The notes beneath the pieces were generated by a model. It saw nothing but the letters and a program-made list of their open reading frames with translations, searched no databases and was not told the DNA's origin. DNA of 61,023 bases, from positions 1 through 61,023 of IMG/VR virus record IMGVR_UViG_3300042554_000484; one strand, given 5' to 3'. This document shows, in pieces, positions 1 to 61,023 of this stretch; within the stretch, counting starts at the first letter, position 1; each line of letters begins with the position of its first letter. The stretch comes from a virus. Both the position numbers and the translations under genes were made by a program.

Positions 1-68
1 CTGAACGTGATGCTTGAGGCGTCAGCACCTAGCGTCTGCGAGGCGATGGGCTCATACGTCCTAGGCAT
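1..68 (-). CDS. Fibre-domain protein, 5' fragment (truncated by contig end)
   Basis: An ATG at 68-66 starts MPRTYEPIASQTLGADASS, identical to the N-terminus of the complete gene at 59355-59846. Only about 22 codons are present before the contig ends. It probably is the same gene read through the repeat, not an independent copy. Confidence 0.7.
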   Translation of the reverse strand, partial: MPRTYEPIASQTLGADASSITF

Positions 69-99
69 GATCGCCCCCCGTCTGTAATTGTGTCGTTAG
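1..99. repeat. 99-bp exact direct repeat, copy 1 (contig start)
   Basis: Bases 1-99 are identical to 59779-59877; the match stops at base 100 (t here, a in the other copy). It covers the start of a fibre gene and its leader. A contig that begins exactly with a repeated 99-mer suggests an assembly-graph branch (inference). Confidence 0.95.
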
Positions 100-104
100 T
101 GTCA

Positions 105-707
105 TCACGGGGCCTTGATTCCGTAGAGGGCAGCCGTCGTGTGCTGCGCCCAGTTGCCACCCGAATATGTAGTAATCACGATTGAGGTGACAGCACTTGT
201 TGACATGAACAGACCGGAAGTTAGCGAGACGACGCCGCTGCCGTTTCCGTCCCATCCACCAAATGAGCGCATAGTCTTGTTTTTTGTGGTGGATGCGTAA
301 TCTAGAACATCAGCGATGATGCCGCCCCATACAGATGCAGTCTGGCTACTTGTTGTAAATACACGCGAGCCAGCAACCATGATGCTTGAATCTGTAAACG
401 CCTGCACTGCGGTCACTGCTCCGGTGCCGAACAGAGTGTGCGCCGCATACGATGATCCGCTAACGCCGTTGAATCTAAGTCGACAATCCGTGTTCGTGTC
501 AGCCTCCGTGCTGCGCCCGATCATGCGGATCTGCAAATGCTGATACGTCCCCGGTATGTCGCTGAACGTGATTGACGACGCCCCGCCGCTGCCCACCGTC
601 ACCGTGGCGATGGAGTCCATCTCAGACCAGCCCCACCCATAGCCACCAATCATCGACGAGCCCTTACGGCCCGTCAGATCAGCAGTAGAGAAACGCCTAA
701 TCGCCAC
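105..707 (-). CDS. Fibre/adhesin-like structural protein (single fibre domain)
   Basis: About 200 aa. The GTG at 707 is preceded by GAGGTG and overlaps the upstream stop. The protein carries the beta-rich domain repeated through this locus: it opens with SIATVTVGSGGASSITFSDI, has the IPGTYQHLQIR strand and ends in TAALYGIKAP. Paralogues lie at 1104-2480, 2480-2986, 2991-3611, 59355-59846 and 59880-60419. Such domains occur in fibre-like proteins of aquatic phages; binding to a cell-surface glycan is an inference. It directly precedes the 99-bp repeat, the same position the gene at 59880-60419 has at the other copy. Confidence 0.75.
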   Translation of the reverse strand: MAIRRFSTADLTGRKGSSMIGGYGWGWSEMDSIATVTVGSGGASSITFSDIPGTYQHLQIRMIGRSTEADTNTDCRLRFNGVSGSSYAAHTLFGTGAVTAVQAFTDSSIMVAGSRVFTTSSQTASVWGGIIADVLDYASTTKNKTMRSFGGWDGNGSGVVSLTSGLFMSTSAVTSIVITTYSGGNWAQHTTAALYGIKAP

Positions 708-1050
708 GGAACACCTCAACCCACGACCCCGTGTCCTCATCCCACGAGATCGACAGGTGATCCTCAGTCCACTCCGGCATCGGCACCGGCGGCTTCCAGT
801 CGTGGTTCTCGTCAAGGATCCACGACGCTGCGGGCTGAGGGGCCACGAACACATCAGCCGCCGCATCGTAGGTGAAGCCAGGGCCGGGGTACTGCTTACG
901 GATCCGCCCGTTGTACGAGCATTGGACCCATGTGCCGCCGAGGGTGAGGTCGTTGGCGAGGTAGTCCTGGCCCCGGTGTTCCTGCTCGTCGGGCACCACA
1001 AGAACACGGATGACCACGTTGTCCGGTCCAACCTCGGCATAGTGCGCCAC
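697..1050 (-). CDS. Conserved T4-like-cyanophage-type structural protein
   Basis: 117 aa from a GTG at 1050 with AGGAG five bases upstream. The central LGGTWVQCSYNGRIRKQYPG and the following YTYD...SWILDE...W.PPVP.P pattern are typical of a small protein found near tail-fibre genes in T4-like cyanophages and other aquatic phages. Its function is unknown. It sits inside the fibre array and overlaps the next gene by 11 bases. An upstream in-frame start at 1089 is possible but has no ribosome binding site and would include a hairpin. Confidence 0.75.
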   Translation of the reverse strand: MAHYAEVGPDNVVIRVLVVPDEQEHRGQDYLANDLTLGGTWVQCSYNGRIRKQYPGPGFTYDAAADVFVAPQPAASWILDENHDWKPPVPMPEWTEDHLSISWDEDTGSWVEVFRGD

Positions 1051-1069
1051 GATCACTCCTAACTGGGGT

Positions 1070-1088
1070 TGCACCCTTGTTGGGTGCA
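1070..1088 (-). promoter_or_regulatory. Hairpin in the leader of the 697-1050 gene
   Basis: TGCACCC (1070-1076) and GGGTGCA (1082-1088) form a perfect 7-bp stem with a 5-base loop, between the stop of the 1104 gene and the ribosome binding site of the next. It has no T-run, so it could be a weak terminator or an mRNA stability element. Confidence 0.45.
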
Positions 1089-1103
1089 CACGCCTATTCT
1101 TCC

Positions 1104-2480
1104 TTACCTGTAGGGATACCGAACGATTACGATCCCCGAACCACCGGCACCACCGGGGTAAGTGATGTTTGACTGGCGACCGCCACCACCGCCACCGCCA
1201 CCGGTATTCGCAGTTCCAGACGTACCGACAGTCGCTCCGTTCTGACCATCGCCGCCACCCCCGAGCCCACCCGTGCCTCGCGTGTAGCCGTCCTGCGTAC
1301 TACCCGATCCGCCACCGCCACCCGCAAAGTAGTACAGGCCACCCGACAACTGCCCAGCGTTCACGGCTTGCCCCCAAGATGAGAAGCCAGCGGTGCCGAT
1401 GCCGCCGTTGCCCGCGATGGAGGAGCCACCGTTACCGCCGACAGCGCCAGCACCACCGCCGCCACCCGCACCCGGATTCGTACTGTTTCCGCCATTGTTG
1501 CCCTGACCTGCCGTACCGGCACCACCTACGCCACCCGCGTGCGCCCCACCGCCCCCGGACCCGCCCACGCCTGCGGCGCTCGTACCGCCGAAGCCAGCGT
1601 GCCCGCCCCCGAAAGCCTCACGATTAGCCACGACAGACGAGGCGTTCCCCGATCCGGGCCTACCCCCATAGTTCACACCGCCCGCGCCGCCCGCACCGAC
1701 CGCAACCGTGACAGGGCCGGAAGCCAAATATGACGAGTAGGCCAGCACGCCGCCCGCTCCACCACCGCCGCCCCACTCCGCACCACCGCCACCGCCAGCG
1801 ACAGTCAGAACCTCAGCCCACCCCGGCGTGTTCACCTGCAACACACCCGACGAACGGAACGTGTGGTACTTGTACCCGCCCGAGATCGACACATCCCCGC
1901 CCGACGCATCCATAAACACACCCGGATCGGCAGACGCTCGGCGGATGCCATACAGATAGAAAGTAGACCCGGCAGCGAAGCCGTTACTCAACGAGTAGTA
2001 CAGGCTGAACGTGACCGAGGTGACCGGAGACGTATTGCCCGTTTGCCCCGCAGTGGTAGTAATCACGGCGAGAGACGCATTATTCTCTCCGGCCCCCTCA
2101 CCGGAAGTAACCCTCGGCCCAGCGACGGCGTAGTTCGGTATGTAGAACCAGCCATTACCGAACGTGCTAGAAGTAGAAGACGCTCCCGATGTAGCACCAA
2201 CGATCAGGCGACTGCCCGCCGTCCCCCCATTATTGTTACTGAGTCCATCTCCCGAAACCGTTGCATTACCGCCCAGGCCGTAGAATCGACGCGACGTGTA
2301 GCCGGATTGAATCCCATTCAGATACGCAGTCACAAGATCATCTTGTGTCGCTCCGCCCTGAGCGCGAGTCGACATAACGAAATACAGATCAGTAAAGGTT
2401 TGTGGGATGTTAGAGAAGGTGACCTCAGCAGCCGCCGTTCCCAAGGTCTGCCGCGCTATGTACTCGTAGGTTGCCGACAT
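1104..2480 (-). CDS. Fibre protein: fibre domain plus glycine-rich adhesin domain
   Basis: 458 aa from the ATG at 2480 (GAGGTG upstream; TGATG overlap with the preceding stop). Residues 1-185 are the shared fibre domain (YEYIARQTLGTAAAEVTFSN ... STFYLYGIRRA). A short linker leads to GGYKYHTF and then a roughly 250-residue glycine-rich tract with many GGGGG runs that ends in SGIVIVRYPYR. This layout resembles phage adhesins built of packed polyglycine helices (T4-like gp38 type; established for that family), with variable loops contacting the receptor. The genes at 4343-5170 and 58043-59317 carry the same C-terminal domain. Host-range determination is an inference. Confidence 0.8.
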   Translation of the reverse strand: MSATYEYIARQTLGTAAAEVTFSNIPQTFTDLYFVMSTRAQGGATQDDLVTAYLNGIQSGYTSRRFYGLGGNATVSGDGLSNNNGGTAGSRLIVGATSGASSTSSTFGNGWFYIPNYAVAGPRVTSGEGAGENNASLAVITTTAGQTGNTSPVTSVTFSLYYSLSNGFAAGSTFYLYGIRRASADPGVFMDASGGDVSISGGYKYHTFRSSGVLQVNTPGWAEVLTVAGGGGGAEWGGGGGAGGVLAYSSYLASGPVTVAVGAGGAGGVNYGGRPGSGNASSVVANREAFGGGHAGFGGTSAAGVGGSGGGGAHAGGVGGAGTAGQGNNGGNSTNPGAGGGGGAGAVGGNGGSSIAGNGGIGTAGFSSWGQAVNAGQLSGGLYYFAGGGGGSGSTQDGYTRGTGGLGGGGDGQNGATVGTSGTANTGGGGGGGGRQSNITYPGGAGGSGIVIVRYPYR

Positions 2481-2986
2481 CACGCACCTCGCAGACCGTA
2501 GAGATCAGCCACGAACCCTGCGGCTAAGTTGGCGCTCTGCGCCGACGACAGAGTTATGGACGTAATCGCAGTAGTAGACCGCCACAGATTGACGGTACGA
2601 CTAATCGGATACTGATTAGCCAAGCCGCCACTCTGACTGAGCATTGTCTTGAAGGTATTACTGTTCGAGTAGGATCCGATGTTGGCGATTAGGCAAGACG
2701 GATGCGTATTACTTGAACCGGAATGGTTGAACACATCTTCGCCGGATGTTGAGTTGCTGACTCGTATCGAAATGGAAGGATGCAGAAGATACGTTCTACT
2801 GTAGTTAGTGCCCGAATCTCCGTTGAACCTGAAGCGCAGCCCCTCGAAGTTGTCTGTTGTCCAACTGGTGCGCCCCGCCACTACAAGGAGCAGATCGGTG
2901 TAGTTCTGGGGGATGCCGGAGAACGTCACAGAAGAAGCAGCCGATACGAGTGTGATCGACGCGATCGGGTCACCAGTCAGAGCCAT
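2480..2986 (-). CDS. Fibre-domain protein
   Basis: 168 aa with one fibre domain: ASITLVSAASSVTFSGIPQN near the start, RFRFNGDSGTNYSRTYLL in the middle and VADLYGLRGA at the end. The ATG at 2986 has GAGGTGA seven bases upstream. The stop overlaps the start of the next gene, so the two are probably translationally coupled. The receptor, and whether it sits on tail or head, cannot be told from sequence. Confidence 0.75.
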   Translation of the reverse strand: MALTGDPIASITLVSAASSVTFSGIPQNYTDLLLVVAGRTSWTTDNFEGLRFRFNGDSGTNYSRTYLLHPSISIRVSNSTSGEDVFNHSGSSNTHPSCLIANIGSYSNSNTFKTMLSQSGGLANQYPISRTVNLWRSTTAITSITLSSAQSANLAAGFVADLYGLRGA

Positions 2987-2990
2987 GAGA

Positions 2991-3611
2991 TCACCTCGCT
3001 ACCACGCCGTACAAGTGCGCCACCGTATGCTGCGCGTGGTTGAAGCCGCCCAAGACGGTCAGGGCAATCGAAGACACCGCCGCCGTGTTGAACCACGCCC
3101 CTGAGGTCACGCCAGGAAACCCAGCATTGAAGCCGGAGCCCGCGTTGTTTTCGTAGCCCTGGAAGATCCGCATAGTCTTATTCTTAGACGTGCTCGCGTA
3201 ATCAAGAATGTCGATGATGTTGTATGCGAAGACGTTGGAGGTCGATAGGGCGTTAGCGCCGTAGACGGCTGGGCTGGTGGCGGAAACAGCACCCCCGGCG
3301 TACACGGTTCCGCCGTCACCCTGTAGATAGTGCAGAGAGTAGTTTGCGCCGCTGTCGCCATTGAGTCGCAGAAGAATGTTGCTGTATGCGGACCCGCTAC
3401 TCTGCGTGGTGCGAGATAGAAGACGCAGGTGAAGATGCTGGAATCGGTTGGGGATACTACTGAAGTCGATACTTGCTGTGCCACCCGCTCCGACCGTAAC
3501 AGTCTGAATGGAGTCAAGCACGCCAAGCGACGGCACATAGTTACCTAGTGCAGTCGTGTACTTCTCAAGTCCTTCCCGCAGAGAGGACTGAGACAGGCGA
3601 GTGACAGCCAT
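2991..3611 (-). CDS. Fibre-domain protein with N-terminal extension
   Basis: 206 aa. Residues 1-32 form a polar extension (LREGLEKYTTALGNYVPSLG), followed by the shared fibre domain (SIQTVTVGAGGTASIDFSSI, LLRLNGDSGANYS, AHLYGVVAR). The extension may anchor it to a virion partner. Close paralogue of the 105-707 and 59880-60419 products. Confidence 0.75.
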   Translation of the reverse strand: MAVTRLSQSSLREGLEKYTTALGNYVPSLGVLDSIQTVTVGAGGTASIDFSSIPNRFQHLHLRLLSRTTQSSGSAYSNILLRLNGDSGANYSLHYLQGDGGTVYAGGAVSATSPAVYGANALSTSNVFAYNIIDILDYASTSKNKTMRIFQGYENNAGSGFNAGFPGVTSGAWFNTAAVSSIALTVLGGFNHAQHTVAHLYGVVAR

Positions 3612-3617
3612 GACCTA

Positions 3618-3983
3618 TCAGGTGTTCTCCGCGCCGAACGCCGCGAACGACATCGAAGTCGATGAGGCGTTGATCGTGATGATATCCGTCGCCGCAAGCG
3701 TCAACCCCAGGGTCAGGGCCGTGGAATCGTTCGCCTGGATCGGCACATCGAACGCCACCCAATGAGCCGCCGCAATCGACGCACCCGCCGGGCGGATCGC
3801 GATCCGGTACGTCTGCTGCGAGGTGGTCTGGTTACACACCGTGACCGTGGACACCACCGTCGAAGTAGCAGACGGCACCGTGTACAGGTTGTAGTTCGTG
3901 TTGATCGCGGCAAGGGCCTGTGCCCCGTTCCCCGTATGACCAGCGGAACCCGTCATAGCGAGAACCTTGTAAGTAGTAGGCAT
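3618..3983 (-). CDS. Small fibre-associated beta protein, paralogue A
   Basis: 121 aa, ATG at 3983 with GGGAG upstream. MPTTYKVLAMTGSAG begins a beta-rich protein with TYRIAIRPAGASIAAAHWVA and a C-terminal SFAAFGAENT. The gene at 5610-5939 encodes a clear paralogue (YKVLGQSAPAA ... FRIAVRPNAASLANQHYV ... LFGSEIT). The family is common near tail-fibre genes of T4-like cyanophages; no biochemical role is known to me. Confidence 0.75.
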   Translation of the reverse strand: MPTTYKVLAMTGSAGHTGNGAQALAAINTNYNLYTVPSATSTVVSTVTVCNQTTSQQTYRIAIRPAGASIAAAHWVAFDVPIQANDSTALTLGLTLAATDIITINASSTSMSFAAFGAENT

Positions 3984-3987
3984 GTGC

Positions 3988-4332
3988 TTATGCTCCCATC
4001 AGAAGGAAAACGGAATCAAGGCCGATCGTGCCTCCGCCAGCAGAAACAGTTGTCCACGCCACCTTGTTCACACCAGTTCCGGCGGCGTTCACGGTGAGTA
4101 CCTGTCCGTCCGTGCCGAGCGGCAAACGGTCCACCTGATTGTCGGACTGGCCCACAAGCAGATCGCCAGCGGCGTTCACCAGTGTCACATCCACATAGTT
4201 GTGGACATGGCTAGACGCCGACTTAGTTCCTAGTGCCGTCTCAACATCGGTGGCAAGGTATTCAATGTCACGCGGCACATTAGGCGTGTCAGTGGACGCC
4301 GGATACCGCAACCCGCCAGGTGTAGTAGGCAT
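3988..4332 (-). CDS. Fibre N-terminal/attachment-type protein
   Basis: 114 aa; ATG at 4332 with AGGAG upstream. MPTTPGGLRYPASTDTPNVP is followed by a short helix (IEYLATDVETAL) and SHVHNYVDVTLVNAAGDLLV, a pattern common in phage fibre shafts. The gene at 60419-61021 has a similar stretch (DVHTQYVTKALVDAKGDLVT). It probably builds the shaft or attachment part of a fibre. Confidence 0.6.
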   Translation of the reverse strand: MPTTPGGLRYPASTDTPNVPRDIEYLATDVETALGTKSASSHVHNYVDVTLVNAAGDLLVGQSDNQVDRLPLGTDGQVLTVNAAGTGVNKVAWTTVSAGGGTIGLDSVFLLMGA

Positions 4333-4342
4333 GTACCTCTCC

Positions 4343-5170
4343 TTACCAACTCAATGTGATGTAGCCGTTACTGCCATTGACGCCTTCAACGGTCGCCGCC
4401 GGAACCACAGCAGCGGTCGTGAAAGAGGAACCCGCACCACCGGCACCGTTACCACGGTTGTCGTCTGAAGAGTAACCACCACCACCACCGAAGTATCCGC
4501 TACCACCACCCGCACCCGGATACGAGAAAGAGGGATTCACATACGAGTTATTGTCTCCCTCACCACCCTGCAACGCCGAACCGGCAGACGCCGTATTGTT
4601 GGGTTCCCCTGAACCGCCGCGAGCGCCACCCGCGCTGACCGTGCCCGCAGCGCCGTTGAATGATCCCGGCCCACCCAAGTTAGAAGAACCACCGCCGCCC
4701 CCCGCAACAACGATCGCATTACCCTGTGTCAGAGAGCCCGCCGAGAAGATCCCCGAATAGCCGCCGCCCGCACCGCCCTGCACGAACGCGCTAGGGTAGT
4801 AGTTCCACGTCGGCGAACCCGCGTTACCGCCACCGGGCCATCCGCCAAGATTCTGAACATTGACGGGATCAGGAAGCGACGCGAACCCACCCTCGCCGGC
4901 TTGCCCAGCCGCAAGATGCAAAGTCGCGCCCGGTGTCGTCGTCATACGGCCCGTGACGATGGAGCCTCCACCGCCGCCACCGCGTACCTCGTTACTGCCA
5001 CCGCCGCCACCGGCTCCCACGACCTCAACCGTGATCGTGGTGACGTTCGCCGGCACCGTGAACGTCTGAAAAGCGTTCGACACATACACGAAAGACCTGC
5101 GGGCACGCTGCGGCCCGTCCATAGCAAGGCTACGAGCGGAACCAGCGCCACGAGTCGCAAGCAGAGGCAT
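4343..5170 (-). CDS. Glycine-rich adhesin
   Basis: 275 aa. The ATG at 5170 overlaps the upstream TAA (TAATG); the longer frame upstream belongs to the neighbouring gene's shadow. After about 55 residues comes FQTFTVPANVTTITVEVVGA and then a long glycine-rich region with GGGGG tracts, closing with SNGYITLSW. It is the second of three glycine-rich adhesin-like proteins in the window, here without the N-terminal fibre domain. Receptor binding is inferred from similarity to polyglycine-helix adhesins. Confidence 0.75.
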   Translation of the reverse strand: MPLLATRGAGSARSLAMDGPQRARRSFVYVSNAFQTFTVPANVTTITVEVVGAGGGGGSNEVRGGGGGGSIVTGRMTTTPGATLHLAAGQAGEGGFASLPDPVNVQNLGGWPGGGNAGSPTWNYYPSAFVQGGAGGGYSGIFSAGSLTQGNAIVVAGGGGGSSNLGGPGSFNGAAGTVSAGGARGGSGEPNNTASAGSALQGGEGDNNSYVNPSFSYPGAGGGSGYFGGGGGYSSDDNRGNGAGGAGSSFTTAAVVPAATVEGVNGSNGYITLSW

Positions 5171-5610
5171 TAGGCGAACCGCCCCACAGACGCCAACACA
5201 AGATAGGTCGGGGTAGCAGCGGTCTTGACGATAGTGAAGGAGTACACGTCGATGGAGGATGCGGATCCTGCGGTGGGGGCGAACCCGCCGAGCCACTTTG
5301 GGGTCACGGCGCTACCGTCGACCTGTGTCGCCGCCTGGTAGTACGGGGTGGATCCGTTTGTTACCAGAAACGAAACAGTGAATGACTGGCCCACGGGAAG
5401 CAGCGACGACAGTGTGGTAGAAGCGTTGCCGCGCAAGTTCAGGGTCCAGTTAGCGCCCGCGTTCGCCGTGTAATAGACGACGGCCTGATCGGACACGTCG
5501 AAGTTGATCGTGCCCGTGGCGGATGTAGCCGAGACGGTGACCTTTTCCTTCGGCCCGATGAACAGCGGATTGACAAACTCCGCCACCTCACGCGAACGGT
5601 AGATCGCCAT
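5170..5610 (-). CDS. Conserved fibre-locus protein (cyanophage type)
   Basis: 146 aa. After an N-terminal REVAEFVNPLFIG comes the beta-rich domain ATGTINFDVSDQAVVYYTAN ... NLRGNASTTL ... GSAVTPKWLGG ... VYSFTIVKTA. I recognise this as a domain widespread in T4-like cyanophage and other aquatic phage structural proteins. Its function is unproven; a virion surface role is likely from its neighbours. Confidence 0.75.
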   Translation of the reverse strand: MAIYRSREVAEFVNPLFIGPKEKVTVSATSATGTINFDVSDQAVVYYTANAGANWTLNLRGNASTTLSSLLPVGQSFTVSFLVTNGSTPYYQAATQVDGSAVTPKWLGGFAPTAGSASSIDVYSFTIVKTAATPTYLVLASVGRFA

Positions 5611-5939
5611 CAGGTGATCTCACTTCCGAACAGGGTGAAGGAAAGGTCAGTGGTGGACGCATACACGACGACAAGATCAGCGGCGTCAATAGTGAGGCCG
5701 ATGCTGACGGAAATGGTTTCGTTACCCAGGATGGGGGAGTCGTAGAAGACGTAATGCTGATTCGCGAGGGAAGCCGCGTTAGGGCGGACAGCAATGCGGA
5801 ACGTCGCGGCAGCAGTTCCACGATTGCAGATCACAATAGATGACGACACAACCTGGGTTACGGAAGGGCATGTGTAGAGAGTGGTGTTCGTGGTGGCTGC
5901 CGGGGCCGACTGGCCGAGCACCTTGTATGCGATGGGCAC
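5610..5939 (-). CDS. Small fibre-associated beta protein, paralogue B
   Basis: 109 aa from a GTG at 5939 with AGGAG upstream. Paralogue of the 3618-3983 product: same opening YKVLG, central RIAVRP and terminal LFG. It stops at the ATG of the next gene. A promoter-like element lies directly upstream at 5951-5966. Confidence 0.75.
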   Translation of the reverse strand: MPIAYKVLGQSAPAATTNTTLYTCPSVTQVVSSSIVICNRGTAAATFRIAVRPNAASLANQHYVFYDSPILGNETISVSIGLTIDAADLVVVYASTTDLSFTLFGSEIT

Positions 5940-5950
5940 TACCTTCTCCT

Positions 5951-5966
5951 AACCCCGGTTACTGAA
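5951..5966 (-). promoter_or_regulatory. Promoter element (aacggggtt class), weak match
   Basis: In coding orientation TTCAGT is followed by AACCGGGGTTAGGAG. It resembles the element at 14174-14190 (TATCAT then AACGGGGGTTA), so it may drive the downstream fibre genes. Confidence 0.45.
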
Positions 5967-5986
5967 TGTGGAAGTCTCATGCAAGT

Positions 5987-6676
5987 CTACCGCCGAACAC
6001 CGAGCGACCCAGTGAACACAAATGGATGCGGGAACAGTTCCTCCGCCTGCTCAATAGCCTGATCTGCCCAACCCTCAGCCTCAGCCGCCAACGCAACCGC
6101 CTCAGCCTCGTAAGGCACTATGCCTGCGTATTGCACAATAAACGGGCCCGCAGTCACAGCAGCGTAAGTGGCAGGCCCCGAAGCCAGAGCCGAGTACGTC
6201 AGATAGGCCAGCATCAAGCCGCCATAATCGACAGGCACCTTGATACCGGCAGGCGAGTAACTAATCTTCGCCTCTTCCTCAGTGACCACGCCCTCCTCAA
6301 GGACATAGGCCTGATAAGAAGCCAACTCGCTGAAAGCCTCGCCCGTGTAGGCCGGAACCAAGGAAGTCATCTTCACAGTGGTAGTGGCCTCGGGCAGTGC
6401 CGCCTGCCAAGTGCGGCCACCAGCGAAAGCCTCAGTGATGGTGTACACGAAAGACTCATTGAACTGAGGATCATCACTAGCCGGCAGCACAATCGAGAAC
6501 TGGCCGAACGCATTGAGTGTCGCAGCGAATGAAGAAGGCACCATGATCTGATCGGCCAACTCGTTCCGCAGCGTCTTCGGCAGAGTGAAAGTCACTTGAC
6601 CTGCGACTGGGTCGCCCCGATAGTCGACATACTCACCCGTCACAGTCACCAGCGTGATGTTGCCAGCGATAGTCAA
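5987..6676 (-). CDS. Fibre-like structural protein with Ig/prealbumin-like N-terminal domain
   Basis: 229 aa from a TTG at 6676, just past the upstream stop and with GGGGGTG upstream; the longer frame reads back through the preceding gene. The N-terminal domain (VTVTGEYVDYRGDPVAGQVT ... VYTITEAFAGGRTW) is paralogous to the next gene upstream. The C-terminus is an Ala/Glu-rich helix (EAVALAAEAEGWADQAIEQA) ending in HPFVFTGSLGV. It is probably a virion fibre or its attachment protein. Confidence 0.65.
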   Translation of the reverse strand: MTIAGNITLVTVTGEYVDYRGDPVAGQVTFTLPKTLRNELADQIMVPSSFAATLNAFGQFSIVLPASDDPQFNESFVYTITEAFAGGRTWQAALPEATTTVKMTSLVPAYTGEAFSELASYQAYVLEEGVVTEEEAKISYSPAGIKVPVDYGGLMLAYLTYSALASGPATYAAVTAGPFIVQYAGIVPYEAEAVALAAEAEGWADQAIEQAEELFPHPFVFTGSLGVRR

Positions 6677-6677
6677 A

Positions 6678-7223
6678 TCACACCCCCAGGAACACGAAGG
6701 GGTTGAGCACCTTAGCCTCGGCAGCCTCAGCCGCCGCCTGCGCCGCCGCTGTCTGAGCGGTCGCAGTGTTGATAGACGTAATGAGAGACGAAACCGTATC
6801 AGTAACGTTCTCGATCGTGTCCACCCGAACCACCAGAGCGTTGAACACACTCAGCAACACATAAAGCGACACCTCATCGCCAGTGGACAACACCACTGGA
6901 ACCTTGTCCGCAAGATTCTGATTAGCCGGCGACGCAGCCAACTGAATGTCATACACCCGGCCACCGGAGAACGCCTCCTCCACCCGATAAGTGAAGTTCA
7001 CCGGAGACAAAGACGCGTCATTCGTGGCCGGGAGCACCGCAGTGAACGTACCCGTCGCATCCAAGTCCACCGTGATCGTGTTCGGAATCACGATCTGGTT
7101 AGCCACACCATCGACCAGCACGGCACGAGGCGTGAACTTCACCTGCCCCGCAATAGGGTTACCCGCAACGTCAACATACTGACCACCCAACGTCACCGTC
7201 GACAGGTTCGGGGTAAGCGGCAC
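6678..7223 (-). CDS. Fibre-like structural protein, paralogue of the downstream gene
   Basis: 181 aa, GTG at 7223 with a strong AGGAGGG upstream. The N-terminal domain VTLGGQYVDVAGNPIAGQVK and the tail NPFVFLGV match the 5987-6676 protein, so the pair arose by duplication. Between them lies a helical segment (SSLITSINTATAQTAAAQAA), probably a trimeric coiled coil. First gene after the capsid-operon terminator. Confidence 0.65.
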   Translation of the reverse strand: MPLTPNLSTVTLGGQYVDVAGNPIAGQVKFTPRAVLVDGVANQIVIPNTITVDLDATGTFTAVLPATNDASLSPVNFTYRVEEAFSGGRVYDIQLAASPANQNLADKVPVVLSTGDEVSLYVLLSVFNALVVRVDTIENVTDTVSSLITSINTATAQTAAAQAAAEAAEAKVLNPFVFLGV

Positions 7224-7244
7224 AACACCCTCCTACATAAACCT

Positions 7245-7286
7245 AGCGGCGGGGCCAGCAGGGATCACCCGCTGAACCCCGCCGCT
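7245..7286 (-). terminator. Strong hairpin after the capsid genes
   Basis: Perfect 10-bp inverted repeat, AGCGGCGGGG (7245-7254) with CCCCGCCGCT (7277-7286), and a 22-base loop containing a second small stem. It lies downstream of the capsid operon and upstream of the fibre array. There is no long T-run, as usual in actinophages. Confidence 0.75.
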
Positions 7287-7306
7287 CAGGCTGAACTATC
7301 TACCTA

Positions 7307-7729
7307 TCAGGTCAGGTCAACCCACAGGTAACGGAACGTAGCCGCCGCCTCGTTGATCGCAGAAGCAGTGGCGTTCACCGCGTACACCGTGACCGTGTTC
7401 GTAGCCGTGACCGCAGCCCCAGCGAACACAAGACCCGTTGTCAGCGCGGGAGGATTGACAACCACCACGTCACCGGCGGCAGCGCCCGTGACCGTGATCG
7501 TTCCCGATCCCGTCTCGCCGGCAGCGATCTCGGCGAAGTCCACCGAACCCGTGCCAGTAGCGATCTTCTTGATGACGGATCCCGAAGATCCGACAGCGAG
7601 CGTGCCCGCTGTCAGATCACCGGTCACCGTGGCGTCGTCACCGACCGTGAGGTCATCGGTAGCGACCACGTCATCGTCAGCGTGTAGCCGGCCGACAAGG
7701 GCCTCTCCCTGAGTGAGACGGTTAGACAT
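7307..7729 (-). CDS. Putative head fibre / capsid-associated protein
   Basis: 140 aa. It starts MSNRLTQGEALVGRLHADDD, then a Thr/Val/Asp-rich repeat (DDLTVGDDATVTGDLTAG) typical of beta-helical fibre shafts, then a globular beta domain. Its ATG overlaps the capsid stop, so it is coupled to capsid translation. A capsid-attached fibre is the best guess; a decoration protein is the alternative. Confidence 0.5.
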   Translation of the reverse strand: MSNRLTQGEALVGRLHADDDVVATDDLTVGDDATVTGDLTAGTLAVGSSGSVIKKIATGTGSVDFAEIAAGETGSGTITVTGAAAGDVVVVNPPALTTGLVFAGAAVTATNTVTVYAVNATASAINEAAATFRYLWVDLT

Positions 7730-8706
7730 CAGGCCACCGCTGTGTTGAAGTAGACACCGAGGTCGCTGGACACGACCTTGTTGTCGAACGCAACCTCAGC
7801 CTCGACACGATCCGCCTTGAGGGCGTCCATGCGAATCTGAGAGGTGCCGACCGTCTGGCCGAGGCCACCCGACACACCAGTCCACGAGAAGATGTAGCCG
7901 GCGGACGGGGTGAGCAGGCCGGGGTTCGGGGCGACGTGGCCGAGCCACGCAACCTTGCCCACGTTGAACGAGTAAGCGCCAGTGGCACCCTCGTTGTTCG
8001 TGGCCCGGATCGACTTGGCGACGAGCACGCGGTCCACCTCGAACATGCGGGCGAGCATGTCGCTCGTCACCACAGAAGAAGAGGTGTACTTGATGCGGTC
8101 GACGATGTCGGGGTGATGACGCAACTTGCGGAACGTCTCGTACCCGAGGACGAGGGTGTTGGCCTCGAAGCCCGTGGTCGAGAGGATCTGCGCCTTGCCG
8201 GTCTCAACATTCTCAATCGGATCGGAGTTGGCGTAGTCGCTCCACTGCTTGAACTCGTCCGTGGAGGGAGCGCCGGCAACACCGGTGTAGTCCTTGCCCC
8301 AGACCGAAGTGGTCATGTAGTCGGACACGAACTGGACCTCGCGACGGAGCAGGAGACGCTGCGTCACGAACTCGGCAGCCTCACGAAGCGGGTTCAGCGG
8401 GCTGTCCGCGTTCGCCTTCGTCTGATCGCCGACATCCTTGTGGAACGCCCACACGTCAGCCGAGTACGTCGCGGTGCTCAGGTTGTAGCCCGAGCCAGCC
8501 GACTCGGTTGCGTCGGCGCGGCGCTGGGCCTCGTCGCGGAACCAGTCGTTCTTCGTGTAGACGAAATACTTGTCCGACTTCTTGTCCACCGGGACAACCG
8601 GGAAGACCTTGTCGGCGATGAAGTTCTCCGACTTCTGCATGTACGCGACCGAGATGTTGGTCAGGATCGCGTCGATGTGAACATTGTTCACGTTCGGCTG
8701 TGCCAT
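7729..8706 (-). CDS. Major capsid protein (HK97 fold)
   Basis: 325 aa. It forms the head shell. Features of the E-like/HK97-fold capsid family: N-terminal NVNNVHIDAILTNISVAY, a spine-helix region ADSPLNPLREAAEFVTQRLL and late ARMFEVDRVLVAKSIRATNN. It lies directly after the decoration and scaffold genes and before a short fibre-like gene. The start ATG at 8706 is preceded by AAGGAGCAGTAACG. There is no obvious N-terminal delta domain, consistent with a separate scaffold. Confidence 0.85.
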   Translation of the reverse strand: MAQPNVNNVHIDAILTNISVAYMQKSENFIADKVFPVVPVDKKSDKYFVYTKNDWFRDEAQRRADATESAGSGYNLSTATYSADVWAFHKDVGDQTKANADSPLNPLREAAEFVTQRLLLRREVQFVSDYMTTSVWGKDYTGVAGAPSTDEFKQWSDYANSDPIENVETGKAQILSTTGFEANTLVLGYETFRKLRHHPDIVDRIKYTSSSVVTSDMLARMFEVDRVLVAKSIRATNNEGATGAYSFNVGKVAWLGHVAPNPGLLTPSAGYIFSWTGVSGGLGQTVGTSQIRMDALKADRVEAEVAFDNKVVSSDLGVYFNTAVA

Positions 8707-8735
8707 CGTTACTGCTCCTTATCTCTCTCGGCCCG

Positions 8736-9131
8736 TCACGCAGCCCGCGAGGGCGCGGCGCAGTTGACGACGGCGGTTGCGATTTCGTTGTCGGCTCCGA
8801 CTGCGAGGATCACGGTGCCGACGACGTACTCAGTCGTGTCGGTGCCGGGGACCTTGGCATCAGCCTTGCCTGCGTTGTTGGTTCCGATGAGGGTGCCAAC
8901 GGTCAGAGCGGCAGAGGCGACGATCTTCGTGCCGCCGGCCACAACGATCTCGGCTTCCTCGCCCTGAAGGGGCGCGTTCTGAAGCACGCCGATCGGCCGG
9001 TCAGTGGCGCCGTTGCACAAGGTCACGACACCGCCCGTTCCGATCTCGACGAACTTGTACTGATGGGTGCTGAGGTCCGCCCCCGCGACGAGGGTGATCT
9101 TCAGCGAGTAGTTGTTGATCTCGTATGCCAC
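8736..9131 (-). CDS. Head decoration-like protein (DUF2190-like)
   Basis: 131 aa. HQYKFVEIGTGGVVTLCNGA followed by DRPIGVLQNAPLQGEEAEIV is the typical DUF2190/capsid-stabilising pattern (beta-tulip-like decoration proteins; family knowledge). Its position between scaffold and capsid fits. It probably binds the three-fold axes of the head. Confidence 0.75.
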   Translation of the reverse strand: MAYEINNYSLKITLVAGADLSTHQYKFVEIGTGGVVTLCNGATDRPIGVLQNAPLQGEEAEIVVAGGTKIVASAALTVGTLIGTNNAGKADAKVPGTDTTEYVVGTVILAVGADNEIATAVVNCAAPSRAA

Positions 9132-9136
9132 GGCGA

Positions 9137-9949
9137 TCAGCCCTTCTTCTCGGCGAGGTACTCGGTGTAGAGAGCCGGGTCGCTGACGAACACGTCAGAG
9201 AGAGCCTGCTCGAAAGTGGCTGAGGTGCCGTCAGCGACAGCGGCCTTAGCCAGCGACTCCGCCTTGTGGAAAGCGGAGCCAGTATGAACGGGCGTTGAGC
9301 CGATCTCGCTGAAGATGTCAGCGGACTCGACCTTCGCGTTGGCCGCAAGCAGCGTGCTCTCGACCGACTTCGCCAGGGCCTCATCGACCTCGGCAAGGCG
9401 ACGCAGCGCCGGGCCGACCTGATCGGCGTCAAGACCGAGAGCCCCGTAGGTCTCGCGGGCCTTCACGACCGCGTCAGCGTCAGCACGCTCTGCACGCTCC
9501 TTGAGAAGCGTGGCCTCGGCAGCCTCGGCCTTAGCCATGGCCTCCTGCGCCTGCTTCTCCATGACCTCGAACGCCTTACGAACAGACTCAGGCGCAGCCT
9601 TCATCATGTCCTCGTCGTCCTCGGGCTCTTCCTCATCCGAATCGCCACGGGAGGCCATCTCCTTCTCCATATCGGCGATCCGCGACTCGGCAGCGGCGAG
9701 GGCCTTCAGGGCCTCGTCGAGCCGATCCTCGGTGCTCTTCTCCATGTGGCCCTCCTGGGCGTCGGTGGACGGCACCTCCTCTTCGGAGGTGTCAGGTTCC
9801 TCGGTGATCTGCTCCATCGCTGCCACAACAGCGTCAGGGTCGGCCGCCTTCATGACGAGCCACCCCTCGGCAAGGTGAGCAGGATGATCGACGCCGGATG
9901 TCTCTTCGATAGCAAGATTGACCATCTTGCGCGTACGGCGACGCTCCAC
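9137..9949 (-). CDS. Head scaffolding protein
   Basis: 270 aa from a GTG at 9949 with AGGAGG five bases upstream. The N-terminus has IEETSGVDHPAHLAEGWLVM, seen in actinophage head-assembly proteins. The rest is highly charged and helical (long Glu/Ala/Lys stretch around residues 60-170, then SAFHKAESLAKAAV). This is typical of scaffolds that fill the procapsid and are removed by the protease encoded just upstream. Confidence 0.75.
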   Translation of the reverse strand: MERRRTRKMVNLAIEETSGVDHPAHLAEGWLVMKAADPDAVVAAMEQITEEPDTSEEEVPSTDAQEGHMEKSTEDRLDEALKALAAAESRIADMEKEMASRGDSDEEEPEDDEDMMKAAPESVRKAFEVMEKQAQEAMAKAEAAEATLLKERAERADADAVVKARETYGALGLDADQVGPALRRLAEVDEALAKSVESTLLAANAKVESADIFSEIGSTPVHTGSAFHKAESLAKAAVADGTSATFEQALSDVFVSDPALYTEYLAEKKG

Positions 9950-9978
9950 AGATCCTCCTAAACCAGACACGGGCCGCC

Positions 9979-9994
9979 AACCCCTAAGTAGGGG
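9979..9994 (-). promoter_or_regulatory. Promoter element upstream of scaffold gene
   Basis: Coding orientation: CCCC-TACTTA-GGGGTT. The -10-like box is embedded in the palindrome CCCCTA-AG-TAGGGG, the same plan as the other elements (TAnnnT followed by GGGGTT). Confidence 0.5.
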
Positions 9995-10019
9995 CGACGA
10001 CCCGCAGGTCTCGATGAGG

Positions 10020-10184
10020 CTAGGTTAGCACGATCCCTGTCCCCCGAGAGGGTTGCGAAACGGGTTGTGCGGATGCTAAGGCAAGGCCGACAGCCCAGCC
10101 GGCGATGAAGCCGCAGCCGAGCCACGCCGCCACTGCGACGACAGCGACCCCCGTCTCAGGGGTCCACGAGTTCCGTAGGTCCAC
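10020..10184 (-). CDS. Putative small membrane protein
   Basis: A possible 54-aa reading frame from a GTG at 10184 to a TAG at 10020. It contains one hydrophobic segment (WLGCGFIAGWAVGLALASAQ). It would fill an otherwise empty gap before the scaffold gene, but it overlaps the upstream gene by 29 bases and has no clear ribosome binding site. Treat as tentative. Confidence 0.3.
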   Translation of the reverse strand: MDLRNSWTPETGVAVVAVAAWLGCGFIAGWAVGLALASAQPVSQPSRGTGIVLT

Positions 10185-10377
10185 CGTTGAACACCACTAC
10201 GGGCTTGCTGCGGACTCGTCCACGGGAAGCGGACAGGCGAATGTCGACCTGCTCGGCGGGGAACGCCCGCATGGCGAGGAGGAACTCGGGGGAAAGCAAC
10301 TGTGCACACCACGCCGCCACAACAGGGGGTATGTCGGGTGAGTCGAGGGCAGCCTTGACCACGTCCCGCTGCATCAT
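10156..10377 (-). CDS. Hypothetical protein between protease and scaffold
   Basis: 73 aa from the ATG at 10377 with GGGAG eight bases upstream. The sequence MMQRDVVKAALDSPDIPPVV is followed by a basic segment (RLSASRGRVRSKPVVVFNGG). I do not recognise the family. The position suggests a head-assembly accessory role. Confidence 0.5.
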   Translation of the reverse strand: MMQRDVVKAALDSPDIPPVVAAWCAQLLSPEFLLAMRAFPAEQVDIRLSASRGRVRSKPVVVFNGGPTELVDP

Positions 10378-10417
10378 CCGAGTGACTCCCGCAGCATCCG
10401 CTCTTCTCCGGGCAGAC

Positions 10418-11083
10418 TCACTCGGTCTCCTCCAAGTCGACGAACAGTCTCTCGGCGCGTCCCCCAATAGAGTAGCCCCTGATCTTGCCGCCCTTGACTA
10501 ACTCCCACGCCCACGGCTTCCACTTCACGCCGAGGAACACGGTGTTAGCGGGGAACGACACCGGTTCATGTGTGTCCTCACCGGTCGCGGCCTTCTTCAT
10601 CATCGGCACCTGCACCTCGTAAGGCCACGTCATCACCTCGACCCACTCCCCAGCGACCTCATCCCGGTCATGCTGAAGACGGATCCGGCGGTCGCCGCCC
10701 TTGACGTAATCCCACACGGCCTTCTGCAACTCTTGCGCGTCGGTCCACTCAGAGTGGGCGTCGAGACGGTCGGGGATGTACATGGGGCCGAGGGTGAACA
10801 TCTCCTCAGAGACGGCCTTGGACACCTCGAAGTCGCCGACACTCTTCGCCACCTCGGGAGTGAAGGCGTCAACAGCGAACAGGCGGGCCTGCTCCTCGGT
10901 GATCTCTTCGAGGCGCGGGTCACCGTCCACGATGTACAGGGCGAGACGTGGGTAGTCGACCCACTGCTTCTCGACGATGTCCCATAGGTAGGTGTCAAGG
11001 GTCTGGGCTTCGTCGTCTTGCTCCATGCGGAACAGGGCGTAGATGCCTTGCTCGTCGACCTTACCGAACAGTCTGGTAGCCAT
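10418..11083 (-). CDS. XkdF-like prohead protease
   Basis: 221 aa. GPMYIPDRLDAHSEWTDAQE, GDRRIRLQHDRDEVAGEWVE, FPANTVFLGVKWKPWAWELV and KIRGYSIGGRAERL match the XkdF-like/S78-type phage head-maturation protease family (established). Such enzymes cleave scaffold and other head proteins inside the procapsid. Good ATG at 11083 with GGAGAG upstream, and its own promoter element at 11096-11110. It could also process the two multi-domain proteins encoded just upstream (inference). Confidence 0.85.
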   Translation of the reverse strand: MATRLFGKVDEQGIYALFRMEQDDEAQTLDTYLWDIVEKQWVDYPRLALYIVDGDPRLEEITEEQARLFAVDAFTPEVAKSVGDFEVSKAVSEEMFTLGPMYIPDRLDAHSEWTDAQELQKAVWDYVKGGDRRIRLQHDRDEVAGEWVEVMTWPYEVQVPMMKKAATGEDTHEPVSFPANTVFLGVKWKPWAWELVKGGKIRGYSIGGRAERLFVDLEETE

Positions 11084-11095
11084 AACTCTCCTTCT

Positions 11096-11110
11096 ACCCC
11101 CAGTTTAGAC
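11096..11110 (-). promoter_or_regulatory. Promoter element upstream of the protease gene
   Basis: Coding orientation: GTC-TAAACT-GGGGGT. The TAA stop codon of the 11105-13717 gene is the first half of the -10 box TAAACT, so the two signals are fused. Confidence 0.65.
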
Positions 11111-13717
11111 TAGGCCGGCGTCTTGAGCCGTCTGGAACCCCTGGAACAGGGTCGTGCCGATCGACAGCACCGAACCGGACGGCACCGCAATGCTCCGTGC
11201 CATGCGGGTCATGCGGTTGTACGTCTTCCAGCGGGTCCGATTGTCGCGAGACTCACGATATGTCTCGTACTCGGCGTGGATCGGCTCCTTCGCCTTGAGG
11301 GATCCGGGCGTGTGGAACTGCAACTCGAACTTCTGCCCATTCGGGTGAACGGCAGCGACGTTGATCCCCTGGTAGGGGTCGCCTTCCTGCCAGTAGTTCT
11401 TGACTCGCATCTGGTAGCCCTTGGCTTCGAGGTCGCTGATCGTGGCGGACACGCCATCGGTGTAGCCGTCTTCCTCGAAGGTCATGGTGTAGCGCACCAC
11501 GTCGGACATCTTGTCGGCAGTGACCTCGGCGTCGCCGCCGTTCTCGACCTTCTCGTCGTCGATCTTCCGAGCGAGGGACTTCTCCGCCTTCATCCGGTAG
11601 TCGAGACCCTCCATGGTGCCGCCGTTAGCGTTCGCCGTGTCGATCATGTCTTTCGTGATCTCGGGCTCGGCCTCGGCTGCCTTGTCACGAACCCGCTTGG
11701 CCGCTGCGACCACGTTGTCGGGTCGACCGGTGGCCGAGGGGTTGTCGACCGGGTTCAACTTGTAGCCGCCATAAGACGCGCCACCCTCGGGCGCCACCGA
11801 GTCCCCTCCGCCGGCCGAGGATCCACCACCCTTACGGGGGGCATGGCTCGACTGGTCATGTGACCCGTGCTTCTCGACAGGCCAGTTGAGGGTCACCACG
11901 GCACCACCCGGCAGGGAGAACGTGGTCAGGCTGTTGGGCAGGTAGTCGTAGTACAGGGTGTGGCCGTCGAGTGACTTCGAGGTGCGGTTGCGCTTGTCAC
12001 CCGGCCACATGCCGGTGACCTCACGGTGCCGGATCGCGCAGTAGCCCTTGGCCTGCTCGCTGGTCATGTACTTCCCGACCGCAGCCACACAGGCAGTGAA
12101 GTCGCCGCCGGCGCCCCACGAAATCTTGCCCTTGCCACCGCCACGCCAGTAGTCCCGCAGCGCCTCGGGGTTGCCGCGCTTCTCCATCTCGTCCGCGAGG
12201 TAGGCGTAGGAACCGAAGTCGGACAGGTCGTCGTCGTCCATGGTGGACAGCAACTCTTCCTCGTCGACCTCGTCATCGGTCAGTGGCCCGCCCGTGAGCC
12301 ACGCCGAGCAGGATCGTGCCGCAGCGCACTTGAACTGGAACAACTCGCAGTAGCCCAGACCCGCCGCCTCGGCGACATCTTCACCCTCGTCGCTGATGTT
12401 GCCGGCGATGGCATCGACGATCTCTTCCTTCACGTTGAAGGCGGCACAGTTGCCGCAGCGGGTCGTAGACGCCTCATCCGCCGGCACGCCCCACACCTCA
12501 CCGAGACGCTCCCAGTAGTCGCCGGGCTCGTCCGGGTTCATCGGCCCATACAGGTACTCGTCGATGGCGTGCTGCCGGTTCTCAAGGTTGACGTGGATGT
12601 CAGTGATCGCCTCGGGGACGGCACGCTTCTCCACGTCACCGAGCACGGAACGCACCCATGACCGGCCGGGGTCTCCGCCCCACGCATCCCACGCCACACG
12701 CCACGGCGTCGGCTCCCCGTCGTCGAGTTGGGCGTGGTCGCCGCGCTGCTTGCCGTGCCGGGCGAAGTAGGCCCGCATCTTCACCAGCGTGTCCTGGCCG
12801 ACCGTGCCGCCCTCGGCGAGTTGCCTAGCCCGGTTGCGGCCCACTGAGGTGAACCCGTCGCCGGCCTTGCCGTCCTCAATCCACGCCACGGCTCGACGGG
12901 CAGCGGAGCGGACAGCGTCGGGCACCTTGTACGAGTCGGCCTTCTCAAGGGCCCCAATGGACTTCAGGGACGACGCCCGATGCCCCACGACCGTGTCCGT
13001 GGGCCGGAAGCCCTGAGAGGTGAGCCGGTACACGCGGATCAGCACCGCTGGATCCTCTTCCGAGGCGTTCAGGGTGAAAGTGGAGTCGGGCACGTTGACC
13101 TTGCCCTCGGTGACGATCCGCTCGATGCGGCCCCTGGCGGGTCCACCGGATGAGCCCCAGGTGACGAAGTCGTCGACTCGCCATTCCTTCGCCTTAGCGA
13201 ACCGTTCGATCTGGTCGAGACGGGCCTGCGCTTCCTCGCGAGTGTCGTAGGTGCCGAACTCCCGATCCGTGTCCTCGGCCATGACGACGTACTTGCCGTC
13301 CCGCTCGACGATGCGCTTGAGCATGGCTTTCGGCTTCTCGGCGCCCATGATGGAGTCGACGTGGACCGTGTTCACGTTGGGTGACGCCTTGAGGACGTAG
13401 CCGTCGACTGTGAGGAGCACCTGCACGACGCCGCCGGCTTCGAGGGCCTTGGCGAGGGGCTCGGACAGGTCGCCGGGGAAGTCGATGTCGTCGACCGACG
13501 CCACCTCGGCCTCATCGACCACGATCACTGACCGGGACCATTGGTCATCCTCGTGTCCGTGGTCGAGGCCCCGCTTCAGCATCTCCTGCGACACCAGATG
13601 GTGGGCCTGCACCGCAGCCGGGTCATCCACGGCAGAGGCGTCTAGGCGGGTGTGCAGTGCGACTAGGTCGTCGGTGGGGAGAGCGGCCAGCCTGACGGCG
13701 GGGTCGGTCACTGTCAT
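11105..13717 (-). CDS. Multi-domain head-module protein with C-terminal RelA/SpoT-like domain
   Basis: 870 aa, ATG at 13717 (GGAG upstream). Regions in order: unassigned helical N-terminus (1-170); DUF2945/Tudor-like segment (178-255, KEWRVDDFVTWGSSGG); a phage domain with VPDAVRSAARRAVAWIEDG and WDAWGGDPGRSW (265-360); a cysteine cluster C421, C424, C457, C464, C470 resembling a phage HiPIP-like iron-sulfur motif; a GDFTACVAAVGKYMTSEQAK segment (533-577); the tag KHGSHDQSSH (616-625); and a RelA/SpoT-like nucleotidyltransferase domain (about 700-845). That domain has DVVRYT (D739), VKNYWQEGDPYQGINVA, FELQFHT (E798) and HAEYETYRE, a pattern seen in actinobacterial polymorphic toxins. Its place between MuF and protease suggests packaging in the head. 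Catalysis is inferred, not shown. Confidence 0.7.
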   Translation of the reverse strand: MTVTDPAVRLAALPTDDLVALHTRLDASAVDDPAAVQAHHLVSQEMLKRGLDHGHEDDQWSRSVIVVDEAEVASVDDIDFPGDLSEPLAKALEAGGVVQVLLTVDGYVLKASPNVNTVHVDSIMGAEKPKAMLKRIVERDGKYVVMAEDTDREFGTYDTREEAQARLDQIERFAKAKEWRVDDFVTWGSSGGPARGRIERIVTEGKVNVPDSTFTLNASEEDPAVLIRVYRLTSQGFRPTDTVVGHRASSLKSIGALEKADSYKVPDAVRSAARRAVAWIEDGKAGDGFTSVGRNRARQLAEGGTVGQDTLVKMRAYFARHGKQRGDHAQLDDGEPTPWRVAWDAWGGDPGRSWVRSVLGDVEKRAVPEAITDIHVNLENRQHAIDEYLYGPMNPDEPGDYWERLGEVWGVPADEASTTRCGNCAAFNVKEEIVDAIAGNISDEGEDVAEAAGLGYCELFQFKCAAARSCSAWLTGGPLTDDEVDEEELLSTMDDDDLSDFGSYAYLADEMEKRGNPEALRDYWRGGGKGKISWGAGGDFTACVAAVGKYMTSEQAKGYCAIRHREVTGMWPGDKRNRTSKSLDGHTLYYDYLPNSLTTFSLPGGAVVTLNWPVEKHGSHDQSSHAPRKGGGSSAGGGDSVAPEGGASYGGYKLNPVDNPSATGRPDNVVAAAKRVRDKAAEAEPEITKDMIDTANANGGTMEGLDYRMKAEKSLARKIDDEKVENGGDAEVTADKMSDVVRYTMTFEEDGYTDGVSATISDLEAKGYQMRVKNYWQEGDPYQGINVAAVHPNGQKFELQFHTPGSLKAKEPIHAEYETYRESRDNRTRWKTYNRMTRMARSIAVPSGSVLSIGTTLFQGFQTAQDAGLV
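11843..11872 (-). repeat. His-rich tag, copy 5 (KHGSHDQSSH)
   Basis: Encodes KHGSHDQSSH, followed by a Gly/Ser-rich linker and then the RelA/SpoT-like domain. Same motif as the four copies in the 14196-17276 protein. Confidence 0.9.
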
Positions 13718-13744
13718 TAGTCCTCCGGGCTCGATCCTCCTAGG

Positions 13745-13957
13745 TTACCGCTCGACAGGCTCCTGGCCGGGGCTTGGCAGTAGCGCATATGCCATAACGT
13801 CGATGAGGATCTCGCCGTAGATGTCAGTGGCGTCTTCGAGTTTCTGCCCGGCCTTCACTTCGCGCTCCATCACGTCCCAGAACTCGGGGGGTGCCTGATC
13901 GTAGGCGACGGCCTTGAGGGCGGCGATGACTTCGAGGTCTTTCTCCTGCTCGGTCAC
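13745..13957 (-). CDS. Small acidic protein of the head operon
   Basis: 70 aa from a GTG at 13957 overlapping the upstream stop (GTGA). It is acidic and helical (QEKDLEVIAALKAVAYDQAP). No family recognised. Coupled to the next small gene, between the two giant head-module genes; an assembly or inhibitor role for one of those proteins is possible but speculative. Confidence 0.6.
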   Translation of the reverse strand: MTEQEKDLEVIAALKAVAYDQAPPEFWDVMEREVKAGQKLEDATDIYGEILIDVMAYALLPSPGQEPVER

Positions 13958-14151
13958 TTGACTCTCCGGTAGTACGGGGACTGGAAGACGGCCTCTTGCT
14001 CCTCCGGCGTCATCTTGTCGAACTCGTCGGCGAAGGCGTACATCTCGGGTAGGGCTTCGCGCATGGCCTGCTCATACTCGGTGTCGCTGGCGGTCTCGGG
14101 CAGGGCGTCATAGACCTTCTCCGAGGCTGCGAGGATCTTATCTACGTTCAT
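13954..14151 (-). CDS. Small acidic helical protein of the head operon
   Basis: 65 aa. The ATG at 14151 has AGGGAAG upstream; an earlier in-frame start lacks one. MNVDKILAASEKVYDALPET and the following acidic helices (ALPEMYAFADEFDKMTPEEQ) show no known family. It has its own promoter element at 14174-14190. Confidence 0.65.
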   Translation of the reverse strand: MNVDKILAASEKVYDALPETASDTEYEQAMREALPEMYAFADEFDKMTPEEQEAVFQSPYYRRVK

Positions 14152-14173
14152 GGTCTTCCCTCCTTCCATACTC

Positions 14174-14190
14174 TAACCCCCGTTATGATA
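14174..14190 (-). promoter_or_regulatory. Promoter element upstream of 13954-14151
   Basis: Coding orientation: GTGG-TATCAT-AACGGGGGTTA. The -10-like TATCAT precedes the conserved GGGGGTT block of this phage's promoter family. It lies just before the stop of the 14196-17276 gene's end. Confidence 0.6.
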
Positions 14191-14195
14191 CCACG

Positions 14196-17100
14196 TTAGT
14201 CGAACAGGGTTTGCTGCCCAGGAATCTGCGGCTCAGACGGAGCCCCAGCAGCCGCCTCAGTCTCCGTAGTCGACCGCCTCGGCCCGGAGGGGCTCAACTC
14301 CTTGATCCCATACCAATCCGTGCCCAGCAACGCCTCCTTGCCCGGCCAGGTAGCGGCACCATCGACGAAGCCCCACGACGCCACCTCGCGGGGGCTCGGA
14401 TAGTCAGGATCCGATGTCGGTAGATCGAGCCGCGCCCGCAGGCTCCTACCCGACCGCTCAACCGAGCCTGGAAGCGCACCGCTATCGAGCACCTCATCGA
14501 ACTGGTACTTGACTGAACTGGTCGCCCCACCGGTACGCGCCCAGTCGAAGCCCTGCCTCGCCCACGCGAACCCACCCACGTCGAGGGCGGCGTGGACATG
14601 CACGTCGGTGATGCCGTGTGAGATGTAGTAGTCCTCTGCCCGCTTATTGAAGACCTTGGCGAACCCGGTGCCCTGGTACTCCTCGTCGATTCGGAGGAGT
14701 TCGTGGCTTACAGCCACTCTGCCGTTGTCGTCAACGAAGAAGCGTCGCTGGAACTCGCCGGCCCAGTCTCCGTTCTCGGTGTAGATCGTGCCGGTGACAT
14801 CGACGTGGTTCTCGCCCCAGTAACGCTCGACAGTCACATCCCCGACCTCGGCTTGTAGCCGGACGACTCGGCCATCGGGTGTCATGCCCTCGTGGCCTAT
14901 CCCGTAGACCTCGTTGAAAGCGTCGGTGTCTAACCCCTCTAGATCGGATTGCCGCATCTCGTCACCGTAGTCAGCGACGTAGAGGTCCAAGTCGCTTTCC
15001 ATGCGTGCTTCGAGGCGCTCGTCGAACTCTTGCTGGTAGGTGTTGCCCATGAGGGGCTCTTCATAGTCTGGGTCGTCACTGCGATCTACCCAGCCCTCGT
15101 CTGCCATCTCCTCGGCGACTGCATCGCGTGCGCCTTCCTCAATAACATCGGCATATTCGTCGCGGACTCGCTCACGCAACGCATCATCATCCATGCCGCC
15201 AGCGGCACCGACCTCCAACACGTCACGGCCCGGCCCCACGTTAGCCATCGCGTCGATGTCTTTCTGCCGAGCGCCCCAACCCGACGACGCCCCACCGCCA
15301 CCACGACCATGCGACTTCTGATCATGCGCCCCGCCGAGATGCTTCCGCAGAGACTTATCCATCCACGACGGCCTGCCGTACTTCTCGTAGTAAGACTCCC
15401 GCAGGCTACGAGCCTCATCGTCAGTGAAGCCCCAACGCTTCTTCCGCTTGATCCCCACCCGTTCCGCAACCCGAGTGATACGCCGCTCCACACGTCCCAT
15501 CGCCGAACCGAGGCGCCGCGCCAAAGGCGATTCCGGCAAGTTGAGATCCGAATAGTCACCTGTCACAAGGGCCTGAGCGATAGCCTCACGCTGATCTTCG
15601 TATTCTTCCTGCCACGTCTTACCGCCGCCGCGCCTGGAACTAGGTTCATCCGTGTCGAAGTTACTGGTGAACGTGCCACCACCTGACGGCGTGTACCGGC
15701 CCGGCACGCCACGCAACTCGTCAGCCGCAGACGACCCGCCACCACGACGGCCATGTGACGACTGATCGTGTGAGCCGTGCTTTAGGACTGGTCGGAGGCC
15801 GGGCTCGAAGGCGACGACGATTCCTCGCCCGCGAACTTCGCCCACAGAGTCTTTGCGTACTCGTCGATCTCCGCGTCCGTCATCTTCGACAGGTCCGGCA
15901 GTTTCACTACCTGCAACGGCCTTTCCGACTGCTCCTGTGCCACCGGTATCTATCTCCTCGAAGTTGGCTACGTCCCAAATGCTGATCTGGTCCCGCTTAC
16001 GTCCCGCGTCGATAGCGGTGTCACGGTCCATGATGTTCTCGGACACGTCGAGATACACCTTGCCGTCCGCCTGATTGTGCCACAACCCCAGATAGGAGCC
16101 CTCGGACAACTCGCGGTTGGACTTCATGAAAGAGCCCAACGCCTCGGGGCCGCGCTCCGGGTCGTAGAACTCGTCGGCGTCCATGATGGCGCCCTTGCTG
16201 CCGCCCATGGCGACCATGAAGCCCTTAGTGGGTTCGGATCCGTCGACCATGTTGACGGAGAGGCCGCCGTTAGCGCGGACCCTTTCGACGATGGATTGTG
16301 CGACGGTGCCGTCGAGTTTCAGGCTTGATCCTCCGCCGCCTCGGCGACCGTGTGAGGACTGGTCGTGGCTGCCGTGCTTCAGTACGGGGCGCAGCCCAGG
16401 CTCGAACGCCACGAGCACCGACTTCGCTATCGGCTTCACCGCAGTAGGCGGGACAGCGGGATCGAAAGTGTCGAGGATGATGACACGCTCGAACTCGTCA
16501 TCGCCGGCTGCCTTTGTCACGCCCGTTCCCCAGTTGTATCTCCCAGCGAAGTATGTCGACGCCGGGTTCGTGGTGGATCCACCAGTCAGGGACCATTCTG
16601 CCCAAGACTCGGCCAAATGCTCGTAATCATTGAATCTACCGTAGGTACTAAGCGCGTCCATGCCGCCGTTGTCCCGTAGCGCATAGTAGTCGTCGCCGAT
16701 CTGACGGTTGCTGCGCTTGTCGGTGACGTGGCCGTACTCGTGCGTGACAACATACTTCACTTGGCTTACCGTCTGCGCGGAAGGCATCGAATAGCCTTCT
16801 TCGCGGTTGATCAACTTGGCGCCTTGCGCGTATTCCGGGCGCATGTTTATCTGCTTCTCGCCTCGTAGTACGAACGCTTTAGTTGAGTCCTGCACGATGT
16901 CAGCGTTATCGCGGAAGGGCGCGTTACTGAACACTACCGTCAAGCCGCTGACGGGAACCTGCGACTGGCAAGTGTTGAGCGCCTCCATGGTGTCGCGCAT
17001 GGCTGCCGCGTCGGGCTCGCCACCGCCGAGCAACTCGACTCGCACTCGTGAGCCGTTAGGTCCGGTGTATTCGGTTGTCCTATCAGTGAAGTCGTCGGCT

Positions 17101-17276
17101 AGGTCTCCGGCCCGCTGCGGATCGTTGGGGTACTGCCCACTGAACCGGGCTAGGTAGTCGGCGCGGATGTCATCGCGGCTACGCTGCGCCCAGCCCTCGG
17201 GAAGATCAGATGTCCCGCCCTTGTGCGGGTTATGCGACGCCTGATTATGAGACCCATGCTTGACAACCGTGTCCAT
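14196..17276 (-). CDS. Four-module head-cargo polyprotein: zincin, unknown domain, basic region, GNAT
   Basis: About 1026 aa; the ATG at 17276 overlaps the MuF stop (TGATG). Four modules each follow a His-rich tag (tags near residues 7, 301, 500 and 646). Module 1 (20-260) is a zincin metallopeptidase with HEYGH at about 180 and a downstream LAESWAEW offering a Glu ligand. Module 2 (320-445) has VNMVDGSEPTKGFMVAMGG and DQISIWDVANFEEI, seen in actinobacterial mobile-element polyvalent proteins. Module 3 (515-645) is Arg-rich and helical. Module 4 (660-1027) includes a GNAT acetyltransferase core with LLRIDEEYQGTGFAKVF and HAALDVGGFAWARQGFDWA. The segment VAFEPGLRPVLKHGSHDQSS is duplicated before modules 2 and 3. 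Packaging and injection with the DNA is my inference. Confidence 0.75.
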   Translation of the reverse strand: MDTVVKHGSHNQASHNPHKGGTSDLPEGWAQRSRDDIRADYLARFSGQYPNDPQRAGDLADDFTDRTTEYTGPNGSRVRVELLGGGEPDAAAMRDTMEALNTCQSQVPVSGLTVVFSNAPFRDNADIVQDSTKAFVLRGEKQINMRPEYAQGAKLINREEGYSMPSAQTVSQVKYVVTHEYGHVTDKRSNRQIGDDYYALRDNGGMDALSTYGRFNDYEHLAESWAEWSLTGGSTTNPASTYFAGRYNWGTGVTKAAGDDEFERVIILDTFDPAVPPTAVKPIAKSVLVAFEPGLRPVLKHGSHDQSSHGRRGGGGSSLKLDGTVAQSIVERVRANGGLSVNMVDGSEPTKGFMVAMGGSKGAIMDADEFYDPERGPEALGSFMKSNRELSEGSYLGLWHNQADGKVYLDVSENIMDRDTAIDAGRKRDQISIWDVANFEEIDTGGTGAVGKAVAGSETAGPVEDDGRGDRRVRKDSVGEVRGRGIVVAFEPGLRPVLKHGSHDQSSHGRRGGGSSAADELRGVPGRYTPSGGGTFTSNFDTDEPSSRRGGGKTWQEEYEDQREAIAQALVTGDYSDLNLPESPLARRLGSAMGRVERRITRVAERVGIKRKKRWGFTDDEARSLRESYYEKYGRPSWMDKSLRKHLGGAHDQKSHGRGGGGASSGWGARQKDIDAMANVGPGRDVLEVGAAGGMDDDALRERVRDEYADVIEEGARDAVAEEMADEGWVDRSDDPDYEEPLMGNTYQQEFDERLEARMESDLDLYVADYGDEMRQSDLEGLDTDAFNEVYGIGHEGMTPDGRVVRLQAEVGDVTVERYWGENHVDVTGTIYTENGDWAGEFQRRFFVDDNGRVAVSHELLRIDEEYQGTGFAKVFNKRAEDYYISHGITDVHVHAALDVGGFAWARQGFDWARTGGATSSVKYQFDEVLDSGALPGSVERSGRSLRARLDLPTSDPDYPSPREVASWGFVDGAATWPGKEALLGTDWYGIKELSPSGPRRSTTETEAAAGAPSEPQIPGQQTLFD
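15309..15344 (-). repeat. His-rich tag, copy 4 (KHLGGAHDQKSH)
   Basis: Variant tag KHLGGAHDQKSHGRGGGG immediately before the acidic/GNAT module. It keeps the H-D-Q-x-S-H core and the glycine linker. Confidence 0.85.
15753..15782 (-). repeat. His-rich tag, copy 3 (KHGSHDQSSH)
   Basis: Identical to copy 2 over the tag and the preceding VAFEPGLRPVL, showing a recent intragenic duplication of the linker. Confidence 0.9.
16350..16379 (-). repeat. His-rich tag, copy 2 (KHGSHDQSSH)
   Basis: Precedes the second module of the polyprotein and follows VAFEPGLRPVL. The tag is followed by GRRGGGGSS. Confidence 0.9.
17232..17261 (-). repeat. His-rich tag, copy 1 (KHGSHNQASH)
   Basis: Slightly divergent first copy, near the N-terminus and directly before the zincin module. 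Confidence 0.9.
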
Positions 17277-18373
17277 CACACAGCCTCATCCATCAGACGC
17301 AACTCCGCAAGCCACCTATCCATGTCCTGCGACGGCAAACCAGTAAGCCCGCGAGACGGCGGAATCAACACAGCCGTACACCGACAATGCGGATGCGCCG
17401 GCGGCATCGTATGACCAGTCGGGAACGCAGCGTTCCACTGCACTCGCTTCCCACTCAACGACGAACACACGTCACACGGCTTCCCACGCCGAGACGCCGA
17501 AGGAGCCACAAGCCACTCCTTCTGCGACGACCCATCCAACAGGCCCGTCTTGTACGACGCATCCCACGAAGTCTGTCGCGCCATGTTCTGCGCCAACTGC
17601 AACTCCGTGCGGGCAATCATCTCCGCCCTACGCCGAATCAGCCTGTCCCGGTACGTCTTGGTCATCACGTCGGCCTTGGCCCGCGCCGCCTCCGGTGTCA
17701 TGCCAGCCCTCACGAGTTGCCGGATCGTCGTCGAATCGTAGTTGTCGACAGCCCTAGCCCAGCGGGTATGCAGGCCCACGGTCTGCCGCAACATGCGGGC
17801 CGTGTCATACGGGGAACGGCCCTGCGCGAGAGAGTCACGAATGACGTACCGAATCGCCGTCCGGTTCGCCCTGTCAATGTCCGTCACCAGCATGGCAGCG
17901 CGAGTGTCGGCGTAATACACGGCCCTCGGATCCACGAAGTCGACGATCACGTTACGGATCGGGTTGATCGCGAACTCGTCGACACCGCCACCATCCGGCA
18001 GGGCGAGGCTCGACGGGACAATGATCCCCGAAGGCAACCGGACACCCGGATCTTGCAGGATCGGCACACCCGGCCGGGCATCATTCCGCACCAGTCGAAC
18101 GAACTCTTCCTGAGCCCGACGAAGGTACGCCTTCTTGAGTTTCTCGGCGAGGCGTGCTTCAAGATAAGCGACCGTTATGTCGTTGATGAACTCTTCCACG
18201 GCACTCGGGTCCAGCGAAGAGATCGCGTTGACGAGCCACTCGACATCGGCCACCAGCCGCGTCTCCCGCAACATGCGGGCGATCTGGTCGGCGATTGCCT
18301 GCTCCGCCGGCGTGAAGGGGTTGCTCGGGCCGTAGCCGCCGGGGCGCCGCTTGCCGCCACGGATGATCGCCAC
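17276..18373 (-). CDS. MuF-like minor head protein
   Basis: 365 aa, GTG at 18373, three bases after the portal stop. It belongs to the phage Mu gpF/SPP1 gp7 family that binds the portal and is present in the head in few copies. Visible features are an N-terminal helical region, a linker (RRRAEMIARTELQLAQNMAR) and the C-terminal metal-binding-like motif PCDVCSSLSGKRV ... PPAHPHCRCTAVLIPP. It starts the coupled run MuF - cargo polyprotein. Confidence 0.85.
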   Translation of the reverse strand: MAIIRGGKRRPGGYGPSNPFTPAEQAIADQIARMLRETRLVADVEWLVNAISSLDPSAVEEFINDITVAYLEARLAEKLKKAYLRRAQEEFVRLVRNDARPGVPILQDPGVRLPSGIIVPSSLALPDGGGVDEFAINPIRNVIVDFVDPRAVYYADTRAAMLVTDIDRANRTAIRYVIRDSLAQGRSPYDTARMLRQTVGLHTRWARAVDNYDSTTIRQLVRAGMTPEAARAKADVMTKTYRDRLIRRRAEMIARTELQLAQNMARQTSWDASYKTGLLDGSSQKEWLVAPSASRRGKPCDVCSSLSGKRVQWNAAFPTGHTMPPAHPHCRCTAVLIPPSRGLTGLPSQDMDRWLAELRLMDEAV

Positions 18374-18376
18374 GGG

Positions 18377-19861
18377 TTACGCCTCTTCGTCGTCGGGCTC
18401 AGGCTCCTCGTCAGCCTTCTTACCCCCACCGAACGGTGCCGCACCACCTGGGAACGCCGGCGCGTCCGGCACAATCCCGGTGCGCTCGGCCAACTGGCGT
18501 TGCGCGTTCGGCAGAGCCAGGAGAGCCTTCTGGTCCTCTTCGCTCATGTCGGATCCGCCGGCGTCCTCGGTGTTGTGGGCAGCCGGGGGCAGGCCCGCAA
18601 GGTCGCGCAGGTGATCTTCGAGGGTGGGGTCGGGCACGAGGATGCCAGCGGCGGTCATCTTGGAGACGAAGTCGCTGATCTCGGTGAGGTCGACATGTGC
18701 CACCTCGGAGTACACGAGGTTGGGGCAGCGGGTCGTGTCCATGCCGTTGAGGCGCATGAGGCGCGGGATGGCGTGGGCGTTGATCGTGTCAGCGATCGTC
18801 TTGCACAGGCTATCCACAGCCATCGTCCACAGGTCCATCTTCGTCGCGCCGAGGGCAAACGAACCAACCCGGTCATGGCCGAGGAGGATGAAGTCGCTGA
18901 GGACCGACATGGCGATGCGCTGGTCATACCGCTGGATAATCTTGTCCGTGTCGAACTGACGTGACCCGCCCGACGACAGCAACGTCAACTCGAAGAGTTT
19001 ATGGCCCGCCTCGTCGTAGATGACGGGGAAGATGACGCCCTCGTTCTCGTTCCGCTTGATCGAGGTGACGATCTCCTTGACAGCGTTCAACACACCGATC
19101 TGCTCCGGGGTTGCTGTCGAGGACAGGTACTCCGGGGGCACATGGGCGACGGGAAGGCCGGCGAGGTCACGCTCGATACCGATCGCTTCGATCTCTTCGA
19201 TGCGGCGCTTGAAGTACCAGGGGCGGTAGGCGTTGCGGAGCAGTGAACGGCCCTCGGGGTTATTCTTCTGCGTCGTCGTGCGGAACAGCAGCGACTTGTC
19301 GATCGGGATGGTGTGCATCCCGCCACCGGACGGGTCGTACTGTGTGTACGCCTGGATTCCGCCGTCCTCGTCGAACTCCCACTTCATCCACGTCTCTTGG
19401 GCGCGGATCGGCCACTTGCGCCAGCCAATCTTGCCGTCATTGAACTTGGACCGCTTCTTCGGATCCTTCTGATCGGGGCCGAGGCGACGCTTGTACACGA
19501 TCTCGTGCCAGGACCAGCCGAACACAACGAAAGACAGGATCGAGGCGAGCGCGGAGTCCCACGAGTCGCTCATGTCATTGAGGCACTCTTCAACGAAACG
19601 GGCCGCCTCAACATCGTCCTCGGCGGGCTCGTCGGTGGCGCCGATCTCATTGAACGGGTCGATGCGCCATTCGAGGCGGGTGATGATCTTCTCGACGGCG
19701 AACAGGAATGAGCCGATGACCGGATCGTTGTCCGACATCTCCCGGTAGGTGCGGGTGCCGAGGCGGCCCCGCAACTGTGTGAGGAACTCCTCGTACACAT
19801 AGCCCGAGGAGCGGCGTAGACCGGTTGAGCCTATCTCGGTGAGATCGGGCCTCGGTGCCAT
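18377..19861 (-). CDS. Portal protein (Mu gp29/DUF935-like)
   Basis: 494 aa, ATG at 19861 with GGGAGAG upstream. It forms the dodecameric DNA-entry ring at one capsid vertex. The order of motifs (MSDNDPVIGSFLFAVEKIIT, LSFVVFGWSWHEIVYK, FKRRIEEIEAIGIERDLAGL, ISDFVSKMTAAGILVPDPTL) fits the gp29/DUF935-type portals. The C-terminus is acidic (DEEPEPDDEEA). MuF follows immediately, as usual. Confidence 0.85.
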   Translation of the reverse strand: MAPRPDLTEIGSTGLRRSSGYVYEEFLTQLRGRLGTRTYREMSDNDPVIGSFLFAVEKIITRLEWRIDPFNEIGATDEPAEDDVEAARFVEECLNDMSDSWDSALASILSFVVFGWSWHEIVYKRRLGPDQKDPKKRSKFNDGKIGWRKWPIRAQETWMKWEFDEDGGIQAYTQYDPSGGGMHTIPIDKSLLFRTTTQKNNPEGRSLLRNAYRPWYFKRRIEEIEAIGIERDLAGLPVAHVPPEYLSSTATPEQIGVLNAVKEIVTSIKRNENEGVIFPVIYDEAGHKLFELTLLSSGGSRQFDTDKIIQRYDQRIAMSVLSDFILLGHDRVGSFALGATKMDLWTMAVDSLCKTIADTINAHAIPRLMRLNGMDTTRCPNLVYSEVAHVDLTEISDFVSKMTAAGILVPDPTLEDHLRDLAGLPPAAHNTEDAGGSDMSEEDQKALLALPNAQRQLAERTGIVPDAPAFPGGAAPFGGGKKADEEPEPDDEEA

Positions 19862-19895
19862 GTCTCTCCCGGCTGCTCGATGGTCATGGGCGTGC

Positions 19896-19914
19896 TACCC
19901 CTCGGGCTAGTGTA
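19896..19914 (-). promoter_or_regulatory. Promoter element upstream of the portal
   Basis: Coding orientation: CCGG-TACACT-AGCCCGAGGGGTAG. It keeps the TACACT box and a downstream GGGGT but with a longer gap. Likely start of the head transcript. Confidence 0.5.
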
Positions 19915-19924
19915 CCGGCGTGCG

Positions 19925-20095
19925 TCACTGGGGGGTGGTTACGAGTCCGGCTTCGATGAGCGCGGCGGCGGTGCGCCCGTAGTGGCCTTGCAACGTCCAT
20001 GCCATTCCGTTGTCGACGAGTGACTGGAAGAAGGCGATGGTGTCGTCTTCGCTCAACTCGCCCTGCTCGTATTTGATGAGTGTGTCGATGTTCAT
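19925..20095 (-). CDS. Small conserved phage protein (YEQGELS...LQGHYGRTA family)
   Basis: 56 aa, ATG at 20095 with GGGAGA upstream. The sequence runs [20 protein letters not shown] to [20 protein letters not shown] and LIEAGL. I recognise this pattern from many aquatic phages and microviruses, where it is a short conserved protein of unknown function. Its presence in both ssDNA and dsDNA phages makes it notable. Own promoter element directly upstream. Confidence 0.8.
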
Positions 20096-20111
20096 GGTGC
20101 TCTCCCTTCTG

Positions 20112-20131
20112 CCCCGCTGATACGGGGGTTA
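20112..20131 (-). promoter_or_regulatory. Promoter element upstream of 19925-20095
   Basis: Coding orientation: AACCCCCG-TATCAG-CGGGG. It overlaps the stop codon of the lysozyme gene, so the small gene can be expressed separately. Confidence 0.5.
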
Positions 20132-20716
20132 GTTCTTCTTGGGTGGTGTGGTCTTGCAGGGGTACAGGGCGAGGCCCTGACGGAACGGGGCCATGATCCA
20201 GTTCTCGTGATGCCAACTCGACCAGCCGCCGTACTGTGTGGCGTCGAGGGTGCCGTGCCGGGTCAGTCCCCAGGGCTGCCAGTTGCGGCCCTTGTCGCTC
20301 CACCGGTACACGATCTTCGACTGGCGGTAGGGGTCCATCATCGCGGCCATCGACCACCACGGCTTACCCGAGTGCGCGGAGGCTTGGATCTGCCAGACCC
20401 CATACGCTCCACTAAACCACGGCGAGTCAGCCCCGAGGTTCTGGTGCTTAGACTCGCGCCAGGTGATGGCCCAGGCTTGCTGGTGTGCCCTGCCGGTGAA
20501 GCCGGCCCGGTACAGGATCTTCGCCATGCGGTTCTTGCATGTCCATTCGGGCTTCGGCTTCTTGTCTAGTGCGGCCCGTGCTTCTTGCATAGATTGCTGT
20601 ACAGGTGGCGGGGGTGCCGCTTCGGCGTCGAGGGACGCAGCGAAAGCGAGCGGGATGGTGATGAGGGTCGCGAGGGTGATGTCGCGGATGTTGCGGCCTC
20701 GTGCGGTGAGTCGCAT
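20129..20716 (-). CDS. Secreted lysozyme/transglycosylase-like protein
   Basis: 195 aa from the ATG at 20716. An N-terminal signal peptide (RRGRN-type basic start in MRLTARGRNIRDITLATLIT, then a hydrophobic stretch and SLDAEAAP cleavage-like site) is followed by a proline-rich linker. The lysozyme-like fold has ITWRESKHQ (likely catalytic Glu) and SGAYGVWQIQASAHSG, as in SLT/Rpf-type transglycosylases. It should act on the host wall after Sec export. It is separate from the endolysin cassette at 41-43 kb and is preceded by two tiny membrane peptides. Confidence 0.75.
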   Translation of the reverse strand: MRLTARGRNIRDITLATLITIPLAFAASLDAEAAPPPPVQQSMQEARAALDKKPKPEWTCKNRMAKILYRAGFTGRAHQQAWAITWRESKHQNLGADSPWFSGAYGVWQIQASAHSGKPWWSMAAMMDPYRQSKIVYRWSDKGRNWQPWGLTRHGTLDATQYGGWSSWHHENWIMAPFRQGLALYPCKTTPPKKN

Positions 20717-20730
20717 AGAGGTTCCTTTCG

Positions 20731-20811
20731 TCAGCGTGACTCCCGTGCGAGGAGCCAGACGGCGAGGGCGATGAAGGTCCATCCGGCGAGGATGGACAGG
20801 GCGACTGTCAT
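20731..20811 (-). CDS. 26-aa transmembrane peptide
   Basis: MTVALSILAGWTFIALAVWL and LARESR: a single membrane helix with a basic tail. The ATG overlaps the stop of the preceding peptide (ATGA) and has GAGGTG upstream, so it looks translated. A lysis accessory role beside the secreted lysozyme is a guess. Confidence 0.6.
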   Translation of the reverse strand: MTVALSILAGWTFIALAVWLLARESR

Positions 20812-20885
20812 CCGGTCACCTCCTCGAAGATCACGACGGCGAGGCCGTAGGCGATGGCGGCGAGTGCGAGTGCGGCAGCCAACAT
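20808..20885 (-). CDS. 25-aa transmembrane peptide
   Basis: MLAAALALAAIAYGLAVVIF followed by EEVTG: one membrane helix with an acidic tail. It has AAGGGAG at the right distance and is the first gene after the promoter at 20921-20947. Charge is opposite to the next peptide, so the two might pair in the membrane (inference). Confidence 0.6.
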   Translation of the reverse strand: MLAAALALAAIAYGLAVVIFEEVTG

Positions 20886-20897
20886 GGTTCTCCCTTC

Positions 20898-20919
20898 CGC
20901 CGGGAGTCCCCCTCCCGGT
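20898..20919 (-). promoter_or_regulatory. Leader hairpin
   Basis: CCGGGAG and CTCCCGG flank a short loop in the 5' leader between the promoter element and the first micropeptide. It may stabilise the transcript or shape initiation. Confidence 0.35.
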
Positions 20920-20920
20920 C

Positions 20921-20947
20921 AACCCCAGTGTAGCACAACGGGGGTTT
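20921..20947 (-). promoter_or_regulatory. Consensus palindromic promoter/operator
   Basis: Coding orientation: AACCCCCGTTGTGC-TACACT-GGGGTT. The outer AACCCCC and GGGGTT arms form an inverted repeat around the -10 box. One of the best copies of the family. Confidence 0.75.
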
Positions 20948-21090
20948 CAGGCGGCGTAGGTGTGGCAGACACACTCATAACGCTCGCCACGCTCCATGAA
21001 GCCGTGACGGCAGCCCATCACCGTGTCATGCTCCGCTGCCAGATGGCGGCACTCGGCACACTTAGTGTCGATGTCAGCGATCATCATCAT
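20947..21090 (-). CDS. Small Cys/His zinc-binding-like protein
   Basis: 47 aa; ATG at 21090 (three Met codons in a row; AGGAGG about ten bases upstream of the first). CAECRHLAAEH, GCRHGF and CVCHTY give a dense Cys/His set expected to bind zinc. Function unknown. Its stop overlaps the promoter at 20921-20947. Confidence 0.65.
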   Translation of the reverse strand: MMMIADIDTKCAECRHLAAEHDTVMGCRHGFMERGERYECVCHTYAA

Positions 21091-21111
21091 CGTCTAGTCA
21101 CCTCCTCTCGC

Positions 21112-21534
21112 CTAGAACGGCGGGATGTCATCCTGAACGGGAGTGGCCCACGGGTCGTCCAGCGGCTTCACAGCCACGCCGGCGCTCTCAGCCTTCCGAT
21201 ACACGCCGCGCTTCAAGTCAGGGCCGATCGAGTAGGCGTTCACCTTGAGGGACTGCCGCTCGGACCCATCCTTCGCCGTGTAGGTATCCATGTACTGCCG
21301 GCCCACGACGATGACCTGATCGCCCTTCCGCAGCGACTCGACAGCGTTCTCCCCGAGGCCCTCCCACGCCTCGACCCGATACCACGTCGTCTCCGACTCG
21401 ACCCAGGAACCGTCCGGCTGCTTAGTCGACTTCGACGTGACCATACTGAAAGAGGCAACGGACTTGCCGGCCTGAGTGAAACGGATCTCCGGGTCGCCGC
21501 CGAGACGGCCAATCAGTGTGACGTTAGTAGACAT
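21112..21534 (-). CDS. ssb: Single-stranded DNA-binding protein
   Basis: 140 aa with one OB fold: MSTNVTLIGRLGGDPEIRFT, VASFSMVTSKSTKQPDGSWV, RVEAWEGLGENAVESLRKGD, VIVVGRQYMDTYTAKDG. It coats ssDNA in replication and recombination. The C-terminus DDPWATPVQDDIPPF is the acidic tip with terminal Phe that recruits host partners in bacterial SSBs. Normal length for a phage SSB. Confidence 0.95.
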   Translation of the reverse strand: MSTNVTLIGRLGGDPEIRFTQAGKSVASFSMVTSKSTKQPDGSWVESETTWYRVEAWEGLGENAVESLRKGDQVIVVGRQYMDTYTAKDGSERQSLKVNAYSIGPDLKRGVYRKAESAGVAVKPLDDPWATPVQDDIPPF

Positions 21535-21544
21535 GCTTCTCCCT

Positions 21545-21808
21545 TCAAGAGGCTTTCATAACGGGGATTGGAATAATGTTGCGCTGCCGGCGGAGCAGGC
21601 GACGCTGATGCTCAGTCGTGCCGCCCCAGATCCCGACGACGTTGACGTGGAGGGCGTACTCCAAGCAGGCGTCCTGCATCGGGCAAACATCGCACAGAGC
21701 CTTGACTTCGCGGATGTCCCGATAGACGATGCTGTTATCGGGGGTAAAGAACAGGTCGGTTCCCACCTGTGCACAAGGCTCGGAACCGGTAAAGGCTGGG
21801 TACTTCAT
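21545..21808 (-). CDS. WhiB-family transcription factor
   Basis: 87 aa. The ATG at 21808 overlaps the upstream stop (ATGA) and has AGGGAG eight bases away. Four cysteines (PCAQ, then LCDVCPMQDAC) bind a 4Fe-4S cluster in this family, followed by the turn motif VVGIWGGTTEHQRR that contacts DNA, and an Arg-rich tail. WhiB proteins act on the principal sigma factor in Actinobacteria only. It is one of two tandem WhiB-like genes here. Confidence 0.9.
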   Translation of the reverse strand: MKYPAFTGSEPCAQVGTDLFFTPDNSIVYRDIREVKALCDVCPMQDACLEYALHVNVVGIWGGTTEHQRRLLRRQRNIIPIPVMKAS

Positions 21809-22068
21809 GCACATTCTCCCTTTCGTTGTTTCAGACGGTCTTCACGAGTTGAGTTGTCGGGCCGGACACGGTAACCGTTCCGCCATACCACCCCGCCCGC
21901 GACGCCGTCGAAGTTGCTCTTCGAGGGGCGAACCGTAGTGATGCACTGCTCGACGATGGTGCACCGCTGGCAGTAATAGAGAGCGAGGCTGGCTTCGGGA
22001 AACTGGTAGTGATCGAACACTGAAGGCTCGACCCCAATACATGCGGCATCGGATAGATCCGCAATCAC
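21805..22068 (-). CDS. Divergent WhiB-like protein
   Basis: 87 aa from the GTG at 22068 (GGAGG five bases upstream). Four cysteines in WhiB spacing (AACIGVEP, then YYCQRCTIVEQC) and a degenerate glycine turn (GVAGGVVWRNGYRV). It probably holds an Fe-S cluster like its neighbour and was duplicated long ago. Mycobacteriophage WhiB proteins can repress host whiB2 and cause superinfection exclusion; the same here is possible but unproven. Confidence 0.8.
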   Translation of the reverse strand: MIADLSDAACIGVEPSVFDHYQFPEASLALYYCQRCTIVEQCITTVRPSKSNFDGVAGGVVWRNGYRVRPDNSTREDRLKQRKGECA

Positions 22069-22133
22069 GCTCACCTCCGGTTGAGAGCCTGGGGTTCAGG
22101 CTACCCCACCTGGGGTGAATGGGCAATCACCGG

Positions 22134-22394
22134 TCAGTCGTCGTCTATCTCTTCGTCGTCGTATTCCTCGACATCGAGCATTTCGCCGGCTGCACCGAGG
22201 AGGCCGTTGATGCGCCACTGCGGGTCATCGGACGCCCACGCGGCGACACTGGCGGCCCCAGTTTCGTCAAGATATTCGCAGACAACTATCCATGTGGTGA
22301 TCATGACGGGGCCGCCTTCATCGGCAGCGAGGATGGCCTGGACGGCGTCGGGCAACACCCGGTGCGGTTCGGGCTTCTCGGGGTCCGTGGTCAC
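22134..22394 (-). CDS. Hypothetical acidic protein
   Basis: 86 aa from a GTG overlapping the previous stop (GTGA). Central TTWIVVCEYLDETGAASVAA and WRINGLLGAAGEMLDVEEYD resemble a small beta-alpha family found in many actinophages, of unknown function. Strongly acidic C-terminus (DDEEIDDD). Confidence 0.6.
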   Translation of the reverse strand: MTTDPEKPEPHRVLPDAVQAILAADEGGPVMITTWIVVCEYLDETGAASVAAWASDDPQWRINGLLGAAGEMLDVEEYDDEEIDDD

Positions 22395-22519
22395 GTTCCA
22401 AGGGTAGAGCCTTGGCGGGCTTTCAGTAGGGCGCAGGTGGGGCATCCGGTCGTGTCGAGACGGGCTTCAGTGGTCCATGCTCCGCAGGAGGGGCAGCGGG
22501 TGATTGCGGGGTGACTCAT
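22391..22519 (-). CDS. 42-aa zinc-ribbon protein
   Basis: MSHPAITRCPSCGAWTTEAR then TTGCPTCALLKARQG: two CxxC pairs forming a zinc ribbon. Start and stop overlap both neighbours (ATGA, GTGA), so it is translationally coupled. Confidence 0.65.
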   Translation of the reverse strand: MSHPAITRCPSCGAWTTEARLDTTGCPTCALLKARQGSTLGT

Positions 22520-22896
22520 GGGTGGGCCTTTCGGGCGTTTCGGCGACAGAGGGCACAGTAGCGGGGGCCTTTCGGTTCGTCGTGTGGGCAGGTGTCGGGG
22601 AGGTTGTCGAGGGGGTCGGGGCGTGTGCGGGCTCGGGCTCGGAAGGCCGCAGCGGTCCATTCAGGGTTGGGGATTGGGATGGGGTGTCCTGACATGGTGG
22701 CGGGGCTGTGGGGCTCGCAGTAGGCGCCTGAGGGGTACAGGAGGGCGTCCTGGCCGCAGGTGGTGCTGGTGTCGGGGAACCAGTGCCCGCAGGTGTGTTT
22801 CCTACTCACGAGTAACCTTCCAGTGGGGGCAGGTTCGGGGCGCAGGTCTACCTCTCCACTTCCCGGCCTAGTAGGCACACCGTAGAAGCGGGTCAT
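22516..22896 (-). CDS. Zinc-finger-containing hypothetical protein
   Basis: 126 aa. Cys/His pairs at HTCGHWFPDTSTTCGQ, GAYCEPH and CPHDEPKGPRYCALCRRN. The C-terminal CPH...CALCRR motif is common in small actinophage early proteins. Nucleic-acid or protein binding is likely, but the role is unknown. Confidence 0.65.
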   Translation of the reverse strand: MTRFYGVPTRPGSGEVDLRPEPAPTGRLLVSRKHTCGHWFPDTSTTCGQDALLYPSGAYCEPHSPATMSGHPIPIPNPEWTAAAFRARARTRPDPLDNLPDTCPHDEPKGPRYCALCRRNARKAHP

Positions 22897-22943
22897 GAGC
22901 AGCCTTCACGTCATGAACACCGTGTTTACGCCCCGAACCCTAG

Positions 22944-23408
22944 TCAGGGGAGGAAGCGGCTGATGTCGATTCCGGCTTCCGATTCGAGGATCCTGAGTCC
23001 CTGCTCATACTTCCCGGTCAGTCGTGCTCGGATTGCAGGGTCGGGGATCCCGTCTATGCGCTGGTAGTTGTCGATCATGTCGGATGTCTTCACCCATGCG
23101 GCGATCGGGTTGCGGGCGAGTCGACTGACGTGGTCACCGTAGGGCTCATGCTTGTCGGTGCGCGTGAGCAGCCCCACGGCTTCGATCACGTCGGGGTGTG
23201 CGCCGAGGGCTCGCAGGTCGTCGAGGGTGTGCGGCGTGTCCTCGACAACGTCGTGGAGGAGGCCGGTGATGACGTAGGTGTCACCGAACTCGTGCAGTCG
23301 AGCGCCCACTCGCAGCGGGTGCAGGATGTAGGGGGATCCTTGCTTGTCGACCTGCCCGTCGTGGGCGCGGGTGGCGAACTCGATGGCGCCCTCGACGGTA
23401 ATCAGCAT
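22944..23408 (-). CDS. HD-domain hydrolase, MESH1/SpoT-hydrolase-like
   Basis: 154 aa, ATG at 23408. It has the motifs of the SpoT/MESH1 (p)ppGpp hydrolase family: ARAHDGQVDKQGSPYILHPL, GLLHDVVEDT with the HD pair and the adjacent ED, and AWVKTSDMIDN in place of KLADRLHN. These enzymes remove the 3'-pyrophosphate of alarmones with Mn2+. Length is normal for small alarmone hydrolases. It could lower host (p)ppGpp or protect against the RelA/SpoT-like domain at 11105-13717 (inference). Confidence 0.85.
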   Translation of the reverse strand: MLITVEGAIEFATRAHDGQVDKQGSPYILHPLRVGARLHEFGDTYVITGLLHDVVEDTPHTLDDLRALGAHPDVIEAVGLLTRTDKHEPYGDHVSRLARNPIAAWVKTSDMIDNYQRIDGIPDPAIRARLTGKYEQGLRILESEAGIDISRFLP

Positions 23409-23782
23409 CACGGCTCATTCTCCTCGGGCTCGGGGATTGTGGACAGGGTGAAACCGGTGCGGCACACCTCGGCGGCCCACATGAGATCGTCGATCTGTCG
23501 TTCACGCTCGGCGGCGAGCAAGTCGGCGTGGGGCACGTTGAACTTATGCCAGTAGGCGGGGTCGCTCATGGGTTCGAGCATCATGCAGGCTTGGGCGATC
23601 AGGTAGAGGGCGTTCTCGTAGTGCTTCTTGCCGTTGTGGCGGTTCTCGGCCATGTGGTCGAGGTAGCGGCCGACAAGGAAGTCGCGACCGTCGAGGTCTT
23701 TCGCTTCGATGCCGATGCCGGCGCAACGGCGCAGGATCATGCGCTCCTCGTCGTCGAGGTAGGTCAGTGCGTAGGTCTGCAT
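23408..23782 (-). CDS. Hypothetical protein
   Basis: 124 aa from the ATG at 23782 (GAAGGGGA upstream). Starts MQTYALTYLDDEERMILRRC; mainly helical, with NRHNGKKHYENALYLIAQAC. No family recognised. Its stop overlaps the start of the HD hydrolase, so the two are coupled. Confidence 0.6.
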   Translation of the reverse strand: MQTYALTYLDDEERMILRRCAGIGIEAKDLDGRDFLVGRYLDHMAENRHNGKKHYENALYLIAQACMMLEPMSDPAYWHKFNVPHADLLAAERERQIDDLMWAAEVCRTGFTLSTIPEPEENEP

Positions 23783-23783
23783 G

Positions 23784-24032
23784 TCAGTTCCCCTTCGCTT
23801 CGGCGAGGAACGCATCAACCCAGGCCCGCATCTGCGGGACGGTCTCCCACGCCCCGTATCGCTCGGGCATTGTGAATGTAGTGGTATTCCAGTCGGCTCC
23901 GGGGCGACGCGCCCCGAACAGCATCCCGGCGCCCTTGAGGCCGATGGCCTGGATCTCGGTGCCGGCCTCGGTGGTCCATTCGGCGGCGATGCCGGTGCCG
24001 GTGGCGAGCGGGTAGATGTTGACGGTAGTCAT
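23784..24032 (-). CDS. Hypothetical protein
   Basis: 82 aa, one base from its downstream neighbour. TGTGIAAEWTTEAGTEIQAI, then a helix QMRAWVDAFLAEAKGN. No recognised domain; part of the early small-gene operon. Confidence 0.55.
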   Translation of the reverse strand: MTTVNIYPLATGTGIAAEWTTEAGTEIQAIGLKGAGMLFGARRPGADWNTTTFTMPERYGAWETVPQMRAWVDAFLAEAKGN

Positions 24033-24034
24033 GG

Positions 24035-24244
24035 CTAGTCCTCCTCGATGATGAAGGAGCCGACGCGGTTGCCGTTCTCGTCGCGGACGTAAACCTCGAT
24101 GAGGGCTGCGGCGCGGGGGGCGCGGTCGGCTACCTTGCTCGCGACCTCGACGAGCATGGCGGCGACTCTGTCGTAGCGCAGAGCGTCGTCGTCGTCGCGG
24201 AACGCGGCATTGTCGGTGCTGAATGTGAGTGTGAATGTGCTCAT
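24035..24244 (-). CDS. Small conserved phage protein (TDNAAF family)
   Basis: 69 aa. FTLTFSTDNAAFRDDDDALR, a helix with MLVEVASKVADR and the ending VRDENGNRVGSFIIEED. I recognise this arrangement from many actinophage and cyanophage early genes. Function unknown. Confidence 0.7.
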   Translation of the reverse strand: MSTFTLTFSTDNAAFRDDDDALRYDRVAAMLVEVASKVADRAPRAAALIEVYVRDENGNRVGSFIIEED

Positions 24245-24254
24245 GGGTGGTCTC

Positions 24255-24392
24255 CTAGAACGGTGGTGTGGGGTCGGGTGTGGGGAAGAAGCCGGTCGCC
24301 TTGGCTCGGGCGATCATGCACGGCTTGCACGGTGTGTTCGTGAAGTAGCCGAGCGCATCGTCGTGCCCGCAGGTCGCGAGTAGCCCGGTCAT
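24255..24392 (-). CDS. 45-aa zinc-binding-like protein
   Basis: MTGLLATCGHDDALGYFTNT PCKPC: CGH and CxxC pairs. ATG overlaps the upstream stop (ATGA). Unknown role. Confidence 0.5.
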   Translation of the reverse strand: MTGLLATCGHDDALGYFTNTPCKPCMIARAKATGFFPTPDPTPPF

Positions 24393-24589
24393 CGGGGCTC
24401 CTCGAAGTCGGGCTCGGGCTGCGGGTCGAGGTAGCCGGTGTTCTGGTCGTATTCGCGGGTCTCGGTGGTGCGGTAGTTCTTGATGTTGGCGGCCCACTCC
24501 TCGTAGGGGATCTCGGTGCGGTCGAGCAACTCGATCATGCGGGTGCCGTCTGCGGACCAGAAGGCCCGGCGGTATGGGGTTCGGTACAT
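24389..24589 (-). CDS. Hypothetical early protein
   Basis: 66 aa, first gene after the promoter at 24608-24632, ATG at 24589 with AAGGGAG upstream. MYRTPYRRAFWSADGTRMIE is similar in style to the opening of the 24849-25001 product (MNRAPYRVYYLNN). C-terminus acidic and proline-rich. No known family. Confidence 0.6.
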   Translation of the reverse strand: MYRTPYRRAFWSADGTRMIELLDRTEIPYEEWAANIKNYRTTETREYDQNTGYLDPQPEPDFEEPR

Positions 24590-24607
24590 GATGTTCTCCC
24601 TTCGTTC

Positions 24608-24632
24608 AACCCCAGTGTAGCACACGGGGGTT
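24608..24632 (-). promoter_or_regulatory. Consensus palindromic promoter/operator
   Basis: Coding orientation: AACCCCCGTGTGC-TACACT-GGGGTT, then AAGGGAG and the ATG at 24589. Inverted AACCCC/GGGGTT arms surround the -10 box. Best-conserved copy in the window. Confidence 0.8.
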
Positions 24633-24846
24633 ATGCGTCTGGTGAGCACCCCGCCGTCCAATGACAGACGGTGATGTCATGCTGAAGTCGCGTCTCACAC
24701 GCCCAACGCGGCTCCTCGCAGCAGTCCGTCATCGTCAGGCAGACCTCCCCGCACTGATTCGGGCAGCCCTCCTCGATCATCTTCAGGACGTGGGCGTAGG
24801 CGTCGCTCTTGCCGCGCTTGTGGGCACGCTCCTCGGGCGTCCACAT
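24631..24846 (-). CDS. Cysteine-rich hypothetical protein
   Basis: 71 aa. GCPNQCGEVCLTMTDCCEEP and WACETRLQHDITVCHW carry eight cysteines plus histidines; probable zinc binding. Its stop overlaps the end of the promoter at 24608-24632. Confidence 0.6.
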   Translation of the reverse strand: MWTPEERAHKRGKSDAYAHVLKMIEEGCPNQCGEVCLTMTDCCEEPRWACETRLQHDITVCHWTAGCSPDA

Positions 24847-24848
24847 GG

Positions 24849-25001
24849 CTAACCCTCGTCCGAGGCGTCGAGGATCTCGAAGTCGCCGAACGCCTTGCCC
24901 GTCATGGCGCAGGCGTTGACGTAGTCGAGAGCGGCCTCACGGTCGCCGTAGGTGGCGATGAGGTTATTCAGGTAGTACACGCGGTACGGGGCTCGGTTCA
25001 T
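24849..25001 (-). CDS. 50-aa hypothetical protein
   Basis: MNRAPYRVYYLNNLIATYGD then REAALDYVNACAMTGKAFGD. ATG overlaps the preceding stop (ATGA). Resembles short helical early proteins of actinophages; no function assigned. Confidence 0.6.
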   Translation of the reverse strand: MNRAPYRVYYLNNLIATYGDREAALDYVNACAMTGKAFGDFEILDASDEG

Positions 25002-25303
25002 GCGGCGGCTCCCTTCGGGAAGTCGTAGGAACGGAAAGCGTGAGCCTCCCAGACGCGCTCGCTGATCTCGTCCATGTACACGTCGGTCAACTCGCCCTTC
25101 GGGAACTTCTTGCCGGCGCGATTGAACACGCGGCGCACGGTGTAGGTGTCGCGGCCCTCGACGTAGTCGACCTCGACGGTGTAGCCGGCCCCTACGGGGA
25201 GCACGAGGGTGCCGTCGATGAGGCGCTGGCGGCCTCCTGAGACGGCCATGACGGTGATGCCGCCGATCTGGGCGAGCAGTGTGTTGGCCTGGTAGATGTC
25301 CAT
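24998..25303 (-). CDS. Hypothetical protein
   Basis: 101 aa. A helix-strand start MDIYQANTLLAQIGGITVMA and a beta-rich middle GAGYTVEVDYVEGRDTYTVR. The same operon as its neighbours. Family not recognised. Confidence 0.55.
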   Translation of the reverse strand: MDIYQANTLLAQIGGITVMAVSGGRQRLIDGTLVLPVGAGYTVEVDYVEGRDTYTVRRVFNRAGKKFPKGELTDVYMDEISERVWEAHAFRSYDFPKGAAA

Positions 25304-25312
25304 GTGGGCTCC

Positions 25313-25501
25313 TTAGAAGTCGGTCGGTTGGGTGTAGGTCTGGCCGTTCAGGGCCATGAGGACGACTCGAACGTCGCCGCCCTTGACCTTCTTGCGGGTC
25401 TTCGCCTGGAAGACGGGGATGGCGGCCAGTTGGGCGCCGTAGAGCGTGTCGGCTTCGACGGTCATCTCTTGGCCGTTCCAGAAAGCACCGTAGGTGTTCA
25501 T
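25313..25501 (-). CDS. Small conserved actinophage protein
   Basis: 62 aa: YGAFWNGQEMTVEADTLYGA then QLAAIPVFQAKTRKK and VRVVLMALNGQTY. This compact alpha/beta pattern (ADT..A...A...FK) recurs in actinophage early regions. Function unknown; its start overlaps the preceding stop. Confidence 0.65.
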   Translation of the reverse strand: MNTYGAFWNGQEMTVEADTLYGAQLAAIPVFQAKTRKKVKGGDVRVVLMALNGQTYTQPTDF

Positions 25502-25692
25502 GCTGTCTCCTTATTGAGTCCGGCGGGCTTGTCCTCCGACTCGCAGGCGAGGCAGAAGTCTGCGTCGCTACCGAAGTAGGCGAATCCGTACTCGTCGACT
25601 GCGAGGGGCTTGACGATCTGTGTGCGCCCGCACGCCTTGTGGATGATGGTCATGGTGCCGTCGAGAGCGACGGTGTAAGTGGCGTTCTTCAC
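25498..25692 (-). CDS. Small zinc-binding-like protein
   Basis: 64 aa from a GTG overlapping the upstream stop. TIIHKACGRTQIVKPLAVDE and ADFCLACESEDK provide three cysteines. Possible zinc site; unknown role. Confidence 0.55.
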   Translation of the reverse strand: MKNATYTVALDGTMTIIHKACGRTQIVKPLAVDEYGFAYFGSDADFCLACESEDKPAGLNKETA

Positions 25693-25823
25693 GATGCCTC
25701 CTTGTGATCGGTGGCGCCGCAGTCACCGCAGAACGCGGTCCCCTCGGCGACGCGGGTGTAGGTCTCGCGGCCAGACCAATCGCAGTAGACGGTCTTGCCG
25801 AACTCTTGGCGGATGATTCTCAT
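25689..25823 (-). CDS. 44-aa zinc-ribbon-like protein
   Basis: MRIIRQEFGKTVYCDWSGRE then AFCGDCGATDHKEAS. ATG at 25823 follows AAGGGAG and the promoter at 25844-25871, so it is the first gene of that transcript. Likely zinc binding. Confidence 0.6.
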   Translation of the reverse strand: MRIIRQEFGKTVYCDWSGRETYTRVAEGTAFCGDCGATDHKEAS

Positions 25824-25843
25824 GGGGTCTCCCTTCCCTGTCT

Positions 25844-25871
25844 AACCCCCAGTTTAGCACACCCTGGTTTA
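25844..25871 (-). promoter_or_regulatory. Consensus promoter/operator
   Basis: Coding orientation: AAACCAGGGTGTGC-TAAACT-GGGGGTTA, then AAGGGAG. It overlaps the stop of the HTH gene 25869-26414. Confidence 0.75.
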
Positions 25872-26414
25872 GTCCTCGGGCAGGGGGGTATCGACAATCT
25901 GCCGCACCCGCTCCCGAGTCAGCCCGAGCACCGTAGCGATCGACTGAAGCGTTACCCCCTCAGCCCGCAGCCCACGCAACTTGCGAATCAGGGCGTGCGC
26001 CGCCCTCGTCTCCCAGCGGCCACGGTAACCGGCGACGGCCTTCACGCTGTCGCTCTCGTACTGAATCCACGCCACCTCCTCCTGGGTCAGGGGGCGGTGC
26101 TTTCGAGGCTTCACGGCCCTCCTAGAGGGCCTGGTGACCGTTCGGCGGGGCACGGCCAGCATCCCCTGGCGGCGGGCCGTGAGAATCTGCTGATTCACCG
26201 AACCCTCCGGCCAGTCGATCGCCCGAGCCATCGCCGACGCCGACACCCCGTCGAGATACAGCCACGCGGCGACACGCCGGAACTCGGCATTGTTCGCCCG
26301 GCGCTCCTCAGTCCATGGCGGAGTCGACGCGAACATGGCGGCGGTCACCCGCAGCCACTCAGCCTCCAACTCGGTGAGCGGGCGACCCTCCACGGCCTTC
26401 ACTGTCTTGCTCAT
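25869..26414 (-). CDS. DNA-binding protein with two HTH segments, one sigma-region-4-like
   Basis: 181 aa; ATG at 26414 overlaps the upstream stop (ATGA). A first HTH-like segment is WLYLDGVSASAMARAIDWPE around residue 55-75. A C-terminal segment, GVTLQSIATVLGLTRERVRQ, matches the recognition helix of sigma-70 region 4 (LGLTRERVRQIE). A basic stretch (TRPSRRAVKPRKHRP) lies between. It is a candidate regulator of the repeated promoter family, one copy of which overlaps its stop (inference). No -10-binding domain is visible, so it is not a full sigma factor. Confidence 0.7.
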   Translation of the reverse strand: MSKTVKAVEGRPLTELEAEWLRVTAAMFASTPPWTEERRANNAEFRRVAAWLYLDGVSASAMARAIDWPEGSVNQQILTARRQGMLAVPRRTVTRPSRRAVKPRKHRPLTQEEVAWIQYESDSVKAVAGYRGRWETRAAHALIRKLRGLRAEGVTLQSIATVLGLTRERVRQIVDTPLPED

Positions 26415-27280
26415 GAGCGCCTCCTCTTGGCGTACTTGGCTTCCAACTCGGCCCGCTTCTCCTCCACGGTCACGCCGTGCTTCCCGGCCAGGGCCTCCTC
26501 GATCAGGGCCATGCGCTCCCGCAACCGGGCCTTGCCGGCCTCGTCGCTCGTGAAGCCGAGGTAGTCGACGGCGCCGTACCACTCGGACACGGCAGTGCGC
26601 TCGGTCTTGATCTCCTCCATCCACTCCCGCCCGTACCGGTTCGGCAGCATCAGCGGCTCGCCGGAGGCAGTCGGGGCGGCGGCCCTGCGCTTCGCGTCAC
26701 GCTCGGCCTTCTTCGCCTCGCGCTCGGCGCGTGCGGCCTCCTTCGCCACCTTCTCCTCATTCACGATGGTCGAGGGACGGTTCAGCACCTCAGCCGGGGC
26801 GGACGGGTAGCACACGGTGCAAGCCATCTCGCCTGCGGCCTCGACGATCTCGGTCTCGGTGGCGCCGGAGAACTCGGTCAGCCATGCGAACTCGGTCGAC
26901 TCGAAGCACGTCGAGCAGGAGCGGCTCTTGTGGACGTGGCCGTTGGCGTTCTTCACGAGGAAGGCCCGGTTCCACTTCTCTTCGAGGTAGACGGCGTGCA
27001 TCTCGCGGTACTCGGTGGTGACCTGAGCGTGGTTAGCGATGGCCTTGTCGCGGGCGGCCTTGGCGTATGCCTGCTTGTCGGCCATGTAGGCGGGCACCTC
27101 AGCGGCGAGGGCCTCTTCGAGGGTGCCGTCCCACTGCTTCTCGCGCCAGTCGAATCGCTGGCCGGCGTTGCGGCGGATGGCGTCTTCGGCGTGGCCGATG
27201 TCCATGGCGAGGACGTACTCGGCCCATCCGAGGTCGGCGAGGCGCTCGTCGACTGTGCGTGCGAGGTCTCTGATGCTCAT
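26411..27280 (-). CDS. Conserved actinophage early protein with Cys motif
   Basis: 289 aa, ATG at 27280 with AAGGGAG upstream; the longer frame lacks such a site. Helical N-terminus (EYVLAMDIGHAEDAIRRNAG), a cysteine region SRSCSTCFESTEFAWLTEFS ... MACTVCYPSAP, and a long charged helix (KEAARAEREAKKAERDAKRR). Similar proteins occur in early regions of actinophages with unknown role. First gene of its transcript. Confidence 0.65.
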   Translation of the reverse strand: MSIRDLARTVDERLADLGWAEYVLAMDIGHAEDAIRRNAGQRFDWREKQWDGTLEEALAAEVPAYMADKQAYAKAARDKAIANHAQVTTEYREMHAVYLEEKWNRAFLVKNANGHVHKSRSCSTCFESTEFAWLTEFSGATETEIVEAAGEMACTVCYPSAPAEVLNRPSTIVNEEKVAKEAARAEREAKKAERDAKRRAAAPTASGEPLMLPNRYGREWMEEIKTERTAVSEWYGAVDYLGFTSDEAGKARLRERMALIEEALAGKHGVTVEEKRAELEAKYAKRRRS

Positions 27281-27298
27281 GCTTTCTCCCTTCGTCAT

Positions 27299-27326
27299 AA
27301 CCCCAGTGTAGCATACCCCCGGTTTA
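27299..27326 (-). promoter_or_regulatory. Consensus promoter/operator
   Basis: Coding orientation: TAAACCGGGGGTATGC-TACACT-GGGGTTA, then AAGGGAG and ATG. Confidence 0.8.
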
Positions 27327-27344
27327 GGCCCCGGAGGTGGGGTG

Positions 27345-27617
27345 CTAATCCCACCCCCGACAGCCGCAGTAGAACCTGTCGAACTCGGACGGGGCACGCT
27401 CCTCGAAGTCGTGATCCGTAATCCCAGCCCGCCCCGTCAGCGGATTCCACTTCAGGTGCGCGATGCGGGAGTAGCCGCAACGGCAGTGGTCGACCGCCCA
27501 CCCTGAGCCCGGACCCCGATACTCGACGAAAGCGGCGAGCGGATTCGTCGACTCGGTTTCGGCGCCGCAGTGGCAGCGGGCTCGCCGGCCTTCGAGCCTG
27601 TCATCCGAGGGCGTCAT
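27345..27617 (-). CDS. Zinc-binding-like actinophage protein
   Basis: 90 aa from the ATG at 27617 (GGAGGTG upstream). ARCHCGAETES, VDHCRCGYSRIAHLKWNPL and the ending FDRFYCGCRGWD. This Cys/His-rich protein with a C-terminal CGCRGWD is common in actinophages. Role unknown. Confidence 0.65.
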   Translation of the reverse strand: MTPSDDRLEGRRARCHCGAETESTNPLAAFVEYRGPGSGWAVDHCRCGYSRIAHLKWNPLTGRAGITDHDFEERAPSEFDRFYCGCRGWD

Positions 27618-28170
27618 GGAGCACCTCCATGTCACCGTTCAGCCACTCCTTGAACGCCTCGACATCGGCCTCTTGGACATAGACGGTGATGGCGGTCGAG
27701 AACACGTTGCTCGTCGGATCAGCGGTCACGGCCACGTTCACGGGCGGAGCCTCATCCTTCAGGCCCTCGACCCACTCATTGAACGGGCGCTTACGGGCAC
27801 CGGTCGAGTCGCCCCAGTCGCCAGTGGTCCAGCCTTCGAGGCCCACCTCGGCCCAGCCGGCGATCTTCGTGGTGTGGTAGCCGCGCCACCCGTCCGTGCG
27901 GGTGTAGGTGCGGCTGACCTCCATGTCAGGCTCATCGCCGTACTTGCTCATGGAGAACTTGTCGGTGACGTAGATCCGGTCGGGGCCGTCACTGTCGCCG
28001 GTGTAGTCGGGGCCGTAGAGCAGGATGGTCGAGGCGTACTGCGACTCGGACTCGTAGCAGGACTCGCACAGCCACTCTTCGGCGATGTTGGCCCACTGCA
28101 TGTAGTCGGTGTCGAGGTCGAACGTCTCTTCGCAGGTTCCGCACTTGGCGGAGCGGTCTTCGGTACTCAT
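27601..28170 (-). CDS. Hypothetical protein with N-terminal zinc finger
   Basis: 189 aa from the ATG at 28170. AKCGTCEETFDLDTDYMQWA ... WLCESCYE gives two CxxC pairs, followed by DRIYVTDKFSMSKYGDEPDM and a C-terminal alpha/beta part ending in EAFKEWLNGDMEVLHDAL. The end overlaps the next gene by 17 bases. No family recognised. Confidence 0.6.
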   Translation of the reverse strand: MSTEDRSAKCGTCEETFDLDTDYMQWANIAEEWLCESCYESESQYASTILLYGPDYTGDSDGPDRIYVTDKFSMSKYGDEPDMEVSRTYTRTDGWRGYHTTKIAGWAEVGLEGWTTGDWGDSTGARKRPFNEWVEGLKDEAPPVNVAVTADPTSNVFSTAITVYVQEADVEAFKEWLNGDMEVLHDALG

Positions 28171-28424
28171 GCTGCACTTCCCTTCTTGGTTGCGGCGTTC
28201 CAGCCCTTCGTCCATCCGCGCTGCCACTCAGCCATGTCGGAGGCGACCAGCAGGTTCATCGCCCAGCCGCGCTCCTCCTCGGAGGCGCCTCGGGCTCGGA
28301 GCAGTTCGCCGATGAGGTGGTAGGCGCGGCGCGACTCGATCGTGCCGGTCTGGGTTGGGTACTCGGCGAGGAACTTGTCGATGCGCTCTTCCATGGCGGT
28401 CATGTCGAATGTCGTGGTGTTCAT
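28167..28424 (-). CDS. Hypothetical helical protein
   Basis: 85 aa. MEERIDKFLAEYPTQTGTIE, YHLIGELLRARGASEEERGW. Helical, acidic then basic. Coupled to the next gene (ATGA). No known family. Confidence 0.55.
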   Translation of the reverse strand: MNTTTFDMTAMEERIDKFLAEYPTQTGTIESRRAYHLIGELLRARGASEEERGWAMNLLVASDMAEWQRGWTKGWNAATKKGSAA

Positions 28425-28437
28425 GTGTGTGTCCCTT

Positions 28438-28653
28438 CTACTGAGGTGGTCTCGGTGTGCCGTCTGCGCGGTAGCCCCACGGGGCTTCGCCTTGGGCGTA
28501 TTCGATGAGTGAGGTGATCTCGGCGCAGGCGCCCATGGCGTCGAGTGCTTGGGCGAGTGCCTCGTCGGTGTCGTTGGCCTTGAGTGCGGCTTCGAGGTCG
28601 CGGAGGTCTTCGCGGATGCGCTTGGCGTAGGCGCGGATCTGTGTCTTCTGCAT
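28438..28653 (-). CDS. Hypothetical helical protein
   Basis: 71 aa, first gene behind the promoter at 28674-28699. KRIREDLRDLEAALKANDTD is a strongly helical segment; the tail is proline-rich. Unknown role. Confidence 0.55.
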   Translation of the reverse strand: MQKTQIRAYAKRIREDLRDLEAALKANDTDEALAQALDAMGACAEITSLIEYAQGEAPWGYRADGTPRPPQ

Positions 28654-28673
28654 GGGGTCTCCCTTCCCTGTCT

Positions 28674-28699
28674 AACCCGAGTTTAGCATACCCCCGGTT
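28674..28699 (-). promoter_or_regulatory. Consensus promoter/operator
   Basis: Coding orientation: AACCGGGGGTATGC-TAAACT-CGGGTT, then AAGGGAG. Confidence 0.75.
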
Positions 28700-28717
28700 G
28701 AGGGCTGACACGGGGGG

Positions 28718-29491
28718 TCACCGTGCCGCCACCATCTTCGGCTCGCGAGGCAGTGCAACCTGCTCGAAGAAGTTGCACCGCTCGCAGCGCACCGACCACA
28801 CCACCGTCGTGCGCGTGGTCCGGTCCTCCCACACCGACGCGGTGCCTTCACAGTCGCAGTCAGTGGCGAACATCGGGCGCCACCTCGAACCGCCCTCAAG
28901 CGGCCCCTCGGCGATTGCGGCGCGAGCCATGGCCCGAGCCCGAGCCCGCTTATCGGCGGCCTTCGCCCGGTAGCCAAGGATCCGGTCGATCTCGGCCTGA
29001 GCCTTCTCGGGAGCAGCGCCGGGTGCACGGACCCTGCCGACTCGCCCGTTGCGATGCACCTTGATCCCGAGGGCGGAGTACAGGTGGCGCAGCGCCTTCT
29101 CAGCCTCAGCGCCCTGGGCGATGCGGACAACGTCGAGCAGTGCGGCAGCGAAGCCGGCGCCGTGGCCGTCGTGCTTGCCGTACACCTGCGGGTGGCGGTA
29201 CTCGACGAAGTGGGCGATCTCGTGAAGCATGACGGCTTCGGATCGGTTCGAGCCGAGCGTGATGCAGTGGCCCTTCGAGTGATGGCCGGAGAGGTAGGCG
29301 TAGGAGCCGCCCCCGCTGGACTTCACGAGCGGGACGCCCCAGCCGCCGTGGTAGCGGGGGAAGGCGGCGGCGAATCGCTTGCCGCTGGTGATGCGCTTGT
29401 AGCGGCGCTGTAGCGCCTTGAAGTCGGTCGAGGTTTCCTTGGCGTAGGACTGCACAAGGCCGTCAACGTCGTAGATCGTGACTCTTGTCAA
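28718..29491 (-). CDS. SprT-like metallopeptidase
   Basis: 257 aa from a TTG at 29491 (GGAG upstream). VMLHEIAHFVEYRHPQ is an HExxH zinc site, with KHDGHGAGFAAALLDVVRIA supplying a third ligand. The C-terminal CDCEGTAS ... VRCERCNFFEQ is a zinc ribbon, as in SprT proteins. Cellular Spartan/SprT enzymes cut DNA-bound proteins; phage versions are not characterised to my knowledge. Leftward and divergent from the rightward block. Confidence 0.8.
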   Translation of the reverse strand: MTRVTIYDVDGLVQSYAKETSTDFKALQRRYKRITSGKRFAAAFPRYHGGWGVPLVKSSGGGSYAYLSGHHSKGHCITLGSNRSEAVMLHEIAHFVEYRHPQVYGKHDGHGAGFAAALLDVVRIAQGAEAEKALRHLYSALGIKVHRNGRVGRVRAPGAAPEKAQAEIDRILGYRAKAADKRARARAMARAAIAEGPLEGGSRWRPMFATDCDCEGTASVWEDRTTRTTVVWSVRCERCNFFEQVALPREPKMVAAR

Positions 29492-29514
29492 GGTGGTCTC
29501 CCTTCCACGTTGTG

Positions 29515-29543
29515 TACCCCCAGTTTACCATACCCCCATTTAG
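29515..29543 (-). promoter_or_regulatory. Consensus promoter for the leftward early block
   Basis: Coding orientation: AAATGGGGGTATGG-TAAACT-GGGGGTA. It lies back to back with the rightward promoter at 29548-29553. Confidence 0.75.
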
Positions 29544-29547
29544 GCTC

Positions 29548-29560
29548 TATCATCGGGGTC
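29548..29560 (+). promoter_or_regulatory. Rightward promoter, leaderless start
   Basis: TATCAT at 29548-29553 is followed by exactly seven bases and then ATG. The transcript should start at or next to the ATG, giving a leaderless mRNA, common in Actinobacteria. Confidence 0.55.
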
Positions 29561-29686
29561 ATGATCGAACGATGGCTCTGGCGCTGCACCCTCTGCGGGA
29601 AGACCGGCATCTCGAAGGACGCGAGTCGAGGCTTCACCGAGCACTACATGACGACGCACTCGGACCCCCCCCTGTCAGGGACATAA
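29561..29686 (+). CDS. 41-aa C2H2-like zinc-finger protein (leaderless)
   Basis: MIERWLWRCTLCGKTGISKD then GFTEHYMTTHSD: CxxC followed by HxxxxxH spacing. It has no ribosome binding site, matching a leaderless start. First gene of the rightward block. Confidence 0.6.
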   Translation: MIERWLWRCTLCGKTGISKDASRGFTEHYMTTHSDPPLSGT

Positions 29687-29703
29687 CCCCCGTATGGTAT
29701 CTT
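29685..29703 (+). promoter_or_regulatory. Rightward promoter element
   Basis: AACCCCCGTATGG-TATCTT precedes a leader with AAGGGAG. Member of the repeated family on the plus strand. Confidence 0.6.
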
Positions 29704-29746
29704 AGTGGTGTTGGCCGGGGGGACCGGCCAGGGAAGGGAGCCCCGG

Positions 29747-29953
29747 ATGACCACCTACGCCATCGCCTGCAACGAGCAGACGACTTTCTACGAGGTTCAC
29801 AAGCCCGGCTGCGCCCACCTGAACCGGACGGACAAGTACCTGTACTCGACGCCCGCCCAGGCCGAGTCGGCGCAGGCCGCTGCTGCCAACTTCGAGGCCG
29901 CCAACGAAGGGTGTTTCACGAAGATTTCACCGTGTGCGAAGGGAGCCGCATGA
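29747..29953 (+). CDS. Hypothetical protein
   Basis: 68 aa; ATG with AAGGGAG upstream. YAIACNEQTTFYEVHKPGCA HLN, then an Ala-rich helix. Two spaced Cys/His sites. Unknown function. Confidence 0.6.
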   Translation: MTTYAIACNEQTTFYEVHKPGCAHLNRTDKYLYSTPAQAESAQAAAANFEAANEGCFTKISPCAKGAA

Positions 29954-30165
29954 AGATTGACTGCTCGAACTGCATGACCACCATCACGGTCGACCCCGAT
30001 GCGGGCACGGCCACCTACACCCGTCCCGGCCAGGGACGCGGCTCCAAGCGCATCCCCACCGAGACCTTCAGCAAGCCCGCATGGTTCGAGTACGACGGCG
30101 GCCTGCTGGTCTGGGAGGCGCCCTGCTGCCCCGACTACGTCGACTCTTTCGAGGAGGGCCTATGA
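29950..30165 (+). CDS. Hypothetical zinc-binding-like protein
   Basis: 71 aa. MKIDCSNCMTTITVDPDAGT begins with CxxC, and WEAPCCPDYVDSFEEGL ends it. The ATG overlaps the upstream stop. Unknown role. Confidence 0.6.
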   Translation: MKIDCSNCMTTITVDPDAGTATYTRPGQGRGSKRIPTETFSKPAWFEYDGGLLVWEAPCCPDYVDSFEEGL

Positions 30166-30383
30166 GCATCAGCACACCGATTCGCCTCCGCCGAGGCACC
30201 TGCCACGGCCTGCCCGGCGTGTACTGGGCCTGGAAGGTCGACGGCTACTACGACCTGCACCACGCCCCCGAGGGCGTCGCACCTGACGGCTCCGATGTCG
30301 TCACCGAGTTTCTGCCCACCCTCGCCGCAGCCCGTCAGTGGGCCCGCGAGATGACCGACCTCGAAAGGAAGGGACTGCGATGA
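30162..30383 (+). CDS. Hypothetical protein
   Basis: 73 aa: LPGVYWAWKVDGYYDLHHAP then TLAAARQWAREMTDLERKGL. Coupled to the previous gene (ATGA). No family recognised. Confidence 0.55.
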   Translation: MSISTPIRLRRGTCHGLPGVYWAWKVDGYYDLHHAPEGVAPDGSDVVTEFLPTLAAARQWAREMTDLERKGLR

Positions 30384-30607
30384 AGTCGCCACTCACCCCG
30401 AAGGCGCAGGCTGCGCTTGAGCAGATCGAAGCCGGGCAAGGCACCGCCGGCCTCACCCGTCAGATGATCGACCGACTCTTCGGTGAGCGACTCATTGACT
30501 GGGATCTCGACGAGCACCGCTGGGCGATCACATTGTCCGGTCGCGCTGAACTGTCGCACGCGAACATCGTGGCGCGACTGAAGGCCGAGAAGGCTGCGGC
30601 ACGCTGA
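30380..30607 (+). CDS. Possible winged-helix protein
   Basis: 75 aa: PLTPKAQAALEQIEAGQGTA ... LTRQMIDRLFGERLIDWDLD ... WAITLSGRAELS. Helix-helix-strand order and the terminal LS-GR are reminiscent of small winged-helix proteins. Tentative. Confidence 0.5.
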   Translation: MKSPLTPKAQAALEQIEAGQGTAGLTRQMIDRLFGERLIDWDLDEHRWAITLSGRAELSHANIVARLKAEKAAAR

Positions 30608-30623
30608 CCCCCGGTGTCAGACC

Positions 30624-30646
30624 CTAAACGGGGGTATGCTAAACTC
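30624..30646 (+). promoter_or_regulatory. Consensus promoter/operator (rightward)
   Basis: CCTAAACGGGGGTATGC-TAAACT, followed by a leader with AAGGGAGG. Same upstream half as the leftward copies at 27299 and 28674. Confidence 0.75.
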
Positions 30647-30686
30647 TAGGTGTGGGCAGGGGGACTGCCCCAAGAAGGGAGGCGCC

Positions 30687-31067
30687 ATGAGCGCAACGAA
30701 GTACGCGGCCCTCGCGAAGAAGGCCGACAAGGCCGGGCTCGCCGCAGCCGCCGCGAAGACCCCGACCCCCATGATCGTCGGCACGGCCAAGGGCTTGTTC
30801 GACGACACCATCGACTACACGAAGCCGACGTACTACGTCCCGAGCGGGATCTGCGGCTTCGCCTGGGTTGCCATCAAGGGCAACACCGGCTTCGGGCGCT
30901 GGGCCAAGAAGGCCGGCATCGCCTCGGCGGGCTACCCGTCCGGGCTGAACATTCGCGCCACGACGGGCGGCCAGTCCTACGAGGTCAAGATGGCCTACGC
31001 GCAGGCTTACGCCGCCGTGCTGCAAGAGGCCGGGATCACGGCCTACGCCGAAGGTCGCTTGGACTAG
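30687..31067 (+). CDS. Conserved actinophage hypothetical protein
   Basis: 126 aa with YYVPSGICGFAWVAIKGNTG, FGRWAKKAGIASAGYPSGLN and GGQSYEVKMAYAQAYAAVLQ. I recognise this as a widespread small phage protein of unknown function. It has its own promoter and is followed by a terminator hairpin. Confidence 0.75.
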   Translation: MSATKYAALAKKADKAGLAAAAAKTPTPMIVGTAKGLFDDTIDYTKPTYYVPSGICGFAWVAIKGNTGFGRWAKKAGIASAGYPSGLNIRATTGGQSYEVKMAYAQAYAAVLQEAGITAYAEGRLD

Positions 31068-31081
31068 CGGCCCCTCGATCT

Positions 31082-31126
31082 CCGGTGGGGGACATGCGAC
31101 ACCCCCCGACTCGCTTCCCCCACCGG
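31082..31126 (+). terminator. Hairpin terminator
   Basis: Perfect 10-bp stem, CCGGTGGGGG (31082-31091) with CCCCCACCGG (31117-31126), 25-base loop, just after the 30687-31067 gene and before the next promoter. Confidence 0.7.
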
Positions 31127-31145
31127 ACCCCCCCACCGTGCCCAT

Positions 31146-31171
31146 AACCCCCGTGCAGTACAATCGGGGTT
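31146..31171 (+). promoter_or_regulatory. Consensus palindromic promoter (rightward)
   Basis: AACCCCCGTGCAG-TACAAT-CGGGGTTGAG, then AAGGGAG. Drives the operon ending in the deacetylase-like gene. Confidence 0.75.
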
Positions 31172-31189
31172 GAGAGAAGGGAGCACCAC

Positions 31190-31402
31190 ATGACCAAGAA
31201 GTGCCGAGACTGCTTCAACCGAGTGGGCGCCGACGGCTGGCGCTGCGACAACTGCGCCGCCCGCTGGAAGAAGTACACCGACGACTACATAGCAGCCCGA
31301 GCCGCATCCGGCGGCAAAGGATGGGAGCACGCCAACTGCGACCACGCCTACGGGTACTGCGCCGCAACCCCGAGCAACGCCTACGAAGGGATCACGAAAT
31401 GA
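31190..31402 (+). CDS. Zinc-ribbon protein
   Basis: 70 aa: KKCRDCFNRVGADGWRCDNC is a double CxxC zinc ribbon. A Cys/His tail (HANCDHAYGYC) follows. Unknown partner. Confidence 0.6.
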   Translation: MTKKCRDCFNRVGADGWRCDNCAARWKKYTDDYIAARAASGGKGWEHANCDHAYGYCAATPSNAYEGITK

Positions 31403-31635
31403 GCAACATGGACATCACCCCCGAGCAGTACCTCGAACTCGGCATGACCCGCAAGGGCCTGATCCTCGACCTCGTCAACGGCATCGACAGCGACCTGCTG
31501 ATGCTCGCCAAGGACGAGTCGGCCCAGAACGCCGGAGCCACGACGGTCGCCGACCGAGCCACACGCCGGCTGATGAACCTCGTCGCCCTCATCGAGCCCG
31601 ACCTCATCAACATCAACCCCGAGGAGAACGCATGA
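31399..31635 (+). CDS. Hypothetical helical protein
   Basis: 78 aa: MDITPEQYLELGMTRKGLIL and ADRATRRLMNLVALIEPDLI. Coupled to both neighbours. No recognised family. Confidence 0.55.
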   Translation: MSNMDITPEQYLELGMTRKGLILDLVNGIDSDLLMLAKDESAQNAGATTVADRATRRLMNLVALIEPDLININPEENA

Positions 31636-31856
31636 CCGAACACGCGCCCTCCATCACACACATGAGCCTCAAGGCACGGCAACGCGCCGCACGGCAGTGG
31701 GCCGCATGGCGCAACGCCGGCGAACCCGAGGTCATCACCTGCAAGCGGGCCTACGAACTCACCGGCATCGACTGGTACGGTCAGCGCGACTCGCGAGTGC
31801 CCGTCCGGCTCACCGCCGTCGCAATCAACTACGTCAAGAAGGGAGGACGCCTATGA
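31632..31856 (+). CDS. Hypothetical basic protein
   Basis: 74 aa. LKARQRAARQWAAWRNAGEP and a C-terminal VAINYVKKGGRL; basic, possibly nucleic-acid binding. Ends with AAGGGAGG serving the next gene. Confidence 0.5.
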   Translation: MTEHAPSITHMSLKARQRAARQWAAWRNAGEPEVITCKRAYELTGIDWYGQRDSRVPVRLTAVAINYVKKGGRL

Positions 31857-32740
31857 CCACGACCATTGTCCATAGCCCGTTCTACTCACAATGGGTGTTC
31901 GACCCCGAGCACCCGACACAAGGCCGCCGCTTCGACAAGGGCTTCGACGCGGTCACCATGGCCCTCGAAGAGGAGGGCCGCCGCTATCAGGTCATCGAGC
32001 CTGAGCCGGTCGAGCGTGACGACCTGTTGCGTGTCCACACTGGCGGTTACGTCTCGAAGGTGGAAGCCGGTTTCAGTGACGAGTGGTCCGGTGAGCGCCG
32101 CGACCTCGGATCCCTGGCCGGACTGTTCGTCGGCGGCACACTCACGGCCCTCGACAGCCTCGAAGGTAGCGGCGGGCTCGCCGTCAATCTGCCTGGTGCG
32201 AAGCATCACGCCATGGCCGACTATTCGAGCGGTTTCTGTGTGTTCGCTGACCTAGCGATCGCAGCGGACATCGCCACCGAGCGGGGACACCGTGTCGCGA
32301 TCCTCGACATCGACGCGCACCACGGCGACGGCACCGAGGCGCTCACCCGCAGCAACCCGAACGTGCTCACGTTCAGCGTGCACGAGGGCGGCATCTTCCC
32401 CGGCACCGGGCTCACGGACGACAAGCAGCACAACGTGTACAACGACGCCCTGCCCCACTCATCCGGTGGGTCAAGCCTGCTGAACGCCGTCGACCGGTTC
32501 ATCGAAGTTGGTGACCCGTTCGATCCGACCGTGCTGTTCATCGCCGGTGGCGCTGACGGGCATTGGCGTGACCCGCTGTCGAGCCTGCTGTACTCCCTCG
32601 AAGATTACGAGGAGGCAATGTGGCGGGTTCGCACGTCATTCACGTCGCTGCCGATCCTGTTCGGTGGCGCCGGCGGATATCAGCCTGACGGTGGCACGCC
32701 CCTGTCGTGGGCGGCCATGATCCGGGGACTAGCCCGCTAG
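31853..32740 (+). CDS. Histone-deacetylase-family (AcuC/APAH-like) amidohydrolase
   Basis: 295 aa. All HDAC active-site positions are present: paired histidines H118-H119 (PGAKHHAMADYSSGF), zinc ligands D154 and H156 in LDIDAHHGDGTEAL, the HEGGIFPGTG loop, third ligand D235 in AGGADGHWRDPLSS, and the catalytic Tyr276 in GGAGGYQPDG. The family removes acetyl groups from lysines or polyamines using zinc. Last gene of the rightward operon; its stop codon overlaps that of the convergent terminase gene. Such a gene is rare in phages. Substrate unknown; host proteins or polyamines are both possible. Confidence 0.9.
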   Translation: MTTTIVHSPFYSQWVFDPEHPTQGRRFDKGFDAVTMALEEEGRRYQVIEPEPVERDDLLRVHTGGYVSKVEAGFSDEWSGERRDLGSLAGLFVGGTLTALDSLEGSGGLAVNLPGAKHHAMADYSSGFCVFADLAIAADIATERGHRVAILDIDAHHGDGTEALTRSNPNVLTFSVHEGGIFPGTGLTDDKQHNVYNDALPHSSGGSSLLNAVDRFIEVGDPFDPTVLFIAGGADGHWRDPLSSLLYSLEDYEEAMWRVRTSFTSLPILFGGAGGYQPDGGTPLSWAAMIRGLAR

Positions 32741-34338
32741 AGCGCACCCCACGAGTTGACCTGCCCGATGCCGATCGGCTTCACGTTCGGCACGATCTTC
32801 CCTGGCGGTTCATAGATCGCGAGCAGGATCGCCTCGGCACGGTCAGGGCTCGACACGCCGCGCCGCTTCATCTCGGCTTTCGTTTCGATTTGGATGCGGC
32901 CGGCGGAGTCTGCCTTGAACGTGGGGCCGGCTAACTGGGTCATCACTTTCCGGTCCACTTCGAGGCACAGATCGGTGGGGCCATCGGCCCTGGGTTGCAT
33001 CATGAGGCGCCCGTTCCACCACAACTCGGAACGAATGTTGCGGAACTTCTGCGGGTCTTTCGCCCGCTCGGCCACGTTGACCGGCACGATCGTGGACTTG
33101 TGTCGGCCTTCCTGCCCCCACGTCTGCAACATGGACACGACACCCCAGCCGACGCCGATGGTGTCAATCTTCACCCTGACGGGGGTTGTGATGTCGCGTT
33201 CCGTGTGGACGGCTTCGGCCTCGTGGATAGCGGCGAGCGCGATACCGGCCACGTCGACCGCGTTCTGGTTCGTTTGTCCGCTGGACCGGTGCACGATGTC
33301 GACATAGCCGCCGTCTGCCCTGGCGATGACGTATTCGTCGCCGCCGTCTGCTGCCACGTCGATGCCGAGCCGGATCTCACCACGAGGGATCGCATCCTCG
33401 TTGTCGGCGGACCTTTCGCACCACGAGTACGGGATGACCTTGTTCGCTGTGGAGCGTGGGAAGCGTGCGAAGACACGGGCCTCCACGAATGGTGAGTCTT
33501 CCCCGAACTCGCTGATCACATCTTCGACCCATTTCCGGTCGACGAGGTGGTCGGTGATGTAGTGGTCCCCCACCTGGGGTGGGCACGTCTTGCATAGGCC
33601 GACTTCTTCGCCCGTGAAGTTGGGGGTGTCGTAGGCGCCGATGGTGATGGGGTTGTACAAGGGCGAGTTGAAGCATCGCTCGAACCACGAATCCTCTTCA
33701 TCGGTGGGTGGGTTGCCGAGGAGGAGGAGGCGGGTGTTGCCGCCAGTCATCAGTGCTTCGAGGGCCTGACCGACGACCTCTCCGATACCGCCGGCCTCGT
33801 CGACCACGATAAGCAGGTTCGGGGAGTGGATGCCCTGCGTGGCGGCCTCATCGTACGGGGACGGGGAGAAGCCGTAGGCGGCTACATCTCCACTGACCTT
33901 CCACATCGACGTGAGTACCTCGCCGGGTAACTTGCCGATGTAGTGGCAGCGGCGAATGTGCGGCCAGATGATGTTGCGGACCTGCCGGTGCGTGGGGGCG
34001 ATCGTAATCGCGAGGCTCGTGCCCGGTGCGTGAGACGCAACCCACCACGACACGATACGGGCCGACAGCCACGACTTACCGGGGGCGTGACAGGCGGCGA
34101 CAGCGGTGCGCTGATTCTCGATCACCGAGTTGATGATCTCCCGCTGCTTCGACCACACCGTTTCGCCGAGGGCTTCGGTGATGAACTTCAGGGGCTCTTC
34201 CTCATATTGCGCCCACGGGTTGCCTTCCTCAGCGGCCAGCAACCGGTCGAGGTGAACTTTCTCGTCAGGGGTCAACGTGGTGTAGATGCGGAGCCGCTGC
34301 TCGGGTTCTGCCGTGAGTACCCGGTCGACCAGTCTCAC
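32737..34338 (-). CDS. Terminase large subunit
   Basis: 533 aa from the GTG at 34338 (GGGAGG upstream, GTGA overlap). N-terminal ATPase: CHAPGKSWLSAR (Walker A) and NLLIVVDEAGGIG (Walker B), with GNPPTDEEDSWF as coupling motif. C-terminal RNase-H-like nuclease: RLGIDVAADGGDEYVIARAD with the first Asp, then VKIDTIGVGWGV. It pumps DNA through the portal and cuts concatemers. Convergent with the HDAC-like gene. Confidence 0.9.
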   Translation of the reverse strand: MRLVDRVLTAEPEQRLRIYTTLTPDEKVHLDRLLAAEEGNPWAQYEEEPLKFITEALGETVWSKQREIINSVIENQRTAVAACHAPGKSWLSARIVSWWVASHAPGTSLAITIAPTHRQVRNIIWPHIRRCHYIGKLPGEVLTSMWKVSGDVAAYGFSPSPYDEAATQGIHSPNLLIVVDEAGGIGEVVGQALEALMTGGNTRLLLLGNPPTDEEDSWFERCFNSPLYNPITIGAYDTPNFTGEEVGLCKTCPPQVGDHYITDHLVDRKWVEDVISEFGEDSPFVEARVFARFPRSTANKVIPYSWCERSADNEDAIPRGEIRLGIDVAADGGDEYVIARADGGYVDIVHRSSGQTNQNAVDVAGIALAAIHEAEAVHTERDITTPVRVKIDTIGVGWGVVSMLQTWGQEGRHKSTIVPVNVAERAKDPQKFRNIRSELWWNGRLMMQPRADGPTDLCLEVDRKVMTQLAGPTFKADSAGRIQIETKAEMKRRGVSSPDRAEAILLAIYEPPGKIVPNVKPIGIGQVNSWGAL

Positions 34339-34592
34339 TGTGCCTCCCAGAATCTCGCCCACTGTTCAATGTCACTGGTCACGTCTTCTATTCCGTCCCG
34401 GTAGGCGTGAGCCTCGGCGATGGTGTGGTCGAGGCGCACTGGTCGGGCTTGCGCTTTCGGTAGGAGCCGGTCGCGGATCCACTCGTCGACCGCTTCACAT
34501 GCGAGAGCGGCGACGGCTTGCACTTGGCTGGGAGTCCATGTCTCGTACAGGATGCCCCCGAGGCGGTGCGCGACGTAGTCCTCCCGTGTCAC
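34335..34592 (-). CDS. Hypothetical protein between nuclease and terminase
   Basis: 85 aa from a GTG. VAHRLGGILYETWTPSQVQA and ACEAVDEWIRDRLLPKAQAR. Helical, translationally coupled on both sides. No family recognised. Confidence 0.6.
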   Translation of the reverse strand: MTREDYVAHRLGGILYETWTPSQVQAVAALACEAVDEWIRDRLLPKAQARPVRLDHTIAEAHAYRDGIEDVTSDIEQWARFWEAQ

Positions 34593-34930
34593 GGCTTGTA
34601 GCCTGCCTCTTCGAGGAGCCGTAGGAGGGTGGCGAACTTGACGGCGGCGGGCCAGTCGTCGATGCGGGCAGGGCCGTAGCCGTCTGGGCGGATGATCGTG
34701 ACGGGCAGGATCCCGTCCGCTACCCGCTCGGTCTGCTGGTTGAGGGCGCCGGTGAGGTCGAGGCCCCGGCGGGCTTTCACTTCCACGTCGACCCCGAGGA
34801 CACCGAGGATGTCGGTGCCTTGCCGGCCCGCCCCGGTCGGCTCGGCGTAGATCCAGCCCGCTTCACGGAACCGTTCAGCGACGATGCGCTGCGAGGCGTA
34901 GCCCCGATGCTTCCTGTGCTGTGACGGCAT
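34589..34930 (-). CDS. Holliday-junction-resolvase-like PD-(D/E)XK nuclease
   Basis: 113 aa; ATG at 34930 with GGAGG upstream. YASQRIVAERFREAGWIYAE then GRQGTDILGVLGVDVEVKAR gives the Asp and the E-x-K of a PD-(D/E)XK core, and LNQQTERVADGILPVTIIRP follows. Similar small nucleases lie beside actinophage terminases and may resolve branched DNA before packaging. Confidence 0.75.
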   Translation of the reverse strand: MPSQHRKHRGYASQRIVAERFREAGWIYAEPTGAGRQGTDILGVLGVDVEVKARRGLDLTGALNQQTERVADGILPVTIIRPDGYGPARIDDWPAAVKFATLLRLLEEAGYKP

Positions 34931-35148
34931 CACGCCTCCGAGAGGTGGGGGTTGCCGGCCCGCTCGTCGAGGCGGCCACGCTCATACCCGTTGCTGTACG
35001 CCTTGAATGTCTGCTCCCGAACAATCTTCGACACCCGTATGAGGGAGTCCTGATCGGTTCGCACTCTGGCAATCAGGTCGCAATACCCACAGCCCTTCTT
35101 GGTGGGGTAGCGAGCAGAGTGTGCGCGAGGGCACAGGGGGTCGTGCAC
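34930..35148 (-). CDS. Small zinc-binding-like protein
   Basis: 72 aa: MHDPLCPRAHSARYPTKKGC GYC, then a helix with SNGYERGRLDERAG. The CPRAH...CGYC arrangement may bind zinc. Common in this position in actinophages; unknown function. Confidence 0.6.
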   Translation of the reverse strand: MHDPLCPRAHSARYPTKKGCGYCDLIARVRTDQDSLIRVSKIVREQTFKAYSNGYERGRLDERAGNPHLSEA

Positions 35149-35615
35149 TACTCACCTCGGGTTTCGAGGATGCGCTGCACCTTCCGTTCCAGATCCTCCG
35201 TGGACACGTCAAGCCTGACCGGTCCACCCTCAGCGCCGGTGACCTCGGAACGGTCGAAGCGGCCCCACTGGCGGGGGAACTTGCGTTCGAGGATCCAGGC
35301 GGCGGCTTGCCAGGTGCCGTTTCTGGCGTGGTTGGCGATTTCGCCGAGGAGGTCGACGGCTGCCTCTGACTGGGCTCTTTCTACTGAGTGCAAGAACTGC
35401 ACGAAGGGTGCCTCGTCGGGGTCGGGTGCTAAACCGGCGTTGATGCGGTCGCGTTCGGTGCGTCCGCGTTCCATCCACCCGTGGTAGGTGCGTGTGGAGA
35501 TGCCTGCGGCTTGGGCGGCGTGGTCGATGTAGGCGCCGTTGCGGAGCGCGTTGGTGATCGCTTCGAGGCGGTCGTCGTCGAGGAGTGTGGGGCGTCCCGG
35601 TTTCTTCCCTGCCAT
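35148..35615 (-). CDS. Terminase small subunit (leaderless start)
   Basis: 155 aa. N-terminal HTH: LRNGAYIDHAAQAAGISTRT YHGWMERG, then a helical oligomerisation part (VERAQSEAAVDLLGEIANHA) and a C-terminal segment ending in RKVQRILETRGE. It recognises packaging sites and activates the large subunit. The ATG at 35615 lacks a ribosome binding site; TAACAT sits exactly seven bases upstream, so the mRNA is probably leaderless. Confidence 0.85.
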   Translation of the reverse strand: MAGKKPGRPTLLDDDRLEAITNALRNGAYIDHAAQAAGISTRTYHGWMERGRTERDRINAGLAPDPDEAPFVQFLHSVERAQSEAAVDLLGEIANHARNGTWQAAAWILERKFPRQWGRFDRSEVTGAEGGPVRLDVSTEDLERKVQRILETRGE

Positions 35616-35628
35616 GCCGGTTATGTTA
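35616..35628 (-). promoter_or_regulatory. Leaderless promoter of the small terminase
   Basis: -10 box TAACAT (35628-35623), seven bases, ATG at 35615. AACCCC lies directly upstream of the box. Confidence 0.55.
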
Positions 35629-35667
35629 CATGGGGTTCAGGGTTATGGGGGTTGGGCTCGCTGCGGG

Positions 35668-35715
35668 TTAGTCTTCCCACTCGCCGTAGAGGCGTGTCCA
35701 GATGTCGTCTTCCAT
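35668..35715 (-). CDS. 15-aa leader-type peptide MEDDIWTRLYGEWED
   Basis: ATG at 35715 lies seven bases after a TACAAT box (35728-35723) and has no ribosome binding site, so it would be leaderless. The peptide has two Trp codons and ends 52 bases before the small terminase gene. A leader/attenuation peptide is possible; it may also be chance. Confidence 0.35.
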   Translation of the reverse strand: MEDDIWTRLYGEWED

Positions 35716-35844
35716 GGGCACGATTGTACCGGTATGAGTTGTCATGCCTGGAAGTCATACTCGAAGTATGAGAAGCCGGGTATGGATTCGTATTTGATCG
35801 GTATGAACGTACCGGTGTTAGCGCATCCGCTCACACACGGGGGT
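35716..35844 (-). promoter_or_regulatory. Regulatory intergenic region with palindromes
   Basis: About 130 bases without a gene. It holds TACAAT (35728-35723), the palindrome CATACT-CGA-AGTATG at 35756-35770, two copies of GTACCGGT (near 35726 and 35811) and repeated GGTATGA. A half promoter element (CACACGGGGGTTT) adjoins the next gene's stop. Looks like operator-rich control of the packaging genes. Confidence 0.5.
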
Positions 35845-36198
35845 TTATGTGTATTGGCCTACGGCCTCGGCGTTGAACTGGGTCTTGTGCGCTGAGGCGA
35901 GGGAACGTCCGACCTCGATTTGTACGCCGAGGGTGCGGATCCGTTCCTTGCAGGCGCGGACTTTCTGCTGCGCGATCTCATAGAGGAGGTTCTCGTCGCG
36001 GGTTTCGTAGATGGCGATTTGTTTCCGCAGGTCCATTGAACCCTGGTTGTCGAGGAAGGCGCGTGCGTAGGCGACCTCGTAGGCCGACTTCGCTCGGACG
36101 GCTTCCTCGTCGAGGACAGCGATCTCCGAGGTGGCCGCGTCGAGGAGGCGAGACAACTCGGCGAGGCGTTCGAGGGACTGCATCTGTGTGGGGATCAC
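35845..36198 (-). CDS. Coiled-coil hypothetical protein
   Basis: 117 aa from a GTG at 36198 (GTGA overlap). Long helices: LERLAELSRLLDAATSEIAV and RKQIAIYETRDENLLYEIAQ. No enzymatic motif. Unknown role. Confidence 0.6.
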   Translation of the reverse strand: MIPTQMQSLERLAELSRLLDAATSEIAVLDEEAVRAKSAYEVAYARAFLDNQGSMDLRKQIAIYETRDENLLYEIAQQKVRACKERIRTLGVQIEVGRSLASAHKTQFNAEAVGQYT

Positions 36199-36725
36199 GG
36201 GACGGTTTCCCACAAGCCCGGCGTATTAGGTTCCCCTTCGGACCATCCGAGATTCAAGTGGAAGATGGTTTCTTGATTGCCGAGGTTCTCGAACGTCATG
36301 AGGTATTTCGTGTCGGCCTTCAAGATGAAGATGCGGTCTTGACTGGCGCTGCCTCCGGCTTTCCCTGCGTTTCCGACGAGTTCGCTTGCCATCTTGGTTC
36401 CGCCCGTGTGTGTGGTGGCAGTCCAGAAGGTGACGCTGTGGGTGTCGGTGACGTTGCGGTTGAGGTTTCTGCCGACGATGGCTGAGGACACGGGGGTGAG
36501 GGTGGGTGCTTCGATGAGGGTGGCCTTCACGGGGTGGGCTGTGGAGGAGAGGTCGTAGAACTGGATCTCGATCTGTTTACCGACTGTGGATAACCCGAAT
36601 CGGGTTGTGGACAGAGAGGTGAGCGTGAAGAACTCACTGACCAGATAGATGTAGCCACGCTTCGCGAGCCCGTCCGGCTCGGTCGACAACTCTGAATATT
36701 GGCGCTTGGACCAGAAGTTCGACAC
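36195..36725 (-). CDS. Hypothetical beta-rich protein
   Basis: 176 aa from a GTG at 36725 with GGAG upstream. YIYLVSEFFTLTSLSTTRFG and HSVTFWTATTHTGGTKMASE suggest a beta sandwich. A virion or secreted role is possible, but the family is not recognised. Confidence 0.55.
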   Translation of the reverse strand: MSNFWSKRQYSELSTEPDGLAKRGYIYLVSEFFTLTSLSTTRFGLSTVGKQIEIQFYDLSSTAHPVKATLIEAPTLTPVSSAIVGRNLNRNVTDTHSVTFWTATTHTGGTKMASELVGNAGKAGGSASQDRIFILKADTKYLMTFENLGNQETIFHLNLGWSEGEPNTPGLWETVP

Positions 36726-36727
36726 GG

Positions 36728-36877
36728 TCACTCCTCGATTTCGTGCACGGGTGCCTTTTTCAGGCTGTAGTGCCGGTGGCAGGCAGGGCAGAGACGCCAG
36801 TCGCAGTGCGTGCAGTGACGGGTGGCTCGGTCTACGAACATGGGAAGGTTGCAGTACGGGCACCTGACGGCATCCAC
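36728..36877 (-). CDS. 49-aa double zinc-ribbon protein
   Basis: GTG at 36877 with AAGGAG upstream. VRCPYCNLPMFVDRATRHCT HCDWRLCPAC: three CxxC knuckles plus His. Resembles a treble-clef/zinc-ribbon adaptor. Confidence 0.6.
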   Translation of the reverse strand: MDAVRCPYCNLPMFVDRATRHCTHCDWRLCPACHRHYSLKKAPVHEIEE

Positions 36878-36893
36878 GACGACTCCTTCCTCT

Positions 36894-37043
36894 TCAGTCA
36901 AGGGTAGTCGCTTTCCATCCTCGGCAGGGGCATGGAACGAGGAGGCGGTAGAAGTCCAGGCGTGCCGGGTCGACTCGTGCGTTGCACGCTGCGACAGCCC
37001 GATCACCGTGGGTGGTTTCGCGGTGCCCGCACTCACACATCAT
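36894..37043 (-). CDS. 49-aa zinc-binding-like protein
   Basis: MMCECGHRETTHGDRAVAAC then LVPCPCRGWKATTLD. Resembles the actinophage CGH...H...C...CPC family. Overlaps the upstream gene by about ten bases. Confidence 0.6.
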   Translation of the reverse strand: MMCECGHRETTHGDRAVAACNARVDPARLDFYRLLVPCPCRGWKATTLD

Positions 37044-37167
37044 CGTCGTCGTCACCCCACACGTCTTCCATGTCGCCGAGGTGGCTGATGGCGATAACGA
37101 TGTTGGCGATGAGCACACCACAGGTTGCCCCTACGGCGGCGATGGCTGCGATGGCCCACGGGTTCAC
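37033..37167 (-). CDS. Small membrane protein with acidic tail
   Basis: 44 aa from a GTG (GTGA overlap). VNPWAIAAIAAVGATCGVLI forms one membrane helix; the C-terminus is acidic (WGDDDDDV). Paired with the next membrane gene. Confidence 0.6.
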   Translation of the reverse strand: MNPWAIAAIAAVGATCGVLIANIVIAISHLGDMEDVWGDDDDDV

Positions 37168-37355
37168 GGCCAGTGCCCTTCGTTCTGCGGAGGGGAGCGA
37201 CGTTCGGTGCTGTGTAGATGGTTGAGGGATTCGAGGTATCTCCGGGCTTGCTTCTCTTCGTGTCGTTGCCCGGCGAGGAAACTCATGTTCAAGGCGAGCA
37301 CGATTGCCACTGATCCAAGAATCAAGAACGCGAACCAGAGGACAATCTCGGTCAT
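37164..37355 (-). CDS. Small membrane protein
   Basis: 63 aa. MTEIVLWFAFLILGSVAIVL spans the membrane, followed by a charged cytoplasmic-type segment (GQRHEEKQARRYLESLNHLH). Unknown role. Confidence 0.6.
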   Translation of the reverse strand: MTEIVLWFAFLILGSVAIVLALNMSFLAGQRHEEKQARRYLESLNHLHSTERRSPPQNEGHWP

Positions 37356-37999
37356 GTCGCGTTAGCGGCGTTCTGCTGCGCGATGTACTCGCGGAGGATC
37401 TTGTACACGTTCTGCTCCGTGGTGCCCATGGCTTCGGCGATCTCACGGTAGGTGACTTTGCTGTCGCGGAGACGCTGAATGATGGAGCGGCGCGAGTGTG
37501 AGAGTTCTTCGATGTCACGCTGACGCTGCCGGATCTGCATGGTGAGTTCCTTGACGGACTCAAGATCATTCTTTGATGCGGTGTCGACTGCGATAGTCAC
37601 TTGGTTTCCCTTCCGTTTCAGGTCATCTGATCCTACCCCACTTTCAGCACGGGGGTTAGATGCGTGTTTGGTTCCGTCGTTGCCGAGAGTCCACCAGTTT
37701 CCGTGACCGTCCTTGAACGGGTGTTCGACGGGGATGTCACGGTCGTACAGGATGATGCCGTCGTCGAGTGATTGCCGGCGATGCGACTCGACCCATCCGT
37801 GGCAGCCGGTGGTGCCGGATCCGCAGAGCAGGAGCAGGTTCGCGGGTTCGTTGCTGTCGCTGCGCCGTGTCCCTCCCATGCGGCGGGGCCGGCGGTGGTG
37901 CACGCTGGCTCGCCCGTGGACGGGGGTGTAGCAGCGTTCGCACTGGTAGTGCGCCCGCAGGGCCACGGTCTCTCTCGTGGCGGGTGTGGGGCCGCTCAC
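37352..37999 (-). CDS. HNH endonuclease fused to an HTH domain
   Basis: 215 aa from a GTG at 37999 (GTGA overlap). N-terminal HNH: HYQCERCYTPVHGRASVHHR R, NLLLLCGSGTTGCHGWVESH R and a C-terminal HGNWWTLGNDGTKHA, as in actinophage HNH nucleases near packaging genes. It continues without a stop into an HTH region (RRSIIQRLRDSKVTYREIAE AMGTTEQNVYKIL). At the junction lie a degenerate promoter element (37634-37658), GGAAGGG and a GTG at 37600. So the HTH part (82 aa) may also be made alone. Either a recent fusion or two genes lacking a separating stop. Confidence 0.75.
   Translation of the reverse strand: MSGPTPATRETVALRAHYQCERCYTPVHGRASVHHRRPRRMGGTRRSDSNEPANLLLLCGSGTTGCHGWVESHRRQSLDDGIILYDRDIPVEHPFKDGHGNWWTLGNDGTKHASNPRAESGVGSDDLKRKGNQVTIAVDTASKNDLESVKELTMQIRQRQRDIEELSHSRRSIIQRLRDSKVTYREIAEAMGTTEQNVYKILREYIAQQNAANAT
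37634..37658 (-). promoter_or_regulatory. Degenerate promoter element inside the HNH-HTH frame
   Basis: Coding orientation: AACCCCCGTGC-TGAAAG-TGGGGTA. The arms match the consensus but the -10 box is damaged. It is followed by GGAAGGG and GTG at 37600. Looks like a promoter fossil captured within coding sequence. Confidence 0.55.
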
Positions 38000-38178
38000 G
38001 ATGCGGCCTCGACTCGCCGAGGGTGGACCTTGTGGCCGAGGGTGAGGACAAGGCCCATGGTGGTGCACGCCTTGCCGGCAGGGGCCTTGCACCAGGGGCA
38101 GCGCACGCGCATGGCCTTCCGGTAGACCGTCCAGTCCCGAGGGCCTAGAGCGGCGTATGCGGCCTCGACGGGGGTCAC
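37996..38178 (-). CDS. 60-aa zinc-binding-like protein
   Basis: GTG at 38178 overlapping the stop upstream. VRCPWCKAPAGKACTTMGLV then GHKVHPRRVEAAS: CxxC, C and H as in a common actinophage family next to HNH genes. Confidence 0.65.
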   Translation of the reverse strand: MTPVEAAYAALGPRDWTVYRKAMRVRCPWCKAPAGKACTTMGLVLTLGHKVHPRRVEAAS

Positions 38179-38609
38179 TCGACTCTCCGGGCCAGGTTGT
38201 CGTATTCGATGGCCCTGTGGGCCTGTGGGAGGCTCTGACGGGCAACCCCGAGGACGTGGTCGGCCACCTTCTCCGCCTCGTCCTCCGTGAGACCGTCCCC
38301 AACTCCGCGATACCAGGCTTGCTGCCACTGCTGATAGGAAGCCGTATCACTCGGGTCAATGGGGGGTACAGGTGCGATGCGATCACCGATGCGGACCTTC
38401 CGCACCGCCATCACCTTCGAGCGCACGTCCGCCGGCGTGATCGAGTGCGGCGACTCCCGATAGTGGGCGATGACGGCTTCACGGCAGTCGTCGAAACGCA
38501 GGTCACCGATGACGGCGTGCCACGCCTTCGCGTCGATGTCGCCGTACATGCGGCGCGTGTCGAGGGCAGTGATCATCGCCAGCACTGCGGCTGTCTCACG
38601 CATGTCCAC
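38175..38609 (-). CDS. Putative helicase-loader/replisome-organiser protein
   Basis: 144 aa. AAVLAMITALDTRRMYGDID AKAWHAVIGDLRFDDCREAV and HYRESPHSITPADVRSKV match small phage proteins annotated as replisome organisers or G40P-loader-like. Expected to bring the host replicative helicase to the origin in the gene just upstream. Assignment by pattern and neighbourhood. Confidence 0.65.
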   Translation of the reverse strand: MDMRETAAVLAMITALDTRRMYGDIDAKAWHAVIGDLRFDDCREAVIAHYRESPHSITPADVRSKVMAVRKVRIGDRIAPVPPIDPSDTASYQQWQQAWYRGVGDGLTEDEAEKVADHVLGVARQSLPQAHRAIEYDNLARRVE

Positions 38610-39339
38610 TGTCGCTCCCTACGAGGAGATGGGTCAGTCCACTGAGGCGCTGGTCGGCAGTGCTCGCCCCACCCCTCATTGTAGTCGGGGGGTTGAGGAT
38701 CATGTTGAGTTCCGAGGCAAGCGTTGACGGATGCAAGCCCTTGGCGCTGACCGATCGGAGGGCTTCGAGGATCTTGTCTGCGGGGAACCCTTGGTCAACG
38801 AGCAACCTGACCTCTCGGGCTGTCTGCCCAACCACGCGATCCGGTGGACGCACCCGCAGGCCGTCGATCCAGGCGGTGACGATGGTGCCTGAGTTCGCGA
38901 CGGCAGTCGCGGGAACTAGGTCTTGGTTGTTATTAGACGGTTGTAAAGACGGTTGCTTAGGGGTGGAGTTGGGGAGTGACCGGTCAGAGTTGGGGAGTTG
39001 CCCGTCAGAGTTGGGGAGTGAGTCCCCAACATTCTTGGGGGGTTCGGGGCGCACAATCTCCCCATCTTCGTTGAGGACGAACGGCAGTAGCCGGTACTCC
39101 GTGGCCCTGCCCTTGCTGTTGCCTTTCCGTTCGATCGCCAAGGTGCCGTCCTCGACCATGCGGAGCACGCACTGGCGGACGTACTCCACGGAGCAGCGGG
39201 CCTTGCGGGCGAGAGAGTTCTGGCCGGCGTAGAACCAGCCCTCGTCATTTGCATGATCGGCCATAGCGAGATGTAGAAGCAGGCGTGCCCCGTCATAGGG
39301 AGAGTCGGACCAGATACGGTCCATCCACTTGATGCTCAC
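38596..39339 (-). CDS. Replication initiation protein (winged helix) carrying internal iterons
   Basis: 247 aa from a GTG at 39339 (GTGA overlap). An N-terminal winged-helix region (GWFYAGQNSLARKARCSVEY VRQCVLRMVEDGTLAI) is followed by a linker with a triple repeat (LPNSDGQ LPNSDRS LPNS) and a helical C-terminus. This order matches phage initiators of the lambda O/replisome-organiser kind. The DNA encoding the linker forms three 21-bp iterons, as in the lambda O gene. Confidence 0.75.
   Translation of the reverse strand: MSIKWMDRIWSDSPYDGARLLLHLAMADHANDEGWFYAGQNSLARKARCSVEYVRQCVLRMVEDGTLAIERKGNSKGRATEYRLLPFVLNEDGEIVRPEPPKNVGDSLPNSDGQLPNSDRSLPNSTPKQPSLQPSNNNQDLVPATAVANSGTIVTAWIDGLRVRPPDRVVGQTAREVRLLVDQGFPADKILEALRSVSAKGLHPSTLASELNMILNPPTTMRGGASTADQRLSGLTHLLVGSDSGHA
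38920..39030. other. Candidate replication origin inside the initiator gene
   Basis: Three adjacent 21-bp repeats at 38966-38986, 38987-39007 and 39008-39028 share GAGTTGGGGAGT. Next to them is a relatively AT-rich stretch (about 38925-38960) with two AGACGGTTG copies. Iterons plus AT-rich DNA within an initiator gene reproduce the lambda ori layout (known for lambda; inferred here). Confidence 0.6.
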
Positions 39340-39740
39340 GGCGACTCCACATGGCCGCAGTTGGAGCACGGCTTGACCTTGCGTCCGTGGGCCTCGACCT
39401 CACGTTCGTCGACGTAGTACAGGTGGACGTACACCTTGCACCGGTCACGGGTCTCGGTCAGCCGAGCGATCTTGGCGTCCTTGTGGAGCACCGACAGGGC
39501 GCCGGAGGCGGTGCCGTGATGCCAGCCCATCTCGTCGCCGAGTTCCTTCCACGTCATGCCCTCGGGGCCAGCCTGAAACAGGGCGAAGAGGGCAGCGGAC
39601 TGGCGGTAGGAGGTTTCGCCAGAGGCGTCCGCCGTGACAGCGCGAGCCCGTGACGTGCTGGACCCTGACCATCCCGACGTGCCGGCGTAGGGGAGTGAGA
39701 CACCGTCATCCCCGATGAGTGTCAACTCCTCTACGCCCAT
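39336..39740 (-). CDS. Winged-helix DNA-binding protein with zinc tail
   Basis: 134 aa. SYRQSAALFALFQAGPEGMT WKELGDEMGWHHGTASGALS V is a MarR/winged-helix-like segment; the C-terminus PCSNCGHVESP is half a zinc ribbon. Common beside actinophage replication genes. Regulatory or replication role. Confidence 0.7.
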   Translation of the reverse strand: MGVEELTLIGDDGVSLPYAGTSGWSGSSTSRARAVTADASGETSYRQSAALFALFQAGPEGMTWKELGDEMGWHHGTASGALSVLHKDAKIARLTETRDRCKVYVHLYYVDEREVEAHGRKVKPCSNCGHVESP

Positions 39741-40342
39741 GAGGCCCTCTTCTCCTGGGCAGCCTCGCCGATGGCAGCGGCCTGCTGTTCGGTCATGGTC
39801 ATGCCCTGTGCGTAGGTGAGGATCTTGCCGAGGGCAGGCTCATCTGCGGTCATCTGGATGGCGTGCAGGGCACGGTCGAGGATGTCCGGGGTCATCGACT
39901 CCTGTGCTGGCGCCCGCTCGTAGGAGTGCGAGTCGGGGTCGGGCTCGTCCGTGGGCAGGCTGAGGGCCTGTAGGAGGGCCGTACGGAAGGCAACGGACAT
40001 GGCCTTGGCTGTGGCCTTGTCCCCGGAATCCATGGCCTCTCCGGGGACGGTAGCGGTGATGGCGCCGCCGCCGACGTGGTGGAACGTGTAGGTCACGACG
40101 ACCCGGACGTGCCCCATGGGTGTCCGATTCTTCCCAATCTCGACAGTGTTGTAGTCGACGGTCTCGACCTTGGGCGTGACGATGATGCCGTGCGCCCGAA
40201 GGGCAGGGGACACGGCGTTGACGACGGCGTCGATGCCTCGGAAGGAGAAGTTCTGGGACGTGTTGCGGTCCCCCTTCTTGACGGCCCCGACCTCGGCCAT
40301 GACGGCCGCCATCGCAGAGTAGACATTGTCATGAGTGCTCAC
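39731..40342 (-). CDS. erf: ERF-family single-strand annealing protein
   Basis: 203 aa. VYSAMAAVMAEVGAVKKGDR, FSFRGIDAVVNAVSPALRAH and MDSGDKATAKAMSVAFRTAL LQALSLPT are diagnostic of the Erf superfamily of phage recombinases. It anneals complementary ssDNA, probably with the SSB and Gam products. Length normal. Confidence 0.9.
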   Translation of the reverse strand: MSTHDNVYSAMAAVMAEVGAVKKGDRNTSQNFSFRGIDAVVNAVSPALRAHGIIVTPKVETVDYNTVEIGKNRTPMGHVRVVVTYTFHHVGGGAITATVPGEAMDSGDKATAKAMSVAFRTALLQALSLPTDEPDPDSHSYERAPAQESMTPDILDRALHAIQMTADEPALGKILTYAQGMTMTEQQAAAIGEAAQEKRASWA

Positions 40343-40869
40343 TTCGACACCTCCACGGTGAAGTTGACGGTGGGGGGCTCGACGTTGAGCCCAGGGATGA
40401 TCTCACCGCTCGCCGGGTCAGCGGAGTCGGTGAGGGAAGCGTCGCGCAGGGCGCTCAAGGAAACGTCCTCCTTGACGACGAGCCAGTCAGGGTGGTTGAC
40501 CTTAGCCCACTCGATGAACTCGGCCTTGTCGGAGAACACGAAGCGGGTCTGTCCGATACGGGACTTGATCGCACCGTAGGGGGTGGACACGGTCTTGCGG
40601 CCCTCGGCACGCTGCTTCATGGCGTACTCGATGAGGATGCCCTCGAAGTAGTCGAGGTCGCGCATCGGTACACGGGACTCGTGTTCGGCCCAGTCTTGGA
40701 TGCGGGCGATCTCCGCCTCGGCGATGGTCTTGATCTCGTCGAGCCGGCCTCGGGCGATGGCGGCTTTCCGCATGGCCCAGGTAGCCTGCGAGTCGTTCTC
40801 GATCTTGAATCGTTCCCGGTCATGGCCGGGGTCGTGGCTATCCCAGTCGATAGCGTCGGTGCTGCTCAT
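40339..40869 (-). CDS. gam: Gam-like host-nuclease inhibitor
   Basis: 176 aa. FKIENDSQATWAMRKAAIAR, a long helix with EIARIQDWAEHESRV, YFEGILIEYAMKQRAEGRKT and the RIGQTRFVFSDKAEFIEW beta part fit the Mu Gam-like family, which binds dsDNA ends and blocks RecBCD/AddAB-type nucleases. First gene of the recombination operon with a double operator upstream. Confidence 0.85.
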   Translation of the reverse strand: MSSTDAIDWDSHDPGHDRERFKIENDSQATWAMRKAAIARGRLDEIKTIAEAEIARIQDWAEHESRVPMRDLDYFEGILIEYAMKQRAEGRKTVSTPYGAIKSRIGQTRFVFSDKAEFIEWAKVNHPDWLVVKEDVSLSALRDASLTDSADPASGEIIPGLNVEPPTVNFTVEVSK

Positions 40870-40891
40870 GGAATCTCCCTTCCTAGAAACT

Positions 40892-40915
40892 AACCCGAGT
40901 GTACTACATGGGGTT
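40892..40915 (-). promoter_or_regulatory. Promoter/operator upstream of gam (1)
   Basis: Coding orientation: AACCCCATGTAG-TACACT-CGGGTTA, then AAGGGAG. Palindromic arms present. Confidence 0.75.
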
Positions 40916-40923
40916 GGGGAGTC

Positions 40924-40945
40924 CTAATGGGGGTACACTAAACCC
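40924..40945. promoter_or_regulatory. Second operator upstream of gam
   Basis: CTAATGGGGG-TACACT-AAACCC reads like the rightward copy at 30624 and, on the other strand, like a half-site. Together with 40892-40915 it forms a double operator. Confidence 0.55.
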
Positions 40946-40971
40946 GCCCGGAACTCCCTTCCTGGGCGGTA

Positions 40972-41010
40972 GAGCGGCCCACCTAGTCCCCCGAAGTAGG
41001 TGGGCCGCTC
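40972..41010 (-). terminator. Strong terminator after the endolysin
   Basis: Perfect 14-bp inverted repeat (40972-40985 with 40997-41010, GAGCGGCCCACCTA / TAGGTGGGCCGCTC), 11-base loop. A smaller hairpin (CGCCC...GGGCG) follows at 40945-40968. Ends the late transcript before the recombination operon. Confidence 0.85.
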
Positions 41011-41052
41011 CCATTCCCGCCCTCATAGTCACAGACCAGACAGGTCCAGCAA

Positions 41053-41985
41053 CTAAGGCTTGACAACCCCGAACATGCGCTTCTGCGTAGACGGCGAGAA
41101 CTTACCGTGAGGGTTATGCCACCCCTGCGCCTTCTGGAAACGCACGACCGCCGACTCCGGGTACTTCTGCACACCACGATCCAACGGGCGCGTCTCCTTG
41201 AAGCCCATGTCGAACAGGCGGCAGGCCACACGCCACACCGCCACGTTCGCCTCACGCGCATCCTGGGCGCGGCGCACAGCCGCCATCGAAGGCACCGTGC
41301 CATCCCACGTCTGCGGCGACTGCATCCACCCCTTCGCCTGCTCCCGCCACCACGGAGCGTTGTACGGCTCGGGGTTCGACTCACCCGGCCACGCACCCCA
41401 CGGCCCGTCGATCGTGTCGTTCTTCCGGCCCACGCACGGAGATGGACCCTTCGGGTTCCAGCCATGACAGCCATCGGTGTAGCACTTGTGCGTACCGACA
41501 GCCTCATCCACATTCCACGCACACAGTTCCGCCAGCGCAGCAAGGGCTCGACCGGTGTTCTCAATCTGGTACGGAGTCAGGCTCGAAGCCGTCTTGCCGG
41601 CGTCATCCAACTCGAAACCGAACAGGCGGGTCTGCCCGAGGAAGCCACGAGACGGGATACCCAGCGCCGGCACAGGTCCGCCATCGCCACAGTGATAGGC
41701 CGAACCCGCCGAAAGCAAGTAAGAATCGCCCGGCCCACGGCCCACGATCATGTTGCACACGGGCTTGTCATATGCGGTGACCGCCCAGTACAGGGACGGG
41801 CAACCCGACGCCCCCACGGCGGCAGCCGTAGCCGTGTGATGAACCACAGCGCCAGTCAGGCCAGGGCTACCGTCCGGCCCCTGCCACGGACGACCAATCG
41901 TGTCCCAACCCTTGTACGTCTTGACATCGACACCATGGTCCATGAACGCCGCAAGGATCTGCGAGGGTGTGGGATTGGCGCTCAC
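41053..41985 (-). CDS. Endolysin: N-acetylmuramoyl-L-alanine amidase
   Basis: 310 aa from a GTG at 41985 (GTGA overlap). N-terminal Amidase_2 domain: GLTGAVVHHTATAAAVGASG (zinc His), SAYHCGDGG, LFGFELDDAGKT and GTHKCYTDGCHGWNPKGPSP with the second metal-site group. The C-terminal ~100 residues (WRVACRLFDMGFKETRPLDR ... VRFQKAQGW) look like a peptidoglycan-binding repeat. It cuts the stem peptide from glycan once the holin opens the membrane. Confidence 0.85.
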   Translation of the reverse strand: MSANPTPSQILAAFMDHGVDVKTYKGWDTIGRPWQGPDGSPGLTGAVVHHTATAAAVGASGCPSLYWAVTAYDKPVCNMIVGRGPGDSYLLSAGSAYHCGDGGPVPALGIPSRGFLGQTRLFGFELDDAGKTASSLTPYQIENTGRALAALAELCAWNVDEAVGTHKCYTDGCHGWNPKGPSPCVGRKNDTIDGPWGAWPGESNPEPYNAPWWREQAKGWMQSPQTWDGTVPSMAAVRRAQDAREANVAVWRVACRLFDMGFKETRPLDRGVQKYPESAVVRFQKAQGWHNPHGKFSPSTQKRMFGVVKP

Positions 41986-42122
41986 GAATCTGCCTCCTCG
42001 TCAAGGTCAACGACATCAGCCGGATCTGGCAGGGAGTCGATTACGTCAGCGGACCAGCCCGCAGGCGGCTGAGTTACCTCGATGTCGGCGAGGTCGAGGC
42101 TACCGTCGTGTCCTTCACTCAT
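41982..42122 (-). CDS. 46-aa acidic lysis-cassette protein
   Basis: MSEGHDGSLDLADIEVTQPP then DVIDSLPDPADVVDLDEEAD S. Starts within the end of the holin gene and overlaps the endolysin start, so it is coupled. Very acidic, no membrane segment. Unknown. Confidence 0.6.
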   Translation of the reverse strand: MSEGHDGSLDLADIEVTQPPAGWSADVIDSLPDPADVVDLDEEADS

Positions 42123-42369
42123 CATCTTCAACGGTGGTCATCACTGCCTCGTCCGCCAGTGAAGGACCGTAGTAGGAACCGACATTGTTAGACGCGACGG
42201 ACGTGAGGACCGACAGGAGGGCAGCCGTGCCAGCGATGGCGAGGGACTGCATCCAGTCGATGTCGAGGATGGTGATGCCCGCAGCGAACACGGCCACGAG
42301 AGCCTGCGCGAAAGTCTTGATGGCCCGCTCGCCGGACGCCTGGATGAACTCGATACTGAAGATATTCAC
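42115..42369 (-). CDS. Holin (r1t/phage_r1t_holin-like)
   Basis: 84 aa from a GTG at 42369 (GTGA overlap). Two membrane segments: TFAQALVAVFAAGITILDI and WMQSLAIAGTAALLSVLTSV, then a short acidic tail. The IDWMQ/LLSVLTS pattern is typical of r1t-type holins beside endolysins. Confidence 0.8.
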   Translation of the reverse strand: MNIFSIEFIQASGERAIKTFAQALVAVFAAGITILDIDWMQSLAIAGTAALLSVLTSVASNNVGSYYGPSLADEAVMTTVEDDE

Positions 42370-42725
42370 TTGGTCATCGCCTCCCAAGTACGGACATCGA
42401 CCTCACCGGTCGGCCTGATACCCCTGTCACCCTGGAAGCGGCGCACGGCCTTCGCCATCAGCGTGCCGTAGCGGCCGTCCTGATCGCCCTCCCAGAAACC
42501 CTGAGCGGCGAGCACGCGCTGCACCTCAGCCACCACGGGGCCATGGTCGCCCTGCGAGAGGCGGCGCTTGAACATGAGGGTCGTCGTGACCTTCTCCGTC
42601 GACTTCGGAGCCGGTGCGGGAGCGGGCGTCGGCTCGGCGACGGGCGCCTCAGTGGCGACCTCGACGACGGGCTCAGGCTTCGGCGCCGGGCGGCGGGTGT
42701 TACGCGGCTTGCTGCTGTCAGTCAT
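42366..42725 (-). CDS. Peptidoglycan-binding (PG_binding_1) protein
   Basis: 119 aa. The first 45 residues are Pro/Ala/Glu-rich (PVAEPTPAPAPAPKSTEKVT); the rest is one PG_binding_1 repeat (QGDHGPVVAEVQRVLAAQGF, GRYGTLMAKAVRRFQGDRGI). It may help target lysis proteins to the wall. No signal peptide. Confidence 0.75.
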   Translation of the reverse strand: MTDSSKPRNTRRPAPKPEPVVEVATEAPVAEPTPAPAPAPKSTEKVTTTLMFKRRLSQGDHGPVVAEVQRVLAAQGFWEGDQDGRYGTLMAKAVRRFQGDRGIRPTGEVDVRTWEAMTK

Positions 42726-42750
42726 CGAGGTTCTCCATTCGACCGGAATG

Positions 42751-42779
42751 ACCCCAGTCTAATGCGCCAACCCCAGTTA
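42751..42779 (-). promoter_or_regulatory. Promoter element upstream of lysis genes
   Basis: Coding orientation: AACTGGGGTTGGCGCAT-TAGACT-GGGGTC. The -10 box and GGGGT block match the family. Would give a lysis-specific transcript. Confidence 0.65.
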
Positions 42780-43142
42780 GTTCCGAGACTCGATGCTTTC
42801 CAGGCGCGAGGCGATCTCGATCTGCCGGACCTCGATCTCGCCGACCCGGCTCGACAGGTCGAACGCCAACTCGTGGGTGTCGCACACCTTGTCTTTCAGC
42901 GACTCGCCACCGTTGCGATGCAACTGTCCGTCGATGTTATTTAGCCGTTCCATCACACCCGGCACCCTTGTCCGCCCCGGCTCTTCGATCTCCCCGTCCC
43001 AGTCGCGCTGAAACTTGCGCCACCACAACATCATGTCGCTGACCTCACGCCACATGGGATACAGCACATAGCGCACAACGCCAGCAACACTCAAGACACC
43101 AGCAGCCAACCAAAACACGGTCTCAAGCGAAGGCATAGTCAT
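42777..43142 (-). CDS. Membrane-anchored coiled-coil protein (DUF2746-like)
   Basis: 121 aa. N-terminal membrane helix (FWLAAGVLSVAGVVRYVLYP) and a C-terminal coiled coil (FDLSSRVGEIEVRQIEIASR). Similar actinophage proteins lie in lysis cassettes and may act as a second holin or spanin-like factor. Confidence 0.65.
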   Translation of the reverse strand: MTMPSLETVFWLAAGVLSVAGVVRYVLYPMWREVSDMMLWWRKFQRDWDGEIEEPGRTRVPGVMERLNNIDGQLHRNGGESLKDKVCDTHELAFDLSSRVGEIEVRQIEIASRLESIESRN

Positions 43143-43176
43143 TATTGTGAATCATCTAACTCAATGTGCGTGGGGT

Positions 43177-43830
43177 TTATTCGGCAGGTCCGACATATTG
43201 AACACGAAAGACGGGCGTGACATCGAGATTTCCGCCCGAGGTTTGCTCCACCGTCAACTCAACATAGTTGCCCGCAGCAAGACTTACCGGGCCAGTCACC
43301 ACTGTCAAGTCCGTGGTGCCAGCCGAACTCGTGGACACCCGCTGCATCGCCTGAGCCGTCGTACCTTGACTTCGTACCTTCACCCCACGAATACCGGTCG
43401 TGTTCGCGGCAAATGAGACCCATCCGGTGAACGTGTACCAGCCGTCCAGCGGTGCCGTAATCCGAGTCGGGTTAGGCGAGGCAGCCCACAGCACCCACGG
43501 ATCCGTTCCCACCTCAGTCGTGAAAGTGATAGCCGTCTCCGTGCTGTTCGGAATCGACTGCACCGCAGAACGACCCACCTGAAGAGCCGGCACACCCCGA
43601 GGCGCCAGATGTCCGATAGCGAAGATGTCCGAACCGTCACTGATCAGCCACACCTGGGCACCCACTCGCGGCGCATAAGACCCCAAATACTTGACCCCCG
43701 TGATCTGTGACGTGGAGCCAGCAATCTTCAACGTCAAGCCATAAGACGACACCGCAACCACTTCTCCCTGCCGCACCCGCAACGCAGGAGACGCAGCCAC
43801 TTGCCCAGCAAGAGCCTGAATCGCGTCCAC
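43177..43830 (-). CDS. Minor tail protein
   Basis: 217 aa from a GTG at 43830 overlapping the previous TAG. DAIQALAGQVAASPALRVRQ, an OB-like part (GEVVAVSSYGLTLKIAGSTS) and a C-terminal beta-sandwich (DGWYTFTGWVSFAANTTGIR) common in actinophage minor tail proteins. Last gene of the tail-tip block. Confidence 0.7.
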   Translation of the reverse strand: MDAIQALAGQVAASPALRVRQGEVVAVSSYGLTLKIAGSTSQITGVKYLGSYAPRVGAQVWLISDGSDIFAIGHLAPRGVPALQVGRSAVQSIPNSTETAITFTTEVGTDPWVLWAASPNPTRITAPLDGWYTFTGWVSFAANTTGIRGVKVRSQGTTAQAMQRVSTSSAGTTDLTVVTGPVSLAAGNYVELTVEQTSGGNLDVTPVFRVQYVGPAE

Positions 43831-44942
43831 TACTCCACCACCCTCACCGTACGGGCTTGCGCCGACAGAGCAGCCGAAGGAGACAGGGGGATGGTCACCT
43901 GATCCACAATGAGCACACGCTCCGTCTTCGTGCCACTGTTGCGTAGCAACACGACATCGTTCACGTCGAGTGCCGGATCCACAATCGACTCCCACGTCAC
44001 GTTCTGCGCCAAGCCAAGACCCTTAGCCAAGAGAGCGGCGGCTGCCGTCGTCGCCGCGTTACTGTCCGTGATCGCCGACTGAGACACGATCTTCGGAACC
44101 TCTCCGAAGGCGCCGTAACGGTAGGTCGGCGAGTTGGGATCCAAGTCCCACACCTCCACCCGGTAAGGGACCAGCAGCCAGGACGACTCGACAATGTACA
44201 CGACACCGTTGTAAGTGTCTTCAGTGGTGTCTTGCCGGCGCACCTTCACCAGCACATCCTCGTCGGTGTAAGTGGCGACCACGCTTGCCGAGTCCGGCGA
44301 CGGGAAAGGCTGCAACACGCACACCCCGTTAGCGTCGAAGAACAGATCGTAACCTGCCATCTCCGCCAGGTACACGGCGTCTTTCCACGGGTCGTTACCA
44401 GCGTCCTGCCCGAGCACTTGCTGCTGCACATTTACTGCCAGCGTCGGGAAAGACAGTTCGATGGCCGGCCACCGGTTCTGCAACAGGTTAGTGAGCGCCG
44501 TCGTGAGCGGGCCGGCTGGCACCTGATATGGCTCAAGCCACACGTTCCCCGACACACGCAAGGAACGGTCAACGCCAGACACAGTCACCTTGACCTGATC
44601 TGGCCCCTGATCCATCTCGACGCTAGTGATCACGAAGACACCGAGCGGCACCATCTCCCGGCTACCGTCAGCGAACTGCACCCCCCGATACAAGCGGATC
44701 TCATTACCGAAGGGAGTGATCGCGTCGAAGGGCGTCGAGGGAATCAGATCGTTGTCGCTTGCGCTCACCGAAAACCCGACCGTGCACGTCCGCCGCGTCG
44801 ACTGATTTACGCTCACCGACACTGAACCATCGCTGATGTCGAGGTCTAGAATCTTCTGCAAACCACGCCACACCTCAGCCGTGCTCACCGCAGTGTGCGA
44901 CTGCCGAACGGCCTGACGGAAAGCGTCCGACGTGGGATACAT
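43830..44942 (-). CDS. Minor tail / tail-hub protein
   Basis: 370 aa. TAEVWRGLQKILDLDISDGS at the start, ITPFGNEIRLYRGVQFADGS ... VPLGVFVITSVEMDQGPDQV, and GNDPWKDAVYLAEMAGYDLF FDANG in the middle match DUF5047-like tail proteins of actinophages, thought to form a gp27-like hub. It follows the distal tail gene in the usual order. Confidence 0.75.
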   Translation of the reverse strand: MYPTSDAFRQAVRQSHTAVSTAEVWRGLQKILDLDISDGSVSVSVNQSTRRTCTVGFSVSASDNDLIPSTPFDAITPFGNEIRLYRGVQFADGSREMVPLGVFVITSVEMDQGPDQVKVTVSGVDRSLRVSGNVWLEPYQVPAGPLTTALTNLLQNRWPAIELSFPTLAVNVQQQVLGQDAGNDPWKDAVYLAEMAGYDLFFDANGVCVLQPFPSPDSASVVATYTDEDVLVKVRRQDTTEDTYNGVVYIVESSWLLVPYRVEVWDLDPNSPTYRYGAFGEVPKIVSQSAITDSNAATTAAAALLAKGLGLAQNVTWESIVDPALDVNDVVLLRNSGTKTERVLIVDQVTIPLSPSAALSAQARTVRVVE

Positions 44943-46468
44943 CAGCCCTCAACCTCGACGAAGTCGAAGGACACCTCACGCACGATACGCCCAGCCGAGT
45001 ACGCCTCATTCCACGACCGGTTCACCACGCGAATGTACTTCTGGCGGCCAGTCGGATCCTGCACAAGCAGCACGCCCTGATGAATCATGATCGCCTCAAC
45101 CGCAGACCACTGCGCCTGATTCATCGTCATGATCCGATACGAGCCATCCTCGCCACCGATCAACCCCGACACCACGATGGGCAGATTCTTGCCGAGCGGC
45201 TTGAACGTCGTGTAGGGCTCCTGCACCGTGACCGATAGCGGCCCGGTCACGTTCAAGGAACCAACATTCAACGTGGGTGCGGCCACGGCCTTCAGCCACC
45301 ACGTCCCATCGTTAGTCACGAGCACCTGCGGAATGACCGAGGACCACGCGGAAGGAATCCGCTCCTCGCCAGCCACCCCAACAGACCGTGCACGGTATCG
45401 AACCGTGAGCCCGCGAGGCGCCTCATAGTCGACCACTGTGGCCGTGTTACTACCCGACACGGTAATCTCAGTGCCCGAGCGGATGTAATCCCACGACACG
45501 CCAGAGTTATCCGACCTCTGCACTTGGAAGTATTGCGACGAGTAGGACAGCCCCGGAGCGCCGCCCGTCAGAGTCAGAGTGGCCTTACCCTCGCTAGAAC
45601 TCCACGCCGCCTCGATGGCGACAGTCGGAGGAGGCGTCACGCTGATCGTGAACGGCTCGAAGTCCCAGGTCGACCAGAACGGCTCACCGTTGATTGACTT
45701 CGCGACACGCACATAGGCCCGGTACGTTCCAGACAGCAAGCCGTCACCAATGAAAGCGCCGGGCTCACTCGACTGAACCGAGCCCGACTCCCACGTCGCA
45801 GGAGACGTAGCCGGATCGAATCCACCGATCCCGAACTGGGCAGCAGTGAAGACGCGCACCTCGTAGAAAGCCTGCGGATCCGCAGCATCAGGATCCGTGT
45901 ACGTCCACTGAACCTCAGGAGTGGCAGTCGTCGTCACCGTTCCCGTAGGAGCAGTCACGACCACAGTAGGCTGCGCGGCCTTATCCACGTCGATGTACAA
46001 CTCGTACACATAGCCGATGTCGGCGGAATCCATGTACTCGATGTACTGGGCACGCAAAGCGTCAATACGAGTCTGATCCCAAGAAGCACCATCAGGGCTC
46101 GACGTAAACCACGCACCCGTAACAGCCACAGGCGTCGACACACCGACAGCACCACGCACCGGGTAACCCGTGTAGAAGTACGTCAAGCCACTCACTCGCG
46201 TGCCGAGCATCAGATCCATCTTGCCGTTCGCGTTGTCCGTCTCCACGCGAGCCCGCAACCGCACACGCTTCACGCGCTCCGCCGCAGTAATCGTGTTCGT
46301 CCCGAACGTAAGCGAAAGAGTCGCCGTACCAGCCACCGCAGACGACTTACGCACGAAACTCGCATCCGAGTTGTCATTCGTGGCAGCCGCAGCATTAGCG
46401 GCACCCGTCACCGTGAAAGCAGACGCGCCCGTACCCACCCCGTCAGGACGCAACGTCACAACAGCCAT
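44942..46468 (-). CDS. Minor tail protein with fibronectin-type domains
   Basis: 508 aa. An N-terminal carbohydrate-binding-like beta sandwich (1-165), then two fibronectin-III-like repeats (PEVQWTYTDPDAADPQAFYE VRVFTAAQF; APGLSYSSQYFQVQRSDNSG), then a C-terminal DUF5047-type segment (YTTFKPLGKNLPIVVSGLIG). Sits directly after the tape measure as distal-tail/tip protein; the exposed FnIII repeats may touch the host surface. Confidence 0.75.
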   Translation of the reverse strand: MAVVTLRPDGVGTGASAFTVTGAANAAAATNDNSDASFVRKSSAVAGTATLSLTFGTNTITAAERVKRVRLRARVETDNANGKMDLMLGTRVSGLTYFYTGYPVRGAVGVSTPVAVTGAWFTSSPDGASWDQTRIDALRAQYIEYMDSADIGYVYELYIDVDKAAQPTVVVTAPTGTVTTTATPEVQWTYTDPDAADPQAFYEVRVFTAAQFGIGGFDPATSPATWESGSVQSSEPGAFIGDGLLSGTYRAYVRVAKSINGEPFWSTWDFEPFTISVTPPPTVAIEAAWSSSEGKATLTLTGGAPGLSYSSQYFQVQRSDNSGVSWDYIRSGTEITVSGSNTATVVDYEAPRGLTVRYRARSVGVAGEERIPSAWSSVIPQVLVTNDGTWWLKAVAAPTLNVGSLNVTGPLSVTVQEPYTTFKPLGKNLPIVVSGLIGGEDGSYRIMTMNQAQWSAVEAIMIHQGVLLVQDPTGRQKYIRVVNRSWNEAYSAGRIVREVSFDFVEVEG

Positions 46469-46470
46469 GC

Positions 46471-49400
46471 CTACCTCCGCGCCGTCTGGGCCTGCTGCGC
46501 GACCTGCGCCAGGGCCTCCATGACCGCCAACTTCACGGTCGAGGATACGGCCGCAGCGTTAGCGCCGTCACCCACCGAAACCTGCACCTGCACCCCACCG
46601 CTCGCCACCGTGATCGGCGCCCCGGTAGCCCCGACAGATGGAACGTAGGTGGTAGTAGCCGATCGGCCCGTGCGATTACCACCGCCGTTGCCGCCTCGAT
46701 TGCCGCCGCCGCCTCCGCCGCCGCCGGTGGCCGGAGGGGTCAGGGCTGCCTGCCAAGCCCTCGCGATCTCCTCGCCGATGGCCTTGATCGCCTCAAGTAC
46801 CACAGTCTTCTCCGCCTCAAGGCCAGCAAGGGTCTGCGCGAGAAGATCCCTACCCGCCGCATACCCAACGTCCAGAAGGGGAGCAATAGCAGTCTGAATC
46901 CCCGCGACCGTTTCGTCGATCTGCTTGACGACACCGTCATACTCACTCTCAAGGCCATCCCGCAGTTTCTTCGCCGCCGTGACACCCGCGTCATACATGA
47001 TGCCGGCCTGAGTATCACCGAACTTGGCCGCCGTCTCCTCATTCTTCGCCGTCAACGAGTTGATGTAGGCGACCTGCTCCGCACTAGCACCCGCCAACAC
47101 CGCAGCGAAAGAACCACCCTGATCCGGTCCAGCCTCAAGGATCTGCTGGATGACGCTCTCCGAAACACCCTTCTTACGCAGCGCCTCGATATTCTTGATG
47201 TACGTCGCCGTCGCGGCGGCACGCTGCTCAAGACCCTTGATGAACTCCTCAGTCGACGACACGTTGCCGCTGATCTTCGAGAAGTTACGAATCGAATCAG
47301 CAAACTTCTTCTCAGCGTCCTCCCGTACGCGGGTCGCTTCAGCGAACTTAGCCTCGGCATCCGCGAGTTGCTTCGCCAGCCCTTCACGCTTGTTGATGAG
47401 ATCGACAAGAGCCTGAGTCTGCGCCCGCAGATACTCGACAGTCGGATCAGCAACTCCATCCTCATAACCATCGAGGCGAGCGCGAACCATCTCCTCGAAC
47501 TTGTCGAACAGTTGAATCGCCTGATCGACACTAATCGAAGCCGAGTTGTACGCCTTCTCGAACTCGCTCGACTGGCCGAAACGACGCTCCATGAAAGCAG
47601 CGAGACTCTTGCGAGCATCTTCGCGAGCCGCCATTCGATCCTGAATAGCCTCGATTTCAGCGTTGATCTCATTGAGACGGCCAGTCAACTTCTCAAGGTC
47701 GCGAAGTTGGGTCTCGAACCGCTCACTGACATTACCCATGACACTGTCGGCGTAAGCCTGAGCAGCCTCACGAGTCATACCAGCCTTACGGGCACGATCG
47801 TAAAGACGCTGAGACATCGCATCCCATGCCGCGTCGATACCCTGCCCACCTGCCAGGTCTGCCATGAGTTGAGTACGAATATCCCCAAGTCGCTCACGCG
47901 GCATCGTCGCAAGTTTCCTAGCCGCAGCCACATTCTTCAGAGCAACCTTGTACGCCTTGGCAGCGTCCGTAGAATCCCGAAGCGCCATCGCGAGAGCACG
48001 CTCCGCAGCAGCCACCTCGCGAGCCGAAGCCTCACCCTTGCTGCGCTCCGCACGAACATCCTTCAACGCCTGACGCGCATCAGCAACACGATCGTTCGCG
48101 TCCTTCATCGCGAACCAGGCATCCTGCACCGTGCGGCCAACATCGCGAACGAAGTCCTGAGCGCCCCGCAGCCACCCCATCTTCAGACCCGCGATAAGAT
48201 CATCACCGATCTCCATAAACACACGAGACGGAGACTTGATCTCACCGGCAGCCTTGGCCGCAGCAATTGCAGCCCGGACTACCTCGCGAGCCGCCGCCGC
48301 GACCGGGCCTTGCCCGTTATTCAGACTTACAATCATGCCCTGAATCAAGGCGTTCGCGATCACGTTGCCCGTGTTGCGGACCTGCCCGGAAGTCTGCACA
48401 AGGCCCTGCACCAAGCCGACACCGACCATGCGGCCAGCCTCAATAGCGAACGTCGAAGGCGACGACACACCCGCGCCGGCGTTCATGCCGTCGATGAGCG
48501 TCTCGCCACCTACCAGGCCAGCCGCGTTGATGGCCGACTCCTGCTCCGACATGCCCGCAGTGATGCCCTGCGCGATCGCGTTGCTCACGTCAAGGCCCGC
48601 AGTCTCAGCCGCAGTAACAGCGTCGCCCATGTTCTCGACTGCCTGCTTCGATGCGTCGATCGACCCCTTGATGCTGTTGTACAGATCCGACTCAGTAGGC
48701 TTGATGCCCTGACCCTTCAGGCCAGCCTTGACCTCAGCCTCCAAGTCCAACAGCGCCGCCAACTCTTGCTGCGGATCCTGAAGAGACTTCGCGTAAGCCA
48801 TCTGCGCTTCCGCGTAACTCAACACCGAGTCACGGTTAGCGGTAGCGGCCTCGTTGTTCTTGTCGATACCGGCCGTGTTCTCGGCCAACTGCTCCTTCAT
48901 TTCGCGCAGAGCAGCCGTCGCCCGATCCGCTGCGCGTGCACCCGTGATGATGTCATTCAACTCAGAGTAGGTGTTCTTCAACGCCATCACGGCACGTTCA
49001 GTAGCGCGAGTGACCTCGGTGATAAGCCCTTGGTTCTGCTGCACCTGATAAGCCATGTGCGAGTGCGTTGTCGCCGTTTCCGCAAGCGACGACCGGATCG
49101 AGGTATCGGCCGCACGCGCCTCTACCGCAGCCTCTCGATACCCTCTACTTCTCTCGCGATTAGCCGCCTGCGAGGCCAGAGCGGACTGGTACTCCGCGTA
49201 TGCCTGATCGGCTGCCGCGTCGGCCACCTGCTGCGCCGCCTCTGTCGCCGCATCGGCCGCGCCCTGAAAGTTCTTCTCGAAGGTGAGCAACATGCCGGCA
49301 GTTTCATTAGGCAACAGGCCAGTCGCCATCGTTTCCTGAGCCGCGTCGATCTTCGCCTGAAACTCAGCCGCCGCCTCGCCGCCCTTGGAAATAGCAAGAG

Positions 49401-51018
49401 CCGCGTCATTGACGCTGATGCCCAAAGCCTGAAGAGTCGCTACGTCCTCACGGCTCAGATCCATGCGGAACTGCTCAGTGAGAGCCGCCTGCGTCATCTC
49501 GGTAAACGCACCCGTTGTCTCGTCGACAGTGTCCTTGAGTTTCGCGACAAGCGCCTCGGCCTGCGCCGATCGTCCGCTGAACACCTCGAACGCGACAGAC
49601 ACACCGATCAACGCCCAGCCAATAGGCCCCAGCGATGTGAGCAAGCCTCTCGCCGCAGTAGCCATGGTGCGGAAGGCGCCCACAACGGCAGTCGCCGTAG
49701 TCCTGGCAGTCAGCGCAAGTATCTGTAGCCCAGCGCGAACATTAGTGACGCTCACGAGCACGCCACCCGCAGCCAACTGTGCTCCCGTCCGCATCGTCGC
49801 GAACGATGCAGTGACACGCTTATTGGCGTTTTCCCAGCCGACTTGGTAACGCCGAGACAACAGAATCATCGTGCCCATGACGCCGATGAAGACTTGGATC
49901 GGACCAGGCAGCGCCTCGAACATACTCAGTACGGAGCCCAGGGCATTAGCGATAGCCACGATCGGACCAGCCAACGCGGAAATAATGTCGGCCATCCCAG
50001 TGAAAGCACCAACAATGTCGAAGATCGGTGGGATAAGGGCTGATGCGATAGGCACCAACTCCGTCATCAACTCCGCACCCTGAATGAGCGCGGGGCCGAG
50101 TTGCTGCGCGAAGCCTTCAGCCATCGTCTCGACCGCAGGCATTACGCCCATCAGGGCATTAGAAAGCATCGGCATCGACGGCATGAGACCGTCGATCAGG
50201 GCATTGTTTACCGTGTCAGAGAACGTCGACATGACGCCGGCAAGGGTCTTCGATTGCCGTTCCATAGCCCCAGCGGCACCGGGGAACTCCTGCATCGCCT
50301 TGATGATCGCTTGGATCGCGGTCTCGGAATCGAGAGCCCCCGACTCCATGGCCTTAGACATCGCTTGCATGTCACCAGAGAACAGTTGCTCCGCGATCGC
50401 GACCTTCGCATTGAAGCCAGGAAGAGCATTACCGATCTGCATAAGATCCTGAGACAGCACACGACCGGCAGACTTCATCTGACCGAACGCATAAACCACC
50501 GCCGAAATCGAAGACGCCGGCTGGCCCAGAGCCGAAACGATGTCACCGATCGCCGGAAGCAGATTGTCTTTCACTTCGTCGGCGGCGTAACCGATCGACA
50601 GCAGTCTCTTGACCGCATCCAATGTCTGCGGCAACTCGAACGGGGTGGTCGCGGCGAAGTCACGCAAATCACCCAGATACTCTTTCGTCTCAGACGTGGC
50701 CTGCTCAACCGTCTTACCCATCCCCACGAAGATGCCCTCGATGGAGATAACGGTCTGCTCGTAATCCTTAGCAGCCTGGATGCCCTGCATCGCGAACTGC
50801 TTGACCATACCCGTCGCACGGGTAAGCGCCTGAGCACCCAACGTACCCAGAGCAGCACCGAACGCAATGGTCGATGTCTTGACCTCGCCGATGGACTTAT
50901 CCATCTGCGGCAACTGGTCAGCGAACGCCTGCGTAGCACGCTGCGCGTCACGCACAGCACGCACATACGCGGACGTGTCAGCGGTGTACCGGGCGTCGAC
51001 ATGAGCGACTGTTGCCAC
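46471..51018 (-). CDS. Tape measure protein
   Basis: 1515 aa from a GTG at 51018 (GGAGG upstream). It sets tail length and lines the tube; by the usual ratio of about 0.15 nm per residue the tail would be near 220 nm. N-terminal domain typical of the family (GMVKQFAMQGIQAAKDYEQT, ATTPFELPQTLDAVKRLLSI, GRVLSQDLMQIGNALPGFNA). Hydrophobic segments around residues 330-420, long coiled coils after 1000 and a Gly/Asn-rich C-terminal stretch (GGGGGGGNRGGNGGGNRTGR). Confidence 0.95.
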   Translation of the reverse strand: MATVAHVDARYTADTSAYVRAVRDAQRATQAFADQLPQMDKSIGEVKTSTIAFGAALGTLGAQALTRATGMVKQFAMQGIQAAKDYEQTVISIEGIFVGMGKTVEQATSETKEYLGDLRDFAATTPFELPQTLDAVKRLLSIGYAADEVKDNLLPAIGDIVSALGQPASSISAVVYAFGQMKSAGRVLSQDLMQIGNALPGFNAKVAIAEQLFSGDMQAMSKAMESGALDSETAIQAIIKAMQEFPGAAGAMERQSKTLAGVMSTFSDTVNNALIDGLMPSMPMLSNALMGVMPAVETMAEGFAQQLGPALIQGAELMTELVPIASALIPPIFDIVGAFTGMADIISALAGPIVAIANALGSVLSMFEALPGPIQVFIGVMGTMILLSRRYQVGWENANKRVTASFATMRTGAQLAAGGVLVSVTNVRAGLQILALTARTTATAVVGAFRTMATAARGLLTSLGPIGWALIGVSVAFEVFSGRSAQAEALVAKLKDTVDETTGAFTEMTQAALTEQFRMDLSREDVATLQALGISVNDAALAISKGGEAAAEFQAKIDAAQETMATGLLPNETAGMLLTFEKNFQGAADAATEAAQQVADAAADQAYAEYQSALASQAANRERSRGYREAAVEARAADTSIRSSLAETATTHSHMAYQVQQNQGLITEVTRATERAVMALKNTYSELNDIITGARAADRATAALREMKEQLAENTAGIDKNNEAATANRDSVLSYAEAQMAYAKSLQDPQQELAALLDLEAEVKAGLKGQGIKPTESDLYNSIKGSIDASKQAVENMGDAVTAAETAGLDVSNAIAQGITAGMSEQESAINAAGLVGGETLIDGMNAGAGVSSPSTFAIEAGRMVGVGLVQGLVQTSGQVRNTGNVIANALIQGMIVSLNNGQGPVAAAAREVVRAAIAAAKAAGEIKSPSRVFMEIGDDLIAGLKMGWLRGAQDFVRDVGRTVQDAWFAMKDANDRVADARQALKDVRAERSKGEASAREVAAAERALAMALRDSTDAAKAYKVALKNVAAARKLATMPRERLGDIRTQLMADLAGGQGIDAAWDAMSQRLYDRARKAGMTREAAQAYADSVMGNVSERFETQLRDLEKLTGRLNEINAEIEAIQDRMAAREDARKSLAAFMERRFGQSSEFEKAYNSASISVDQAIQLFDKFEEMVRARLDGYEDGVADPTVEYLRAQTQALVDLINKREGLAKQLADAEAKFAEATRVREDAEKKFADSIRNFSKISGNVSSTEEFIKGLEQRAAATATYIKNIEALRKKGVSESVIQQILEAGPDQGGSFAAVLAGASAEQVAYINSLTAKNEETAAKFGDTQAGIMYDAGVTAAKKLRDGLESEYDGVVKQIDETVAGIQTAIAPLLDVGYAAGRDLLAQTLAGLEAEKTVVLEAIKAIGEEIARAWQAALTPPATGGGGGGGGNRGGNGGGNRTGRSATTTYVPSVGATGAPITVASGGVQVQVSVGDGANAAAVSSTVKLAVMEALAQVAQQAQTARR

Positions 51019-51032
51019 GGACCCGCCTCCTT

Positions 51033-51296
51033 CTAACTCTTACGCTTCATGGCCTGCTCGTGCTCCCAGTTGCGGAGTTGCCACAAGGCCATCCATTCAG
51101 TGAGTTCCTGGCTCGTAACAGGACGGTGGGCCGGGGAGCCATGAAGCAACTCCCCGACCGTCCGCCCAAGTTTCTCTGCCAACTCGAACAGGAAGCGTCT
51201 TTCAGGATTCTTCAGGAAATCGCTTCCCGGCAGCATCCGTTGACTGCTCACCCTCCATGCCGGAGAGGCGAAGCCCAACCTTCGCGAGACGGTCAA
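51033..51296 (-). CDS. Tail assembly chaperone, frameshifted extension (T frame)
   Basis: Open frame +1 relative to the preceding gene; it overlaps it by 95 bases. The meaningful part is ERRFLFELAEKLGRTVGELL ... ELTEWMALWQLRNWEHEQAM KRKS, typical of the C-terminal extension of gpGT-like chaperones. No own ribosome binding site near a useful start, so it is most likely reached by frameshifting at 51202-51207. Confidence 0.75.
   Translation of the reverse strand: MTVSRRLGFASPAWRVSSQRMLPGSDFLKNPERRFLFELAEKLGRTVGELLHGSPAHRPVTSQELTEWMALWQLRNWEHEQAMKRKS
51202..51207 (-). other. Probable programmed +1 frameshift site TCC-TGA
   Basis: The G frame ends ...GAA GAA TCC TGA. Slipping +1 at TCC skips the T and continues GAA AGA CGC in the T frame, giving a 185-aa fusion. 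TCC-TGA is the sequence used in eukaryotic antizyme +1 frameshifting; most phage GT pairs use -1. The shift could occur elsewhere in the 95-base overlap. Confidence 0.5.
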
Positions 51297-51591
51297 TCGC
51301 CTGCGCCGACTTCTGCATCAGCGCCGCAACATCACCATCCTCGAAGATGTGAGCGCCAGTCGCGGGGTCGTATGCCGTGGCGATGACGGTCTCGGCGTAC
51401 AACATGCTCGCCTTGACCTCACCACCATCAGCAACGGCCTCGAAGATGCGTGCACGGTCAGCGCCGGACATGCCACGCACCTCGACAGTGACATCCCACT
51501 CGGGGATCTCCACCATCTCGGACGCGATGTCAGTTGCCTGAAGGATCTGGTCGCGCAAGGACACTAGGGTCACTTCCTTTCGAGGGGCCAC
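51202..51591 (-). CDS. Tail assembly chaperone (G frame)
   Basis: 129 aa. VSLRDQILQATDIASEMVEI PEWDVTVEVRGMSGADRARI resembles gpG-like chaperones that coat the tape measure during tail assembly. Located between tail tube and tape measure, as expected. Confidence 0.85.
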   Translation of the reverse strand: MAPRKEVTLVSLRDQILQATDIASEMVEIPEWDVTVEVRGMSGADRARIFEAVADGGEVKASMLYAETVIATAYDPATGAHIFEDGDVAALMQKSAQAIDRLAKVGLRLSGMEGEQSTDAAGKRFPEES

Positions 51592-51619
51592 TAGGGCACG
51601 TTGTGGGGTTATTCAGTTA

Positions 51620-52048
51620 TCAGGAGGTGGCGCGGGTGATGGCGCCGGTGCACTGGAACGAAGCGGAGAACGTGCTCACGTCGCCGACGCTACCGGAAAC
51701 CTCGTAGGAGGTGAGGTAGCACTCGCCCGTGTACTTCGGGTTGCTTGAGCCAGCCGAACCGCCACCGGGCGTGTAGGCGAAAGTGACCGAAGCCTCCTGG
51801 CCGAGGATGCCGGAGAGAACCGCATCGACAGTGGAAGCGCCAGCCGCATCGAACTTGCCCGACACGCTGATCGTGGCGTCGGACAGGCCGATGATGTACT
51901 CCTTGGCGTTGTCGCCGAAGGTCGTGGTCTCTGCCGTCTCGATGTCGCGGCTGATCGAAACCTCGTCGCAGAACGCAGAGATGTCGACTGGGGTGCCGGC
52001 GGCATTGTCAATCTCGAACTTGCTCTTCTTGCCATGTGTGAAAGCCAC
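51620..52048 (-). CDS. Tail tube protein 1
   Basis: 142 aa. MAFTHGKKSKFEIDNAAGTP, ETAETTTFGDNAKEYIIGLS and DATISVSGKFD are the tail-tube core of actinophage siphoviruses. Forms stacked hexamers around the tape measure. Close paralogue of the next gene upstream. ATG at 52048. Confidence 0.85.
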   Translation of the reverse strand: MAFTHGKKSKFEIDNAAGTPVDISAFCDEVSISRDIETAETTTFGDNAKEYIIGLSDATISVSGKFDAAGASTVDAVLSGILGQEASVTFAYTPGGGSAGSSNPKYTGECYLTSYEVSGSVGDVSTFSASFQCTGAITRATS

Positions 52049-52060
52049 TGTATGACTCCT

Positions 52061-52780
52061 TTACTTCCGGGCGAACGCCATTGTGTAGGTGACCGACCCG
52101 GAGGAGCCTCCGGGGGCGTGAGAGGCACGGAGGTAGCGATTCACCGTGCCCGTTACCGCGATGCGCTCGGCGGTCGCGGTAGTCGAGGAGACACTCGCGA
52201 AGGTCACGAGGTCAGCGAATGTGACGTTGTCCGACGAGTGCTGCACCTTGAACGTGCTCGACCCGTCGCGGGTGTTAGCGGTGACATGCAGGTAGCCGGC
52301 GCCACCATTAGCGGAAGATGCCGCGTTGTCCTGCGCTGTACCCGTGGCAGCGGTGGTGGCTGCCGTGTTCGCTCCAAGGAGCACACCACGGTCGATGCCG
52401 CCGTCCGCCTGAATCGACAGGCTCGTCGACACGACATCACCGACAGGGCTGCTGATCTCGTAGGAGGTCTTGCGGGCAGCGCACGAGTAGGACGCCTTAC
52501 CGACCGCCAGACCCTCGGGGGCGATAGTTGCGACGCTGGCAGCGTCAACACCCAGGGCCGCTTCGATCTGCTTGTCGACTGCGCTCTCGTCACCATCGAA
52601 CATGCCCGAAACGGACATGGTGCCGTCCTTCAGACCGATGATGTACGACTTAGCCGAAGAGCCGAACGTCGTCGTCTCCGCAGTCTCCACGTCCTGAGAT
52701 GCCGAAGCCTCATTGAAGAACGTCGACAGGTTCCCTGCACCGACGAGAACGCCGCTGCTCTTGCCATGGACGAAGGCCAT
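52061..52780 (-). CDS. Tail tube paralogue with C-terminal Ig-like domain
   Basis: 239 aa. Residues 1-135 repeat the tube core (MAFVHGKSSGVLVGAGNLST, ETAETTTFGSSAKSYIIGLK, DGTMSVSGMFD). Residues 150-239 add a beta-sandwich (VQHSSDNVTFADLVTFASVS, VNRYLRASHAPGGSSGSVTY) like surface-exposed Ig domains on tail tubes. Either a second tube subunit mixed into the tail or a specialised terminal ring. Confidence 0.8.
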   Translation of the reverse strand: MAFVHGKSSGVLVGAGNLSTFFNEASASQDVETAETTTFGSSAKSYIIGLKDGTMSVSGMFDGDESAVDKQIEAALGVDAASVATIAPEGLAVGKASYSCAARKTSYEISSPVGDVVSTSLSIQADGGIDRGVLLGANTAATTAATGTAQDNAASSANGGAGYLHVTANTRDGSSTFKVQHSSDNVTFADLVTFASVSSTTATAERIAVTGTVNRYLRASHAPGGSSGSVTYTMAFARK

Positions 52781-52974
52781 TAGTCCTCATCTCCCTCGGG
52801 CTCGGGGGCGGGAGCCGGCTTCCCCGGCTTGGATGCTGCACCGGCGGGCTCGATGAGTCCCTGCTCGGTCAGCCACTTGATGCTCTTCGCGGGCAGGTCT
52901 TCGACCACATCTCCCGGCTCTGCACGACGGTCGGGCGGGTAGTCAAGCCCGACGAGAACCCTGTAAGCGGGCAC
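52780..52974 (-). CDS. Small tail-operon protein
   Basis: 64 aa; a GTG at 52974 with GGAGG upstream is preferred over an ATG 15 bases earlier. YRVLVGLDYPPDRRAEPGDV VEDLPAKSIKWLTEQGLIEP is a conserved short protein found before tube genes of actinophages. Pro/Ala-rich tail. Function unknown. Confidence 0.7.
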   Translation of the reverse strand: MPAYRVLVGLDYPPDRRAEPGDVVEDLPAKSIKWLTEQGLIEPAGAASKPGKPAPAPEPEGDED

Positions 52975-53075
52975 CCGGTCCACCTCCATGACGGCGCGTG
53001 TGGACCCCGCACCGCCTAGGCCACACGGGGCACGTCCAAGCGACGGACAGGGGCCACTATGGGCACGAATGTTGC

Positions 53076-53094
53076 TACCCCTCAGTCTAGGGGC
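53076..53094 (-). promoter_or_regulatory. Promoter element for the tail operon
   Basis: Coding orientation: GCCCC-TAGACT-GAGGGGTAG, directly after two terminator hairpins. Good candidate for the late tail promoter. Confidence 0.65.
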
Positions 53095-53104
53095 ACACAA
53101 GCAG

Positions 53105-53139
53105 GATCCCCGACTTCCGGGGGGATGAAGTCGGGGATC
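53105..53139 (-). terminator. Strong hairpin terminator
   Basis: Perfect 13-bp stem GATCCCCGACTTC (53105-53117) with GAAGTCGGGGATC (53127-53139), 9-base loop. Separates the small-gene operon from the tail operon. Confidence 0.85.
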
Positions 53140-53147
53140 GTTTCTCA

Positions 53148-53172
53148 CTCGGGCCAGGGGGAGTAGCCCGAG
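53148..53172 (-). terminator. Second hairpin
   Basis: CTCGGGC (53148-53154) with GCCCGAG (53166-53172), 7-bp stem. Tandem with the stronger hairpin at 53105-53139. Confidence 0.6.
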
Positions 53173-53178
53173 GGAGGT

Positions 53179-53328
53179 CTAATAGCAGGCGTTAGCGGTG
53201 CAGTGGCCGGCCTTGCGGTGGCCCATGGCCTGCCCGTTGTAGAGGCAGTTGTGGTGCGGGGGCACGGGCCGCTGACCTGCGGCTTGGGCGGCGTCGCACT
53301 CGGGACAGTCGGTGACGTAGTCGCTCAT
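53179..53328 (-). CDS. 49-aa zinc-binding-like conserved protein
   Basis: MSDYVTDCPECDAAQAAGQR then NCLYNGQAMGHRKAGHCTAN ACY. The NCLYNG...MGH...HCTA pattern is shared with small proteins in aquatic phages. ATGA-coupled. Zinc binding likely. Confidence 0.7.
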   Translation of the reverse strand: MSDYVTDCPECDAAQAAGQRPVPPHHNCLYNGQAMGHRKAGHCTANACY

Positions 53329-53456
53329 GAGGTCTCCCTTCCAGGGTGCTTGGCCTTGCGCTTGTAGGTCTTGCCTGAGGGGATCGGGGAGGCCGCTGAA
53401 GAGCGGCGGCGCTCCAACACGACCCGCTGGTGGTCCGGGCTGCGGCGGGGTCTCAT
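53325..53456 (-). CDS. 43-aa very basic protein
   Basis: MRPRRSPDHQRVVLERRRSS then SGKTYKRKAKHPGRETS. Start and stop overlap its neighbours (ATGA). Arg/Lys-rich, so probably binds nucleic acid. Confidence 0.55.
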   Translation of the reverse strand: MRPRRSPDHQRVVLERRRSSAASPIPSGKTYKRKAKHPGRETS

Positions 53457-54013
53457 GCCGCCACCTTGGGGGCAGGGAACTCGCTCATGACGTAGAGGGC
53501 TGCGGAGCAACCGGCCGGCAGGATGCGTGAGGTGAGCAGGCAGGTCTCCTGGGCCTCGACGAACTCGCCGCTGCTGGTCTGCACGGCCAGGTAGTCAGCG
53601 GGCACGAAGAAGGACTCGCCATCGGCGGTCTCGACCTTGGCCCGGAAGAACGTGGCCCGACGATCACTACGGAACTTGTCCTCGCCGTACCAAGTCACCG
53701 TGCCGGTCTTGCCCTTGTACTTGCGGCCACCGGTCACGAGGACCGTGGAGCCGGCCTTGACGAGGGTCTGCTCGTAGGCGGCCTGCACGGCGAGGGCTGC
53801 GGCCTTCTTGGTCTCGTAGAAGTCGGCGTAGCGGGCGAGCACGTCGGGGGTGGCGTCGACCTGAGCGATGAAGCCTCCACCGACAGCGGTGGATCCGGTG
53901 GTGACCCAGGTGAAGGTGCCCTTGTCGGTCTCGATGAGTGCGAGGAAGTCGCTGTCGTAGGCGCCGTTATTCTCGCGGGTGGCGATGACCTTGCCGGTGT
54001 AGTTCTTGTTCAT
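53453..54013 (-). CDS. Hypothetical protein with KOW/SH3-like segment
   Basis: 186 aa, ATG at 54013; first gene of its transcript. VLVTGGRKYKGKTGTVTWYG is a KOW-like motif (residues about 95-120), and YTGKVIATRENNGAYDSDFL opens a beta-rich N-terminus. Possibly RNA or protein binding. No known family. Confidence 0.6.
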   Translation of the reverse strand: MNKNYTGKVIATRENNGAYDSDFLALIETDKGTFTWVTTGSTAVGGGFIAQVDATPDVLARYADFYETKKAAALAVQAAYEQTLVKAGSTVLVTGGRKYKGKTGTVTWYGEDKFRSDRRATFFRAKVETADGESFFVPADYLAVQTSSGEFVEAQETCLLTSRILPAGCSAALYVMSEFPAPKVAA

Positions 54014-54049
54014 GGGATCCCCCTCCCGGCGGGGCCTTTCCCCGCTCAC

Positions 54050-54077
54050 AACCCAAGTGTAGCATAACCGGGGTTGT
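54050..54077 (-). promoter_or_regulatory. Consensus promoter/operator
   Basis: Coding orientation: CAACCCCGGTTATGC-TACACT-TGGGTTG. Drives the 53.2-54.0 kb genes. Confidence 0.75.
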
Positions 54078-54087
54078 GGACCTAATC

Positions 54088-54321
54088 CTAGAACGGCACC
54101 GAGTCGCGGATCTGCCTCACCCGAATGTGCAACTGGCAGGCATACGCGATCAGATCCTCGATCTCCTCAAGGGCATCCTGCACGATGGCCTCCATAGGGC
54201 GCTTCTCGAACCGCTGAAGCCCCGAACCGTCGTCGTACTGCAACATTCCAGGCCCCATAATCCGGTCGCCCAGGCGCTCCACAATGGTCGCGACCTCGGT
54301 CGCGTACTCCTCAGAAGTCAT
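54088..54321 (-). CDS. Small conserved phage protein
   Basis: 77 aa. ATIVERLGDRIMGPGMLQYD, EKRPMEAIVQDALEEIEDLI AYACQLHIRVRQIR. I recognise this helical family (R..G...QYD...G..F......I....EE..D...Y) from many aquatic phages. Function unknown. Confidence 0.7.
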   Translation of the reverse strand: MTSEEYATEVATIVERLGDRIMGPGMLQYDDGSGLQRFEKRPMEAIVQDALEEIEDLIAYACQLHIRVRQIRDSVPF

Positions 54322-54352
54322 GGCCCCACCCTAGAGGTTACCGGCCAGTAAC

Positions 54353-55537
54353 TTACTGAACCGCTAGGTCACCCCAACCACCATCGCCCACGACCAGCGA
54401 CACCATCCCAGCCGGAGCATCCTGCCCCGTCTTATGCCGCCACCATGTCGAGCCCCCATCGAGCGCAGGAATCTGCATAAACGTCTTCGCTCCCGACTGC
54501 TCCACCCGCAGGTGATGCAGATGAGCCGCCAGCAGCAGGGTCGCCGACCCGATCGGCTGCATCCCATGCGCCTGCCCAGCCCACCACTTGATCGGATCCC
54601 GCCCGAACTGATGCCCGTGCGCGAACCCCACCGGCGTCCCCTCGATGTCGAGGGTGATAGTCAACTCGTCACGGCCCGGAAACACGAAGTGCACATGCTC
54701 ATACCCCCCCGCCAGGTTTAGGGCGTCAGCGACCGCCACAGCCCCCTCGACGGCCCAGGAATCGTCGTACCGCCGCACCACCTTGCCGGCCCGCTCGACC
54801 TCGTCATGGTTCCCAGGGACAACCGGCACCACGACCTTCTCCGCCAGCCCAGCGAACTGTTGAATCTGGTGCATCATCAGCCGCCGGTAGATCCGCAACT
54901 GCTCCGAGACCGTCAGGTCCAGCCGGCCAGCCTGCGCCAGAGACCCCCCCTGAGACACATTGCCCTCGATGCAATCACCCAACCAGCCCAGGGTGATCGA
55001 GTCGATCTTCCGGCCCGCCTTACGCAACTCCTTCAGCCGGCGCACCGTCCCGTCAGTCTTGGTCAGGAACCGCTCGACCGTCCCCTCAGTACCGTCCCCG
55101 TCCGGCTTACCCAACTGAAGGTCACCGGCCAGCACCACATAGGAAAGGCCCCCGCCCTCAGCCACCGGCGGGGCCGGGCGCTTCTTCCCCACCGCCGCGA
55201 GCAACTCGTCCAGGCTCGACTGCCCGACCCTGCGGCGCCGCACATTGGCCCGGTAGTAGAACATGCGCTGCACATTGCCCTCGCCCAGGCCAGCGTCCCA
55301 GGCCCGGTACTGCACCGGCTCGACAACCTCATACTCGGCAGGGTCGAGATCCCACACCGCCAGCAACTCCGCCCAGTCCCGAGGCGGTGTCTCCATTGGC
55401 TGCGTCGTCAACGTCCCCGAGTTTCCATCCCACGCCACCCCCGGCTCCCACCCAGACGGGTGCCGCACCGTAGGCGCCTGATAGGTAGACGTATCACCGG
55501 CATTAGCCAATGCCTCAAGGTCAGATTCAAGGCTCAT
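54353..55537 (-). CDS. Metallophosphoesterase (SbcD/Mre11-like fold)
   Basis: 394 aa from the ATG at 55537. Catalytic metal motifs: VVLAGDLQLGKPDG, LGWLGDCIEG, VVVPVVPGNHDEVERAGKVV RRYDD, and GFAHGHQFGRD plus LLAAHLHHLRV near the end. N-terminal 130 residues are unassigned, with a HTH-like VQRMFYYRANVRRRRVGQSS. Phosphodiesterase or nuclease activity is likely; substrate unknown. Its place among connector and small genes is unusual. Confidence 0.8.
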   Translation of the reverse strand: MSLESDLEALANAGDTSTYQAPTVRHPSGWEPGVAWDGNSGTLTTQPMETPPRDWAELLAVWDLDPAEYEVVEPVQYRAWDAGLGEGNVQRMFYYRANVRRRRVGQSSLDELLAAVGKKRPAPPVAEGGGLSYVVLAGDLQLGKPDGDGTEGTVERFLTKTDGTVRRLKELRKAGRKIDSITLGWLGDCIEGNVSQGGSLAQAGRLDLTVSEQLRIYRRLMMHQIQQFAGLAEKVVVPVVPGNHDEVERAGKVVRRYDDSWAVEGAVAVADALNLAGGYEHVHFVFPGRDELTITLDIEGTPVGFAHGHQFGRDPIKWWAGQAHGMQPIGSATLLLAAHLHHLRVEQSGAKTFMQIPALDGGSTWWRHKTGQDAPAGMVSLVVGDGGWGDLAVQ

Positions 55538-55796
55538 TGCGCTCGCCCCTCGCAACCGTTTCCTGAGCCTCCATCGCCGTGACGATGAGACTGTCGGCTA
55601 TCTGCCGAATCGTGTCGTGAATAGCCGTCAAGCCCGCATAGGTGATCGCGTCCTCAGACTTCAACGCCCCCGCCGCAGCGTCAATGCCACGCCGCTCCAC
55701 CATGCGGAGATACTCAACGAAAGCCGTACATTCGATCCACACCCGATGATTACCGGGCTCCACCATCATCGTGATCGCTTTCGTGTCTAGGGACAC
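55527..55796 (-). CDS. Hypothetical helical protein
   Basis: 89 aa from a GTG at 55796. MVEPGNHRVWIECTAFVEYL RMVERRGIDAAAGALKSEDA, then ITYAGLTAIHDTIRQIADSL. Overlaps both neighbours slightly. No family recognised. Confidence 0.5.
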   Translation of the reverse strand: MSLDTKAITMMVEPGNHRVWIECTAFVEYLRMVERRGIDAAAGALKSEDAITYAGLTAIHDTIRQIADSLIVTAMEAQETVARGERNEP

Positions 55797-56050
55797 AAGC
55801 ACCCCGCGCCACGAGTACGACGACGGTGCCGCTGCACAGAGTGATACGCGATGTCGTATCCCCACTTCCGCAACGTCTCGGCAACCCGCCCGGACGGCAC
55901 CCGGCAATCCTCCTCAAGGAGAACACCAAGCCACTCACGCTGCTCATCGGTGACCTGCTCAAGCACCAGGCTCACCGCGCACCGCTTCTGATGAGGAACC
56001 TCAGTGCGCTCATCCAACAGCGCCTTCAAGTCCTCGACAAGATCACTCAT
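55787..56050 (-). CDS. HTH-like actinophage protein
   Basis: 87 aa. MSDLVEDLKALLDERTEVPH, VTDEQREWLGVLLEEDCRVP SGRVAETLRKWGYDIAYHSV QRHRRRTRGAGCLCP. The C-terminal HTH-like helix pair plus CxC is seen in actinophages beside resolvase-type genes. Probable DNA binding. Confidence 0.65.
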   Translation of the reverse strand: MSDLVEDLKALLDERTEVPHQKRCAVSLVLEQVTDEQREWLGVLLEEDCRVPSGRVAETLRKWGYDIAYHSVQRHRRRTRGAGCLCP

Positions 56051-56183
56051 GCCTATTCTCCGCCTTACATCTTGAGCAGCGGATAGCCCACGGTCGCGTC
56101 ACCAGCAACGCGATGATCCGGTTACAGCGCCAACACCGAGGCACCTCATCCGTGATCGCCGACCGGCCATACGGATCCGTCAC
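56043..56183 (-). CDS. Mu Com-like zinc-finger protein
   Basis: 46 aa from a GTG overlapping the tail-terminator stop (GTGA); its own stop overlaps the next ATG. VPRCWRCNRIIALLVTRPWA IRCSRCKAENRHE has the RCxxCN...I(R/K)CxRCKxxN signature of Mu Com, a zinc-finger RNA-binding activator of mom translation. No mom gene is evident, so its target is unknown. Confidence 0.65.
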   Translation of the reverse strand: MTDPYGRSAITDEVPRCWRCNRIIALLVTRPWAIRCSRCKAENRHE

Positions 56184-56581
56184 GGACGCACCACACACGA
56201 GAAGTTCATGCTGATCATCGGCCGGCCATTCTGGTCCTCACCCATCGGCAAGAAAGACCCATCCGCCGCCACCCGCATGATGTAGATACCGGAGATCGAG
56301 GTCTCCGTGATCCCCGCCATCAGCAACCGGACAGCCCTCGCCTTATCACGAGCAGCCGGGTAGTCACCACGAGTAGACCGAACAATGACCTGCAACCCCG
56401 GTTGCTCGACAGCGAACGCCGCAGCGCCCATAGTTAGCATTGGGGCATACCCCTGTGTCTCGTAAACACAGACACAAGAATCCGGGGACTCCGGCATTGT
56501 CGCCAGAAACAGATTCGTGCCCAGAGTGCCTTCACCCTGAGCCTGCAAATAGTCACCGACTGCTTCAAGAATGGTGCTCAT
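56180..56581 (-). CDS. Tail terminator protein
   Basis: 133 aa. ILEAVGDYLQAQGEGTLGTN LFLATMPESPDSCVCVYETQ and LQVIVRSTRGDYPAARDKAR AVRLLM match the lambda gpU-like/DUF4128-type minor capsid and tail-terminator family. It caps the tail at the head side. Gene order (connector - closure - gp10 - terminator) supports this. Confidence 0.8.
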   Translation of the reverse strand: MSTILEAVGDYLQAQGEGTLGTNLFLATMPESPDSCVCVYETQGYAPMLTMGAAAFAVEQPGLQVIVRSTRGDYPAARDKARAVRLLMAGITETSISGIYIMRVAADGSFLPMGEDQNGRPMISMNFSCVVRP

Positions 56582-56988
56582 TAGATGACGAACCTCCGGT
56601 TGATCATGTCAAGCACCCGGACCCTCATCCTGTCGGCCATGCCCTTAGCGTAGAGTTTCACGGGCCGTTCTAGGTACTTCCACTGCGTCGGCGAGGCGTG
56701 TGTCGCCCTTCCTGGGGGCAGTTCGTGGACATAAATGGCGTAGTTCGCTGCCGCCCCGCCATACCGGATCCAGGCATGAGCCAGGTTCCCGGTGCGGTAC
56801 TGAGTGACATTCCCCGAGGACCGCAGCACACCCGTGTCGACCGGGACGACCTGCTGAGACAGGCGGAAAGCCTCCTGGGCCTCCTCGAACAGGGCTTGCT
56901 GCCCGTAGATCGGGGCATCCTTGCCGGCGAGACGGAACGCCTCATTCAAGGGGTCAAGCCCGCGAGCCCTCACATAGGCGCCAGCCAT
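56581..56988 (-). CDS. HK97 gp10-like head-tail connector protein
   Basis: 135 aa. QQALFEEAQEAFRLSQQVVP VDTGVLRSSGNVTQYRTGNL ... YAIYVHEL is the HK97 gp10/minor capsid signature (VPVDTG-LR-S...Y..YVHE). Acts at the neck. ATG at 56988. Confidence 0.9.
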   Translation of the reverse strand: MAGAYVRARGLDPLNEAFRLAGKDAPIYGQQALFEEAQEAFRLSQQVVPVDTGVLRSSGNVTQYRTGNLAHAWIRYGGAAANYAIYVHELPPGRATHASPTQWKYLERPVKLYAKGMADRMRVRVLDMINRRFVI

Positions 56989-56994
56989 GAGCCA

Positions 56995-57327
56995 TCACGC
57001 CCCGAACCCGATAACCGTGTGGTGGGCGCCCGACTCGTCCCTCAACTGCGACACAGACGTGATCAGGGGGGTGCGGCCATCCGGCAACGCGATCCTGTCA
57101 TTCACATCCACCGTCGCAACGCCGTACACGACCGCCCGACCCGCCTCAAGGATCTCCCGCCCGTCCTGCGTGCGGATCATGCGCGAGTCCCAGATCAGCC
57201 GGCACTGATACGACGTACCCGACCCAGAGTGCGACTGCTTGCCGTACTTGTCAAGCGTTGACGAGCCATACACGATGACCGCGTGAGGCATCATCACCGC
57301 GAAATCTTTGGCGATAGCCACAGTCAC
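56995..57327 (-). CDS. Head closure / stopper-like protein
   Basis: 110 aa from a GTG (GTGA overlap). VIVYGSSTLDKYGKQSHSGS, RLIWDSRMIRTQDGREILEA and VATVDVNDRIALPDGRTPLI show the beta-barrel plan of phage head-closure proteins. Between connector and gp10 homologue, as expected. Confidence 0.7.
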   Translation of the reverse strand: MTVAIAKDFAVMMPHAVIVYGSSTLDKYGKQSHSGSGTSYQCRLIWDSRMIRTQDGREILEAGRAVVYGVATVDVNDRIALPDGRTPLITSVSQLRDESGAHHTVIGFGA

Positions 57328-57737
57328 GCCCCAGGGTTGTCATGCAGACCGGTGTGGAACTCATGTCCCTGCATACCCAACTCGCTTCGCTCATTCGCGG
57401 TCTGAAAGTTCTTCGGCGACGCCCACGGAGTAGGCACATCACGGCGAGAAGCCAGAGCCATTAGCCGATCAGCCAGCGCATAGAACGACTGCGACCGGTC
57501 CTGATACGACAGAGACAGGTCACCGACCGACTTCGACGTAGCCATCCTCGCGAACTTCGACGCAATCACATGGCAGGCATCATGAGCAGACTGATAGATC
57601 GAGTCGCCAGACTCCGTAAACAACCAGTCGATCTCAGCATCGTTGAGCAACTGGTCATTCGTGTCCGTGTCCCCGATCAGGAACCGGACACGGTCACGGT
57701 CGGAGTGAGCCGGGTCGCCGGTGTAAGTCCAAGCCAC
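57324..57737 (-). CDS. Head-tail connector (gp6/gp15-like)
   Basis: 137 aa, GTG at 57737. AHSDRDRVRFLIGDTDTNDQ LLNDAEIDWLFTESGDSIYQ SAHDACHVIASKFARMA: the D.VRFLIGDTD...L.D.EI motif is typical of HK97 gp6-like connector proteins. A possible -10 (TAGAAT) lies at about 57760. Confidence 0.9.
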   Translation of the reverse strand: MAWTYTGDPAHSDRDRVRFLIGDTDTNDQLLNDAEIDWLFTESGDSIYQSAHDACHVIASKFARMATSKSVGDLSLSYQDRSQSFYALADRLMALASRRDVPTPWASPKNFQTANERSELGMQGHEFHTGLHDNPGA

Positions 57738-57769
57738 AAGCCACTCCTACCCTCGGTTAGGTTCCTATT

Positions 57770-58027
57770 CTACTGGCGGGAAGCCATAATCGCGTCGACT
57801 GCGCCCTCAGAAAGGCCCATGTCCAGCAACTCCTGGCGAGCCGACGCCAGGGCCGCAGCCGCAGCCTCAGCCGCCGCCACACGCTCCGCCTCGGCAGCCT
57901 CCGCCGCCAGACGATCCACCTCACGCTGCTCCAACTCAGCCACCGTCATCGGCCTCATCGTCTGCTCACCCGTGGCGCAGTTCACTTCCAGCACCATCGG
58001 AACCTCGTCCGTGACCATCTCACTCAT
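57770..58027 (-). CDS. Fibre-associated Ala/Glu-rich protein
   Basis: 85 aa. VNCATGEQTMRPMTVAELEQ then a long Ala/Glu/Arg helix and SARQELLDMGLSEGAVDAIM. Similar short proteins (GE...RPMT.EE...coiled coil...L..LGL) follow tail-fibre genes in cyanophages. Perhaps a fibre chaperone or tip helix. Confidence 0.65.
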   Translation of the reverse strand: MSEMVTDEVPMVLEVNCATGEQTMRPMTVAELEQREVDRLAAEAAEAERVAAAEAAAAALASARQELLDMGLSEGAVDAIMASRQ

Positions 58028-58042
58028 TGTGTTTCTCCTTAG

Positions 58043-59317
58043 TTAGTTACCGATATGGGGGTATCGAATGATGACGATGCCGGAGCCGCCAGCACCGGCA
58101 GTAACACCGACGCCCTCGCGGATGCCGCCGCCGCCGCCGCCTGTATTGGCGCGTCCGGCAACCGCTCCCACGGTGTAGTTTGCGCCGCTGCCTCCACCGC
58201 CGACGCCGCCGCTACCCGGTGTCGTGGTTGCTCCGCCGCCACCGCCTCCCGCGTAGTGCGACGACACCCAGAACACTCCCGCACCACCGTTGCCCCCCGT
58301 GTTCGTGGAGGCCGATCCGCCAGCGGCTACCGCGCCGCCACCGCCGCCTCCCGCTTGCGAAGCGCCAGTACCTCCCGCGCTACCCTGACCCGACGTGCCA
58401 GCACCTCCCGCCGCGCCGGAACCGCCCCCGCCGCCGCCGGATCCACCTGCCGCGCCGACCACATTGGAGAAGCGCCCGCCTCGACCGCCTCCCACGGCGG
58501 TAAGGCTGAAGACGGATGAGTCGGTGCCGTTAGAGCCTCCGTCTGTACCGCCTGCCGCCGCTGCCCCTCCGCCGCCCACGGTCACCGTTTGATTACCGGG
58601 GCCGAGGCCGAGACGACCTTGCAGCAAGCCTCCGGCTCCGCCGCCACCGCCTTCGTACTGCCCGCCGCCCGAACCGCCGCCACCGACAACCAGATACTCC
58701 ACCACCCCGCCCTCGATCACCCGCAACGAAGACGTAGACGTAAACGTGTGAACCTTGTAACCCCCCGAGATCGTCTCCACGCCACCCACAATCACAGGCA
58801 CCTGAGTAATCGCATACAAGTAGAACGTGGACCCCGCGACGAAGTTCGTGCCGAACCACGGAATCAAGGTGATCGACGTGACCGCAGCCGTGGAGTTCCA
58901 CAGATTAGCGTTCATACCCACGATCGCTTGGGTGCCGTTATTCTCCGCGACCCCGGTAGACAAGACGGACTTAGCGGCGCTGCCCGTGTAGTTGGGGATA
59001 TGCACCTCTGCGCTGCCGAATGTGTTAGCGGTCGCGCTAGCCGCCGTGAGGGTGGAGGTGTGCTTCATGCCTGTCTGCGAAGCACCGTTCTCGTTACCGA
59101 TAGTGGAGTTGTATTGGTAGACCATGCGGAATGAGTAGTTCGCCCCGCTGTCCCCATTGAACCGTATGTTCGTGGTGTCCTCGAAGGCTGCCCGATCAGA
59201 TCGTGCCGAGTAGACGAGCAGCAGGTCGGTGTAAGTCTGCGGGATGTTGGACATGACGACAGACGTAGCGGACGCAAGGAGTGTCCGCTTGGCGATGAGG
59301 CGTTTCACACCGGGCAT
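58043..59317 (-). CDS. Fibre protein: fibre domain plus glycine-rich adhesin domain
   Basis: 424 aa. N-terminal fibre domain (RTLLASATSVVMSNIPQTYT, NIRFNGDSGANYSFRMVYQY, FYLYAITQ), then GGYKVHTFTSTSSLRVIEGG V and a glycine-rich polyGly-helix-like region ending in SGIVIIRYPHIGN. Same architecture as 1104-2480, with different loops. Nearest fibre gene to the connector genes. Confidence 0.8.
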   Translation of the reverse strand: MPGVKRLIAKRTLLASATSVVMSNIPQTYTDLLLVYSARSDRAAFEDTTNIRFNGDSGANYSFRMVYQYNSTIGNENGASQTGMKHTSTLTAASATANTFGSAEVHIPNYTGSAAKSVLSTGVAENNGTQAIVGMNANLWNSTAAVTSITLIPWFGTNFVAGSTFYLYAITQVPVIVGGVETISGGYKVHTFTSTSSLRVIEGGVVEYLVVGGGGSGGGQYEGGGGGAGGLLQGRLGLGPGNQTVTVGGGGAAAAGGTDGGSNGTDSSVFSLTAVGGGRGGRFSNVVGAAGGSGGGGGGSGAAGGAGTSGQGSAGGTGASQAGGGGGGAVAAGGSASTNTGGNGGAGVFWVSSHYAGGGGGGATTTPGSGGVGGGGSGANYTVGAVAGRANTGGGGGGIREGVGVTAGAGGSGIVIIRYPHIGN

Positions 59318-59354
59318 CAGCGGCCCCCCGTCCTGAACTCATGGGTTAACGTCA

Positions 59355-59846
59355 TCACGCCGCCTTGATTCCGTAGAGGCTGAACGTGGAACCAGTTTTC
59401 CAATTAGTTGCGTCATAGGGCAGAAGCGTGATGCTGGTGATTGCGGCAGTTGAGCGCCACAGGTTGACAGCCCTATCCAGATACAGTCCGCTGGCAGCGC
59501 CACCCGCAACGAGGGCTGTCTTGAATACTGAGGTATTGGCGTAGGACATGATTTGTATCGTCGACATTCGGTCCACCGCAGCCCCGTAGGACCCCGCAAA
59601 GGCTACCGTGGCAGAAGAAATGCGGTACGAGGCTGCCGTGCTGCCGTCCCCATACAACTGAGTAGCGGAGTAGTTGCTGCCGGTGTCCCCGTTGTATCGA
59701 ATGTAATCGTTGATACCTGTGAGTCCAGCACGGGCGTGCTTTACGATAAAGAGGTCCGTGAAGGTCTGGGGGATGCTGCTGAACGTGATGCTTGAGGCGT
59801 CAGCACCTAGCGTCTGCGAGGCGATGGGCTCATACGTCCTAGGCAT
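59355..59846 (-). CDS. Fibre-domain protein downstream of the 99-bp repeat
   Basis: 163 aa. MPRTYEPIASQTLGADASSI TFSSIPQTFTDLFIVKHARA, YIRYNGDTGSNYSATQLYGD, FSLYGIKAA: one complete fibre domain. Its first 22 codons and leader are duplicated at contig bases 1-99. Confidence 0.8.
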   Translation of the reverse strand: MPRTYEPIASQTLGADASSITFSSIPQTFTDLFIVKHARAGLTGINDYIRYNGDTGSNYSATQLYGDGSTAASYRISSATVAFAGSYGAAVDRMSTIQIMSYANTSVFKTALVAGGAASGLYLDRAVNLWRSTAAITSITLLPYDATNWKTGSTFSLYGIKAA

Positions 59847-59877
59847 GATCGCCCCCCGTCTGTAATTGTGTCGTTAG
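59779..59877. repeat. 99-bp exact direct repeat, copy 2
   Basis: Identical to bases 1-99. Reading rightward, sequence after this copy diverges from that after copy 1, but both lead into the 3' end of a fibre gene of the same family (105-707 or 59880-60419). Confidence 0.95.
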
Positions 59878-59879
59878 AG

Positions 59880-60419
59880 TCATGGGGCTTTCACCCCGTA
59901 CAGGGCGGCGGTGGAGTATTGAACAAACTTGTAAAGAGTGTCCGGCTCAAGCAAGGCGATTGAGGTAATGGCCGAGGTTGTCTGCTCCAGCGCGGAAGGC
60001 ATCTCTACAAATCCTGCGCCGTTGCGATCCCCACCACTGAACGCCCTGACAACCTTGTTCTTGGTAGTGGATGTGTAGTCAAGGATGTCCACGACTATCG
60101 CACTAAACATTGACGCACTAGCGCTGCCACCCGTGGAGTGCGAAATATTGCCGCTCGTCCCTGTGTATGCGCTGGGAGATGCTCCGTCCCCGTAGAGCGA
60201 ATGGTTGCGATCAATGCTGGTGCCATTGATCCTCATTGCTAGTGCTGGTTGCACAGACGGGTAGTTGCTGCGGACCAAGGCACGAATCTGCAAATGCTGG
60301 TAGGTGCTTGGAATGGATGTGAACTCAATCGTATTTGCCCCGCCGCTGCCGACCGTGACCGTGGCGATGGACTCGAAATCCCCACCACCGGCATAAATGA
60401 ACGGATTGATAAAGAACAT
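59880..60419 (-). CDS. Fibre-domain protein (possible alternative allele)
   Basis: 179 aa. ESIATVTVGSGGANTIEFTS, IPSTYQHLQIRALVRSN, AMRINGTSIDRNHSLYGDG and STAALYGVKAP: close relative of the 105-707 product in the same position relative to the 99-bp repeat. Probably an alternative allele of that slot in the phage population (inference). Confidence 0.75.
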   Translation of the reverse strand: MFFINPFIYAGGGDFESIATVTVGSGGANTIEFTSIPSTYQHLQIRALVRSNYPSVQPALAMRINGTSIDRNHSLYGDGASPSAYTGTSGNISHSTGGSASASMFSAIVVDILDYTSTTKNKVVRAFSGGDRNGAGFVEMPSALEQTTSAITSIALLEPDTLYKFVQYSTAALYGVKAP

Positions 60420-61023
60420 CAGGCGCGCCGCCCGATGAGGTAAACCTTGGCGCCCTTAGCGCCGGTGCCTGCTACGTCGATGTCTATGGTGATCTCGGCA
60501 TCATCGGCGAGTGCGCTGTCGCTAATCACGGCAGCCGTGGCAGCCGTCGTGCTGGTCTTCTCGTTAGCGTCGATCGTGAGTTTCGTAGACAGGATCGTCG
60601 TCCCGCCCTCGTTGATGTCGAACGTAGGCAGGCCAGAGGTCGAGGCCGTGGACAGGGACGCCCGTACCGCCGTGAGCGTCATGGCGAACGGCATGCGGAA
60701 GGTGACCTTGGCGTTGCCCGTGGTGATGGCGGTTTCCTCGTCCGACACCGCGATCCCGATGACCTCGGCAGGACCCTGCCAGATGAGGCCCGTGGTCTCG
60801 CCAGAGGCAGCCGTGAGGATGAAGTCATTAGTGCCCACCGCCAGACGGGCGGGGGTGTTATCAGCCGTCGCCGTGACCAGATCGCCCTTGGCGTCAACTA
60901 GGGCTTTAGTGACATACTGCGTATGAACGTCCGTAGAGTTGTCATTAACGTGTGAGTTCGTCTCATCGAAATCACGAGCTGACACACCATGCCGGAACAC
61001 AGCACCAGCATTGTGAGACACAG
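60419..61023 (-). CDS. Fibre shaft/attachment protein, 5' end uncertain (runs to contig edge)
   Basis: At least 200 aa; a GTG at 61021 gives MSHNAGAVFRHGVSARDFDE but the gene may begin beyond the window. DVHTQYVTKALVDAKGDLVT recalls the 3988-4332 protein. The C-terminal half (EEAITTGNAKVTFRMPFAMT, INEGGTTILSTKLTIDANEK) is a beta domain of a type found in phage structural proteins. Confidence 0.65.
   Translation of the reverse strand, partial: VSHNAGAVFRHGVSARDFDETNSHVNDNSTDVHTQYVTKALVDAKGDLVTATADNTPARLAVGTNDFILTAASGETTGLIWQGPAEVIGIAVSDEETAITTGNAKVTFRMPFAMTLTAVRASLSTASTSGLPTFDINEGGTTILSTKLTIDANEKTSTTAATAAVISDSALADDAEITIDIDVAGTGAKGAKVYLIGRRA

What the first reader, a model, noticed from the sequence alone, without database searches (positions are those of the whole stretch)
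11105..17276. Two giant modular head proteins with repeated His-rich tags: candidate capsid-packaged effector system
Seen: five copies of K-H-(x)-G-(S/A)-H-(D/N)-Q-x-S-H, four in the 14196-17276 protein and one in 11105-13717. They stand before modules that read as a zincin (HEYGH), an actinobacterial mobile-element domain, an Arg-rich region, a GNAT acetyltransferase and a RelA/SpoT-like domain. The block VAFEPGLRPVLKHGSHDQSS is duplicated exactly. Both genes lie between MuF and the prohead protease. Known: MuF-linked proteins are packaged in several phages, and MuF proteins often carry toxin or enzyme domains. Inference: the tag is a processing, metal-binding or portal-docking element, and modules are swapped as cargo units injected with the DNA.
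Basis: partly seen in the sequence, partly recalled or inferred. Interest (0 to 1): 0.85.

Follow-up and report, generated by a model that had tools for sequence, protein, structure and literature searches.

The report
Tag-delimited swappable effector cassettes in phages
A short histidine-rich tag marks the start of each exchangeable effector module in the head-gene region of many uncultured phages, and two otherwise almost identical phages have swapped exactly the pieces that lie between tags, which suggests a general label for cargo that the virus carries in its head and injects.

Summary
Five copies of K-H-(Lx)G-x-H-[DN]-Q-x-[ST]-H lie in P1027 (four) and P870 (one), between MuF and the XkdF-type prohead protease. 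The tag is not peculiar to this phage. It occurs on one contig among 84,980 prokaryote genomes; a reversed pattern gave none. MuF is in 42/50 tag-bearing records (3/28 random viral contigs), XkdF in 35/50 (0/28). In 17 records with both genes, 110 of 118 listed tags lie between them. Behind tags stand zincins, GNATs, alarmone synthetases, ADP-ribosyltransferases and zeta-toxin-like kinases. The strongest new result: relative L245 matches the window at about 95-100% across the head locus, but drops to 35-63% in three modules, with five of six breakpoints at the five tags. Tags are conserved as protein, not DNA, and lie in predicted-disordered linkers. Best explanation: cassette-exchanged polyvalent effectors, each with a short docking or targeting peptide for head packaging and injection. 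Packaging, docking and injection are inferred. I found no description of the tag, and near-relative isolates examined lack it, so it is dispensable for assembly.

The parts
17276..18373 (-). MuF minor head protein; its TGA stop overlaps the ATG of P1027 (TGATG)
   Evidence: PF04233 E 2e-10, PHROG head morphogenesis/maturation families; junction read
14196..17279 (-). P1027, polyvalent cargo protein with four tags (zincin, module 2, Arg-rich module 3, GNAT module 4)
17232..17261 (-). tag 1, KHGSHNQASH, residues 7-16 of P1027
   Evidence: pLDDT<50 in model of residues 1-316
16422..17213 (-). module 1, zincin metallopeptidase HEYGHVTD...E (residues 23-286), 47% identical to L245
16332..16412 (-). 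leader plus tag 2, VAFEPGLRPVLKHGSHDQSSHGRRGGG (tag core 16350-16379)
15825..16331 (-). module 2 (residues 317-485), widespread tag-borne family; 98% identical to L245
   Evidence: 96 loci, 85 with a tag within 80 aa upstream; L060 homologue matches PLxRFG proteins
15735..15815 (-). leader plus tag 3, exact protein copy of leader plus tag 2 (tag core 15753-15782)
15387..15734 (-). module 3, Arg-rich, poorly conserved (residues 516-631), 43% identical to L245
15309..15344 (-). tag 4, KHLGGAHDQKSH, residues 646-657 of P1027
14199..15296 (-). module 4, helical region plus GNAT acetyltransferase (residues 662-1027), 95% identical to L245
   Evidence: homologous to C-terminus of MuF-type protein of Microbacterium phage Jera; GNAT fold in homologue L238
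11105..13717 (-). P870: constant N-terminal part, one tag, alarmone-synthetase module
11915..13717 (-). P870 residues 1-601: TUDOR (PF11160) and phrog_2859/phrog_6439 regions; 97% identical to L245
11843..11872 (-). tag 5, KHGSHDQSSH, residues 616-625 of P870
11108..11824 (-). RelA/SpoT-homologue module, Apk2/SaEAS-like alarmone synthetase (residues 632-870), 45% identical to L245
   Evidence: PDB 8vx3 E 4.6e-18; about 35% to MuF toxin C-termini of Streptococcus, Pasteurella, Mannheimia phages
10418..11083 (-). XkdF-type prohead protease; no tag
   Evidence: PF14550 E 6.6e-11
18377..19861 (-). portal protein; no tag
   Evidence: PF06074 E 1.6e-36
9137..9970 (-). probable scaffold (by position, between protease and decoration-type protein); no tag
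   Evidence: phrog_13547
7729..8706 (-). major capsid protein; no tag
   Evidence: phrog_1005 E 9e-99

Best explanation
P1027 and P870 are head-locus polyvalent effector proteins built from exchangeable cassettes. Each cassette is a short disordered leader ending in the tag KH-(Lx)G-x-H-[DN]-Q-x-[ST]-H, followed by one folded effector. SHOWN by sequence: the tag is widespread and almost confined to phages, head-locus-specific, protein-level conserved, about equally conserved at gene starts and internally, and sits at the edges of exchanged modules. INFERRED: the tag is a short linear docking or targeting peptide recognised by a phage-specific component of the assembling head (MuF, portal vertex or scaffold), so that any module behind it is loaded into the procapsid and ejected with the DNA. 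In multi-tag polypeptides each tag may also be trimmed or give multivalent binding. Because the tag alone would make a protein cargo, modules can be replaced, added or fused without changing the capsid. The alarmone synthetase, GNAT and zincin would then act on the new host at the start of infection.
For: Cassette exchange: along about 11 kb of head locus L245 matches the window at about 95-100% except three modules at 35-63%; five of the six edges are the five tags, the sixth is the end of the P870 gene. Across loci, with upstream flank conserved, the flank after a tag is unrelated in 50% of pairs against 8% at interior points (39% v 4% per anchor). Module families follow up to 12 different upstream families. 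Head association: MuF 42/50 and XkdF 35/50 tag-bearing records v 3/28 and 0/28 random viral contigs; 110 of 118 listed tags in 17 records lie between MuF and XkdF, 7 lie just after XkdF, 1 elsewhere. MuF is directly fused to tagged chains in several phages (e.g. L233, 2535 aa, and L237, 1097 aa). Targeting rather than linker: the tag often opens genes 10-40 aa from the start; internal and N-terminal tags score alike (37.1 v 39.7 bits), with 5.6% amino-acid v 42.5% synonymous difference. Phage-specific reader: tags in one phage before unrelated modules are more alike (0.55) than tags before related modules under 40% identity in different phages (0.40). Disordered motif beside folded domains. 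Almost absent from cellular genomes.
Against: No virion proteomics, and no binding partner identified. An exploratory comparison of tag divergence with scaffold, MuF, portal, protease and capsid divergence did not single one out. Within-phage similarity of tags could partly come from gene conversion rather than a shared reader. The reverse switch test (downstream conserved, upstream changed) was not elevated, so exchange is mainly of what follows a tag. Two of 50 tag-bearing records showed none of MuF, XkdF or S78; these may be fragments.
Confidence: 0.55

Rival explanations
1. The tag is a recognition or cleavage site of the XkdF/S78 prohead protease: multi-module polypeptides are cut at the tags during head maturation into single effectors, as a polyprotein, and N-terminal tags are removed like T4 or SPN3US propeptides.
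For: Prohead protease (XkdF or S78) is found in 40 of 50 tag-bearing records; tags lie in disordered linkers beside folded domains; internal tags are about as conserved as N-terminal ones; N-terminal propeptides removed by a prohead protease are known in SPN3US (PMC10052503).
Against: No tag was found in the capsid, scaffold or portal genes of the 20 arrays, which would be expected substrates of such a protease. Single-module genes with an N-terminal tag need no cutting apart. The conserved core (His, Asp, Gln, His, Gly) is longer than the short sites of known prohead proteases (own knowledge).
Confidence: 0.22
2. The tag is only a neutral flexible junction or recombination seam at which modules are joined, without a dedicated partner.
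For: Breakpoints fall at tags; Gly-rich or Gly/Ser-rich stretches follow many tags.
Against: DNA of the tag is not conserved (61/81 nt in the identical 27-aa repeat; 42.5% synonymous v 5.6% amino-acid difference), so it is not a DNA-level seam. A neutral linker would not keep three His, Gln and Gly, nor stand at the N-terminus of single-module genes.
Confidence: 0.1
3. The tag binds metal or packaged DNA: the three histidines (with the following Arg/Gly-rich stretch) condense the cargo onto DNA or cross-link modules through zinc.
For: Three conserved His with regular spacing; Arg/Gly-rich tails in the window's variant.
Against: In most tags the following residues are S/N-W-A, not basic. The invariant Gln and D/N between the His are unexplained by simple metal binding. 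Not tested.
Confidence: 0.08
4. The zincin module processes the polyprotein at the tags (autoproteolysis as proposed for polyvalent proteins).
For: P1027 carries a zincin with the HExxH-xx-D signature reported for phage polyvalent peptidases.
Against: Homologues of this zincin were found in only 27 of the tag-bearing loci, so tags persist where it was not detected. Other unrelated peptidases could be missed.
Confidence: 0.05

Closest known systems
Polyvalent proteins of phages and conjugative elements (Iyer et al. 2017, PMC5512222)
   Same: Several unrelated enzyme domains in one phage polypeptide, including zincin with D three residues after HExxH, GNAT and RelA/SpoT; predicted co-injection; module 2 homologue in L060 resembles PLxRFG proteins of Pseudomonas phages.
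   Different: A recurrent peptide tag in front of most modules, exchange breakpoints at the tag, and a fixed MuF-to-XkdF position. The passages found in that paper do not describe such a tag.
MuF polymorphic toxins, incl. Apk2 (PMC5576092, PMC12226406)
   Same: MuF-linked effector, constant upstream and variable downstream parts; P870's last module is about 35% identical to MuF-toxin alarmone-synthetase domains.
   Different: Up to 19 tags per genome, mostly separate genes; tagged cassettes nearly absent from prokaryote genomes (so rarely prophages); immunity genes not sought.
T4 capsid targeting sequence of internal proteins/Alt and SPN3US propeptides (PMC10052503 and own knowledge)
   Same: Short N-terminal peptide in front of head-packaged proteins, works-like analogy.
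   Different: Different sequence; here repeated internally many times per polypeptide and shared by dozens of unrelated domains; packaging not shown.
Phage P1 DarA/Hdf/DdrB head-packaged proteins (PMC12810830, PMC5512222)
   Same: Proteins carried inside the head that protect phage DNA or act early.
   Different: No KHxxHDQxSH tag reported in what was read; DarA/Hdf are bound to the capsid inner surface at defined sites.

Membership tests
Polyvalent proteins | two or more domains of disparate activity in one polypeptide | tested here: met
   P1027: zincin and GNAT (on a homologue)
Polyvalent proteins | encoded by a phage or mobile element | tested here: met
   IMG/VR virus record with portal, MuF, protease, capsid, terminase and tape measure genes
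Polyvalent proteins | delivered into the host with the DNA | not testable with these tools
   needs virion proteomics or infection assay
MuF polymorphic toxins | MuF domain N-terminal to the toxin in the same polypeptide | tested here: not met
   in the window MuF and P1027 are separate, overlapping genes; fused forms exist in other tag-bearing phages
MuF polymorphic toxins | adjacent immunity gene, temperate phage | not tested
   immunity genes and integrase not searched; tag nearly absent from prokaryote genomes
RelA/SpoT-homologue alarmone synthetases | sequence homology over the synthetase domain incl. catalytic motifs | tested here: met
   8vx3 E 4.6e-18 over 186 aa with RMK..SLARK, VRYT, YQGIN, FELQFHT aligned; activity not tested
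T4-type capsid targeting sequence | homologous sequence and proven removal or packaging | not testable with these tools
   works-like analogy only; packaging and cleavage need experiment

The most novel reading that the evidence does not exclude
KHxxGxHDQxSHG is a general cargo-loading peptide of a large group of uncultured phages: any protein carrying it is loaded into the head and injected, which lets these phages carry arrays of interchangeable effectors marked by up to 19 tags.
Probability: 0.45. Interest if true: 0.92.

Novelty: new variant of a known kind. Interest (0 to 1): 0.8.

Why it matters
Which phage proteins are injected with the DNA is usually unknown and cannot be read from sequence. 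If the tag is a loading peptide, it gives a sequence handle that lists, for many uncultured phages, the probable injected effectors, including many unnamed families, and makes the loading step testable with one peptide. The clean exchange at tags also shows how phages renew early-infection weapons without disturbing the capsid.

Tried and rejected
Tag search in annotated phages by tblastn with 27- and 32-aa consensus queries found nothing credible; such short queries are insensitive, and the phiEap-2 match lies on the strand opposite to its gene and was rejected. Cultured relatives of the same head family (Arthrobacter phages Kovu, Ottawa, Wheelbite; Microbacterium phage ValentiniPuff) have no tag in the portal-to-capsid interval examined, so the tag is not needed for the head. 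A 114-row alignment for all of P1027 (A3) was discarded because the zincin rows were misplaced; smaller alignments were used instead. Tag divergence against head-protein divergence did not single out a partner. Exact-string literature search found no description of the tag, and topic searches found none; this library lacks most subscription papers and preprints. The PDB hit for the tag (7kvb) is chance. Pfam and NCBIfam did not name modules 1-3.
Full report
1. OBSERVATION. The five tags are real, in frame and confined to P1027 and P870. The two leader-tag copies at residues 290-316 and 489-515 are identical over 27 aa but differ at 20 of 81 nucleotides. The flanking genes are portal, MuF, XkdF protease, probable scaffold, a small decoration-type protein and capsid. 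The MuF stop overlaps the P1027 start (TGATG), and the first tag begins at residue 7.

2. THE TAG ELSEWHERE. Only one contig among 84,980 prokaryote species genomes carries it, a Nanopelagicales MAG scaffold. From 215 loci, 542 strict tags gave the consensus [VLI]-x-K-H-(L-x)G-x-H-[DN]-Q-x-[ST]-H-G-[SN]-W-A. A profile built from them finds 862 tags in 573 ORFs. In 50 records all matches lie on one strand, up to 19 per record.

3. HEAD LOCUS. MuF is in 42/50 and XkdF in 35/50 tag-bearing records; S78 protease is in five records without XkdF, so 48/50 show at least one of these genes. In 28 contigs picked by an unrelated DNA word the counts are 3 and 0; these were not matched for composition and include shorter contigs. 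Counting the tags listed by hand against the gene positions, for 17 records with both genes: 110/118 between MuF and XkdF, 7 just after XkdF, 1 elsewhere (G011:41107). Complete arrays read portal-MuF-tagged genes-P870-like-XkdF-scaffold-capsid. They share portal (46-70%) and capsid (54-83%, several cut by the locus end) with the window, while MuF is only 27-47% alike.

4. WHAT FOLLOWS THE TAG. Representatives of tag-following modules match ADP-ribosyltransferases, zeta toxin, zincins, GNAT, topoisomerase I and kinase families. Pieces before tags include MuF, XkdF, portal and TUDOR. In the window: a zincin with invariant HExGH...E folding at pLDDT about 95, only weakly like solved zincins; module 2, found in 96 loci with a tag close upstream in 85, the L060 homologue of which matches PLxRFG proteins; an Arg-rich module; a GNAT; and an alarmone synthetase related to 8vx3/SaEAS and to MuF-toxin C-termini.

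5. CASSETTE EXCHANGE. Against L245 the head locus is about 95-100% identical in DNA, except three stretches at 35-63%: zincin, module 3 and alarmone synthetase. Five of their six edges are the five tags, resolved to about 30 aa. Protein identities by module are 47, 98, 43 and 95% in P1027 and 97 then 45% in P870. There are milder dips elsewhere, e.g. 0.73 near 13900, between the two genes. Generally, with the upstream 60 aa conserved, the flank beyond a tag is unrelated in 50% of 1553 pairs (39% per anchor) against 8% (4%) at interior points. About 60% of these pairs come from one upstream family (504/946 switched), but others switch too, e.g. 110/234 and 71/85. The opposite direction is not elevated. 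Module families occur behind up to 12 upstream families.

6. WHY A SIGNAL. Within loci, conserved tag codons differ in amino acid in 5.6% and silently in 42.5%, so selection is on the peptide. Internal and N-terminal tags score alike. Tags of one phage before unrelated modules resemble each other more (0.55) than tags before related modules (<40% identity) in different phages (0.40) or unrelated ones (0.37). Models place all tags examined in segments below pLDDT 50 beside folded domains. Near-relative isolates with the same portal and capsid type lack tags, so the tag belongs to the cargo, not to the shell.

7. MECHANISM AND LIMITS. The best reading is a docking or targeting peptide for head packaging; processing by the prohead protease is the main rival. 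Nothing here shows packaging, injection or enzyme activity. L245 replaces zincin by zincin and synthetase by synthetase, so in that pair exchange is between alleles; exchange between different families rests.

Noticed in passing
L238:5167-7038 and 66 tagged ORFs in related loci: A second recurrent peptide, GP[IV]DxDGDGLxYDGTxRE[KR]PAP (calcium-loop-like), ends most genes with the GNAT module, usually 6-13 aa from the C-terminus.
   Followed up: partly
39 related loci, e.g. L229:14035-14586, L234:13083-13811: A small gene just after XkdF carries a tag followed by a short acidic tail (DDSEGEDSSEP...DDPKYMDTMD) instead of a folded module; its role is unknown.
   Followed up: no
window 17276-18373 and homologues in L224-L243: MuF is much less conserved (27-47%) than portal (46-70%) across phages of this head type, as if it evolved with the cargo.
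   Followed up: partly
window 11915-13717: P870 N-terminal part contains a TUDOR domain, a Cys-rich stretch (CGNCAAF...CELF.FKC) and a DYWRxG domain (phrog_6439); a part of it also lies in a gene of Roseobacter phage CRP-811 annotated as capsid protein.
   Followed up: partly
Arthrobacter phages Kovu, Ottawa, Wheelbite (L289, L290, L292): A gene in the XkdF position is annotated 'RNA ligase' or 'aldolase'; the window's XkdF protease matches the PHROG called 'RNA ligase', so these names may be wrong.
   Followed up: no
window 20129-20782: ORF upstream of the portal looks by eye like a lysozyme or resuscitation-factor-type secreted protein; no PHROG match.
   Followed up: no

What the first reader, a model, noticed from the sequence alone, without database searches (positions are those of the whole stretch)
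51202..51296. Unusual +1 frameshift at TCC-TGA in the tail chaperone genes
Seen: the T frame is +1 to the G frame; the G stop context TCC TGA A would allow a +1 slip straight into ERRFLFELAEK. Known: most phage G-GT pairs use -1 slippery sites; TCC-TGA +1 is the eukaryotic antizyme site, and bacterial prfB uses CTT-TGA. Inference: stop-codon-coupled +1 shifting produces the long chaperone.
Basis: partly seen in the sequence, partly recalled or inferred. Interest (0 to 1): 0.6.

Follow-up and report, generated by a model that had tools for sequence, protein, structure and literature searches.

The report
Tail-chaperone +1 frameshift at UUU-C

Summary
The G/T tail-chaperone pair and its +1 frame relation are real. 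The named site (TCC-TGA, 51207-51202, minus strand) is almost certainly not where the shift occurs. In 104 distinct homologous loci with T in the +1 frame, all 104 carry an in-frame TTT followed by C at one position (window 51219-51216, context CGA TTT C CT GAA GAA TCC TGA); elsewhere in those G genes TTT-C occurs 0 times in 11,784 codons. TCC followed by a stop occurs in 84 of 104; the rest run through it and stop later. Bases between TTT-C and the stop vary mostly at T-frame third positions, so T is already being read before TCC-TGA. Relatives with T in the -1 frame (G_GGA_AAA) give the fusion GK|RFLxNPERRF; a +1 slip on UUU-C gives GKRF|LKNPERRF, the same protein. A profile of the -1 fusions scores the UUU-C product highest, with the TCC-TGA product about 7 bits lower. 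Best explanation: P-site tRNA-Phe slips from UUU to UUC while CCU waits in the A site. UUU-C +1 sites are known (influenza PA-X, amalgaviruses) and one was proposed for a halovirus tail chaperone. Untested by experiment here: a new variant of a known kind.

The parts
51202..51591 (-). G: short tail assembly chaperone (129 aa from GTG 51591; likely true start GTG 51564, 120 aa), stop TGA 51204-51202
   Evidence: PHROG 344, 4.8e-21; homologues
51216..51219 (-). Shift site UUU-C: TTT (51219-51217) in P site, C (51216) skipped
   Evidence: present in 104 of 104 distinct +1 loci; only invariant codon-plus-base in the permitted overlap
51033..51215 (-). T extension read after the shift, from CTG (LKNPERRFLFELAEK...KRKS)
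   Evidence: T-frame constraint starts here
51033..51591 (-). GT fusion, complement(join(51033..51215,51217..51591)), 185 aa from GTG 51591
   Evidence: product matches -1 relatives without gaps
51202..51207 (-).
   Evidence: TCC followed by a stop in 84 of 104 loci; CC begins the T-frame Pro codon CCN
51124..51160 (-). Downstream hairpin (CGGU...ACCG), about 56-95 nt 3' of UUU-C; role unknown, also seen in some -1 relatives
46471..51018 (-). Tape measure protein gene directly after T (genome context expected of G/GT)
51620..52048 (-). Major tail protein gene directly before G
   Evidence: PHROG 10528, 3.3e-44

Best explanation
Some ribosomes translating G reach CGA UUU CCU with peptidyl-tRNA-Phe in the P site and CCU in the A site. 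The tRNA lets go of UUU and pairs again one base downstream on UUC, a better match for its GAA anticodon. Reading goes on in the +1 frame as CUG AAG AAU CCU GAA..., giving the GT chaperone ..DAAGKRF|LKNPERRFLFELAEK... The remaining ribosomes read four more codons and stop at UGA, giving G. As in phage lambda, G and GT are inferred to coat the tape measure protein and recruit the tail tube subunit. Shown by sequence comparison: frame, position, product. Inferred: P-site slippage, ratio, role.
For: TTT-C in 104 of 104 distinct +1 loci, including 23 loci gathered after the site was proposed; 32 of 32 representatives under 85% identity use TTT although TTT/TTC is 33/28 elsewhere in their G genes and 10/98 in the window's genes; no other in-frame TTT-C in 11,784 G codons. 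Two loci (L110, L115) have a T-frame stop just upstream, so the shift cannot lie before their ACG codon next to TTT. From +4 on, most variation falls on T-frame third positions (+6, +12, +15), with CCN Pro kept in 32 of 32. Product equals that of -1 relatives without gaps; the -1 fusion profile is maximal for a shift giving this product. Distant isolate Mae-JY09 (72% GC, TTT:TTC 2:109 in the genes counted) keeps GCC CGA TTT CCT GAG with T in +1 and no stop for 93 nt. In 79 of 104 loci there is no T-frame start codon before conserved T. UUU-Ynn is noted as shift-prone in bacteria (PMC5009743) and UUU-C was shown in influenza PA-X (PMC3498833).
Against: No peptide or reporter data. Slip with the preceding codon (CGA/ACG/CGG/CAG/AGG) in the P site would give the same protein, and only conservation and pairing argue against it. 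CCU is not a rare codon in this window (33 of 118 Pro codons), so a slow A-site codon is not shown. No Shine-Dalgarno-like stimulator was found upstream. The loci are related by descent, so counts are not independent; the strongest independent point is one distant phage.
Confidence: 0.9

Rival explanations
1. One reading: stop-coupled +1 slip at TCC-UGA, as in antizyme or prfB.
For: TCC TGA is present in the window and in 83 of 104 loci; phage +1 shifts at a codon before a stop exist (Listeria CCC-UGA, PMC5009743; SPP1 CCC-UAA, PMC6316719).
Against: 20 of 104 loci have no stop after that codon and several lack TCC; T-frame constraint begins upstream of it; tRNA-Ser re-pairing on CCU mismatches the first base; product scores 7 bits lower.
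Confidence: 0.03
2. A -2 shift (as in phage Mu) reaches the same frame.
For: Same frame; Mu precedent for gpGT (PMC3498833).
Against: Re-pairing two bases back (tRNA-Phe from UUU onto GAU or CGU) is very poor; it would add a residue relative to the gapless alignment with -1 fusions.
Confidence: 0.03
3. T is made separately by internal initiation, without a shift.
For: The window T frame has TTG 51296 and an ATG upstream of the conserved part; two-gene annotation is common.
Against: 79 of 104 loci have no ATG, GTG or TTG in the T frame before conserved T; TTT conservation at the nucleotide level would be unexplained; -1 relatives are annotated as joined in Arthrobacter, Streptomyces and Rhodococcus phages.
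Confidence: 0.03
4. RNA polymerase slippage or an assembly error creates the frame change.
For: Frame changes can arise either way.
Against: Three U residues are too short a run for known polymerase slippage; many independent assemblies and one isolate share it.
Confidence: 0.01

Closest known systems
Lambda-type G/GT tail assembly chaperone frameshift (Xu, Hendrix and Duda 2004, cited in PMC5009743)
   Same: Two overlapping ORFs between major tail protein and tape measure genes; short and long chaperone from one start
   Different: Here +1 on UUU-C instead of -1 on a X_XXY_YYZ heptamer
Influenza A PA-X UCC_UUU_CGU +1 site and amalgavirus UUU_CGN (PMC3498833, PMC5052127)
   Same: tRNA-Phe re-pairing from UUU to UUC in the +1 direction
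   Different: Bacterial DNA virus, A-site codon mostly CCU (also CCA, CAU), preceding codon mostly CGA; no experiment here
HF1-group haloviruses: proposed TTT-CGC +1 in the tail chaperone pair (PMC7230728)
   Same: Same gene pair, same direction, same TTT-C tetranucleotide; also without experiment
   Different: Archaeal myoviruses, different following codon, very near the stop; only six genomes compared there
Listeria phage PSA/A118/A500 tsh (AAA CCC_UGA) and SPP1 gp17.1* (CCC_UAA) +1 shifts
   Same: +1 programmed frameshift in phage structural genes
   Different: Stop-coupled proline codon, major tail protein rather than chaperone
Arthrobacter (Laroyevirus), Streptomyces and Rhodococcus phage chaperones, -1
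   Same: Homologous G and T; G_GGA_AAA/C or U_UUC at the homologous position; same fusion junction
   Different: Opposite shift direction

Membership tests
Lambda-type G/GT tail assembly chaperone pair | Two overlapping ORFs between major tail protein and tape measure genes | tested here: met
Lambda-type G/GT tail assembly chaperone pair | Sequence relation to known chaperone families | tested here: met
   PHROG 344 4.8e-21, PHROG 337 8e-4, fused PHROG 14766 1.2e-9 across the junction; Pfam below cut-off
Lambda-type G/GT tail assembly chaperone pair | Second product made by frameshift | not testable with these tools
   needs mass spectrometry; comparative evidence only
-1 heptamer class | X_XXY_YYZ with T in the -1 frame | tested here: not met
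   T is +1; the -1 frame opens only 7 nt before the stop
UUU-C +1 class (PA-X like) | In-frame UUU followed by C, downstream ORF in +1 | tested here: met
   104 of 104 loci
UUU-C +1 class (PA-X like) | Junction peptide with Phe decoded once, +1 | not testable with these tools
   predicted ..GKRF-LKNPER
Stop-coupled +1 class (antizyme, prfB, PSA) | Shift codon immediately followed by a stop, conserved | tested here: not met
   stop absent after that codon in 20 of 104 loci

The most novel reading that the evidence does not exclude
The tetranucleotide UUUC is a two-way recoding hinge in one old chaperone family. Some lineages (Rhodococcus phages, Thermobifida P1312, L114) would shift -1 with UUC slipping back to UUU; the window's lineage shifts +1 with UUU slipping forward to UUC, at the same residue and giving the same protein. 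Direction has flipped within the family while the product stayed fixed, perhaps helped by the downstream hairpin.
Probability: 0.4. Interest if true: 0.6.

Novelty: new variant of a known kind. Interest (0 to 1): 0.45.

Why it matters
It gives a large natural data set for a +1 shift site in bacteria (over a hundred distinct loci), where no general +1 motif is agreed. It suggests selection holding the fusion protein while the direction of slippage changed within the family. It also gives annotators a rule: in tail chaperone pairs with T in +1, look for in-frame TTT-C rather than the stop codon.

Tried and rejected
Stop-coupled TCC-TGA. +1 on GGG-A upstream (51228-51225): allowed by pairing and by frame in the window, but absent from most +1 loci and outside the 5' bound of L110/L115. 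-2 shift: poor pairing, adds a residue. Internal initiation: no start codon in 79 of 104 loci. Upstream Shine-Dalgarno-like stimulator: mean duplex energy equal to control. Close 3' stem: mean z near 0 for the first 60 nt. Rfam: no match. Bacterial genome scan for close prophage relatives: two weak hits only, not used. Host of the window was not determined; no tRNA genes in it.

Full report
What was checked. The minus-strand pair at 51591-51033 is as described: G ends GAA TCC TGA and T lies in the +1 frame, open from 113 nt before the G stop. The pair sits between a major tail protein gene and a tape measure gene and matches tail-chaperone families. The window is a 61 kb virus record without tRNA genes. 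Three other contigs have the same junction.

Gathering relatives. Scans with G, with an alignment of G, and with T gave over 200 loci; phage records gave 19 to 29 more distant ones. G and T were found in each by profile search and the relative frame was read off. Of the first set, 84 distinct loci have T in +1 and 30 in -1.

The shift site. All +1 loci hold an in-frame TTT followed by C at one place; in the window this is 51219-51216, four codons before the TCC-TGA junction's stop. After the site had been proposed, 23 further distinct loci were collected and all have it, giving 104 of 104. Elsewhere in the same G genes there is no in-frame TTT-C in 11,784 codons. In 32 representatives under 85% identity TTT is used 32 times, against 33 TTT to 28 TTC elsewhere in G; in the window's own genes TTT:TTC is 10:98. 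In -1 relatives that have Phe at the homologous place it is TTC ten times and TTT twice, so the fixed TTT is tied to the +1 direction.

The named site. TCC followed by a stop is found in 84 of 104 loci. The others read TCC GCA, ACC TCA, CCC GCA, GCC ACA, TCC GGA, TCC CGA or TCC AGA and the like, and G ends 21, 33 or 93 nt after TTT. The apparent conservation of CC comes from T: these two bases begin a T-frame proline codon, CCN, kept in 32 of 32 with N varying. Within +4 to +15 variation is mostly at +6, +12 and +15, third positions of T and first positions of G, which changes G residues (Glu, Lys, Gln) while T keeps Leu and Pro. T is therefore being translated before TCC-TGA.

Bounds without assumptions on slipperiness. 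Two loci (L110, L115) have a T-frame stop directly before CGT TTC, so the shift cannot lie further upstream than ACG; T-frame constraint from +4 says it is not later than TTT. Slip with ACG/CGA or with TTT in the P site gives the same protein; TTT is the conserved one and the only one with good re-pairing.

The product. -1 relatives give DAAGK|RFLQHPERRFLFELAEK; the window with a UUU-C slip gives DAAGKRF|LKNPERRFLFELAEK, gapless. A profile built from 29 -1 fusions scores the window product 256.5 bits for a shift at this codon (the same protein results from a shift one codon earlier) and 249.3 at TCC-TGA; averaged over 32 loci the TCC codon is about 7 bits below the best. The fused PHROG 14766 agrees (39 against 32.4 bits).

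A distant test. Phage Mae-JY09 (GenBank PP395641) has a chaperone only 29% identical and 72% GC, yet holds GCC CGA TTT CCT GAG with T in +1; its G runs on so that its stop lies 93 nt after TTT, and TTT is 2 of 111 Phe codons in the genes counted. This is the best independent support and speaks directly against stop coupling.

Evolution. On a G tree the +1 loci need two changes of direction; one +1 locus (L038) sits with -1 loci on a starred branch, so a second gain or a loss is likely, but columns are few. A net gain of two bases between the old -1 heptamer and TTT-C is enough to turn one form into the other while keeping product length (inference). Five -1 members (Madraxi, Jflix2, REQ1, P1312, L114) lack a heptamer and have U_UUC at the same residue, which suggests that the same four bases serve both directions; this is a lead only.

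Stimulators. No anti-Shine-Dalgarno pairing above background and no close stem. A hairpin 56-95 nt downstream has mean z -2.6 and some paired changes (18 cells with both sides changed against 5.7 in shuffles), but strong folds occur in the same region of some -1 relatives and it lies far from the site, so its role is open.

Known background. UUU-Ynn is described as shift-prone in bacteria without a stop (PMC5009743), UUU-C was shown in influenza PA-X (PMC3498833), proposed for amalgaviruses (PMC5052127), and TTT-CGC was proposed for the tail chaperone of HF1-group haloviruses (PMC7230728). So the kind is known; the CCU form, its breadth, and the change of direction in one family are what is added. 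The literature library is partial, so prior description elsewhere cannot be excluded.

Noticed in passing
L168 (Madraxi), L173 (Jflix2), L174 (REQ1), L011 (P1312, near 2839), L114 (near 2115): -1 chaperone pairs without a heptamer; U_UUC lies at the residue where the +1 lineage has UUU_C.
   Followed up: partly
window 51124-51160, minus strand; same place in most +1 loci: Hairpin CGGU...ACCG with some compensatory changes; strong folds there in some -1 relatives too.
   Followed up: partly
L170 (PP395641, Mae-JY09): Deposited as a Microcystis phage but 72% GC, far above its stated host as I recall; host assignment looks doubtful.
   Followed up: no
window 51620-52048 and 52061-52780, minus strand: Two neighbouring major-tail-protein-like genes that match each other's families, the second with an extra C-terminal part.
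   Followed up: no
L038 near 4367: A +1 chaperone pair that groups with -1 loci on the G tree: possible second change of direction.
   Followed up: partly
L009, L012, L013 (Arthrobacter Wheelbite, Waltz, Edmundo): Phage records where the -1 shift is not annotated as a joined gene although G_GGA_AAA is present.
   Followed up: no
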